Positions 1-38,092 of a stretch of 38,092 nucleotides of DNA are shown here, piece after piece (position 1 is the stretch's first letter; each line of letters begins with the position of its first letter). Location: assembly GCA_002778465.1 (NCBI GenBank), contig PFBV01000006.1:1-38092 (forward strand), written 5' to 3'. Origin of the DNA: Candidatus Magasanikbacteria bacterium CG10_big_fil_rev_8_21_14_0_10_36_32 (GTDB lineage Bacteria > Patescibacteriota > Patescibacteriia > Magasanikbacterales > GWA2-37-8). Below the pieces are notes generated by a model, which saw nothing but the letters and a program-made list of their open reading frames with translations, did not search any database and was not told where the DNA came from. The translations under genes were made by a program, and so were the position numbers.

Positions 1-1431
1 GAACAAACTATCGGCCGTGGTTTGCGTTTGCCTTATGGCGTGCGGACCGGCGTTGAAAAGGTGGACAAGCTCACTATCATCGCTCACGATCGCTTCCAAT
101 CCATTATTGACGCCGCTAATGATCCAAACTCCATAATCCGGCAGGAAAATATTATTGAGATTGACCCAAGCGCTTTGCCTGAAGCACAGGAAGTTATTAC
201 TGCTTCCTCGGTAACGGACGAAGCCTTTGCTCTCAAGCGTCAGGAAGTAGCGACCATTACAAACGAAGTGGACCGACAAAAGGCCGGCTTAGTTTTAGAA
301 GCCGAACAACTAATCACGGAAGCCGTGAACGCTCTTGGTGCGAGCGTTAAAAATATCAATGACTTGAATAACGACGAGATTCGCAAACTGGCTTTTGAAA
401 AAATAGTCACAAGTATTGAAAGCAACCCGCAACAAAATTTGTTTAAGTCGGCCATTGTTGAAGCGGCTAAACAGGAATATGAGTCAGTCGTTTCCGAGTT
501 AATTGATAAGACAATCCCGATTCCACGCGTACTTATCCAACAAAAACACGATGTTAAGTCCGGCTTTAAAGATTTTGATCTTGATGTGGCTGGTCTTAAC
601 TATCAGCCAGTATCGGAGGAAATCATTCGTCGCACCCTTCGTACTAACGAAAGCGAAATCTTGCAAAGTGAAAGTTCCGGAGTAGAGCGTGATACCCCCG
701 AAAACATTTTAGTGAACGAATTGATTAACTACCCGGAGGTGGATTATGACCGTGAGTCCGAGTTGTTATATAAATTAGCTAAACAAGCTATCGCTAAACT
801 TGGTAACGCCCGAAGCGAAGAAGATTTGGAGAACATCGTGCTTTATCATAAACGAGAAATCGGCAAATATATTTATGCCCAATTGCAACAGCACTTTTAT
901 CTGGAAAGTTCCGGCTTTGAAGAACCACTTGTCTACCCGTTTGATCGGATAAAACCACATAACTTTTCCAAATACACCGCTGACAGCGTTCACCACTATA
1001 CTGAAACAATCACACCGACAAACACCATCCCCTCAAAAGTATTCAGTGGATTTAAAAAAGCTTGTCACAATCTGTACAAGTTTGATTCTAAATCCGAAAA
1101 GGATTTTTCCGCTATTTTGGAAAAAGATACAGATGTATTGAAGTGGCTTCGTCCAGCTGATTCGCAGTTTGAGCTTTATTGGAAATATAACTCAAAACGC
1201 TATCACCCAGACTTCGTGGTAGAAACTGCCGACACGATCTTTATGGTCGAGATTAAAGCCGAGAAAGACATTGACGATTCGGAAGTTCAGGAGAAAGCCG
1301 AAGCCGGCAAAAAGTATTGCGAATCCGCTACGGTATTTAATCTGGCTAACGGAGGCAAGAAGTGGACTTATGTTCTTATTCCGCATACAGCCGTCGCACC
1401 GAATATGAGTTTAAAGGGATTATGTAAATAA
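1..1431 (+). CDS. Type III restriction enzyme Res subunit, C-terminal part (partial)
   Basis: The window opens inside this gene, so its start and most of the helicase core are missing; about 476 residues remain. The first visible residues, EQTIGRGLRLPYG, match superfamily 2 helicase motif VI as found in type III Res subunits. Near the C terminus a PD-(D/E)XK nuclease signature is readable: HPDF with Asp at 1210-1212, then EIK with Glu at 1249-1251 and Lys at 1255-1257. Res subunits are ATP-dependent translocases that cut DNA together with a Mod methyltransferase; Mod is not in the window and would be expected upstream. The stop (1429-1431) lies one base before the next ATG, so this is the promoter-proximal gene seen of a defence operon. 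A solitary helicase-nuclease of the same fold is the alternative. Confidence 0.85.
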   Translation, partial: EQTIGRGLRLPYGVRTGVEKVDKLTIIAHDRFQSIIDAANDPNSIIRQENIIEIDPSALPEAQEVITASSVTDEAFALKRQEVATITNEVDRQKAGLVLEAEQLITEAVNALGASVKNINDLNNDEIRKLAFEKIVTSIESNPQQNLFKSAIVEAAKQEYESVVSELIDKTIPIPRVLIQQKHDVKSGFKDFDLDVAGLNYQPVSEEIIRRTLRTNESEILQSESSGVERDTPENILVNELINYPEVDYDRESELLYKLAKQAIAKLGNARSEEDLENIVLYHKREIGKYIYAQLQQHFYLESSGFEEPLVYPFDRIKPHNFSKYTADSVHHYTETITPTNTIPSKVFSGFKKACHNLYKFDSKSEKDFSAILEKDTDVLKWLRPADSQFELYWKYNSKRYHPDFVVETADTIFMVEIKAEKDIDDSEVQEKAEAGKKYCESATVFNLANGGKKWTYVLIPHTAVAPNMSLKGLCK

Positions 1432-1432
1432 T

Positions 1433-2932
1433 ATGATAAAAAATGTACTGAGTTTAAATTCTATATACGCTAGAAAATTCTTCCTAAGCCAGGAGGCATA
1501 TTCAAATATGGAATTACCTCCGTACTTTGTGTTTAATAAGGTGCTCTCGGATATTGAAAAATCTTTTTCCGGTGAACTTGTCCCAAAAGATTTAAATGAG
1601 GCGAAGAAAAATGAGACAGTTAACCATATTCTTTATGGAAATAAAGACGGTAAGTATGCGTGGAGAAAATATGAGCTGATTAATCCATTGCTGTACATAT
1701 CATTGGTGAACATCATTACAGAAAAAAGCAATTGGAAAGTCTTGCAGGATCGTTTTAAGGAATTCAAAAAAGACAAAAATATTGAATGCGAGAGTATCCC
1801 AGTATTGCCCACAAGCAGGTCTAAACAAAAAGCTATTCAGATTTCACAATGGGTAAATAATATTGAGAAAAAGTCCATAGCTCTTTCACTGGAATATAAT
1901 TTTTTATACCAGACAGATATTACTGATTGTTACGGGTCGGTTTATACGCACTCTTTGTCGTGGGCAATCCATACTAAAGCAGTATCAAAAAATAAAAGAA
2001 ACTATGGTGATCTTTTTGGGAATAAAATCGATCACCATATTCAAGCCATGTCCTTTGGGCAAACAAATGGAATCCCTCAGGGTAGTATATTAATGGATTT
2101 TATAGCAGAGATTGTTCTTGGCTATGCAGACCATGAATTATCCAAAAAACTTGATTTAACTTTGAAAGGTAGAAAATTTCATATTTTAAGGTATCGGGAT
2201 GACTATAGAATTTTTGTAAATGATGTAAGTGACGGTGACACAATCTTGAAATGCCTAGGAGAGGTTTTATTAAATTTAGGGTTTCGATTAAATACCAACA
2301 AGACCTATTTTGACGAGGATGTCGTTTCCGGTTCAATTAAAAAAGATAAGATCGAAGCCTTGAAGTTTGAGTATGTCCCTAAAAAATTATCAAGAAAGGA
2401 ATTGCTGAGGCAGTTACTTATAGTCCAGCAAATTGGCAAACAATTTCCAAATTCCGGAACGCTTAAAAACCGGCTTTCAAAGATACTGGATGTAGTTAAA
2501 CCAAAAGATTTTTATGCTCAGGAAAGAATCATTTCTAGTCTGCTTACAGATATTGCACACAATAATCCCAACTCTTTTCCGGTTATCGCCGGTTTAATTT
2601 CAAACTGCATCGCTAAATTGCCAAATAAAAGACAAAAAGAGATGGTGTCACTGATCCAGTCAAAAATATGCACGCTAGCCAATATCGGCCTTTTAGAAAT
2701 ATGGACGCAAAGAATGTCTTTAGGCTTAAAATTTAAACTTAATTTGAATGAGAAATTGTGCAAGAGCGTTTACGGTGATACACAGCAGATATTTGAAACA
2801 GGTTGGATTAAAGATACGAAGATTAAAACTATCATTGATAGTAATGTTTGTATTGATAAGAAAATAATTGCTAAAACCAAAGCTAAAATTGAAAACAAAG
2901 AAGTGCAGATATTTAGTCCTTATAATTATTAA
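1433..2932 (+). CDS. Stand-alone reverse transcriptase, probable defence (UG/Abi-like) RT
   Basis: A 499-residue RNA-directed DNA polymerase. Motif A is at residues 161-168 (TDITDCYG, Asp162 and Asp165), motif B is IPQG at 214-217, motif C is YRDD at 254-257 (catalytic Asp256 and Asp257), and motif D is LNTNKT at 286-291. A fingers-region segment precedes motif A. Residues about 310-499 have no motif I know and look alpha-helical, as in the unknown-group and Abi reverse transcriptases used in phage defence. PQG is intact, unlike diversity-generating retroelement RTs, which carry SQ there. There is no maturase domain, no retron-like msr/msd directly upstream and no Cas1. It begins one base after the Res stop and ends 5 bp before the nuclease. 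It looks more A+T-rich than Res and the nuclease. I cannot assign a specific DRT class. Confidence 0.85.
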   Translation: MIKNVLSLNSIYARKFFLSQEAYSNMELPPYFVFNKVLSDIEKSFSGELVPKDLNEAKKNETVNHILYGNKDGKYAWRKYELINPLLYISLVNIITEKSNWKVLQDRFKEFKKDKNIECESIPVLPTSRSKQKAIQISQWVNNIEKKSIALSLEYNFLYQTDITDCYGSVYTHSLSWAIHTKAVSKNKRNYGDLFGNKIDHHIQAMSFGQTNGIPQGSILMDFIAEIVLGYADHELSKKLDLTLKGRKFHILRYRDDYRIFVNDVSDGDTILKCLGEVLLNLGFRLNTNKTYFDEDVVSGSIKKDKIEALKFEYVPKKLSRKELLRQLLIVQQIGKQFPNSGTLKNRLSKILDVVKPKDFYAQERIISSLLTDIAHNNPNSFPVIAGLISNCIAKLPNKRQKEMVSLIQSKICTLANIGLLEIWTQRMSLGLKFKLNLNEKLCKSVYGDTQQIFETGWIKDTKIKTIIDSNVCIDKKIIAKTKAKIENKEVQIFSPYNY

Positions 2933-2937
2933 AAAAT

Positions 2938-3687
2938 ATGTCTGAATATTACAATCCACAACGAACGAGAAGTCTATACGATCCGGCATCGGCCGAGCCT
3001 TTTAAATTATCACGATCAAAGATCGATCTATTCTTGAATTGCCCAAGATGTTTTTATTATGACCGCAAACTTGGTGTCGGTCGTCCGCCCGGCTTTCCAT
3101 TTGCTTTAAACTCGGCCGTCGATCATCTTTTAAAACTCGAGTTTGATATTCATCGTGTCGCCGGTACAAAGCATCCCCTAATTGAAAAATACGGCGTTGA
3201 CGCTCGTCCGGTTGCTCACGAAGACTTGGATAAATGGCGACATAACTTTACTGGCATTCAGTATTTGCACCAGCCGACCAATTTTCTTGTATTCGGTGCT
3301 ATTGACGATCTCTGGCAAAACTCCCAAGGCGAATATATTGTCGTGGATTATAAATCCACTTCAAAAGATGAAGATATTACTGAACTTAATAAAGATTGGC
3401 AGATTGGATATAAGCGACAGATGGAAATCTATCAGTGGCTACTTCGCCAAAACGGTTACAATGTTTCAAACACTGGATATTTTGTTTATTGCAACGGCCA
3501 GACGGACCGAAAAGCTTTTGACGCCAAGCTCGAATTTGATATCACCTTAATCGCTTATAAAGGCGATGATTCTTGGGTTGAAAAAACTATCACGGAAGCC
3601 CACAAGTGTTTGAATGGCAATAAAATTCCCAACGCTGACCCTAATTGCGATTACTGCAATTATGTTCAGGCAATAAATAGCAAATAA
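2938..3687 (+). CDS. PD-(D/E)XK nuclease, RecB/Cas4-like, with four terminal cysteines
   Basis: A 249-residue nuclease of the RecB/AddB/Cas4 type. Visible pieces: CPRC at residues 35-38, an acidic pair in GAIDD (Asp123/Asp124), the core VDYKS (Asp137-x-Lys139), a QxxxY motif at Gln161-Tyr165, and CDYC at 237-240. Cysteines at both ends flanking the nuclease core are the arrangement that holds a 4Fe-4S cluster in Cas4 and AddB, although here they are split 2+2 instead of 1+3. The predicted role is DNA end processing or cleavage. No CRISPR repeats or other cas genes are present, so it is not called cas4. It lies 5 bp after the RT and 5 bp before the TIR gene. Confidence 0.85.
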   Translation: MSEYYNPQRTRSLYDPASAEPFKLSRSKIDLFLNCPRCFYYDRKLGVGRPPGFPFALNSAVDHLLKLEFDIHRVAGTKHPLIEKYGVDARPVAHEDLDKWRHNFTGIQYLHQPTNFLVFGAIDDLWQNSQGEYIVVDYKSTSKDEDITELNKDWQIGYKRQMEIYQWLLRQNGYNVSNTGYFVYCNGQTDRKAFDAKLEFDITLIAYKGDDSWVEKTITEAHKCLNGNKIPNADPNCDYCNYVQAINSK

Positions 3688-3692
3688 TTATT

Positions 3693-4991
3693 ATGTACAA
3701 CAGAGATCCGCATCAAGCATTAAAAAGTGAAGTTATAGGAAAAGTCCGGTCAGGGACAACTGATTTGGTCTTGGCAAAATTACAATGGAGTAAAGACGAT
3801 ATTGGTTATAGCTTACATGTGTCCCCAAACACATTCAGTATCTCGGGCGGTTATCAGATAACAGATTTTTTAAGCCATTTGGGGTTCCAACGAAGTGGAT
3901 GCTCGTTTATTGATAGTCGGCAGTGTTATGTCCGATGGGTAGATGCTAATTTTGACGTGAATGCTTTTGCTGGTTTTTTTGATAAGGCTTACCAAAACCT
4001 AACTGACGCACAAAAGGATTTAGAAAAATGCGGCTTCTTTTTTGATAAACCGGAGGGTTTGGGATATTTTCTTGGTGGCCAATCCCGTAGTAGACGGCAT
4101 GATTTTCAAATGTCTGGAGATGGGCATACCGCCATGTCAGTAAAGGCAATGAAGCAAAGCGAAGACGATGCCTTTCAGTACAAATTTACTTGGCTTGAAT
4201 CTAGCCAAGATAAAGGATGGGTAATACATTATCGCCCAAAGCATCTGCCATTATCATCTGAGCTTCGAAGCGTTTTTCAATTTTTAGGAATACACAATTT
4301 TGAACAATGTCCGGAATACGAATTTGAACCATGCTATTGGTATTCAATCGCTTTCGAAGAAAGAGGAGATAGAATGTTTGATAGTAATGCGAATACTGCA
4401 CACAGCTGGTTTGACTCTCACGCACAACATTTTTCCGCCGGTATTCAAAAGCTATTATCTGCCAACGCAGAGATAGAAAAATCAGGTCTTACTTTTTTGC
4501 CGTTTCAAAAACCATCAGAACGCTTAAATATCGATATTGAGAAAAGGGTTACTAGACCAAAGTCCTCTACCAAGCCAGAGGATACTACTAAATTCGATGT
4601 AGCAATTTCATTTGCCGGAACTGAACGAGAGCACGCAGAAAAATTAGCCACAACAATAAAGGATGCCGGCTTTTCTGTATTTTATGATGAATTTTATCCG
4701 GAGTATCTTTGGGGTAAAAATTTGGTGGATACATTTGATGAGATTTTTAGAAAACGTTCTCGCTATTGCGTAATCTTTATTTCAAAGGACTATAAGGAGA
4801 GGGTTTGGACTAATCACGAAAGACAAAGTGCCCAGGCACGTGCCTTAAATGAAAAAGGTAACGAATATATTTTGCCGATTAAAGTTGATGAGACAGAGCT
4901 TGACGGTATGCCACCTACGGTTGGTTATGTGCCTCTCAAAAAAGGAATTGAAAAAATCGGAGAGCTTCTGATTAAGAAATTAAAGACATAA
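3693..4991 (+). CDS. TIR-domain effector with an unrecognised N-terminal half
   Basis: A 432-residue soluble protein. Residues about 300-430 form a bacterial TIR domain (TIR_2 type): the beta-A strand reads FDVAISFAG (301-309), and WTNHE gives a likely catalytic Glu376 in the usual position. Bacterial TIR domains cleave NAD+ or make cyclic ADP-ribose signals, and many act as abortive-infection effectors. Residues 1-295 match nothing I recognise; the region is rich in aromatic residues, and a charged, low-complexity linker (about 285-299) separates it from TIR, which suggests a sensor or partner-binding part. It lies 5 bp after the nuclease and 10 bp before the next gene, so it should be co-transcribed with the RT. 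The TIR assignment is firm; the role in immunity is inference from family and position. Confidence 0.88.
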   Translation: MYNRDPHQALKSEVIGKVRSGTTDLVLAKLQWSKDDIGYSLHVSPNTFSISGGYQITDFLSHLGFQRSGCSFIDSRQCYVRWVDANFDVNAFAGFFDKAYQNLTDAQKDLEKCGFFFDKPEGLGYFLGGQSRSRRHDFQMSGDGHTAMSVKAMKQSEDDAFQYKFTWLESSQDKGWVIHYRPKHLPLSSELRSVFQFLGIHNFEQCPEYEFEPCYWYSIAFEERGDRMFDSNANTAHSWFDSHAQHFSAGIQKLLSANAEIEKSGLTFLPFQKPSERLNIDIEKRVTRPKSSTKPEDTTKFDVAISFAGTEREHAEKLATTIKDAGFSVFYDEFYPEYLWGKNLVDTFDEIFRKRSRYCVIFISKDYKERVWTNHERQSAQARALNEKGNEYILPIKVDETELDGMPPTVGYVPLKKGIEKIGELLIKKLKT

Positions 4992-5001
4992 TTCGAATAC
5001 A

Positions 5002-5310
5002 ATGGAAATAGAATCAAAACAACAAATTTTAGAACGCCGGAAAGAGATTGAACAGGAGCTCGTGGAAATGCTCAAAGAAACTGAGAGCGATTTTACCTTG
5101 GATCATGTCCGAGACACTATTTATAACGAGGAAGATAGCGACGACATGATGAAAGTCGTGGCTATGTTTGATCGGGGCGGAGACGCTTCGGAATTAAGTA
5201 ATATTCTTGAAATAACAAATGACGCCTGGAATTATTTTCCGCACAAGGTGCTCGGTGGCATCTCGCCAGCTGAAAAGTTGTTTGAGTACAATCAAAATAA
5301 AAAGCAATAA
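5002..5310 (+). CDS. Small hypothetical protein of the defence operon (102 aa)
   Basis: A 102-residue soluble protein. The first 30 residues are a charged, probably coiled-coil helix (repeated E/K/Q with regular hydrophobics), followed by an acidic middle and a C-terminal stretch with NDAWNYFPHK and LGGISPAEKL. I do not recognise the family. It starts 10 bp after the TIR gene and is followed after 3 bp by another short acidic protein. Its base composition looks like that of the Res and nuclease genes, not the more A+T-rich RT and TIR genes. A small accessory or regulatory subunit of the restriction system is possible but unproven. Confidence 0.7.
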   Translation: MEIESKQQILERRKEIEQELVEMLKETESDFTLDHVRDTIYNEEDSDDMMKVVAMFDRGGDASELSNILEITNDAWNYFPHKVLGGISPAEKLFEYNQNKKQ

Positions 5311-5313
5311 TTT

Positions 5314-5493
5314 ATGTCAGACGACAATGAGCCAATTAAAGACGAACCAGCCGAAGAAGCTCCGGACGAGGAAGTCGCCGAGCTTATGGAAAGTCACGAT
5401 CTTGATAAAGACACGGCTGAGCGTGTTCAAGAGATTATGGAAGATTTGGGTGTGGACGAGGATGATGCTGTAGAACTCGAGGAACTTTTGTAA
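5314..5493 (+). CDS. Very acidic small protein (59 aa)
   Basis: A 59-residue ORF beginning MSDDNEPIKDEP and ending ELEELL. Nearly half the residues are Asp or Glu and there are few basic ones. Two helical stretches (around 21-33 and 36-58) contain related segments, LMESHDLDKDTAERV and IMEDLGVDEDDAVEL, hinting at an internally repeated helical motif. It begins 3 bp after the preceding stop and ends the operon. A small, strongly acidic protein at the end of a defence operon could be a DNA-mimic-like or protein-binding regulator, but the sequence does not show this. No clear terminator follows directly. Confidence 0.65.
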   Translation: MSDDNEPIKDEPAEEAPDEEVAELMESHDLDKDTAERVQEIMEDLGVDEDDAVELEELL

Positions 5494-5502
5494 GAGTCAT
5501 AT

Positions 5503-5526
5503 TTGCTTAACATTGCTTAAGTTAAG
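5503..5526. repeat. Direct and inverted short repeats after the defence operon
   Basis: TTGCTTAA occurs at 5503-5510 and again at 5513-5520 (10-bp period). CTTAAC (5506-5511) is the inverse of GTTAAG (5521-5526). It sits just downstream of the last operon gene. It could be a weak hairpin, an operator-like site or chance in A+T-rich DNA. Confidence 0.3.
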
Positions 5527-5543
5527 TAAATCGTTTTAAAGTC

Positions 5544-5651
5544 TCAAAACTCGTTCACAATCGTTTCCGGTTTCCAGATTGGTGCAAATCTCTTACTTCG
5601 GTCGAACCGCTCGCCACACGGGCAAACACGGGGTAAGAACGGGTTATACAT
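5544..5651 (-). CDS. Tiny ORF with a CPCG motif, possibly a remnant (35 aa)
   Basis: A 35-codon ORF starting MYNPFLPRVCPCGERF and ending at TGA (5544-5546). It has a CxC-Gly pair and a run of basic and aromatic residues. Its ATG overlaps the stop of the upstream short ORF (ATGTATAA), the arrangement of two translationally coupled genes. The base composition resembles the adjacent operon. It may be a genuine tiny metal-binding protein or the scrap of a longer gene; no homologue comes to mind. Confidence 0.4.
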   Translation of the reverse strand: MYNPFLPRVCPCGERFDRSKRFAPIWKPETIVNEF

Positions 5652-5757
5652 TCTCGTACTTGGCCAGAATTTCTTTCATTTGGTCTAAAACTACCGTCGG
5701 ATATTTGTATTCACTTGCCCAGTCAAAAGTTCGGAAATCGTTGAGCAGGGCGAGCAA
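5644..5757 (-). pseudogene. Probable C-terminal remnant of an unknown gene
   Basis: An open minus-strand frame of 37 residues with protein-like composition (NDFRTFDWASEYKYPTVV, then a Lys/Glu helix ending KYENV). No credible start exists: upstream the frame runs directly into the terminator hairpin at 5758-5795 and a stop. The simplest reading is the tail of a gene whose front was lost by deletion or insertion. The parent gene is not recognised. Confidence 0.4.
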
Positions 5758-5795
5758 AAATAAAACACCCTCTAATAAGGGCGTTTTATTTTATC
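5758..5795. terminator. Bidirectional intrinsic terminator
   Basis: Arms 5758-5771 and 5778-5791 pair over 14 positions with one mismatch, around a 6-base loop. A-rich and T-rich flanks allow it to work on both strands. It separates the remnant region from the G+C-rich gene. Confidence 0.75.
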
Positions 5796-5819
5796 TCTAT
5801 AGAATGATTGGAGCAAATC

Positions 5820-5848
5820 TTGACAATAACATAGTAATATACTATTTT
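5820..5848 (+). promoter_or_regulatory. Sigma-70-type promoter of the G+C-rich gene
   Basis: TTGACA at 5820-5825, a 17-bp spacer and TATTTT at 5843-5848. The predicted transcript starts near 5855, about 30 bases before the ATG, with AGGAG at 5874-5878. Confidence 0.65.
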
Positions 5849-5885
5849 ATGTGTGGTCTTGAAAACTGGCAAAAGGAGAAAAACA

Positions 5886-6242
5886 ATGGCAACAGATGGA
5901 CCCACCCCGCCTCCCTGTGACCCTGAAATCTTCAAGAATGGCACGGGCCTGTGTGTCGTCGATGGCAGTTCCAACGCTGTAGAGTGTTGGGTACAATCGG
6001 TGGCAAAGAAGGCAAACACGAAGGTCGACTGGCATTATAGCGGTGGACGCGCGAATGTCCTACACCTAGGCGACGCCGACAGCTACCAGCGAGCGCTCAA
6101 CGCGGTCCATGAACTCACAGGCGAGCTCAAGGGACACATCCTCAGCGTCGGTGGCCCCGCTATCTATCGGGCTGGTGATACATTGCCCGAAGGGACAATC
6201 GCGATTGACCCAGACTTTGGTCCAATCGTTATGCGCCAATAA
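5886..6242 (+). CDS. G+C-rich orphan hypothetical protein (118 aa)
   Basis: The start is ATG 5886, placed by AAAGGAG 7-8 bases upstream; a longer reading from 5853 would begin at the predicted transcription start. The 118-residue protein has a proline-rich N terminus (GPTPPPCDPE), two early cysteine regions (CDPE and GLCVVDG), the stretch VDWHYSGGRANVLHLGD in the middle, and a C-terminal GPAIYRAGDTLPEGTIAIDP. No signal peptide or membrane segment is seen. I do not recognise a family. By eye the gene is above 50% G+C, while DNA on both sides is far more A+T-rich, and its codons (ctc, gtc, gcg, ggc) are unlike the neighbours. Together with its private promoter and terminator this suggests recent acquisition or an unusual expression class. 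Confidence 0.75.
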   Translation: MATDGPTPPPCDPEIFKNGTGLCVVDGSSNAVECWVQSVAKKANTKVDWHYSGGRANVLHLGDADSYQRALNAVHELTGELKGHILSVGGPAIYRAGDTLPEGTIAIDPDFGPIVMRQ

Positions 6243-6261
6243 TATATTAGAACTCGCAACA

Positions 6262-6298
6262 AACCCCCAACGAGAATAAATAAGGGGGTTCTTTTTTT
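6262..6298 (+). terminator. Intrinsic terminator of the G+C-rich gene
   Basis: AACCCCC (6262-6268) pairs with GGGGGTT (6284-6290), followed by a run of seven T (6292-6298). Confidence 0.85.
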
Positions 6299-6542
6299 AT
6301 GTAAAATTTGGAATGTAAACTTTCTTGACGAAACACAACAAAAAAACATAATTGCTCAACCATATTTTAACTTGTTGATAAAACCATACAATGATAAAAT
6401 AAAGATACTTTTTCCATTTTGATTTCTTATTTAACCAAATGATTTTCCGTACCAAGCCTTTTAATCTATTTTGGATTTTTTTTAATACCAATTAGTTTCT
6501 ACTTAATTTTCATTGTGCCAAAAAATTAAAATAATAAATGAC
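6299..6542. other. A+T-rich intergenic region before the permease
   Basis: No convincing gene here. Two weak plus-strand promoter candidates can be read: TTGACG (6325-6330) with CATAAT (6347-6352), and TTGTTG (6372-6377) with TAAAAT (6395-6400). Either would give a leader of more than 130 bases to the permease ATG at 6543. No stable leader structure is evident to me. Confidence 0.35.
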
Positions 6543-7514
6543 ATGAATAATCTTTTTTATCCGATTAATTTGTTTTCCGATTGGTTTGTGTATAATTTGT
6601 TAAAAATAAATCCGAGTAACACTTTTTCCGGAGTGTTGCGTTTTTTTGTCTACGATTATCTTAAAATTATAATATTGCTAATTATAATTACACACCTAAT
6701 GAGTTTGATCCGTCATTATTTGCCAATTAAAAAATTTAGAAATTTTTTACTTAATCATAAACTGTATGGAATGGATTATTTTCTAGCTTCAGGATTTGGC
6801 GCCATAACACCATTTTGTTCCTGTTCATCTATACCATTGTTTATAGGATTAATACAGGCAAAAATTCCAATAGGCGTAACTTTTTCTTTTTTGATTACAT
6901 CTCCGTTAATTAACGAGGTAGCTATTGCTTTATTCATCGGCCTGTTCGGTTGGAAAATAACAATATTATATATTGCGGCTGGAATTTTAATCGGGGTTAT
7001 TGGCGGAATTATTTTGCAAAAATTAAAAATGGAAAAATATATTATTAACTTGGAAGAAACAAATCAATGCTCATGTTGTAATAAAAAAATTATTTTAACA
7101 CCTCAACAAGTAATAACAAAAATAGTAGCGGAAGCTTTCAATATTGTTAAAAAGGTTTTACCTTACATCACATTGGGTGTGGGCTTGGGAGCATTTATTC
7201 ACGGTTATGTGCCTCAAGGTTTTTTTGAACAATATTTGCAGCAGTGGGGTATTTGGGGTGTTCCCATCGCTGTAATTGTGGCTGTACCACTCTACTCAAA
7301 CGCCAGTGGAATTATTCCAATTATTCAATCTCTCATCACCAAGGGCGTGCCTATCGGCACAGGCTTAGCTTTTATGATGTCTACTGTCGGATTATCCCTA
7401 CCCGAAGCAATGATTCTTAAAAAAATATTAAAATGGCCGCTTTTGGCAACTTTCTTCGGAATAGTTACTGCTGGCATAATACTCATTGGGTATTTATTTA
7501 ATTGGATAATATAA
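6543..7514 (+). CDS. ArsP/DUF318-family permease (YraQ-like)
   Basis: A 323-residue multi-spanning membrane protein of the predicted-permease family PF03773. The hallmark is PFCSCSSIP after the second helix, followed by SFLITSPLINEVA. A second cysteine cluster, CSCCNKK, lies in the cytoplasmic loop before the C-terminal half, which repeats the fold and includes PLYSNASGI. Members include ArsP, which exports trivalent organoarsenicals; many others are unassigned and may move metals or thiol-bound species. I start it at ATG 6543; an upstream TTG at 6513 would add ten polar residues and has no ribosome site either. It stands alone, convergent with the DUF5654 gene. Substrate unknown. Confidence 0.9.
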   Translation: MNNLFYPINLFSDWFVYNLLKINPSNTFSGVLRFFVYDYLKIIILLIIITHLMSLIRHYLPIKKFRNFLLNHKLYGMDYFLASGFGAITPFCSCSSIPLFIGLIQAKIPIGVTFSFLITSPLINEVAIALFIGLFGWKITILYIAAGILIGVIGGIILQKLKMEKYIINLEETNQCSCCNKKIILTPQQVITKIVAEAFNIVKKVLPYITLGVGLGAFIHGYVPQGFFEQYLQQWGIWGVPIAVIVAVPLYSNASGIIPIIQSLITKGVPIGTGLAFMMSTVGLSLPEAMILKKILKWPLLATFFGIVTAGIILIGYLFNWII

Positions 7515-7540
7515 TCTGTTTTAGATATTTTATAAAACAA

Positions 7541-7566
7541 AAACCCGGAGAAAAATCTCCGGGTTT
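7541..7566. terminator. Bidirectional terminator between permease and DUF5654 gene
   Basis: AAACCCGGAGA (7541-7551) and TCTCCGGGTTT (7556-7566) pair perfectly over 11 bp around AAAA. It lies between two convergent genes. Confidence 0.85.
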
Positions 7567-7583
7567 AAATTTTAATGTATCAT

Positions 7584-7841
7584 TTATTTTGAACTATCTT
7601 TTACTATATAAACAGACACTACAACCACCACAGTAGTTATAATTAAAGCATAAAATATTTTTGCCACCAAACCATCACTGACTACCGGAAAAAAATGGTC
7701 TATAGAAGCTTTAATCGCGTCATTCCAAGCCAAACTGGCAACTAATCCAAAACCTGCCAAAATATATCCGGCCACTTTTGATTTGATAGCTGTTTTAATT
7801 TTTACCGTCTCTCCTTTTATTTTTTCATTATAATTTTCCAT
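7584..7841 (-). CDS. DUF5654 family membrane protein
   Basis: An 85-residue protein with a charged N terminus and two membrane helices. The first helix region contains VAGYILAGFGLVASLAWNDA, the typical core of DUF5654 proteins in CPR bacteria and some archaea. The second (about residues 62-80) is followed by a short basic tail. The function of the family is unknown. It is monocistronic: a terminator lies on either side, and a possible promoter is seen upstream on the minus strand (TTGCTC and TAGTAT, 17 bp apart, around 7870-7900). Confidence 0.8.
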   Translation of the reverse strand: MENYNEKIKGETVKIKTAIKSKVAGYILAGFGLVASLAWNDAIKASIDHFFPVVSDGLVAKIFYALIITTVVVVVSVYIVKDSSK

Positions 7842-7923
7842 ATTTAAAAATAATTTATTAACTTAACTATACTATCACTAAAAATTCACACGAGCAAGAT
7901 AATGTCTTGAGATCTTAAAACAA

Positions 7924-7949
7924 AAACCCGGAAAAAATTCTCCGGGTTT
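7924..7949. terminator. Intrinsic terminator downstream of the L,D-transpeptidase gene
   Basis: AAACCCGGA (7924-7932) pairs with TCCGGGTTT (7941-7949). It follows the minus-strand gene ending at 7967 and is nearly identical to the terminator at 7541-7566. Confidence 0.8.
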
Positions 7950-7966
7950 AAAAAACTCACACAATT

Positions 7967-8785
7967 TTATTCAAAATCGCCGATAATTAAATACCTTCCG
8001 GAAAAAGAAACTATCTTCCTGTCTTTTCTGAAAATTCTTTTCCCCTGCTTCGGATGATCTTCGTAATCACTATCTATAATTCCATACAAATCCAAAAAAT
8101 TATTCATCTTAGCTGAAACGCGGATGCATCCTTTTGAATCTCTTTTGCCCAACCGCGGCTCACCGAAATTCGGATCAGTCGCGTGCATCATCATTCTTAT
8201 GTCAAAAGGAAAACCCTTTTTAATCGACTTTTGCCAGCCAAAATCCCACACTCTTGAATTCTTCACACCAAGTCCCATCCAACCCTTACTGTTTCTCGTT
8301 CCTTGAGCGCGATAACTCATGTGTTTGACTGAATTTTCGAAAATACCAGTCGGCGTAATATAATGTTTTGCCCTCATCGGATTACCGGTGGAAACTTTAT
8401 CCCATCCAATTACCGAAATTGTACCATCGGTTTTAAAAAATCCAACCATTATATTCTGCCTATTTTCATTTCTGTCTACGAATACGAAATATTGAAGTTC
8501 TTGTGCGCGAGAAGTTTCATTCATTTTATCGTTGATAAAATGAAACACTGCGGACAAATAATCCGGTTCATCAATTTTCAAAGAAGAAACATTTTGATTA
8601 AACTCCGCTTGCAAAACTGTAATTTCATCAACGATATTTTCCATCTTGAGTGACATTCTCCCTGAATTGGCAATCGCTTGAAATTGTTTAGTCTTTTTAA
8701 CAGTACTTTCTTCATTGAATGAAACTAAACATTCGGAACACGATAAAACCGTCAAAAAAATAAGAAAATTCGTCACCTTTTTCAT
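7967..8785 (-). CDS. Exported L,D-transpeptidase-like protein (YkuD fold)
   Basis: About 272 residues beginning MKKVTNFLIFLTVLSCS, a signal sequence with a possible lipobox cysteine. The C-terminal third has the YkuD signature: a His in MMHATDP (His203 counted from the GTG at 8791), then DSKGCIRVS with Cys222 and Arg224. These enzymes form 3-3 peptidoglycan crosslinks or attach proteins to peptidoglycan through an acyl-enzyme on the cysteine. The first residue of the SHGC motif region is Ser-Lys instead of Ser-His, a mild variation. The ATG at 8785 has AAAGGCGG upstream; a GTG two codons earlier (8791) is nearly as good. It has its own promoter (8867-8895) and terminator, and is divergent from the PAP2_C gene. 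Confidence 0.82.
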   Translation of the reverse strand: MKKVTNFLIFLTVLSCSECLVSFNEESTVKKTKQFQAIANSGRMSLKMENIVDEITVLQAEFNQNVSSLKIDEPDYLSAVFHFINDKMNETSRAQELQYFVFVDRNENRQNIMVGFFKTDGTISVIGWDKVSTGNPMRAKHYITPTGIFENSVKHMSYRAQGTRNSKGWMGLGVKNSRVWDFGWQKSIKKGFPFDIRMMMHATDPNFGEPRLGKRDSKGCIRVSAKMNNFLDLYGIIDSDYEDHPKQGKRIFRKDRKIVSFSGRYLIIGDFE

Positions 8786-8866
8786 GCTCACTACCGCCTT
8801 TCACGGCCATACCGGCACGATTATGAATCAATGTTTTTATTGTTAAAGAACAAATTGTTACCCCAA

Positions 8867-8895
8867 AATATACCATAAATAAACGTTTTTGTCAA
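8867..8895 (-). promoter_or_regulatory. Promoter of the L,D-transpeptidase gene
   Basis: Read on the minus strand: TTGACA (complement of 8890-8895), a 17-bp spacer and TATATT (complement of 8867-8872). The leader is about 75 bases. Confidence 0.7.
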
Positions 8896-8909
8896 TATAC
8901 TTATTCAAC

Positions 8910-8940
8910 TTGCTACAAATTGTTTTTTATGTGATATAAT
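8910..8940 (+). promoter_or_regulatory. Promoter of the PAP2_C gene
   Basis: TATAAT at 8935-8940, with a weak TTGCTA at 8910-8915 (19-bp spacing). The predicted start near 8947 leaves about 23 bases to the ATG. It is back to back with the minus-strand promoter at 8867-8895. Confidence 0.5.
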
Positions 8941-8969
8941 AAATATGCATAAATAACCAACAGAACTCT

Positions 8970-9629
8970 ATGACATTTACAGACATAACACCTATTCCCG
9001 AAAAGCAATCATCTCTTTTACGTAAATGGCCACACAAAGAATTGGCTCTGTCTATAATTTCAGCAGTCTTATTATTTATTGTGAGTCTGGTGATAAATCA
9101 TTTTGCTGGAAGTTATGCTACCGCTCGAGCCGGAAATCACGTCCGCGATATTATATTAGACAATATCCCCACTATTAATGTCAGCGGGATTTTTATTTAC
9201 GGTTTTGCAATATTTTTTATATTTGTAGTGGTCTTAATGTTTTGGAAACCACGTTTAACACCATTCATTCTTAAAAGTCTAAGTCTATTCATTATTATCC
9301 GTTCATTTTTTATTTGTCTGACTCACATCGGACCTCAACCACAAATGACTTTTATTCCTTCCGGGAGCATCGCCAATCTTTTTACTTTCACTGGTGATTT
9401 ATTTTTCTCAGCGCACACAGGACTCCCATTCCTGATGGCGCTTATTTTTTTAAAAAATAAATATCTACGTTCTGTCTTTTTAATTTTTTCGTTATTATTT
9501 GGCACGGTCGTGCTTTTAGGACATTATCATTACTCAATTGACGTCTTCTCCGCATTTTTCATCACTTATGGCATATACCACATTGCCAAATGGTTGTTTA
9601 AAAAAGATTACAACTATACAAAAATTTAA
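8970..9629 (+). CDS. PAP2_C (sphingomyelin-synthase-like) membrane enzyme
   Basis: 219 residues with about six membrane helices. The catalytic pieces of the PAP2_C branch (PF14360) are visible: FFSAHTG with His149, then GHYHYSIDV with His187 and Asp191, the His-His-Asp triad of sphingomyelin and ceramide-phosphoethanolamine synthases. No KxxxxxxRP motif of ordinary PAP2 phosphatases is present. Bacterial members probably transfer or remove lipid head groups at the outer face of the membrane; the substrate here is unknown. Monocistronic, with its own promoter; the next gene has another. Confidence 0.75.
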   Translation: MTFTDITPIPEKQSSLLRKWPHKELALSIISAVLLFIVSLVINHFAGSYATARAGNHVRDIILDNIPTINVSGIFIYGFAIFFIFVVVLMFWKPRLTPFILKSLSLFIIIRSFFICLTHIGPQPQMTFIPSGSIANLFTFTGDLFFSAHTGLPFLMALIFLKNKYLRSVFLIFSLLFGTVVLLGHYHYSIDVFSAFFITYGIYHIAKWLFKKDYNYTKI

Positions 9630-9637
9630 CTGCTTTT

Positions 9638-9666
9638 TTTACGGACAATGTAAAATATGATATAAT
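9638..9666 (+). promoter_or_regulatory. Promoter upstream of the 9695 gene
   Basis: TTTACG (9638-9643), 17 bp, TATAAT (9661-9666). The predicted transcript starts near 9673, some 22 bases before the ATG. Confidence 0.5.
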
Positions 9667-9694
9667 ATAAAACATAATTTATTAATTATTAAAT

Positions 9695-10168
9695 ATGAAG
9701 AAAAAAATCATCGTAACCTTAATTTTATTGGTTGTGATCGTCGCCAGCGCGATAGCTTATCGTTTTTGGTCTACTTCACAGGAAGAAAACTCCATAATAA
9801 TCGGGGGCGACAAAGATGAAGGAGGATGTTTGATTGCCGCCGGATATTCATGGTGCGAAGCCAAACAAAAATGTCTGCGTATTTTTGAAGAAGATTGTCT
9901 GTCTATAGAAGGAATTACTTCTGTTTTGGCAACGAAACACCGCAAATTAACTTCTGAAGTATTTATTGAAATCATCAAAGAAAATACGGAGTATGCCGCC
10001 GGACAGGTTTGGTACGATCAAAGAGGTGGCGAAGGCGGAGTTTTCTTGGCTACAAAAACAGAAGCCGGATGGGAAATTGTTTTTGATGGAAATGGCAGTA
10101 TTGATTGTGAAAGAATTAAACAGGAGTATACTTTTCCAGAAGATATGTTAATCGGCTTTTGTGACTAA
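9695..10168 (+). CDS. Membrane-anchored extracytoplasmic protein of unknown function (157 aa)
   Basis: Residues 1-24 are a basic start and one hydrophobic helix (signal anchor). A cysteine-containing segment follows (GGCLIAAGYSWCEAKQKC, then EEDC; about residues 44-69), which could form two disulfides outside the cell. The rest is a small alpha/beta region with GEGGVFLATKTEAGWEIVFDGNGS, repeatedly seen in CPR proteins and loosely like single-domain peptidase-inhibitor or lipoprotein folds. No catalytic motif. It is followed after 31 bp by the DUF4349 gene, so the three genes from 9695 to 12040 are probably one unit of exported proteins. Confidence 0.65.
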   Translation: MKKKIIVTLILLVVIVASAIAYRFWSTSQEENSIIIGGDKDEGGCLIAAGYSWCEAKQKCLRIFEEDCLSIEGITSVLATKHRKLTSEVFIEIIKENTEYAAGQVWYDQRGGEGGVFLATKTEAGWEIVFDGNGSIDCERIKQEYTFPEDMLIGFCD

Positions 10169-10199
10169 ACATATAGTAAATATTTAAATAAAAAAATAT

Positions 10200-11255
10200 A
10201 TGCAATTTTTAAATAACTTAAATTTAAAACCGACAAATATTTTAAAAATTGCTGGTTTGGTATTAGTGTCTGCTGTTGTAATTACTTTGGCTTTCCGATT
10301 AATCGGGTCTTCGCTTAAAACTCAAACTCAAAAAATTAGTATCGGCAACGCGATGTATCAAACTGCACCAAGTTATGATGCCGGCGGAATGGCATACGAA
10401 AAAAGCGCCAATATGACCTATGGACAAGATAGTATTACAATCGGCTTGTCTTCTCGCAATGCGGTTTCTGTTTCCACACCAATTACTCACTCTGAATCAA
10501 CAACCGGTGATAATGCCGAAGAATTTGAAGTAACCGAATACAACGCTAATATTGAAACTCGCCATTTACAAGACACCTGCGGACAAATTGCCTCTTTGAA
10601 ATCACGCGCTGATGTAATATTTGAAAATGCCAACGAATACGAACGAAGCTGTAATTATGGTTTTAAAGTTAAACGCGAAAATGTAGACGAAATACTGGCA
10701 ATTATTGAGGCGTTAAATCCGAAAGAATTAAATGAAAATACATATACCATTAAACGTCTGGTTGATGACTATACCAGTGAGGTGGACATTCTAAACAAAA
10801 AAATAAAATCCATTGAAGAAACATTAACTAGCGCGGTGAAGGCCCATGACAATGTTACCGCTTTGGCCGCCCAAACTCAAAATGTAGAAAGTTTAGCAAA
10901 AATTATTGACAGTAAAATCAATATTATTGAAAGATTAACTCAAGAGCGCATCAATATAAACGCTCAATTAGAGCGATTAGACCGCGCCAAAGCCGACCAA
11001 CTTGATAGATTAAATTATACGTATTTCAATGTTTATGCCGCAGAAGATAAGTTTGTTGATATACGAAACCTAAAAGATTCCTGGAAAGAAGCTATTAAAT
11101 CGTTTGTTCGCGACATTAATAAAGTTTTACAGGATATTACCATTAATCTGATTGCCTTAATGTTTATTGTTCTTCAATATATCATTTACTTCTTCATTGT
11201 TCTAATCGTAGTAAAATATGGTTGGAAATTAATCAGATACATCTGGAAAAAATAA
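10200..11255 (+). CDS. DUF4349 domain membrane protein
   Basis: 351 residues. A membrane helix near residues 17-36 is followed by an extracytoplasmic linker, then an alpha/beta region (about 110-185), a long coiled coil (about 190-265, with repeated K/E/Q heptads such as SEVDILNKKIKSIEE) and a C-terminal membrane helix (about 318-342) with a basic tail. This layout and the NANIETRHLQDT start of the domain fit DUF4349, a family of membrane proteins of unknown function that often sit next to envelope genes. Two cysteines (in DTCGQ and RSCNY) could form a disulfide. It is the middle gene of the 9695-12040 group. Confidence 0.75.
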   Translation: MQFLNNLNLKPTNILKIAGLVLVSAVVITLAFRLIGSSLKTQTQKISIGNAMYQTAPSYDAGGMAYEKSANMTYGQDSITIGLSSRNAVSVSTPITHSESTTGDNAEEFEVTEYNANIETRHLQDTCGQIASLKSRADVIFENANEYERSCNYGFKVKRENVDEILAIIEALNPKELNENTYTIKRLVDDYTSEVDILNKKIKSIEETLTSAVKAHDNVTALAAQTQNVESLAKIIDSKINIIERLTQERININAQLERLDRAKADQLDRLNYTYFNVYAAEDKFVDIRNLKDSWKEAIKSFVRDINKVLQDITINLIALMFIVLQYIIYFFIVLIVVKYGWKLIRYIWKK

Positions 11256-11269
11256 TATAATATTTTTCC

Positions 11270-12040
11270 ATGACTAAAAAACTGTTGATCGTAATTCCAA
11301 TTCTAACATTGACTATTTTGTTGTCAGCATCTTTAATTTTTTACGGACCGATTATTTTTCAGGAAGGCAATCCCCTTCCCCAACTAAACGGAATAATCCG
11401 GTTAAATTTTGGATCGGAAAAAATAATTAAGTTAGACACAAAGGAAAACAAATACATAACTAAAAACAAAACCGGACGCGATGAGATAATAAAATTAATG
11501 GAAAATAAAAATTATCAATTTGTTGAACAACTGGGTTCCGGATATTTATTTCAAACTCCAACTAATAAAAGTTTCGTTATCACCCGTCGTCAATATACGC
11601 AATACTACAGCATTTGGAAATTCCCAAGTACTGAATTAGAAACAAAAACAAACGATAATTTGGCTGAGCAACTTAAAGAATGTCTCCCAAAAAGCGACAT
11701 GGGCAGCTGGGAACAATGCAAACAACTGATGGATCAAATAAAAAATTTTGACGATTGTGTAAACGCCGGTTTTTCTATAATGAAATCAAATCCGCCTCAA
11801 TGTTTAACACCTGACGGAAAAAATTTCACCGACGAAACTAATAGTACTTGGGAAATGGCCATACAAGCCGTTACCAATTGTGAGGTAGAAAAAATTTTTC
11901 AATCACATAATCGGCTTGTAACTTTAAAATTAAGAAATGAAAACCAACTAACAGTCGTTGAACCAAAAATTGATGATATTATCACAATCGCAGAGATGTC
12001 GGAAGACAAATGCGGTCACATATTAATAGGAACCGAATAA
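11270..12040 (+). CDS. Membrane-anchored protein with cysteine-paired central module (256 aa)
   Basis: A signal anchor at residues 6-27 precedes an extracytoplasmic part. The centre contains regularly spaced cysteines: KECLPK, EQCKQL, DDCVNAGFSIMKSNPPQC, then LTPDGKNF. The last piece is a short module common in CPR and archaeal exported proteins (Cys, x-Ala-Gly, Pro-x-Gln-Cys, TPDGK). The C-terminal part is beta-rich with two more cysteines. No enzyme motif. It starts 14 bp after the DUF4349 stop, so co-expression is likely, and it ends at a strong terminator. Confidence 0.65.
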   Translation: MTKKLLIVIPILTLTILLSASLIFYGPIIFQEGNPLPQLNGIIRLNFGSEKIIKLDTKENKYITKNKTGRDEIIKLMENKNYQFVEQLGSGYLFQTPTNKSFVITRRQYTQYYSIWKFPSTELETKTNDNLAEQLKECLPKSDMGSWEQCKQLMDQIKNFDDCVNAGFSIMKSNPPQCLTPDGKNFTDETNSTWEMAIQAVTNCEVEKIFQSHNRLVTLKLRNENQLTVVEPKIDDIITIAEMSEDKCGHILIGTE

Positions 12041-12056
12041 GTATAAAAAATTAAGC

Positions 12057-12094
12057 AAATTAAAAAACAGACCGCCCTGTCTGTTTTTTAATTT
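12057..12094. terminator. Bidirectional terminator overlapping the greA stop
   Basis: 16-bp perfect arms 12057-12072 and 12079-12094 with loop CGCCCT and T6/A6 tracts. It ends the plus-strand operon and greA; the right arm includes two bases of the greA stop codon. Confidence 0.9.
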
Positions 12095-12593
12095 ACATTA
12101 TTTTAATAATCTTGTACTTTAATTCATTGTCAGCAATTTTAATTTTAACAATATCACCTTCTCTCCGCCCAATTAATGCAGCGCCAATTGGAGAGTTGTG
12201 AGAAATAACACCTTGTTGCGGACGAGTTTCTTCAGAACCAAGTATCTGGTAAGTTTTTTGCCCCTTATTATTTTCAACTGTCACTTTGTGACCAAGTTGA
12301 ACCGTGCTAATTTGTTTTTGCGGTTTTATAATAACCGCCCGAATTAACTGGTTTTCCAAAATAAGAATATTATTATTTATTCCGCGCAATCTTCCTTTGG
12401 CCAGTTGATATTCAACATTTTCCGAAAAATCTCCCAATTCTGCCAATCTTCCAACTTCCGCCGCTGCTCTCGGACGGCTTATTTTTTTTAGTTTCTCTAA
12501 TTTTTTTTCCAGTTCGCAAAATTTATCCTCAGTCAAATGCGGATCAAGTTCCAGATGGGTGTACTTTCCAGGTTTTCTTTTTGGTATTTGCAT
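12093..12593 (-). CDS. greA: Transcript cleavage / elongation factor GreA
   Basis: 166 residues with the two GreA domains: an N-terminal antiparallel coiled coil (about 18-85) containing GDFSENVEY with the acidic loop tip residues that enter the RNA polymerase channel, and a C-terminal FKBP-like domain ending in GREGDIVKIKI. GreA rescues backtracked RNA polymerase by stimulating RNA cleavage. The N terminus MQIPKRKPGKY is about ten residues longer than in most bacteria. The -10 element ends only six bases before the ATG, so the mRNA appears to be leaderless. Monocistronic, with a shared bidirectional terminator. Confidence 0.93.
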   Translation of the reverse strand: MQIPKRKPGKYTHLELDPHLTEDKFCELEKKLEKLKKISRPRAAAEVGRLAELGDFSENVEYQLAKGRLRGINNNILILENQLIRAVIIKPQKQISTVQLGHKVTVENNKGQKTYQILGSEETRPQQGVISHNSPIGAALIGRREGDIVKIKIADNELKYKIIKIM

Positions 12594-12599
12594 CTACGC

Positions 12600-12628
12600 A
12601 TTATACAAACAATTAGCCATTTTGACAA
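12600..12628 (-). promoter_or_regulatory. greA promoter giving a leaderless transcript
   Basis: Minus strand: TTGTCA (complement of 12623-12628), 17-bp spacer, TATAAT (complement of 12600-12605), then GCGTAG and the ATG at 12593. Transcription starting seven bases after the -10 would begin at the A of the start codon. Confidence 0.75.
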
Positions 12629-12644
12629 ACAAAAAGCCGAACTA

Positions 12645-12673
12645 TTGACTTTTATATGAAAATGGTGTAGAAT
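12645..12673 (+). promoter_or_regulatory. Promoter of the double zinc-ribbon gene
   Basis: TTGACT (12645-12650), 17 bp, TAGAAT (12668-12673). The transcript would start near 12680, giving a 25-base leader. It is back to back with the greA promoter. Confidence 0.75.
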
Positions 12674-12704
12674 CCCGATTAACTTAATAGTTAACCTAAA
12701 TCAC

Positions 12705-13307
12705 ATGGGAAATTTTAATCGAGACAATCGATCCGGTGGCGGACGAAGTTTTGGCGGTGGCGGTGGCGGCGGACGAAGTTTTGGCGGTGGCAGAAATATG
12801 GGCAGACCCCAAATGCACAAAGCCACATGTAACCAATGCGGCAATGAATGTGAAATTCCATTCAAACCGACAGGTAGTCGCCCAGTTTTTTGTAGCACAT
12901 GTTTTGAAACTCAAGGTGGCGGAAAAAGCTTTGACCGTCCACGTTTCAACGACAGAAAACCAAATTTTAATGATCGCCGATCTAATTCTGACGACAAACA
13001 AATGCACGAAGCAGTTTGTGCTAAATGCGGAGAAACCTGCGAAGTTCCTTTTAAACCAATGATTGGGAAACCGGTTTATTGCACTCAGTGTTTTGAAAAA
13101 GGCGGAAAAAATACTTTGCAATTTAAAGAACAATTTGATGAGATAAACGCCAAATTGGATAAAATTATGAAGGCACTGAAAATTTCAGTTTCTACTGAAA
13201 AAGTCCAAGAACTTGTCAAAGAAGAAAAACCGAAAAAAACCGCCAAAAAAACTCCGGCACAAACAAAAACCCCGGCTAAAAAAATATTAAAGAAAAAGAA
13301 AAAATAA
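12705..13307 (+). CDS. Gly/Arg-rich protein with two CxxC-x17-CxxC zinc ribbons
   Basis: 200 residues in four parts: an RGG-like N terminus (RSFGGG repeated, residues 10-34), zinc ribbon 1 (Cys42, 45, 63, 66), zinc ribbon 2 (Cys105, 108, 126, 129), and a Lys/Pro/Ala tail (about 168-200). Each ribbon is C-x2-C-x17-C-x2-C with CEVPFKP-type core and PVYC, matching the CxxC-x17-CxxC domain (TIGR04272 as I recall it) that is abundant in CPR and related genomes. RGG-like and lysine-rich ends suggest binding to RNA or DNA, but the function is unknown. A 30-bp DNA repeat (GGACGAAGTT at 12741 and 12771) underlies the glycine segment. It has its own promoter and terminator. Confidence 0.85.
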   Translation: MGNFNRDNRSGGGRSFGGGGGGGRSFGGGRNMGRPQMHKATCNQCGNECEIPFKPTGSRPVFCSTCFETQGGGKSFDRPRFNDRKPNFNDRRSNSDDKQMHEAVCAKCGETCEVPFKPMIGKPVYCTQCFEKGGKNTLQFKEQFDEINAKLDKIMKALKISVSTEKVQELVKEEKPKKTAKKTPAQTKTPAKKILKKKKK

Positions 13308-13315
13308 ACATCTTC

Positions 13316-13349
13316 AAAAAAACACCTCTTAAGTTAAGGGGTGTTTTTT
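13316..13349 (+). terminator. Intrinsic terminator of the zinc-ribbon gene
   Basis: An A-run and ACACCTCTTAA (from 13322) pair with TTAAGGGGTGT (to 13344), followed by six T. Confidence 0.85.
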
Positions 13350-13380
13350 ATTATTTATATTCTTAATCGTGATTTTTAAA

Positions 13381-13409
13381 TTGACTTTCCTCCCCTCTTT
13401 ACATATAAT
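13381..13409 (+). promoter_or_regulatory. Promoter of the GIY-YIG operon
   Basis: TTGACT (13381-13386), 17 bp, TATAAT (13404-13409). The predicted start near 13416 leaves only about seven bases before the ATG at 13423, with no Shine-Dalgarno sequence. Confidence 0.75.
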
Positions 13410-13422
13410 ATATACTATAAAT

Positions 13423-13695
13423 ATGTATTATCTATATATCCTAAAATGTGCGGACGAAACTTTATATACCGGCATTACCGTTGATTTGTTTCGCCGGATA
13501 AAAGAACATAATTCAACTAAACTTGGAGCGAAATACACAAAAACTCGGCGGCCAGTTAAACTGGTCTATTCAAAAAAATTCCGCAATCGCTCAACAGCGT
13601 CAAAAGCTGAAAATCTCATTAAAAAATTACCTAAATTAAAAAAAATAAAATTAATAAAAAATTATTTAACTTTAAAACAAGTATATGAATTATAA
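13423..13695 (+). CDS. GIY-YIG nuclease domain protein (UPF0213/YhbQ-like)
   Basis: A 90-residue single-domain protein, the typical length of the family. The GIY-YIG core is visible as YYLYILKC and LYTGIT, then RRIKEHN with the conserved Arg and the His/Asn region, and a later Glu (KAENLIKKL) that binds the metal. The start at 13423 is preferred over an upstream in-frame ATG at 13369 because the promoter lies between them. Members are small structure-selective or nonspecific DNA endonucleases of uncertain role. The stop overlaps the next gene by 11 bp, suggesting translational coupling with a lipoprotein of unrelated type. Confidence 0.88.
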   Translation: MYYLYILKCADETLYTGITVDLFRRIKEHNSTKLGAKYTKTRRPVKLVYSKKFRNRSTASKAENLIKKLPKLKKIKLIKNYLTLKQVYEL

Positions 13696-14329
13696 ATATT
13701 TATTCTTAATTTTTATAATATTAATTTTTGCCGGCGCGGGATGTGACAGGATTAAGTGGAAACAAGCTCCGATTGAAGGGGTCAGTACCAGCACGCCACT
13801 GACTATTGATTTACTAAACCCCATCACTTCTGAATATGTCAATATTATAATGGATCAGATTTCCACGGAAACTAAATGGCCATTGTATCAAGGAAAAACA
13901 ACTGATGGTGGTTCTTATTGGACAATCAGTCCACTAATACTAGAAAATCCACAATTTTGGTTTGGAGAAAAACAGGGTAAGGAATCGCCACAGATAAAAG
14001 CTGAACAAATAACAGATCAAGCTAGATTTGATATGTACAGAGAAACTCACTCAAAACCATTAACCAAAAAAACGGTTGACAAAAAAAATACAAAAATAAC
14101 AGAAACGATTGAAATGAGTAAACTCAAAACAACAACCTTGCCTTTGGGCACCGTGTTGTGTCATGAATTCAATGAGAATTCACTATTTGATCCCAATTTA
14201 AAAATGGCTGTACTCTACACTTCAGACGGATGGCGATTTGGAGCTTTCACTACAGAAAATTGCAACGAAGCAGTAAAATATATTAAAATGATAACCGAAA
14301 AATTTATTACGATTAATAATAAAAAATAA
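13685..14329 (+). CDS. Probable lipoprotein of unknown function (214 aa)
   Basis: The start MNYKYLFLIFIILIFAGAGC is a signal peptide ending in a lipobox-like site (Ala-Gly-Cys; the -3 residue is Gly instead of Leu, so processing is uncertain). The mature part is polar with no motif I recognise; a central segment holds WTISPLILENPQFWFG and the C-terminal third HEFNENSLFDPN and DGWRFGAFTTENC. It overlaps the GIY-YIG gene by 11 bp and its stop is immediately followed by the ATG of the metallophosphoesterase, so the three are co-transcribed. Confidence 0.65.
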   Translation: MNYKYLFLIFIILIFAGAGCDRIKWKQAPIEGVSTSTPLTIDLLNPITSEYVNIIMDQISTETKWPLYQGKTTDGGSYWTISPLILENPQFWFGEKQGKESPQIKAEQITDQARFDMYRETHSKPLTKKTVDKKNTKITETIEMSKLKTTTLPLGTVLCHEFNENSLFDPNLKMAVLYTSDGWRFGAFTTENCNEAVKYIKMITEKFITINNKK

Positions 14330-15442
14330 ATGACAATCGCTTGGGTTAGTATTTTAATTTTTCTATCTTTGGCGATTATACTGAGCGCTAATTATTTTGT
14401 TTATTTTTCCATAATTCATTTTTTCTCAATTAATAAAAAAACGCACCGAATAATTTTATTGGCGTTGATTTTATTATCATTAAGTTTTATCGCGGCAATG
14501 GCAATGTCACGTTTAGACGGAAATCTTTTTTATCGAACATTTTACCTTCTCTCAGGCATTTGGCTTGGTATCCTATTTAATTTACTACTAGTATCAATAA
14601 TAATTTGGATCATTATTGGATTATTTAGATTAACTAAACAACATCTTAATAAAACAATGCTGGCCAGCATACTATTTTCATTAACCATAATTATATCTAT
14701 ATGCGGGGTTTGGAATGCTTTTCATTTAAAAATCACATATGTTACGGTAAAAATTCCAAATTTACCGCAATCGTGGACAAACAAACAAATCGTTCAAATA
14801 TCGGATACGCATTTCGGCATTGTTCACCGAATCGGTTTGATGAATAAAATAATTAAAGAGGTTAATAACATAAAACCAGCCGCCATGGTTATCACTGGAG
14901 ATTTATTAGACGGCTTAGACGGACAATTCTCTTTTTTAACTGACGCGTTAAACCGTTTACAAACAGAAAAAGGTGTTTATTTTGTCACTGGCAATCACGA
15001 AACATATGCTGGTGTTAAAGAAGTTTTTTCTAATTTGGCAAATACTCAAATCAATGTTTTAAAAAATGAAGTTGTGGATGTTGATGGTTTAAAATTTATT
15101 GGCATCAGTTATCCGGAAAAAGATGAAAAAAATACAGCGGTGGCAATAGCACAATCTTTACAAAAAGAATTTGCTGATAATCCCAACATTCTGCTCTACC
15201 ATTCACCAACTAATATTGATGAATTTAAAAATTTAGGTGTTAATTTACAATTATCCGGTCACACACATGAGGGTCAATTATTTCCTTTTAACTATATAGT
15301 CCGCTTAATCTACAAGAGAAGTGCTATCGGTTTGTGGCATTCGGATGATTATACTCTATATACCACCAGCGGCGCGGGCACTTGGGGTCCGGCCATGCGA
15401 ACCAATTCTCACTCTGAAATTGTAGTAATTACTCTACAATAA
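14330..15442 (+). CDS. Membrane metallophosphoesterase (YkuE/YaeI type)
   Basis: 370 residues. The first 130 residues hold about four membrane helices; the rest is a calcineurin-like phosphoesterase with all metal motifs: SDTHFG, GDLLDG, GNHE, a later His in YHSP and GHTHEGQ. YkuE-like members are proposed to act on phospholipids or lipid-linked nucleotides such as UDP-diacylglucosamine. The combination with an N-terminal membrane domain places the active site at the membrane, probably outside. It starts right at the stop of the lipoprotein gene and is closed by two terminators facing opposite ways. Confidence 0.88.
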   Translation: MTIAWVSILIFLSLAIILSANYFVYFSIIHFFSINKKTHRIILLALILLSLSFIAAMAMSRLDGNLFYRTFYLLSGIWLGILFNLLLVSIIIWIIIGLFRLTKQHLNKTMLASILFSLTIIISICGVWNAFHLKITYVTVKIPNLPQSWTNKQIVQISDTHFGIVHRIGLMNKIIKEVNNIKPAAMVITGDLLDGLDGQFSFLTDALNRLQTEKGVYFVTGNHETYAGVKEVFSNLANTQINVLKNEVVDVDGLKFIGISYPEKDEKNTAVAIAQSLQKEFADNPNILLYHSPTNIDEFKNLGVNLQLSGHTHEGQLFPFNYIVRLIYKRSAIGLWHSDDYTLYTTSGAGTWGPAMRTNSHSEIVVITLQ

Positions 15443-15467
15443 TTTTTTAAATAACAAAATTAATCAT

Positions 15468-15489
15468 CTTGCTATTCAGCAAGTTTTTT
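15468..15489 (+). terminator. Terminator of the metallophosphoesterase operon
   Basis: CTTGCT (15468-15473) pairs with AGCAAG (15478-15483), followed by six T. Confidence 0.75.
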
Positions 15490-15498
15490 ATTTAAAAA

Positions 15499-15517
15499 CC
15501 CCCGATAAAATCGGGGG
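15499..15517 (-). terminator. Terminator of the minus-strand gene ending at 15530
   Basis: CCCCCGAT (15499-15506) pairs with ATCGGGGG (15510-15517). On the minus strand the hairpin is followed by five T. Confidence 0.85.
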
Positions 15518-15529
15518 TGGACACAATCA

Positions 15530-15868
15530 TTAATCGCCTTTTAAAATCGACCGAGCTTTTTTCCGCCAGTCTTCTCCTGGTTTTACGTCATAAACATACA
15601 AATCCACTGAACGATCATGCGTATAAATTGCCCGTCCGGCAATTACCACCGGGATATAATGTTCGGATGAAGAAATGAAAAAATGAGGAGAAGGTAGCAT
15701 GGCCAAGTCACCAATATTTGGAATGGGTATGGCTTTAGGCCAACGTATTAACCAAGGTTCTCCCACAGCCACAGTAGCTCCGTTTGAACATCGTCTCCAT
15801 ACAATTGCTCGAACTTTAATAAACCTTCGTCCAAACAAATTTTTCAGCCAAGCCTTAATTCTTTTCAT
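15530..15868 (-). CDS. Small basic hypothetical protein (112 aa)
   Basis: 112 residues with a basic, amphipathic start (KRIKAWLKNLFGRR), then a beta-rich part with VRAIVWRRCSNGATVAVGEPWLIRWP cut by prolines, and a final acidic/basic end. No family recognised. Its ATG lies within the last 14 bases of the zinc-ribbon gene (15855-16094), in another frame, which implies translational coupling. The pair is followed by a terminator. A role in nucleotide or nucleic-acid binding could be imagined from the basic start but is not shown. Confidence 0.65.
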   Translation of the reverse strand: MKRIKAWLKNLFGRRFIKVRAIVWRRCSNGATVAVGEPWLIRWPKAIPIPNIGDLAMLPSPHFFISSSEHYIPVVIAGRAIYTHDRSVDLYVYDVKPGEDWRKKARSILKGD

Positions 15869-16094
15869 TGTGCAACCCTAACGCTTTTTCACTCTCGTAT
15901 TTGTTCTTCATATCAGACCATTTGCGAGCGGTCATTCTCCAGTGCAACAAACGACCACAATATTCACAGTTAATAAAAACTAACAACAAACTTCCTTCAA
16001 TCAAGGGTTCTCTACAAAAATCTACCGAAAAAAAACTACTCTTACGGCATCAGGGACACACGTGGTCCATTCCGAAACTTCTTTTCTGTTTCAT
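15855..16094 (-). pseudogene. Zinc-ribbon protein gene with one in-frame TGA (79 codons)
   Basis: A complete minus-strand frame with ATG at 16094 (GGAGGGA three bases upstream on the minus strand) and TAA at 15855-15857, broken only by TGA at codon 15 (16050-16052). The reading is MKQKRSFGMDHVCP, TGA, CRKSSFFSV, later Cys27, then NCEYCGRLLHW (Cys43, Cys46). The TGA falls between the proline and cysteine of a CPxC zinc knuckle. CGA (Arg) to TGA is one transition and CPRC would be a normal knuckle. Everything else (ribosome site, frame, stop overlap with the next gene) is intact, so the lesion is either very recent, a sequencing error, or the codon is read through. A SECIS-like hairpin after the TGA is not evident. 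Confidence 0.65.
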
Positions 16095-16213
16095 GGTCCC
16101 TCCTTGTTGGGTTATTTATGATTTTATATTTGGCGATTATTAAAGAACAATTCTAATTAATAAATTAGGTGATTTTTTAAGGTTAACAAAAAAAATTGTA
16201 CCTGTCAAACAAA

Positions 16214-17545
16214 TTATAACAACAAATTATTACTAGTTGGTTCGGTCACGCCTTTAAAAACAACATCCATTATATTTGAAACTCCAAATTGCCGCCCATC
16301 TAAAAACCCAGACATGGCCGCCTCAGCCAACCAACCACTGTTTATCCAATCACATAACCATTCACAAGCGGCTTTCGGATCATCCTGTCCGATTCCCGCA
16401 CCAATTGTTTTTAACCATAGTTTATTATAAATTTCTTGCGATCCTATCGGTGGAGCTGTAATAACTGGCAAACCTAGAGCGGCATAAAAAACAAGCTCAC
16501 TCGGCTTAGTCCATAACACATCGGTGGTACGCAACGCTTCACTAAAAGACTTGAAATAATCTTCTTTATGAATATCAAAAATAATTTTTAAATTTTTACC
16601 GAGTATTTTTTCCAAACCGGCTTTTTTAATTTGACGACGAAAATAAAGATAAACATCATTGCGACTACCTGCAACTAAATTAAAATTAATTTCTTCATTT
16701 ATTAATGATTTCTTTAAACTCCATAGAATATTTTTAGCAAGATCTTTTTGTGCTCCAGCACCGCCCACTGCGAAAGTAAGTGTTGGGGGATGATCATGTC
16801 TCTCATCAATCTTAATATTTTTTAAAAACTGTTTGACGGTTTCTGAATATTTTTTGCGATAATGTTTTTCCGGATCCAAATTAATAATTCTATCAGCTAG
16901 GTCAGCTTTTAATCGTTCCAACTTATTTCCACCAAGATTTTCTTCAGGCAATGGAAAACCGGTTAAAAAAATTCTATTAGAAAGTACACCGTATAATTTC
17001 AAGCGTTCCACTACACGACGACATGGCGCCAGATACTTAATTCTGCTTTTTGCTGGATTTAATGCTACCCAAGTACGACTAATATCAGCATCGCACAACA
17101 CGCAATAAATATCATTTTTAAAATCATGTTCTTCGGCAAAAAAAGCAACAGCGAAAAAAGTGGTAATTAAAGGAATATCCTTTTGATTTAGATAATCTAT
17201 TAAATCTTTACCCCAACCAGAATGAATCAGCGCATACATTTGTTTCAATTGAAAATTTGGCTTCGATAAATTTCTGCGCGGATAAAATTTGGGTATAGCC
17301 TGAAATTTATCATAGGTATTGAAAATAAACTGTCCTACCAACGGAATTCTAGTTAAGCGAGAAATAAATTCATATATTCTACGAGAACTTTTCCAAATGG
17401 TTAAATCATTTTTTGGAATACCCGGATAATTATTGGCATTGATGACATGTCCAGTTGGAGAAAGGTGTTTTAACGGATAGGCCGCCCGCTGATGTCCATA
17501 ACCCATATCAACAGAGACTACCCAAGCTTTTTTTTCCATATTCAA
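16214..17545 (-). CDS. GT-B glycosyltransferase, MurG/MGDG-synthase-like
   Basis: 443 residues. The N-terminal motif VSVDMGYGHQRAAYPL resembles the GGGHxxAA donor-acceptor loop of MGDG synthases and MurG-type (GT28) enzymes. The C-terminal half holds FAVGGAGAQKD, a second glycine loop, and WTKPSELVFYAALGLPVI followed by PIGSQE, the nucleotide-sugar binding region of this clan. The likely reaction is transfer of a sugar to a lipid or glycan at the membrane. Residues 36-130 and 150-200 carry large insertions compared with MurG. It is the downstream member of the surface cluster 16214-19671, 32 bp after the FkbM gene. Acceptor unknown. Confidence 0.75.
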   Translation of the reverse strand: MNMEKKAWVVSVDMGYGHQRAAYPLKHLSPTGHVINANNYPGIPKNDLTIWKSSRRIYEFISRLTRIPLVGQFIFNTYDKFQAIPKFYPRRNLSKPNFQLKQMYALIHSGWGKDLIDYLNQKDIPLITTFFAVAFFAEEHDFKNDIYCVLCDADISRTWVALNPAKSRIKYLAPCRRVVERLKLYGVLSNRIFLTGFPLPEENLGGNKLERLKADLADRIINLDPEKHYRKKYSETVKQFLKNIKIDERHDHPPTLTFAVGGAGAQKDLAKNILWSLKKSLINEEINFNLVAGSRNDVYLYFRRQIKKAGLEKILGKNLKIIFDIHKEDYFKSFSEALRTTDVLWTKPSELVFYAALGLPVITAPPIGSQEIYNKLWLKTIGAGIGQDDPKAACEWLCDWINSGWLAEAAMSGFLDGRQFGVSNIMDVVFKGVTEPTSNNLLL

Positions 17546-17577
17546 AACAGATAAATGAATTAATTAAATTTATTTGA

Positions 17578-18282
17578 TTAAATAATTTTGTTCTTACCTC
17601 GCTTCGCCGCATACATAAAGCCTAATTTTTTATCAAATCGCGAAGGAAAATTTTGAACACCATAACCACGTTGCCGCAAAATATTTTCAATCTTTTTACA
17701 ATCATCTTTTTTAATATTATGATATTCCATAATTATGGCTCCGACGCATTTAAAATCTTCGTCGCTCCAGTTTGGTAACAATTCATTTTCTTCGCCTTCA
17801 ATATCCATTTTAAGTAAAGAAATTTTCTTAATTTTGAATTTTATTAATAAATCGGATAAGCTGATTGTTTTTACTTTTTGTGAATTTTTTTGTATTTTTT
17901 CAGAATGTGACAAACAATGACGGTGATTATCAGTTGAAATAATCATGTTTCCCTCCCCGCTCGTTACACTCAAAGCCGCGAGAACTGTTTCAATATTACT
18001 AAAATTATTTTCCAAAATATTTTTTTTTAATAAATATTCATTTTCTTTCACCGGTTCCAACGCATAAATTGGCACTTTTTCATTCAACAAACGACAATAT
18101 AATGTAAACAAACCAATATGCGCCCCAACATCTACGATTGGATCTATGGCCTTAATTATAACATCTTCGGCTGACCGATATTCCCGCCATCTAAAAATTT
18201 CCGCCGCCACACTTTGATCCACATCATCACGCGTCAAAACTGATAATATTTTATTGTGTAATTTTAATTCCAGCCTATTCAT
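17578..18282 (-). CDS. FkbM-family methyltransferase
   Basis: 234 residues with an S-adenosylmethionine-dependent Rossmann core: DVGAHIGLFTL (motif I), YALEPVKENEYLLKKN (motif II), and the family signature LLKMDIEGEENELL with EYHN after it. FkbM proteins O-methylate sugars or polyketides, and in surface clusters usually methylate glycans. It lies 3 bp after the PAP2 phosphatase gene and upstream of a glycosyltransferase, which fits modification of a surface glycan or glycolipid. Confidence 0.9.
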   Translation of the reverse strand: MNRLELKLHNKILSVLTRDDVDQSVAAEIFRWREYRSAEDVIIKAIDPIVDVGAHIGLFTLYCRLLNEKVPIYALEPVKENEYLLKKNILENNFSNIETVLAALSVTSGEGNMIISTDNHRHCLSHSEKIQKNSQKVKTISLSDLLIKFKIKKISLLKMDIEGEENELLPNWSDEDFKCVGAIIMEYHNIKKDDCKKIENILRQRGYGVQNFPSRFDKKLGFMYAAKRGKNKII

Positions 18283-18285
18283 ATA

Positions 18286-18966
18286 TTAAATCAAATATTT
18301 TTCTGAACTGGGTGGAATTTTTTTTCTTTGTAACATTATAAATTTAACCACAATCATCCCGACTATCAACCACAGGATACCCAAAGCATACCCTGCTATT
18401 ACATCACTCAGATAATGCACTCCTAAATATAAACGGCTGAAACCAACGGCTAAAATTAAAATTATAGCTAATGAATAGAGTAATATTTTATGAACTATTT
18501 TTTTAAAACGTAGAGTTAATAAATAAGCTAAAAAACCATAAAGTGCTAAAGAAATTGCCGCATGTCCGCTAGGAAAAGATGCTGAGGTTTCCAAATAAAC
18601 GGCAATATCCGGTCTAGTTCGCATTAAAGAAATTTTACCCAAAAACACACACGCCTCCGTTCCGACCAAAACAATCCAAAATGGCACAATAAAATGAGAA
18701 CGTTTCCACAAACTCAAACACACAGTTAAAACTGCTGCCAACGCCACAACAAATTTAGCTGCACCCAAAAAAGTCGCTCCCATAAAAATTTTTATCAATT
18801 CTGAAGTCCTCCACAACGACATTGTTTCCATCACCCGTTCATCTAAATCTATTAAAAAAATAGGAGTTGAAACATACCCGCTTACCTTTAAAAATAATAA
18901 AATTAAATATAACAAAATCACCCCCAATAATAGCAGTAACGAAATCCTTAATTTAAAAAAATTCAT
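18286..18966 (-). CDS. PAP2-family membrane phosphatase
   Basis: 226 residues, about six membrane helices. The three phosphatase motifs are complete: KISLMRTRP (Lys111, Arg118, Pro119), PSGH at 132-135, and SRLYLGVHYLSD with Arg178, His184 and Asp188. Members remove phosphate from phosphatidate, undecaprenyl pyrophosphate or phosphatidylglycerophosphate at the outer membrane face. In this envelope cluster undecaprenyl pyrophosphate recycling is an attractive but unproven role. It begins 9 bp after the TPR gene. Confidence 0.9.
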   Translation of the reverse strand: MNFFKLRISLLLLLGVILLYLILLFLKVSGYVSTPIFLIDLDERVMETMSLWRTSELIKIFMGATFLGAAKFVVALAAVLTVCLSLWKRSHFIVPFWIVLVGTEACVFLGKISLMRTRPDIAVYLETSASFPSGHAAISLALYGFLAYLLTLRFKKIVHKILLYSLAIILILAVGFSRLYLGVHYLSDVIAGYALGILWLIVGMIVVKFIMLQRKKIPPSSEKYLI

Positions 18967-18975
18967 AATAAATTA

Positions 18976-19671
18976 TTATTCAATACCACATTCGCCGCGA
19001 AACAATGCCCACTCTTCACATTCCTTTCCATTTTCAAAAATACAAATACCGTACTCACCGCCGCTATTTTTTCGAATATCTAATCTGCCGCCTAAATTTA
19101 TACAGTTGGCTGATGCGGGATTTGCCATTTGCGCGCTGTTCTCATTAAATTTTTTATCTTGCAATTCACCGGCTTTTAATAAATCTGCCTCAGCCTCCAC
19201 TATTCTACCCAACACCCGATAAGCCTCAGCACGATTTATATACGCTTCCGCTAAAAATTCATCCAAAGCAATGGCCCTGGTTGTGTCCATAATCGCCAAT
19301 TCGTAATCGCCCTTATTTAAATAAAGTCGGGCGCGATTTACGTAAGCTTGAACAAATTGCGGATTAATTTCAATGGCTTTATTATAACAAACCATTGCTT
19401 TATTTAAATCAAAATCTTCTTGATTTTCCAATAAAAAAGCAGTGGCAAAATAACCAACATCTGAATTGGGCGCAATTTTAGAAATTGTTGTTCTGTATTT
19501 ATTCTTTAAATCAACATTATCCGTATTGATTGAAAGTTCAAACAACAATTTTGCCTGCTCATAATTTTTTAAACTTTTATCTGTTTGGTATTTACGGTAA
19601 ACAAACACGCTCAAACAAGATACGAAAACAAAAACTACGAGACTAATGAAAAATATTGATCTTTTTAGCAT
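18976..19671 (-). CDS. Membrane-anchored TPR protein with C-terminal DUF333 domain
   Basis: 231 residues: a membrane anchor at 5-25, at least three tetratricopeptide repeats (about 70-170, for example VQAYVNRARLYLNKGDYELAI and AEAYINRAEAYRVLGRI), then a DUF333 domain (about 182-231) with NPASANCINLGG, YGICIFENGKECEEWA and ECGIE; its four cysteines can form disulfides outside the cell. DUF333 is a small exported domain of unknown function. TPR repeats bind other proteins, so it may organise the surface-glycan enzymes encoded downstream. It is first gene of the minus-strand operon and is driven by a promoter that overlaps a divergent one. Confidence 0.85.
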   Translation of the reverse strand: MLKRSIFFISLVVFVFVSCLSVFVYRKYQTDKSLKNYEQAKLLFELSINTDNVDLKNKYRTTISKIAPNSDVGYFATAFLLENQEDFDLNKAMVCYNKAIEINPQFVQAYVNRARLYLNKGDYELAIMDTTRAIALDEFLAEAYINRAEAYRVLGRIVEAEADLLKAGELQDKKFNENSAQMANPASANCINLGGRLDIRKNSGGEYGICIFENGKECEEWALFRGECGIE

Positions 19672-19695
19672 ACAAAAAAATTAAAATCTACTAAT

Positions 19696-19747
19696 ATTAT
19701 AACATATTTAGCTAAATATTGACAAAATATTGCAACAATGGTACAAA
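19696..19747. promoter_or_regulatory. Divergent promoters sharing one -35 site
   Basis: Plus strand: TTGACA (19719-19724), 17 bp, TACAAA (19742-19747), for the small gene at 19809. Minus strand: TTGTCA (complement of 19720-19725), 18 bp, TATAAT (complement of 19696-19701), for the TPR operon. The two -35 boxes overlap by five bases, so only one polymerase should fit at a time. Confidence 0.6.
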
Positions 19748-19808
19748 TAAATTACGCTCTTTTAATTAACAATTAATTTTTTACACAACAAACTACCGGG
19801 GACTTAAA

Positions 19809-19985
19809 ATGATAATAATTTGCACAGTTTGCGGTAAAATAGTACGCTACATTAAACCCTTAAACAATCGTAGCATTGTCAATGGTAAGTGCGACAAATG
19901 TTATTGTGAGGATGAAGTGCTGGTAGAATATTTAAACAAACAAATTCGCGATTCTGGTAAAAATTTACCGGCGAATAAAAAATAG
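19809..19985 (+). CDS. Small zinc-ribbon-like protein (58 aa)
   Basis: A 58-residue ORF with GGGGA upstream. It has CTVC at residues 5-8 and CDKCYC at 28-33, enough to bind one zinc (CxxC and CxxC about 20 residues apart), followed by a charged helix. The stop is TAG, with a strong terminator directly after. Such stand-alone zinc ribbons often contact RNA polymerase, ribosomes or DNA; no specific function is visible. Confidence 0.65.
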   Translation: MIIICTVCGKIVRYIKPLNNRSIVNGKCDKCYCEDEVLVEYLNKQIRDSGKNLPANKK

Positions 19986-20003
19986 TTCTTTTTTACAAAA
20001 ATA

Positions 20004-20035
20004 CCCCCGATTTTACATCGGGGGGTTATTTTTTT
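20004..20035. terminator. Bidirectional terminator between the small zinc-ribbon gene and marR
   Basis: CCCCCGAT (20004-20011) pairs with ATCGGGGG (20017-20024), followed by a T-rich tract; both flanking genes converge on it. Confidence 0.85.
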
Positions 20036-20045
20036 AATTAAACTT

Positions 20046-20480
20046 CTAAACCATTAATGCTCGCCCACCAATTTCAACCACCAAGTCAGACAATTCACTT
20101 ATTTTGTCGAGCTGATTCGGCATTATTATTTCCTCGGATAACAACTCCATCCTTTCCAAAGCCTCAAATAATCTTTGTTTTCCGCCAGAAGCCAATAGTA
20201 CACAACGTACTCTAGCATCTTGTTCGTTCGGACCGCTCTTAATCAAATGCACTTTTTCCATCGGCAAAAGCAACCTTGTTACTCCGGAAGCGGTCATACC
20301 TATTTTGTCAGCAATATCCACTCTACGCATAGTCTGATTGTCAGCTTGACTTAAACTATGTAAAATTAAAAATTCATTAAAACCCAAACCGCCCAACCCC
20401 CTATCAAACCTACTATTTAAAATCGTTTGCGTTTTAGCTAAATTTATTAAAAATTTTACCAAAGGACTTGTTTTAGACAT
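20046..20480 (-). CDS. MarR-family transcriptional regulator
   Basis: 144 residues, normal for the family. The winged helix-turn-helix spans about residues 50-105: DNQTMRRVDIADKIGMTASGVTRLLLPMEKVHLI, followed by the wing with DARVRCVLL, where Asp-x-Arg is the conserved wing residue pair. Helices at both ends form the dimer interface. MarR proteins are ligand- or redox-responsive repressors. The gene stands alone, and a 9-bp inverted repeat overlaps its own -10 region, so autorepression is likely. No cysteine for thiol sensing stands out apart from the one in RVRCVLL. Target genes other than itself are unknown. Confidence 0.9.
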   Translation of the reverse strand: MSKTSPLVKFLINLAKTQTILNSRFDRGLGGLGFNEFLILHSLSQADNQTMRRVDIADKIGMTASGVTRLLLPMEKVHLIKSGPNEQDARVRCVLLASGGKQRLFEALERMELLSEEIIMPNQLDKISELSDLVVEIGGRALMV

Positions 20481-20484
20481 AATT

Positions 20485-20538
20485 TAATTGATTAATACTG
20501 AACAAATCAATTATATAACAACTAAATATCATTGTCAA
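20485..20538 (-). promoter_or_regulatory. marR promoter with overlapping inverted-repeat operator
   Basis: Minus strand: TTGACA (complement of 20533-20538), 17 bp, TATAAT (complement of 20510-20515). TAATTGATT (20485-20493) and AATCAATTA (20505-20513) form a perfect 9-bp inverted repeat with an 11-bp spacer. One arm overlaps the -10 box and the repeat covers the predicted start site. Confidence 0.75.
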
Positions 20539-20568
20539 TAACGCCTTCTAAAAAAACATTTTATTTTG

Positions 20569-20640
20569 CTCTGGGGGTAGGAATCGAACCTACACTAACC
20601 TCGTTAACAGCGAGGCGTTTTACCATTAAACTACCCCAGA
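20569..20640 (-). tRNA. tRNA-Asn (anticodon GTT)
   Basis: 72 nt including the discriminator. Acceptor TCTGGGG pairs with CCCCAGA, anticodon arm CCTCG-CTGTTAA-CGAGG, T-arm GTAGG-TTCGATT-CCTAC. The 3' CCA is not encoded. Confidence 0.95.
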
Positions 20641-20642
20641 AT

Positions 20643-20665
20643 TTAAAAACCCGCTTTTACGCGAG
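20643..20665 (-). terminator. Probable terminator downstream of typA
   Basis: Five-base arms CCCGC (20650-20654) and GCGAG (20661-20665) with one mismatch. On the minus strand the hairpin is followed by a short T-run just before tRNA-Asn. Confidence 0.5.
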
Positions 20666-20799
20666 TTCAATTTGTTTAATCTATAACAAACTCACCCGCT
20701 TAAAAGGGATTATTATTGTTATTATCATTGTAGCGGTTGATTACCTTCATAGATACACATCTTAACATATAACTTATCACGAGTCAAAATTTTTATTTT

Positions 20800-22590
20800 T
20801 TATTCCTTTTTGCGAGATGCTTGGACTCGTCCCGTTTCGGTCAAAATATGTTTACGCAAACGAATGCTTTTTGGAGTGATTTCTAAAAATTCATCCTCAG
20901 CCATAATTTCCAATCCCCTTTCCAATGTTAACTCCATTGGCGGAATAAGTTGAATGGACATATCTGAATTAGATGAACGCATATTAGTTAAATGTTTTCC
21001 TTTAATAGGATTAACCACCATATCTTTTTCCTTAGGCGTAGCCCCGATAACTTGTCCTTCATATACCTCAACATTCGGACCAACAAACAAAATACCGCGT
21101 TCTTGTATGTTAGACAAAGAATATGATAATACTTTTCCTGTTTCACCAGACACAATTGAACCAAACTCACCTTTGTCAATTAAACCGACATGTGGTTTAA
21201 AACCAATCAATTCACTACATAAAATTCCTTCGCCACGCGTATCTACTACAAATTCATTACGATAACCCAACAAACCACGGGTCGGAATTTCATAAATTAA
21301 TCGAGTATGATTTTGTTCTGGTCTCATTTCCAGCATAGTACCCTTTCGCTTGGCTAATTTTTCAATAACATTACCGCAACCTGTGGAAGGAATATCAATA
21401 GTTACTTCTTCAAACGGTTCACACATTATCCCATCAATATCTTTAATAATGACTTGTGGTTGAGAAACTTGCAATTCAAAGCCTTCTCGCCGCATATTTT
21501 CCAATAAAATAGCAATATGCAATTCGCCACGTCCATACACCTTAAAATAATCAACCGGTGAAAAATCAATCTTCAAACCAACATTAACTTCCAATTCTTT
21601 TTCCAAACGCTCTTTAATTTGCCGACTGGTGACATATCTTCCGTCTTGTCCGGCAAAAGGTGAATTATTAACCAAAAAATTAAGTGAGATTGTCGGTTCG
21701 TCAATTTTAATCGCCGGCAATAAATCCTGATTTTCCAAAACACATATTGTGTCTCCAATATAAATATCCGGCAATCCAGCAATCATCACAATATCCCCGG
21801 CGACGGCTTCTGGTGTTTCTTTTCTGAAAATCCCTTCAAAAGTAAACAATTTAGTAATATTACCAGGAATAATTTCACCGGTTTGTTTTTTAATAAAAAC
21901 TTTAGCGCCTGTTTTGATTACACCTTGATATACACGTCCAATACCCAACCGACCCAAATAATTATCATAAGCTAAATTAAACGGCTGAAAAGCAAAAGGC
22001 AAATCGGCATCAACTTTAACCGGAGGAATTTTTTCTAAAATCAAATCTAATAGTGGCATTAGATCATTTGATTCATCTTGTAGATTAATCTTAGCGATTC
22101 CATTTTTAGCAATAGCAAAAACCGTGCTGAAACCAAGTTGTTCGTCATTGGCGCCCAAATCCATAAAAAGTTCTAAAACTTTTTCTTGGGTCCATTCAGG
22201 TCGAGCGGCCGGCTTATCAATTTTATTAATAACCACAATCGGTTTTAAGCCAAGTTCTAGAGATTTTTTTAAAACAAATTTAGTTTGTGGCATTGGACCT
22301 TCTTGAGCATCCACTACCAATAATACTGAATCAATAGAACGCAAAACCCGTTCCACTTCAGAACCAAAATCGGCATGTCCGGGAGTGTCCACAATATTAA
22401 TTTTTGTACCCTTATAAAAAACCGAGGTATTTTTTGAATAAATAGTAATTCCACGCTCTTGTTCAAGCGCGTTAGAATCCATACTCACGGAATCATCTTT
22501 CACCATACCGGTTTGACGCATCAAAGCATCGGTCAACTTTGTTTTCCCGTGATCTACATGAGCGATAATTGCAATATTTCGTATTTCCAT
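20800..22590 (-). CDS. typA: Ribosome-associated GTPase TypA/BipA
   Basis: 596 residues, near the usual 600-615. The GTPase domain has G1 AHVDHGKT, G2 RGITI, G3 DTPGH and G4 NKID, followed by the EF-Tu-like domain II, two EF-G-like domains (a region with [20 protein letters not shown]) and the TypA-specific C-terminal domain containing [14 protein letters not shown]. TypA binds the ribosome at the EF-G site and helps 50S assembly and stress or cold adaptation. It has its own near-consensus promoter and is monocistronic. Confidence 0.97.
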
Positions 22591-22610
22591 ATGTTAATTA
22601 GAGTTTTTCG

Positions 22611-22639
22611 ATTATACACTAAAATTAGGGTTTTGTCAA
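22611..22639 (-). promoter_or_regulatory. typA promoter
   Basis: Minus strand: TTGACA (complement of 22634-22639), 17 bp, TATAAT (complement of 22611-22616), both full consensus. The leader is about 14 bases. Confidence 0.85.
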
Positions 22640-22642
22640 CAT

Positions 22643-22670
22643 AAAAATCCCGTTTTCGTCGGGATTTTTT
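22643..22670. terminator. Bidirectional terminator between tRNA-Gln and typA
   Basis: AAAAATCCCG (22643-22652) pairs with CGGGATTTTT (22660-22669). On the minus strand it ends tRNA-Gln transcription just before the typA promoter. Confidence 0.85.
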
Positions 22671-22686
22671 GAATTATTCCGCACTG

Positions 22687-22761
22687 TGCTCGGGGACTTG
22701 GATTCGAACCAAGATAAGCAGCTTCAAAGGCTGCTGTCCTGCCTTTAGACGATCCCCGAGC
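22687..22761 (-). tRNA. tRNA-Gln (anticodon TTG)
   Basis: 75 nt. Acceptor GCTCGGG pairs with CCCGAGC, anticodon arm GCAGC-CTTTGAA-GCTGC, T-loop TTCGAAT. No encoded CCA. Confidence 0.95.
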
Positions 22762-22792
22762 GCAATGTAGAATTATTTATTATAAAGTCCCT

Positions 22793-22804
22793 CCTGACGT
22801 CAGG
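22793..22804. repeat. Perfect 12-bp palindrome CCTGACGTCAGG
   Basis: Self-complementary 12-mer in the 70-bp gap between ftsX and tRNA-Gln. Its G+C content stands out from the flanks. No second copy was seen in the window. It could be a protein-binding or modification site, or a fragment of a dispersed repeat. Confidence 0.4.
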
Positions 22805-22832
22805 CAAACAAATAACCCCCCCGATATAACAC

Positions 22833-23741
22833 TTATATCTTTAATTGACGGCGCATGGCCAATAAACTGGATAAAGAGGTTAATAAAAGTACAGCCAACG
22901 CTTGCAAACCGAATATCAAGAATATATGCGAATTATAATAATTTGTCAAGGAGAAACCATTCGGAAAGACCAATAACAAATACGGATCAAGCCAATGTAG
23001 TGCTAAATATATTAAACCAGCGGTAATGGCAATACTAAGCACAGTGAACAAAAAAGACTCTACCAAATAAGGTCCTCGTATAAACCAATTACTGGCGCCA
23101 ACTAAACGTTTAATGCTAATTTCAATCCTATGAGTATAAATAGCCACCCGGACCGTATTAAAAATAATTAAAAAAGCTATAATTAAAAATATTAATGACA
23201 ACCAAAAACCAAGTCGCTCAATTCGATTAGTAATATTCTGAATTTTCTCGATACCCTCCTCATTGCCCTCGTAACTTTTTGCTTCGACTAAATTATCATA
23301 TTCTGGAACATCCATCGCTTGTAAAATTTTCTTATAATCCTCCGGCTCTCTAGTTTTTATAACTAATGTCGGACCAAACGGATTGTCACCTAATTCATTT
23401 AACGCTTCTAATACTTCTGGACTAAGCTGATGCCTACTTTGAAAACTTTCCAACACTTCTTCGCGTGATTGAGTTTTGATTTCTAATACCTCCGGAAAAG
23501 AATTGAGTGTTCTTTTAACTTCGGATACTTCTTGATCAGAAGCTTCGGCTTTAAAATACAAACTGACATTTATTTGTTCCTTTACTAAACCGACCGCCTC
23601 TTTGGTAACCACATCAACCGTCCATAACACATTTACCGACAACAACATCAAAACTAAAATAACAACTGTCATAAAAGACAACCCGGCATTTCTTCCTATT
23701 TCCTGAAAAGCAAATTTTATAACCCGAATAAAAGAAATCAT
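22833..23741 (-). CDS. ftsX: Cell-division ABC transporter permease FtsX
   Basis: 302 residues with the FtsX layout: one N-terminal membrane helix (about 20-42), an extracytoplasmic domain (about 45-165) with a segment resembling VSLYFKAEASDQEV, then three membrane helices after residue 170. The cytoplasmic stretch TVRVAIYTHRIEISIKRLVGAS is the coupling-helix signature of the family. FtsEX activates peptidoglycan hydrolases at the septum. It starts 9 bp after ftsE. Confidence 0.95.
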   Translation of the reverse strand: MISFIRVIKFAFQEIGRNAGLSFMTVVILVLMLLSVNVLWTVDVVTKEAVGLVKEQINVSLYFKAEASDQEVSEVKRTLNSFPEVLEIKTQSREEVLESFQSRHQLSPEVLEALNELGDNPFGPTLVIKTREPEDYKKILQAMDVPEYDNLVEAKSYEGNEEGIEKIQNITNRIERLGFWLSLIFLIIAFLIIFNTVRVAIYTHRIEISIKRLVGASNWFIRGPYLVESFLFTVLSIAITAGLIYLALHWLDPYLLLVFPNGFSLTNYYNSHIFLIFGLQALAVLLLTSLSSLLAMRRQLKI

Positions 23742-23750
23742 ATAAAAAAA

Positions 23751-24431
23751 TTATAAACGGTATTTACCTTCACGTTCGTCACTGACAATTTCACCGCCAC
23801 GCAAAGTGATAACCCGTCGACGTAAACTGTTTACAATTTCACGATTGTGCGTCGCTAACAATACGGTGGTGCCAAATTCATTTATTTTTTTCAATATCTC
23901 AATAATTTCTACAGTATTCAATGAGTCCAAATTACCAGTCGGTTCGTCGCCAATAATAATTTTTGGACGATGAACCAAAGAGCGAGCAATGGCCACTCTC
24001 TGTTGTTCTCCACCAGACAGTTGCTGTGGATAACGATGCATTTTATCTTTTAAACCCACAATTTCTAAAACTTGAGGTACAACTTTGCGAATGCGAGAAC
24101 TGTTTTCTCCAGCCACTTCTAAAGCAAAAGAAATATTTTCGTAAACTGTTTTCTTTGGTAAAAGTTTAAAATCTTGAAAAATTACACCGATCTGACGGCG
24201 TAAAAAAGGAATATTACTTGAATCAATATTTGTAATATCCCAATCGCCTATTGTTATTTTACCTTTGGTCGGATGTTCCTCGGCTATGAGCAGGCGAACT
24301 AAAGTTGTTTTGCCGGTTCCACTTTGTCCTACAATAGACACAAATTCTCCCGCTTCTATATGCAGATTAAGATTTCTCACGCCAATGGACTCGGGATTGT
24401 AAACTTTTGTAACCCCGTGAAGTTTAATCAT
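23751..24431 (-). CDS. ftsE: Cell-division ABC transporter ATPase FtsE
   Basis: 226 residues. Walker A GQSGTGKTT, signature LSGGEQQRVAIAR, Walker B IIIGDEPTGNLD and switch His in LATHN are all present; the start MIKLHGVTKVYNPESIGVRNLNL is typical of FtsE. It pairs with FtsX to couple ATP hydrolysis to septal cell-wall hydrolase activation. First gene of the ftsEX operon; a promoter (24488-24516) is seen upstream. Confidence 0.97.
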   Translation of the reverse strand: MIKLHGVTKVYNPESIGVRNLNLHIEAGEFVSIVGQSGTGKTTLVRLLIAEEHPTKGKITIGDWDITNIDSSNIPFLRRQIGVIFQDFKLLPKKTVYENISFALEVAGENSSRIRKVVPQVLEIVGLKDKMHRYPQQLSGGEQQRVAIARSLVHRPKIIIGDEPTGNLDSLNTVEIIEILKKINEFGTTVLLATHNREIVNSLRRRVITLRGGEIVSDEREGKYRL

Positions 24432-24487
24432 ATTCTAAAAAAAATTTCCAATAAAAATCAATAAATAACAATAATTTTACCATATAT

Positions 24488-24516
24488 ATTATAACACAAA
24501 ATAATAAAAATCCCAA
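24488..24516 (-). promoter_or_regulatory. ftsEX promoter
   Basis: Minus strand: TTGGGA (complement of 24511-24516), 17 bp, TATAAT (complement of 24488-24493), giving a leader of about 50 bases. Confidence 0.55.
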
Positions 24517-24563
24517 TATGCAAATCACAGGTATATCTGGCATCTTAAATTTAAGTCAACAAT

Positions 24564-24592
24564 TTGACATTTCGCTTAAAAAACATTATAAT
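24564..24592 (+). promoter_or_regulatory. Full-consensus promoter of tRNA-Thr
   Basis: TTGACA (24564-24569), exactly 17 bp, TATAAT (24587-24592), about 12 bases before the tRNA. The predicted start is near 24599. Confidence 0.9.
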
Positions 24593-24604
24593 TTTGCTTA
24601 AATT

Positions 24605-24677
24605 GCCACCTTAGCTCAGTTGGCAGAGCGACACATTCGTAACGTGTAGGTCCGGGGTTCGATCCCCCGAGGTGGCT
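24605..24677 (+). tRNA. tRNA-Thr (anticodon CGT)
   Basis: 73 nt. Acceptor GCCACCT pairs with AGGTGGC, anticodon arm ACACA-TTCGTAA-CGTGT with an A-C mismatch next to the loop (31/39), T-arm CGGGG-TTCGATC-CCCCG. No encoded CCA. Confidence 0.93.
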
Positions 24678-24682
24678 CTAAG

Positions 24683-24708
24683 AAATCCCGAATTCCATCG
24701 GGATTTTT
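24683..24708 (+). terminator. Terminator of tRNA-Thr
   Basis: AAATCCCGA (24683-24691) pairs with TCGGGATTT (24698-24706), followed by T. Confidence 0.85.
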
Positions 24709-24717
24709 AAATTAAAA

Positions 24718-24741
24718 AACCCACTCTAAATTGAGCGGGTT
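24718..24741 (-). terminator. Terminator of the minus-strand gene ending at 24764
   Basis: AACCCACTC (24718-24726) pairs with GAGCGGGTT (24733-24741) with one mismatch; on the minus strand a T-run follows. Confidence 0.7.
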
Positions 24742-24763
24742 AAATATATAAAAATGTAAATTT

Positions 24764-25153
24764 TTAATTAAAACAACGTCTCACATACACTCTCCTATAA
24801 TTCACTCCTTCGGCGTTTTGCCAAAGTCGTCCTCTGGCGGACCATGAAAATTCAAATCGACCATTTATGTCAGCGCACAGATTATGCTCGGTGTTGGAAA
24901 AAATGGTAATAAACAACTTACCCCTGTCTCCCTCGGTTGCAAACTGACAGCGTACGTGTAAACGCGAACCTTTTTGAGTTGAAATTTCCATATAAACTTC
25001 TCGGCCATTGCTAATAATCATATTATAGCAAACTCCATTAAGAGAAAACTTCGGCCTGGCTTTAATTTTTTTCAAGGCAGAATAAACTGCTCGCAAAGCT
25101 AAATTAATAATGGGAATTTCAGAAAATGTCTGGGTGTCACTAATTTTTTTCAT
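24764..25153 (-). CDS. Hypothetical basic protein (129 aa)
   Basis: The start is ATG 25153 (MKKISDTQTF), placed by AGGAG seven bases upstream; an ATG at 25177 would lie before the ribosome site. After a helical segment (about 20-35, ending KKIKARPKF) the sequence is mainly beta (SLNGVCYNMII, EVYMEISTQ, RLHVRCQFAT, KLFITIFS) with a tryptophan/arginine-rich end, GRFEFSWSARGRLW. No family recognised; the pattern would suit a single-domain beta-sandwich or barrel binding a polyanion. It is alone between terminators and 71 bp after the preceding glycosylase gene on the same strand. Confidence 0.65.
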   Translation of the reverse strand: MKKISDTQTFSEIPIINLALRAVYSALKKIKARPKFSLNGVCYNMIISNGREVYMEISTQKGSRLHVRCQFATEGDRGKLFITIFSNTEHNLCADINGRFEFSWSARGRLWQNAEGVNYRRVYVRRCFN

Positions 25154-25224
25154 TCTTACACTCCTATATGTTGGCAAAGAACTTTTTGGAATTATTTTAT
25201 ATCACCATTTTAAAATTTAGTCAA

Positions 25225-25557
25225 CTAGTCCAGTGGACATTGACACAGTTTGGCCTTTAAAATTTTTCTCTGCTGACGCATTGAATGTAGAAAAACATCT
25301 TGTACTTTTTTTCCTCTGGCAAATTTTTTATCTAAAGGCGACAAATGTTTATAGTCGCGTCTGATTAATTCCGCCACCAACGCTTCATGTCGCGCGAAAA
25401 GCGCTTTAGTTTTTCCCTGCCAACGCAGAGTTTCAGGATGACGACTATAACCTTTTTTATTCTGACTCAAAATAATCCAAATTGCATGCAATTCTCTATG
25501 TTCGCCTAATAAGTGTTTCCGACACAAGCATTTTGGTGAAATATCCCAAATACGCAT
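25225..25557 (-). CDS. Pyrimidine-dimer DNA glycosylase-like protein (Pyr_excise)
   Basis: 110 residues. The start MRIWDISPKCLCRKHLLGEHRELHAIW matches the Pyr_excise family (PF03013), related to T4 endonuclease V, in which the N-terminal amine (here behind the initiator Met) and a Glu in the HRE segment form the active site. YSRHPETLRW follows as in CPR members, then a basic helix region. Such enzymes remove UV-induced thymine dimers. The first residue after Met is Arg, not Thr as in T4, so whether it keeps lyase activity is unclear. Stands alone, next to tRNA-Gly, with no obvious partner. Confidence 0.75.
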   Translation of the reverse strand: MRIWDISPKCLCRKHLLGEHRELHAIWIILSQNKKGYSRHPETLRWQGKTKALFARHEALVAELIRRDYKHLSPLDKKFARGKKVQDVFLHSMRQQRKILKAKLCQCPLD

Positions 25558-25571
25558 AAAATTTTATTACG

Positions 25572-25642
25572 AGCGGGATACGAGAATCGAACTCGCATCT
25601 CTTGCTTGGGAAGCAAGCATACTACCACTGTACTAATCCCGC
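25572..25642 (-). tRNA. tRNA-Gly (anticodon CCC)
   Basis: 71 nt. Acceptor GCGGGAT pairs with ATCCCGC, anticodon arm CTTGC-TTCCCAA-GCAAG, T-loop TTCGATT. No encoded CCA. Confidence 0.93.
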
Positions 25643-25651
25643 ATTTAAAAT

Positions 25652-25681
25652 CGCCCCGCCTCGCTTTTGCGGGACGGGGCG
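25652..25681. terminator. Very G+C-rich hairpin between tRNA-Gly and the parvulin gene
   Basis: CGCCCCG (25652-25658) pairs with CGGGGCG (25675-25681); an inner CGC-TTTT-GCG stem closes it. There is no long T-run, only short T/A flanks, so it may be an attenuator-like or processing hairpin after the parvulin operon. Confidence 0.55.
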
Positions 25682-25712
25682 TAATTTCTTAAACTATTAT
25701 TATTCTTTCTGT

Positions 25713-26723
25713 CTATTGTTCCACAACTAAAGCATCAAACGGATTATGCGCTTTTATATATAAATGTATCTGCGCTTTTTTAGTCGTATTTTCTAAATAG
25801 GTTTCTAATGATGGCAAACGGAAAAAAATATGTCTAGCCTTGATTTGCTCCGCTTTGTCTTCCACTTTTTTATCATCAACTCTAACTATGTGAAAACCGT
25901 AAGGAGACTCTATTACCTCCGGACCCAATTCACCTTTTTCCAAAGTAAATACCGCTGCTTCAAATTGAGGAACCATATCTCCTTGACCAAACCAACCCAA
26001 ATCCCCTCCACTGTCAGCAGTCCCGTCTTGGCTATACTGTTTAGCCATATCTTCAAAATTAGCCCCGGCTTGTATTTTTTTCAACACTTCATCCGCCTGC
26101 ATAAACACTTCGTCACGAGATTTTTTATCAGTTGAAATCACATCAGATAATTTCTGTTGCAAAATATAATATTTTATAACTTTATTTTCATATTCTGACA
26201 TGGTCCAACCATATCTTTCTTTTAGCGCGACAGATGCTTCTTCTTCGTTTTTAAATTGCTTCATAATTTGAGCTTTGATTTCATCAGCATCAACCTGTTC
26301 CGCTTTAATATCAAAATTTTTGGCCGCGTCTGAAATTAAAATATTATTCAACAATCTCCACAACACCTGATCAGACATTTGTTCAGCAGTCAAATTTGCA
26401 CTGGCTCCACTATTGGCAATATCGTAAGCTCGCAAAATATTGATTGCTTTTAAATCATCCACAAAATCTGAATACATAATCGTTGTGCCATTAATTTTGG
26501 CTGCCGGCAAACGTAAAATTTTGGCCACCGTATAAGTAAAAGTATCGGTTGATACTTTGGCATAAACTCGATAAATGCCAATTCCGGCAGAAATCAAGAT
26601 TGCTAAAACTATAATTCCGATAATTCCCAAAGCAAACATTTTTACATTGATCATTTCGGCTTTGGTAACACTTTGACTGACCGGTTCTTGCACCGGTGTA
26701 ATGTTGGATTCCTGTTTTTCCAT
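25713..26723 (-). CDS. Membrane-anchored parvulin-type peptidyl-prolyl isomerase (PrsA/SurA-like)
   Basis: 336 residues: a short cytoplasmic N terminus, one membrane helix (about 28-52), a SurA-N-like helical chaperone part (about 85-195), and a rotamase domain (about 205-285) with DMAKQYSQDGTADSGGDLGWF, MVPQFEAAVFTL and PYGFHIVRV, the PpiC core. It should fold exported proteins outside the membrane. The signal helix is not cleaved to a lipoprotein (no Cys). It lies downstream of ftsB with a 21-bp gap, so it is probably the last gene of the translin-Mur-PH-FtsB run. Confidence 0.92.
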   Translation of the reverse strand: MEKQESNITPVQEPVSQSVTKAEMINVKMFALGIIGIIVLAILISAGIGIYRVYAKVSTDTFTYTVAKILRLPAAKINGTTIMYSDFVDDLKAINILRAYDIANSGASANLTAEQMSDQVLWRLLNNILISDAAKNFDIKAEQVDADEIKAQIMKQFKNEEEASVALKERYGWTMSEYENKVIKYYILQQKLSDVISTDKKSRDEVFMQADEVLKKIQAGANFEDMAKQYSQDGTADSGGDLGWFGQGDMVPQFEAAVFTLEKGELGPEVIESPYGFHIVRVDDKKVEDKAEQIKARHIFFRLPSLETYLENTTKKAQIHLYIKAHNPFDALVVEQ

Positions 26724-26744
26724 ACTTAAAAAATTAAATTTTAT

Positions 26745-27143
26745 TTATTTGTTAAAAAATAATTTCCACCATTTTATAGGATTAGAAATACCTTTCCATT
26801 CTAACACTTTATTTTCTGCCTGTCCATCTTTTTCTACTGCTTGTTGTGGAGAAGTAATGATCGCTTCTTGTTCACCTAATTTTGCCATATTAAAATCAGT
26901 GCGAGCTTTATCTTCTACAAAATTTTTGGACTGAACATATTTTAAAATTTCCAATGATTGAATTTTTTTTGCTTCTAAGCGTTCCGCTTCGTCTTTAAGA
27001 TATTGTATCTCCTGCCGCACCTGATAATCCTGATAATAGGAGCGTAAAAATGCAAAAATAACTAAAATTATCAAAATAATAATTATAATAAAAAACCATT
27101 TGGAATAAAAAAATTTTGCCCATTGACTTTTTTCCGATGCCAT
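26745..27143 (-). CDS. FtsB/DivIC-family septum protein
   Basis: 132 residues with the FtsB/DivIC layout: short basic cytoplasmic end, one membrane helix (about 16-36), a coiled coil (about 40-75, RQEIQYLKDEAERLEAKK) and a short extracytoplasmic end with FVEDKARTDFNMAKLGE, the conserved hydrophobic end of the family. These proteins bridge FtsL and FtsQ in the divisome. The C-terminal 40 residues extend beyond the usual length. Start 2 bp after the PH-domain gene. Confidence 0.85.
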   Translation of the reverse strand: MASEKSQWAKFFYSKWFFIIIIILIILVIFAFLRSYYQDYQVRQEIQYLKDEAERLEAKKIQSLEILKYVQSKNFVEDKARTDFNMAKLGEQEAIITSPQQAVEKDGQAENKVLEWKGISNPIKWWKLFFNK

Positions 27144-27145
27144 AT

Positions 27146-27781
27146 TTATTCTGATTCTTGATTATTATTTTTTTTAATTTGTTCTGCAACTTTCAAATAA
27201 ACAGTCTGCAAATCTTCCGGAGACAATTTCGGCATAATCTGTAAAAAATCATTCATTACCGCTTGCCGATCGGTTAATTTCTGCTTTTTATAATAGTTAT
27301 CCTTAACTTCCAACAACCAATTAGCCAACCGTTGCGGTAATCGAACTTTTTTAATTTCTAGAATAAATTGTTGTTTTTTTGTTTCCACCATGACGGAACC
27401 ATAATTCAAAACATTTTGCAGAAAACCTTTTTTAATAACATAAATATCTTGAATGTCTAAATAATTAACCGTGGATATCGTTTCTTCAAAAATTTTAGGT
27501 CGGTCTATGTCTACAATTTTCTCCGTAGTCACCACCAAACAATTAAAATGGTAAAAAAACCATGTTCTGAAAATAATCACCAAACCAATCATGTAACTCA
27601 AACCTATCGCGACATAACCCCAAATTTCTTTAGTCAATAACCAAAATAAAAAAAATGAAGTAACTCCTAAAATCAAAAGTCCAAAAAAATATTTACACCA
27701 AATAAACAATGGGGTAGAGCGAATAATATCTACAATTTCCTCACCAACTCCTAAATTAAATTTTTTATTTATTAAACTCAT
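27146..27781 (-). CDS. Membrane protein with bacterial PH domain
   Basis: 211 residues. Two membrane helices (about 28-50 and 55-78) are followed by a bacterial PH-like domain (YdbS/YdbT type) beginning FNCLVVTTEKIVDIDR and including the NYLDIQDI and NYGSVMVET strands typical of these proteins. C-terminal about 60 residues are charged helix. Function in the family is unknown, although partners in lipid or envelope homeostasis are suggested. It sits between a Mur ligase and ftsB, 2 bp from both, so it is part of the same transcript. Confidence 0.85.
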   Translation of the reverse strand: MSLINKKFNLGVGEEIVDIIRSTPLFIWCKYFFGLLILGVTSFFLFWLLTKEIWGYVAIGLSYMIGLVIIFRTWFFYHFNCLVVTTEKIVDIDRPKIFEETISTVNYLDIQDIYVIKKGFLQNVLNYGSVMVETKKQQFILEIKKVRLPQRLANWLLEVKDNYYKKQKLTDRQAVMNDFLQIMPKLSPEDLQTVYLKVAEQIKKNNNQESE

Positions 27782-27783
27782 AA

Positions 27784-29103
27784 TTATGCGGTTAATAATT
27801 TGTCTAATTCCTCACGAGCTACCTTTCTGTCGTCCCAAGATATTTTTTGTCCGCCAGAAATAACGATACACGGCTCAGTGCCTTTGGCTGTAATAGCTAC
27901 CACATCACCGTTTCCGGCCAAATTAAAAGCTTTAGTAATCGCCTTACGGCGATCTATCTCAACAAATAAATCTTCGTTATCTTTTTTTCCAGCTTGTCGA
28001 ACTCCATCAGCAATCATTTGAGCAATGTCCCAAGGATCTTCGTCAAAACAATTAACATCGGTTACAACCACAATATCTGCTTCACGACCGGACAATTCAC
28101 CCATTTTAAAACGTTTTTGTTTATCTCGTCCTCCGCCATCAGATCCAATAATAGCTACTATTTTCTTCCCGGACAAAATTATCTGCCGTAAAGTTTTAAA
28201 CAAAGCGGATAAGCTTACCGGTTCGTGAGCATAATCAACCACCACTTTAAATTTTTGTCCTTGATCAATAAATTCCATCCTACCTTCAACGGTCTGTATA
28301 TTTTCCAAACCCGCAGCAATAGCTTCGTTGTTCACTTTTTGCGATTGTCCAACCGCAACAGCTGCCAATGCATTATAAACATTAAAATGTCCAACAAGAT
28401 TTATCTTGTTATTTTCTCCGTTAGCTAAAAATTCCGTACCAAATTCATCTGATTTAACAATTTTTCCTTCAACATTATTTTGTATATCTGTTTTGGTATT
28501 TTTCATCGTGTACACCCATTTTTCATCCGCCGAAAAATTCAAATAAAAATCCGAACTTGGATCATCAATATTGGCTATAATAATTTTATTAATATATTTT
28601 CCATTAATAATTTTATTCGGATATTTTTTTAAACCGGCAAAAATTTTACTCTTATCGTTTTTTAAATTTACAAACCCACCGTGCGCTTCCACATGTTCCG
28701 GAGACAAATTGGTAAATACCGCAATATCATACAATAAACCATAATGACGGTATTGCAATATTCCTTCAGACGAAGTTTCTACTACTGCATATTGACACCC
28801 GGCTTTAACCATTTGTTTTAGCATTTTTTGAATTTCGCCGCGTCCCAACATAGTCATTTTTCTTTCATTCAACCAGCGCTGTTCGCCAATTTGAAATTCA
28901 ACCGTACTTAATAAACCGACTTTGTGTCCGGCCGATTCTAAAACCGAAGCAATTAACCGACAAGTGGTGGACTTTCCCTTAGTACCCGTGACTCCAACAA
29001 CAATTAAACGTCGGGCTGGTCGTCCATAAAACCAATAAAAAAACCATGCCAACAACAGGTGCCCTAATTTTTTTATTTTTTTTATTAAACCGAGCATAAT
29101 CAT
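27784..29103 (-). CDS. Mur ligase family protein, MurE-like, lacking the N-terminal domain
   Basis: 439 residues. P-loop GTKGKSTT at 41-48, ETSSEG, the Lys region NLKNDKSKIF, VDYAHEP and GGGRDKQKR are MurE-type landmarks. MurE normally starts with a UDP-binding domain of about 90 residues; here the ATPase domain begins by residue 35, preceded by a hydrophobic basic stretch. The amino-acid-selecting motif DNPR of meso-diaminopimelate enzymes is replaced: the segment reads TDVNCFDEDP. The substrate could therefore be another amino acid or a different lipid-linked precursor. Its ATG overlaps the translin stop by four bases (ATGA), so translation is coupled. Confidence 0.85.
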   Translation of the reverse strand: MIMLGLIKKIKKLGHLLLAWFFYWFYGRPARRLIVVGVTGTKGKSTTCRLIASVLESAGHKVGLLSTVEFQIGEQRWLNERKMTMLGRGEIQKMLKQMVKAGCQYAVVETSSEGILQYRHYGLLYDIAVFTNLSPEHVEAHGGFVNLKNDKSKIFAGLKKYPNKIINGKYINKIIIANIDDPSSDFYLNFSADEKWVYTMKNTKTDIQNNVEGKIVKSDEFGTEFLANGENNKINLVGHFNVYNALAAVAVGQSQKVNNEAIAAGLENIQTVEGRMEFIDQGQKFKVVVDYAHEPVSLSALFKTLRQIILSGKKIVAIIGSDGGGRDKQKRFKMGELSGREADIVVVTDVNCFDEDPWDIAQMIADGVRQAGKKDNEDLFVEIDRRKAITKAFNLAGNGDVVAITAKGTEPCIVISGGQKISWDDRKVAREELDKLLTA

Positions 29104-29672
29104 TTTCTAATGCTTATCTCGTAATAAATCTGTTGAATTTTTCCCAAGGATTGTTTAGCCTGATCAAATTTCTGTCGATTATAGCCAGTCAGATTCATTT
29201 TAATCATTACACCAATAATTTCTTCCGCTTGCATCAAACACTGTTTAACGATATCAAATTTTCTTTCAGTCGCCGACTTAACAGCGTACCGAGCCAGCTC
29301 TCCCGGAACATCAGCTATGCCGCCAATATAAATATTTGGTTCAACATTTAAATCACCAATAGCACTTAATTTTTTATTTTTTAAACATTGTCTAAATAAA
29401 TAAGCTTCAACAAACTCTTCCAAACCGGCACGATAGGAGCCCTCATCAAACAAACTTTCATCTTTTTGATATTTTTTTTCTAATTTGCTAATAATATTTT
29501 CGGCTTCAGACAACAGCTTATCAGCTTCACCCTCAGAATCGCGCTGAAGGGCAAAAATCGCCTGTTTAGAGAGATGTTGAGCGTCACTCGCAAGTTTTAT
29601 CACATCACGCCTTTTTTCCGCATAATCAAGCAAAATTTGTTTTATTTTGGCAAAAAACTTTCTGTCTAACAT
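29100..29672 (-). CDS. Translin-family protein
   Basis: 190 residues, all alpha-helical. The C-terminal half carries the translin signature: YRAGLEEFVEAYLF, NIYIGGIADVPGELARYAVKSATE and GYNRQKFDQAK. Translin/TRAX proteins bind single-stranded nucleic acid and, in eukaryotes and archaea, form octamers with or without ribonuclease activity. The TRAX catalytic acidic residues cannot be judged here. It ends with TGA, the only TGA stop of a long gene in the window, in an ATGA overlap with the Mur ligase gene. A translin homologue in an envelope operon is unusual. Confidence 0.85.
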   Translation of the reverse strand: MLDRKFFAKIKQILLDYAEKRRDVIKLASDAQHLSKQAIFALQRDSEGEADKLLSEAENIISKLEKKYQKDESLFDEGSYRAGLEEFVEAYLFRQCLKNKKLSAIGDLNVEPNIYIGGIADVPGELARYAVKSATERKFDIVKQCLMQAEEIIGVMIKMNLTGYNRQKFDQAKQSLGKIQQIYYEISIRK

Positions 29673-29712
29673 AAAAATTGAGTGATTTATCCACTTTTTT
29701 AAGAGTTAAGCC

Positions 29713-29741
29713 TTGATTTTTTTCTAAATATAGTGTATCAT
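29713..29741 (+). promoter_or_regulatory. tRNA-Lys promoter
   Basis: TTGATT (29713-29718), 17 bp, TATCAT (29736-29741), 24 bases before the tRNA. Confidence 0.6.
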
Positions 29742-29765
29742 TCAGCAAGTAAATTGTCTATTGCC

Positions 29766-29838
<73 letters not shown>

Positions 29839-29841
29839 CAA

Positions 29842-29872
29842 AATAAAACTACCCTTTCTGGGTAGTTTTATT
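29842..29872 (+). terminator. tRNA-Lys terminator
   Basis: 13-bp perfect arms 29842-29854 and 29860-29872 with a TTTCT loop. Confidence 0.85.
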
Positions 29873-29916
29873 GTTTATCAACAACAAACAAACTGTGATT
29901 TAATTTTGAATTTGGT

Positions 29917-29945
29917 TTGATTTTTTCAGTAATTTTTGATAGGAT
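29917..29945 (+). promoter_or_regulatory. mtaB promoter
   Basis: TTGATT (29917-29922), 17 bp, TAGGAT (29940-29945), which decides the start of mtaB: the ATG at 29944 overlaps the -10, leaving 29965 as the first usable one. Confidence 0.6.
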
Positions 29946-29964
29946 GAAAACCGTATTTCATAAT

Positions 29965-31146
29965 ATGAAAATATCTTTCTATACAATCGGCTGTAAACTT
30001 AATCAAGCCGAAACAGAAGAATTAAAAAAAACTTTGCAACAACAAGGTTTTTCAACCGTGCCATTTGGAAAAGAAGATGTTTGTGTAATCCGCGCCTGTG
30101 CGGTGACGTGTAACGCCAGTCAAACAACACGGGAAATCATACGCCAAGTTAAACGCCGCGGAACTTATACGATTACTGTAGGTTGTTTGGAAAATAAAAA
30201 TTTGCCAGAAATAAATTTTATTGCAAAAAATAACAATGAAATTATTCAACATCTGCAACAATTAAACAAAAAGTATTTATGTAAACCCAATAAAACTTTA
30301 GTGACAAAAAATACTTTATCAAAAAAAACAAGGGCTCTGATAAAAATCCAAACCGGCTGTAATTTTAATTGCGCTTACTGTGCCATACCCTCGTTTCGCG
30401 GACGCTCATCCAGTATTCCAAATGATGAAATTATAAACAAAATAAAAGAACTAGAAAAAGGAAAATACAAAGAAATTGTTTTAACAGGTGTTAATATATG
30501 TCAATATAATAACAACGGACTAAAACTACATACCTTGTTGAAAAAAATATTATTAAAAACTAACATTCCGCGTCTTCGTCTTGGTTCATTAGATCCACGG
30601 TTAATTTCTGACCAACTAATAAAAACATTAAAAAATGAACGGTTAATGCCTCATTGGCATTTATCTTTACAGTCCGGCTCAGATTCAACATTAAAAAGAA
30701 TGAATCGCGGATACAACACCAAACAATATTCAAAAATAATTGAAAAAATTAGAAAAATTAATCCTTTATTTTCTTTTACCACCGATATTATTGTTGGTTT
30801 TCCTGGTGAAACCGACAAAGAATTTAATGAAACTTGCGCTTTTGTCAAAAAAATCGGCTTCACTAAAATACATATCTTTCCTTATTCAATTCGTCCTAAC
30901 ACATTGGCAGAAACAATGAAAAATCATTTGCAAGACAAAATAAAAACTGAGCGTGTAAAAATTTTAACCGATTTAGCTCAAAAAACAGCCGACGAATACA
31001 GAAAAAAAATCATAGGATTAAAACGTCCAATATTATTTGAACAAAAAATAGCCAACCGATGGTATGGCTATTCTCCAGAATATTTACGCGTTGGTTATTG
31101 CTCTGTAAAAAATCTAAAAAACCAAATTAAAATAATAAAAATTTAA
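29965..31146 (+). CDS. mtaB: tRNA t6A37 methylthiotransferase MtaB
   Basis: About 393 residues from MKISFYTIGCKLNQAETE. The N-terminal MTTase domain has Cys10 (GCKLN), Cys in RACAVTCN and Cys in VGCLEN, which bind the second 4Fe-4S cluster. The radical SAM domain carries CNFNCAYC followed by IPSFRGRSSS, and later HLSLQSGSDSTLKRMNRGY and DIIVGFPGET; a TRAM-like end follows. MtaB converts t6A at position 37 of ANN-decoding tRNAs to ms2t6A, stabilising codon reading. The stop overlaps that of murG (convergent) by four bases. Confidence 0.93.
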   Translation: MKISFYTIGCKLNQAETEELKKTLQQQGFSTVPFGKEDVCVIRACAVTCNASQTTREIIRQVKRRGTYTITVGCLENKNLPEINFIAKNNNEIIQHLQQLNKKYLCKPNKTLVTKNTLSKKTRALIKIQTGCNFNCAYCAIPSFRGRSSSIPNDEIINKIKELEKGKYKEIVLTGVNICQYNNNGLKLHTLLKKILLKTNIPRLRLGSLDPRLISDQLIKTLKNERLMPHWHLSLQSGSDSTLKRMNRGYNTKQYSKIIEKIRKINPLFSFTTDIIVGFPGETDKEFNETCAFVKKIGFTKIHIFPYSIRPNTLAETMKNHLQDKIKTERVKILTDLAQKTADEYRKKIIGLKRPILFEQKIANRWYGYSPEYLRVGYCSVKNLKNQIKIIKI

Positions 31147-32219
31147 TACATTGCCAAGCGGTCAACCATTCTAACCATATCTTCCTCTGTGGCCGGAGGT
31201 AAAACCTCGCGCAACTTTTGCCCGAGTTTTTTTCTTTGTTCAGAATCAGCCATTAAATCTTTAGCTACTTGAGCCAATTTCAATCCCGTGTCCGCAACTT
31301 CTTCCAAAATAACTGCCGCATCACGATCAACTAAATATTTAACATTATCTTCCTGGTGTGAATCACTGATTGGTAACAAAACAGCGGCTTTTGATAATGA
31401 AGCCAACTCAGTAATAGTACCAAAACCGGCGCGGGCAATAACAATATCCGCTACAGCATAAGCATCTTTCATTTCTTCAGTAAAAAATTTATAAACCTGA
31501 TAGTTTTTAAATAATCCGGCGGCATACTCAGGTAATTTACTTGAACGCTCTCGCCCAACTAAATGTATGACATGCCAACTGTCCGGCCAGACAGACAAAG
31601 CTTCTAAAACCATCTTATTAATGTGAGCTGAACCAGTGCCACCACCTAAAGCAAAAATTACCGGCTCATCATCTTCAATTCCAAAACGTTTTTTAGACGC
31701 TTGAATATCAGCAACTTTTAAATTGCGGGTCGGATTACCTATCCACTCTGTTTTGTTTTTATCAAAAAAATTAACAGAATCTTGAATAGCTGTGGTAATT
31801 TGATTAGCTCCTCTCGCCATTAATTTATTAGCCAACCCGGGACGGATATCCTGCTGGTGAACCCACGACGGAATTCTCATTAACCAACCGGCCCAATGCA
31901 ACGGCACACTTACGAATCCACCGGCTGAAATCAATAAATCAGGCTTTTCATGATACAAAAAAACTACCGACTGCACAAAGGCGGCTAATATTCTAAAAAA
32001 ATCAACTATATTCCAAAAAGACAAATATCGACGAAATTTCCCAGCCGTAATTGTATAAAAAGGAATTTGCATCTTTTCCACCAATTCTTTTTCCGGACCA
32101 TCCTTAGTTCCAACCCAAACAAATTGCGCGTCTGGATTAACTTTTTGATAAGCGCCGGCTATTGCCAACAATGGCACTACCGGCCCCAAAGTTCCACCAC
32201 CGGATAAAACAATTTTCAT
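31143..32219 (-). CDS. murG: UDP-GlcNAc:lipid I transferase MurG
   Basis: 358 residues. The second GT-B domain has ALGGGTGSAHINK, HLVGRE, ADIVIARAGFGTITELASLSKAAVLLPI and HQEDNVKYL, all MurG landmarks that bind UDP-GlcNAc, and the N domain has SAGGFVSVPLHWAG. The first glycine loop, normally GGTGGHxxP, reads GGTLGPVVP here, so the conserved His is Pro. MurG adds GlcNAc to lipid I on the inner membrane face. It is 12 bp after rpoD and thus the last gene of dnaG-rpoD-murG. Confidence 0.93.
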   Translation of the reverse strand: MKIVLSGGGTLGPVVPLLAIAGAYQKVNPDAQFVWVGTKDGPEKELVEKMQIPFYTITAGKFRRYLSFWNIVDFFRILAAFVQSVVFLYHEKPDLLISAGGFVSVPLHWAGWLMRIPSWVHQQDIRPGLANKLMARGANQITTAIQDSVNFFDKNKTEWIGNPTRNLKVADIQASKKRFGIEDDEPVIFALGGGTGSAHINKMVLEALSVWPDSWHVIHLVGRERSSKLPEYAAGLFKNYQVYKFFTEEMKDAYAVADIVIARAGFGTITELASLSKAAVLLPISDSHQEDNVKYLVDRDAAVILEEVADTGLKLAQVAKDLMADSEQRKKLGQKLREVLPPATEEDMVRMVDRLAMY

Positions 32220-32230
32220 AAGGATTTTTT

Positions 32231-33562
32231 TTAATAATCTTTAAGTTTGTCCACAATATTCATTTCTTTAATTTTTTCTAAAGCTTTTGCTTCAATTTGC
32301 CTAATGCGTTCGCGGGTAACCCCAAATTCTTGCCCTACTTCTTCTAAAGTATGCGTCACGCCATCGTTTAAACCAAAACGCATTTCAACGATTTTCTGTT
32401 CACGAGCAGCCAAATCTTTAATGGCCAACTTAACATAATCACGCAAAATTTGCAGACCAGCCACACGATCCGGTGAAAGATTTTTGACATCCTCAATAAA
32501 ATCTTGCAAAGAAGAATCGTCATCATCGTCTCCAACCGAAACCTCCAACGAAACTGTATCCTGAGAAATTTTAATAATATGATTAATTTTATCAACTTCT
32601 TCTCCCATTTCTGACGATAATTCTTCCGGAGTCGGATCGCGACCTAAATCTTGCAATAACCGACGCTGAACCTGTTGAAAACGATTAATTGTTTCAACCA
32701 TATGTACGGGAATACGAATAGTGCGCGATTGGTCGGCTAACGCCCTAGTTATTGCTTGTCTTATCCACCAAGTGGCATAGGTAGAAAATTTATAACCTTT
32801 TCTATAATCAAATTTTTTAACAGCTCTAAACAAACCGATATTTCCTTCCTGAATTAAATCAAGTAAAGTTAAACTTTTACCAACAAATTTTTTAGCAATA
32901 GATACTACCAAACGTAAATTAGCTTCAATAATCTTTTTTTCCGCCGCCTTGTCACCACGCTCTTTTCGTTTAGCCAAAGAAACCTCATCATCGGCAGATA
33001 ACAAAGGAATCTTGCCAATTTCACGCAAATACATCTGAATTGAATCGGAAGAAATTTGTCCCAAATCAAAAGGAATATCCATATCCGGCTGCGTACCTTG
33101 AAAATCTTTCATTACACCTTTTCTTTCGTCGCGATTGCCAAGCAAACCGGTTTGTCCTTCCAAAACAGACACCCCGTTTTTCTCCAACAAGTCAAGCAAT
33201 CCCTCATATAAATCCATATAACGTTCGGGGCGAGACATTAAACCAATCATTTCTACTTCTGTAATAAAACCGCGACTTCGTCCTTTGTTGACCAAATGGT
33301 AAATTTGTTCCTCGGTCGGTTCCGCAACATCTTCCAATTCCCATTGTGGCACTACTACTTGTTTTTTTGGCTTGATTGATTTTTTGACAACTGAAAAACG
33401 TTTTGCCGATTTTGGTTTAGCAACTTTTTTATTTTTTACAACTTTATTTTTCACCGGTTTTTTCTTTTTCAAAACTTTCACCGGTTTTTTCTTTTTCAAA
33501 ACTTTCACCGGTTTTTTTGCCGGACTAATTTTTTTCTTCTTAATTTTTGTTTTTTTAACCAT
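32231..33562 (-). CDS. rpoD: Primary sigma factor RpoD
   Basis: 443 residues: a lysine-rich N-terminal extension (residues 1-70), a sigma 1.1-like helical domain (about 75-120), then region 1.2/2 ([79 protein letters not shown]), region 3 ([10 protein letters not shown]) and region 4 ([40 protein letters not shown]). The sigma-70 boxes found through the window fit its predicted promoter specificity. The N-terminal 27-bp tandem repeat encodes KPVKVLKKK units. It lies between dnaG and murG. Confidence 0.97.
33451..33517 (-). repeat. 27-bp tandem repeat coding the lysine-rich sigma N terminus
   Basis: Unit beginning TCACCGGTTTTTTC at 33451, 33478 and (13 bases only) 33505; two full copies plus a partial third. 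Being in frame (9 codons) it duplicates a KPVKVLKKK segment. Confidence 0.85.
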
Positions 33563-33581
33563 ATCCCGTATATAAATAAAA

Positions 33582-35351
33582 TTAACTCAATTCCATTATT
33601 TTTTTTAAAATTGCATTTTGTTTATCTTTGTCTTGTTCCTTTTTTAATTGTTGATTTAATTCCTCTCTCTGATTTTTTATCCAATTTTTCTTAATATCCA
33701 ACAAAATCTTTCTTGCTTCCTTCTCCGCTTCCACCCGATTATAATCCGGATAATCACATTCAGCCTGCATCTGCAATATATCACGCCAATTTTCATTTTT
33801 GTCAGTCTTCAAAACAGGCAATTCCGCCGGATTGACCTTATCATTACTATTATATTGCTTTTGACAACTTTCGTAAAGCTCAAAAAACGGCGCCGACAAA
33901 AAATATTCTTTTTGTAATTCATGATTAATAGTATTAAAAATTTCTGGAAATTTAAGAATTAATGCCCAAAGCTTATTTAAATCCATGAATAATCTTCCCG
34001 TTGGCATTTCCACTGCCGTTTCCACTGCCGGTTTTTTAATTACAATTCCTTTAAAATTATTCTTTTTAATTTTAGCACTTGTCTCGCGCAAAGCTATCTC
34101 CTCAACTCCTAACCTGTCAGCTAATTTTTTAATCCATTCATCACGTTCAACAGAATGTGGAATTTTATTAATTTCAACCAATAAAATTTCAGCAACCGAT
34201 TGTTTTTTCTTGGGATTGGTCAAATCAGAACCAATCAAAGTTATCTCAAAATACCAATCCATAATTCCTTTAGCGTTTTCTACTGCATCAAACCAAACTT
34301 TCGGATTCTGTTTTAAACATTCGTCAGCGTCTTTGCCTTTATCTTTTGGGATTTGAATAACTTTTATATTCATTCCTTCTGTTAAAGCTACATCAATACC
34401 TCTTTTAGCTGCGGTTTGCCCAGCCATGTCGGCATCAAACGCCATTGCTACATTGGTGGTATATCTTTTTAATAAACGAATTTGACCCTCGGTTAAAGCC
34501 GTACCTGAAGCAGCTACCACATTAGTCATTCCAGCCTCATGACAAGCTATTACATCCATCTGACCCTCAACCACTATCGCTAAATCTTTGGCTTTTATCT
34601 CCGCTTTGGCTTTATTTAAACCATAAATCACTCGCGATTTATCGTAAACCATAGTTTGTGGAGTGTTAACATATTTTCCGCCGGAATTTTCTTTTTCCAC
34701 AAGAATCCGTCCGGTAAAACCAACTATGTTACCATACACATCGGCAATCGGAAACATTATCCGACCACGAAATCTATCATAATTGCTTTTTCTTTCAGCA
34801 TTTTTGATTACTAAACCTGATGCAATCAAATCATCAATACCAAAACCTTTTTTTATTAAATATTGTGTCAACAAATCCCATTGTTCAGGAATAAAACCGA
34901 TCTGCCAATCCTTAATTGTTTGCTCTTGTAATTTTCTTTTGTCCACAAGATATTCCCGCGCCATTTTCGCAGCTGGCATATCCATCAAAAAATTATGAAA
35001 AAAATATGCCGCCTTAGCATTAACTTCCAATAAGCGATTTTTTTGACTTTTACTAATTTCACTTTGATGACTGGTTTCAAGTTTTACTCCGGCTCGTTCG
35101 GCCAATATTTTCAACGCCTCAGCAAAATCTATTCCCTCCGTTTCCTGAATAAACGTAAAAATATCTCCACCCTTGCCACAACCGAAACAATGCCAAATCT
35201 GCTTTTCTTTATGAACCATGAATGATGGTGTTTTTTCGTGATGAAACGGACAATTTGCCCGCCAATTAGCACCGGCTTTTTTTAAAGGCAAATATTCCTG
35301 TAAAAGCTGGACAATATCAATCTTATCTTTAATTGTCTGAATATCGGACAT
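33582..35351 (-). CDS. dnaG: DNA primase DnaG
   Basis: 589 residues, usual length. CHC2 zinc finger (Cys34, His37, Cys55, Cys58) at the N terminus, RNA polymerase core with TOPRIM: VVEGQMD (Glu), [10 protein letters not shown], and AFDADMAG with the metal-binding aspartates. The C-terminal helical part that binds the helicase (about 440-589) is poorly conserved, as usual. DnaG makes the primers for replication. It heads the dnaG-rpoD-murG unit; a promoter (35400-35428) lies upstream. Confidence 0.97.
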
Positions 35352-35399
35352 AAATTAAAATCAAAATTAAGGGATTTGACACAAATTCCCAATGTCAAT

Positions 35400-35428
35400 A
35401 TTTTAACATCCTGCGCACGAAAAAGCAA
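35400..35428 (-). promoter_or_regulatory. Promoter of the dnaG-rpoD-murG operon
   Basis: Minus strand: TTGCTT (complement of 35423-35428), 17 bp, TAAAAT (complement of 35400-35405). A TTGACA/TGTCAA inverted pair lies just downstream around 35376-35397. Confidence 0.45.
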
Positions 35429-35461
35429 CCTGCTGCGTAGAAGTCAATTTTTTTATTTTTA

Positions 35462-36709
35462 CTACTCTCTTCTCAGCGCCTCAATTGGGTCTAAAGCAGC
35501 CGCCTTTTTGGCAGGATACACTCCAAATAACAAACCAATAAAAGCGGAAAAACCAACCGCTAAAATTATAGAAGCGATTGATATTGAATAAACCCACATA
35601 AACCCATAAGAAATTGCAATAAAATAAACCGCCAAAGCAAGAATTGCGCCCAATACGATACCTAACAATCCCCCGCCCAAAGTAAGCATTACAGCTTCAG
35701 TTAAAAATCCAAAAAGAATATCCTGTTTTTTTGCGCCAATAGCTTTTCGTAAACCAATTTCAAAAGTCCTCTCAGTTACCGAGACATACATTATGTTCAT
35801 AATACCAACTCCACCAACAATTAAAGAAATACAAACCAGCGCCACCAACAAAAAAGTAATCCCATCAACTACTGTACGCAACATAGCTATCGCTTCGTCC
35901 ATAGTATTAACAGCAAAATCATCCTTATTGGGATCGGTAATATTATGATTATCGCGGATAATCGCTTCCAAATCCGCCACTGTCTCTTTCAGTTTAGATC
36001 TATCTTTAACTTTCGCCACAATCTCCTGTAAATAATCAACACCTAAAATTCTTTTTTGCATTGTTTTTGTCGGTAATAAAACTATATTATCAAAATCCAT
36101 CCCCATCACCGCGCCTCGTTTAGCAATCACCCCTACCACCCGAAACGGTTTACTCTTGATATAAACAATCTTATCTATCGCATCATTTTCACCAAATAAT
36201 TTATCTTTAGCTACCGAACCCAAAACTGCCACCTGAGCCAAAGACTCTTCTTCTGATTTTGTAAATAACCGGCCGGTGGAAATTACTAATTTTTCCACTT
36301 CCTGCACATTATATCCTTCGCCCAAAAGTAAAGTGGTGTTTTTTTCACTTTGATATTTCACTACTGCCTGTCCAACAACCATGCCATAGGCGGCGGCAAT
36401 GTTTGGATGTTTCATAACTGATTTTAAATCTTTATCCCGCAGTGTTGTGATTTTTATGCCAGTTGCCTGTCCCATAGCATTTTCAGTACTTGTTTTCTTA
36501 ACAGAAGGAACTTTAACTTCCACAGTAACGGTATCCGCCGAAAAAATTTCTAATTGTCCTAAAATCATTCTATCTAATCCGCGACCAGCGGCCATAATAG
36601 TAATCACGATAGCAATGCCGATACTAATTCCAAGAATTGTCAAAATTGTGCGAGTTTTTTGAGCGCACAAAGATTTAAACGCAATTTTTAAACTTGTTTT
36701 AATTAACAT
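35462..36709 (-). CDS. MacB-type ABC transporter permease
   Basis: 415 residues: an N-terminal membrane helix (about 20-42), a large extracytoplasmic MacB periplasmic-core domain (about 45-265), and three membrane helices in the C-terminal FtsX-like domain (SLIVGGVGIMNIMYVSVTERTFEIGLRKAIGAK is the coupling segment). The role is export of an unknown substrate or mechanotransmission through the membrane, in a pair with the following gene and its ATPase. It begins 1 bp after the sister permease. Substrate unknown. Confidence 0.92.
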   Translation of the reverse strand: MLIKTSLKIAFKSLCAQKTRTILTILGISIGIAIVITIMAAGRGLDRMILGQLEIFSADTVTVEVKVPSVKKTSTENAMGQATGIKITTLRDKDLKSVMKHPNIAAAYGMVVGQAVVKYQSEKNTTLLLGEGYNVQEVEKLVISTGRLFTKSEEESLAQVAVLGSVAKDKLFGENDAIDKIVYIKSKPFRVVGVIAKRGAVMGMDFDNIVLLPTKTMQKRILGVDYLQEIVAKVKDRSKLKETVADLEAIIRDNHNITDPNKDDFAVNTMDEAIAMLRTVVDGITFLLVALVCISLIVGGVGIMNIMYVSVTERTFEIGLRKAIGAKKQDILFGFLTEAVMLTLGGGLLGIVLGAILALAVYFIAISYGFMWVYSISIASIILAVGFSAFIGLLFGVYPAKKAAALDPIEALRRE

Positions 36710-36710
36710 A

Positions 36711-37949
36711 TTATTCGTATCTTAATGCTTCTATCGGATTCAGCCGACTAGCACGACGCGCCGGAACAATACCAAAAATTAAACCAATTCCAACTGAAAC
36801 AACACAGGATAATAAAATTGAAGATAAAGAAATTATTAATTTCCAATCATAACCTAAACCTTTGGCCACCTGCGCAACAAGGGTAGAAATAATAATTCCC
36901 AATAGTATTCCAATGATACCTCCAATGAGAGTTATCATTACTGTTTCTAATAAAAAATGAATTACAATATGATGATTTTTAGCACCAACAGCTTTACGCA
37001 AACCAATCTCACGAGTTCTTTCCTGTACAGCGGCTAACATAATATTCATAATGCCAATTCCGCCCACTACCAAAGCAATGGCAGCCACCGCGGCTAAAAA
37101 TAATTTTAAAGCGTCAGTAATTGAGGTGATAGCTTCAACACTTTGCGCCATTGAACGGACACTAAAATCATCATCTTCGGGATTGTCAATACCGTGTCTT
37201 TCCCGTAAAATCATTCTGATATATTCCATACCTACATCAATATTTTTTGCATCATCAACTTTCACGCGGGCTTGGCTTATATAATTAATGCCTAACAAAA
37301 GTTTTTGAGCCGTACTGATGGGTACAAAAATTTGATTGTCTTGATTTTGAAAACCAACCGTGCCACGTTCACGCATCACACCAATAATATTAAAATTTGT
37401 TTTCTTGATTTTAATTTGTTTGCCAATTGGATCAATATCCTGAAATAAATTTTTTACAACTTCACTGCCCAAAACTGCCACCCGCGCCATACTGCGTTCT
37501 TCTTCGGCGGTAAAAAATCGGCCAGCGGAAACTTGTGTATCTTCCACTGTTAATAAATCAGCGCTGGTACCAACAAAAGTAGTATCTGTTTTTTGGTCAC
37601 TCCAATTAACCGTATCTGTTCCTTTGACATAAACAGCGGCACCAACCAAATGAGGAAATTGTCCTCTCATTATTTCTCTGATATCATCATATTTTAATGA
37701 TGTAATTTCCACTCCCATAACTGAAGCCGGCGGTCCTTTATCATCTGATTGTCCTGGTAATACACCAATTAAATTTGAACCCATGCTTTTGACTTGATTT
37801 AAAATCAAACTTTGTGCACCAGCTCCGGCAGACATTATAATAATCACCGACATCACGCCAATAATAATTCCGAGCATAGTCAAAAACGACCGGATTTTAT
37901 TTCGGCCAATAATATGCCAAACGTTATGAATACTTTTAAAAATATTCAT
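36711..37949 (-). CDS. MacB-type ABC transporter permease
   Basis: 412 residues with the same architecture: N-terminal helix (SFLTMLGIIIGVMSVIIIMS), MacB core domain (about 48-270), and the FtsX-like domain with ALVVGGIGIMNIMLAAVQERTREIGLRKAVGAK. The two sister permeases are clearly paralogous and probably form a heterodimer served by the ATPase at the right edge (9 bp upstream). No HlyD-type adaptor is seen in the window. Confidence 0.93.
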   Translation of the reverse strand: MNIFKSIHNVWHIIGRNKIRSFLTMLGIIIGVMSVIIIMSAGAGAQSLILNQVKSMGSNLIGVLPGQSDDKGPPASVMGVEITSLKYDDIREIMRGQFPHLVGAAVYVKGTDTVNWSDQKTDTTFVGTSADLLTVEDTQVSAGRFFTAEEERSMARVAVLGSEVVKNLFQDIDPIGKQIKIKKTNFNIIGVMRERGTVGFQNQDNQIFVPISTAQKLLLGINYISQARVKVDDAKNIDVGMEYIRMILRERHGIDNPEDDDFSVRSMAQSVEAITSITDALKLFLAAVAAIALVVGGIGIMNIMLAAVQERTREIGLRKAVGAKNHHIVIHFLLETVMITLIGGIIGILLGIIISTLVAQVAKGLGYDWKLIISLSSILLSCVVSVGIGLIFGIVPARRASRLNPIEALRYE

Positions 37950-37958
37950 GATTTGATT

Positions 37959-38092
37959 TTACTTTATTAATTCATCTACGCCATCGGCGATTATTCTATT
38001 TGAAACTTTTTCATCACCAACCACTTCACCATCTCTAATGCGCAGGATTCTCTGAGCATGTTCAGCAGTATAACGCTCATGAGTAACTAAAA
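37959..38092 (-). CDS. ABC transporter ATPase of the MacB type, C-terminal end (partial)
   Basis: The last 44 codons are visible on the minus strand: LVTHERYTAEHAQRILRIRD with the switch His (VTHE), then DGEVV and a short tail ending DELIK. The start and Walker A lie outside the window. It precedes the two permeases and completes the transporter. Confidence 0.85.
   Translation of the reverse strand, partial: LVTHERYTAEHAQRILRIRDGEVVGDEKVSNRIIADGVDELIK

Follow-up and report, generated by a model that had tools for sequence, protein, structure and literature searches.

A small gene on the minus strand of the 38,092-nucleotide stretch of DNA analyzed here (the window) carries a single in-frame TGA within its first cysteine knuckle. 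The best explanation, with a probability of roughly 80%, is that a lineage-specific accessory gene was inactivated by a nonsense mutation, i.e. that it is a recent pseudogene, or that the stop is a single-base assembly error, both possibilities being taken jointly. Under this explanation a zinc-ribbon-like product of 79 residues, encoded by the first gene of a two-gene unit, would be cut by the UGA at codon 15. RF2 would terminate translation there and leave a peptide of 14 residues without a zinc ribbon, and the overlapping downstream gene, which is probably coupled to the interrupted one, would be translated less well after the lesion. An earlier note on this DNA had contrasted a remarkable reading, a read-through or recoded codon, with the plain one of a nonsense mutation or a sequencing error. 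The presence of RF2 and the use of TGA as a stop support the plain reading, whereas for the remarkable one neither SelA, a tRNA-Sec above the cut-off, a UCA tRNA nor a second case was found. The frame shares with nonsense-inactivated bacterial pseudogenes one stop in an otherwise intact frame and a normal termination machinery. It differs from them in that an intact relative is lacking here, and a functional ancestor is deduced from the motif and the start signals alone.

The interrupted frame and its surroundings

The frame of 79 codons extends over positions 15855 to 16094 of the minus strand and its translation (window:15855-16094:-) reads MKQKRSFGMDHVCP*CRKSSFFSVDFCREPLIEGSLLLVFINCEYCGRLLHWRMTARKWSDMKNKYESEKALGLHNEKN*. 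The TGA at codon 15 (16050-16052, minus strand) is located within the first knuckle, CP*C, and is the only lesion in the frame, which continues to CEYCG and ends with a TAA at 15855-15857. Peptides encoded beyond codon 15 include SSFFSVDFCR and EPLIEGSLLLVFINCEYCGR. A perfect Shine-Dalgarno (SD) sequence, AAGGAGG, is positioned 4 nt ahead of the ATG (16099-16105, minus strand). The ribosome site, the frame, the second CxxC and the stop overlapping the next gene, all of which had been described as intact, were confirmed in the sequence. An open reading frame on the opposite strand (15868-16143), which scored very poorly for codon usage (-28) and matched no Pfam family, was rejected as spurious.

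The second gene of the unit (15530-15868, minus strand) is intact and encodes an orphan protein of 112 aa, for which no relative was detected in the collections searched. Its ATG is located at 15868, and the TAA of the upstream frame lies inside it, giving an overlap of 14 nt. The downstream gene has no visible SD sequence of its own and is probably translationally coupled to the interrupted frame. The unit is followed by a terminator-like hairpin (15498-15518, minus strand). The upstream gene at 16214-17545 is kept in 22 of 25 genomes of the family, and analysis of synteny never placed the zinc-ribbon-like gene next to its homologs in the family genomes. The stretch downstream of this gene (window 15443-16213) is different in almost all genomes of the family, as would be expected of a site at which genes turn over rapidly.

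Both cysteine knuckles are present in the frame only if the UGA is read through. For the structure model the UGA was read as Arg and no alignment was used. The resulting read-through model, of medium confidence (pLDDT 65.7), comprises a pair of strand-knuckle-strand units followed by a C-terminal helix. Its best fold match in the PDB was weak (E 0.22) and fell on an archaeal 50S subunit chain of 91 residues. No Pfam, PHROGs or NCBIfam profile matched the read-through protein above the cut-off, and a PDB sequence search yielded no match. The designation as a zinc ribbon in the earlier note is thus based on the cysteine motif and on the zinc-ribbon-like topology of a modest model, and not on a family profile at cut-off. 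The CPxC and CxYCG knuckles are shared with small zinc-ribbon proteins (Zn_ribbon_9, Zn_ribbon_IS1595 and the RNA polymerase subunit P type), as are the strand-knuckle-strand units of the read-through model, whereas all profile scores of the frame lie far under the curated cut-offs. Judged from the cysteine motif and this modest model, the ancestral protein may have bound zinc.

Relatives of the read-through protein were found neither in 95 related genomes, which included no other member of the genus, nor in 381 genomes of the class, nor in GTDB contigs, IMG/VR, phages and plasmids. Exact-pattern scans of the viral contigs (IMG/VR) did not reveal a strain variant. The weak matches that did occur were attributed to chance, as they corresponded to unrelated genes read in another frame, to short segments containing additional stops or to zinc ribbons of a generic kind. 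The disruption is seen in the frame itself, and these genome, contig, viral and plasmid sets provided no intact homolog for comparison. As no relative was detected for either protein of the unit, selection on the frame cannot be demonstrated.

Coding status of the frame

A rival possibility, that the frame is open by chance in non-coding sequence between two genes and that its CP*C is an accident, was also considered. Among dinucleotide-shuffled versions of the 771-bp interval, 90% contained a stop-free run of at least 64 codons, so that an open frame by itself says little in favor of a gene. The four-cysteine pattern is better evidence than openness: in shuffles of the same interval C..C(12-40)C..C occurred in 0.6%, and its CP.C form in 0.05%. 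The codon score of the frame is about zero with respect to the long-gene model of the genome and below that of 96% of real gene segments, and a score at least as high is reached by 18% of wrong frames. Thus, the codon score alone cannot separate the frame from wrong-frame sequence. However, its value of -0.04 per codon is close to that of short SD-led genes, whose median is -0.005, and the unusual codon usage is thus consistent with a genuine accessory gene of the SD-led kind. An origin by chance would agree with the low codon score, with the frequency of long open runs in this AT-rich interval and with the lack of a relative in any collection searched, but it is unlikely in view of the rare cysteine pattern, a perfect SD sequence with an ATG, which is rare in this genome, the overlap with an intact downstream frame and the match in codon score to the SD-led genes. 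From the SD sequence, the four cysteines, the zinc-ribbon-like model and the terminator after the unit we infer that the frame was once a working gene.

Decoding of UGA in the genome

The assembly comprises 879,704 bases in 6 contigs and is 97% complete. RF1 and RF2 are both intact, and RF2 (prfB, 357 aa) harbors the SPF motif. Genome-wide, TGA terminates 55 of the 641 genes that are 150 aa or longer (8.6%), and thus serves regularly as a minor stop rather than having been vacated. The rarity of TGA pointed out previously holds within the window, where it ends one long gene only (29100-29672), but not for the genome as a whole. ARAGORN identified 47 tRNAs and a tmRNA; no UCA anticodon occurs among the 47, and the sole tRNA-Trp (CCA) has a normal anticodon stem of 5 bp (ATGGT/ACCAT). 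SelA was not found in the genome by a search that detected the E. coli control, and the tRNA-Sec model gave sub-threshold matches only, the strongest of which coincide with ordinary Ser and Leu tRNAs. The earlier note had proposed prfB, a suppressor tRNA and the selenocysteine machinery as checks, and the results for RF2, for the tRNAs, and for SelA and tRNA-Sec all favor its plain reading. Downstream of the UGA no SECIS-like or unusual RNA fold was observed, with z scores of -1.3 over 60 nt and -0.6 over 195 nt. A whole-genome scan for genes broken by a single stop yielded mainly neighboring genes sharing a frame and no comparable TGA case. A stop interrupts the first knuckle in two of 61 frames with paired CxxC knuckles, namely the present frame and one that is contained within a called long gene but read in a different frame.

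These features are relevant with regard to known recoding in small genomes. In a Patescibacteriota family with true reassignment of UGA to Trp, RF2 genes and UGA stops are missing, and read-through of UGA has been linked to a tRNA-Trp anticodon stem of 4 bp (PMC13092985). For two species of Gracilibacteria in which RF2 is retained and a UCA tRNA is missing, UGA was concluded to act as a stop (PMC8629427), and the genome analyzed here falls with these. Judging by its size and gene content, it looks like one of the Patescibacteria. It has an in-frame UGA and a small size in common with the Gracilibacteria and Absconditabacteria (Gly) and with the Patescibacteriota family (Trp), but in contrast to the UGA-reassigned lineages it has kept RF2 and UGA stops, possesses a normal tRNA-Trp and no UCA tRNA, and shows the UGA in one gene only. 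Selenocysteine insertion or a reassigned code, in which dedicated machinery reads the UGA, could be suspected from the cysteines adjoining the UGA and from the known use of UGA for Gly or Trp in some Patescibacteria (PMC8629427, PMC13092985). However, with RF2 present, TGA serving as a normal stop, SelA and a UCA tRNA absent and no tRNA-Sec above the cut-off, this explanation has almost no credibility, and could be upheld only by appeal to the part lacking from the 97% complete assembly. Thus, a striking in-frame UGA in a Patescibacteria-like genome requires no new code, which is a useful negative result.

Low-level read-through of UGA occurs in bacteria. Programmed or leaky read-through could produce a certain amount of the full-length zinc-ribbon protein with no need for a dedicated tRNA, and both the striking place of the stop and its being the only lesion in the frame would agree with this. 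The absence of other lesions is also less expected for an old pseudogene and counts against it. However, the presence of RF2, the 5-bp stem of tRNA-Trp and the lack of a special fold, of conservation and of a second example make such read-through very improbable. The narrower proposal that gene-specific read-through in the knuckle lets a minor fraction of ribosomes make the zinc ribbon, and keeps the downstream gene translated, again without a dedicated tRNA, deserves even less credence. Alternatively, the 14-codon frame might be a true leader peptide followed by a separate small gene that starts at the TTG of codon 31. A good SD sequence ahead of the short frame is in line with this, but no clear SD sequence precedes the TTG, the second half of knuckle 1 is located between the UGA and the TTG, and the ATG overlapping the UGA encodes just Met-Pro, so that this arrangement is highly unlikely. 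Restart of translation was considered as well and rejected, as the ATG in UGAUG yields only Met-Pro before the next stop and the TTG at codon 31 a product with one knuckle only. An interrupted accessory gene or an assembly error thus remains the preferred explanation.

The SD-led class to which the codon usage of the interrupted frame corresponds was recognized genome-wide. A strong SD sequence is located upstream of 48 of the 641 genes of at least 150 aa, compared to 8-13 in offset controls. In each size class the codon scores of SD-led genes are markedly lower (Mann-Whitney p 6e-6 to 3e-8). Examples in the window are found at 1433-2932, 5002-5310, 5853-6242 and 24764-25177, besides the interrupted frame at 15855-16094. 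In total, about 70 genes of the genome carry a strong SD sequence and most genes do not, although the 16S tail retains the anti-SD (GGATCACCTCC). Seven of ten sampled SD-led genes have no Pfam family, and for one lipoprotein-like SD-led family several diverged copies are spread over the taxonomic family. The SD-led, codon-atypical genes look like an acquired or fast-evolving accessory pool. The class provides a simple handle for this pool and may matter more than the result on UGA. The scan for stops also brought up an open reading frame (G000:C4:165899-167185; 5899-7185 of its locus, minus strand) that by eye resembles a reverse transcriptase. Ahead of this putative reverse transcriptase, and in frame with it, the peptide WFFPRRRFSVRAADIRPNNQ is encoded, which is reminiscent of the repeats of diversity-generating elements.
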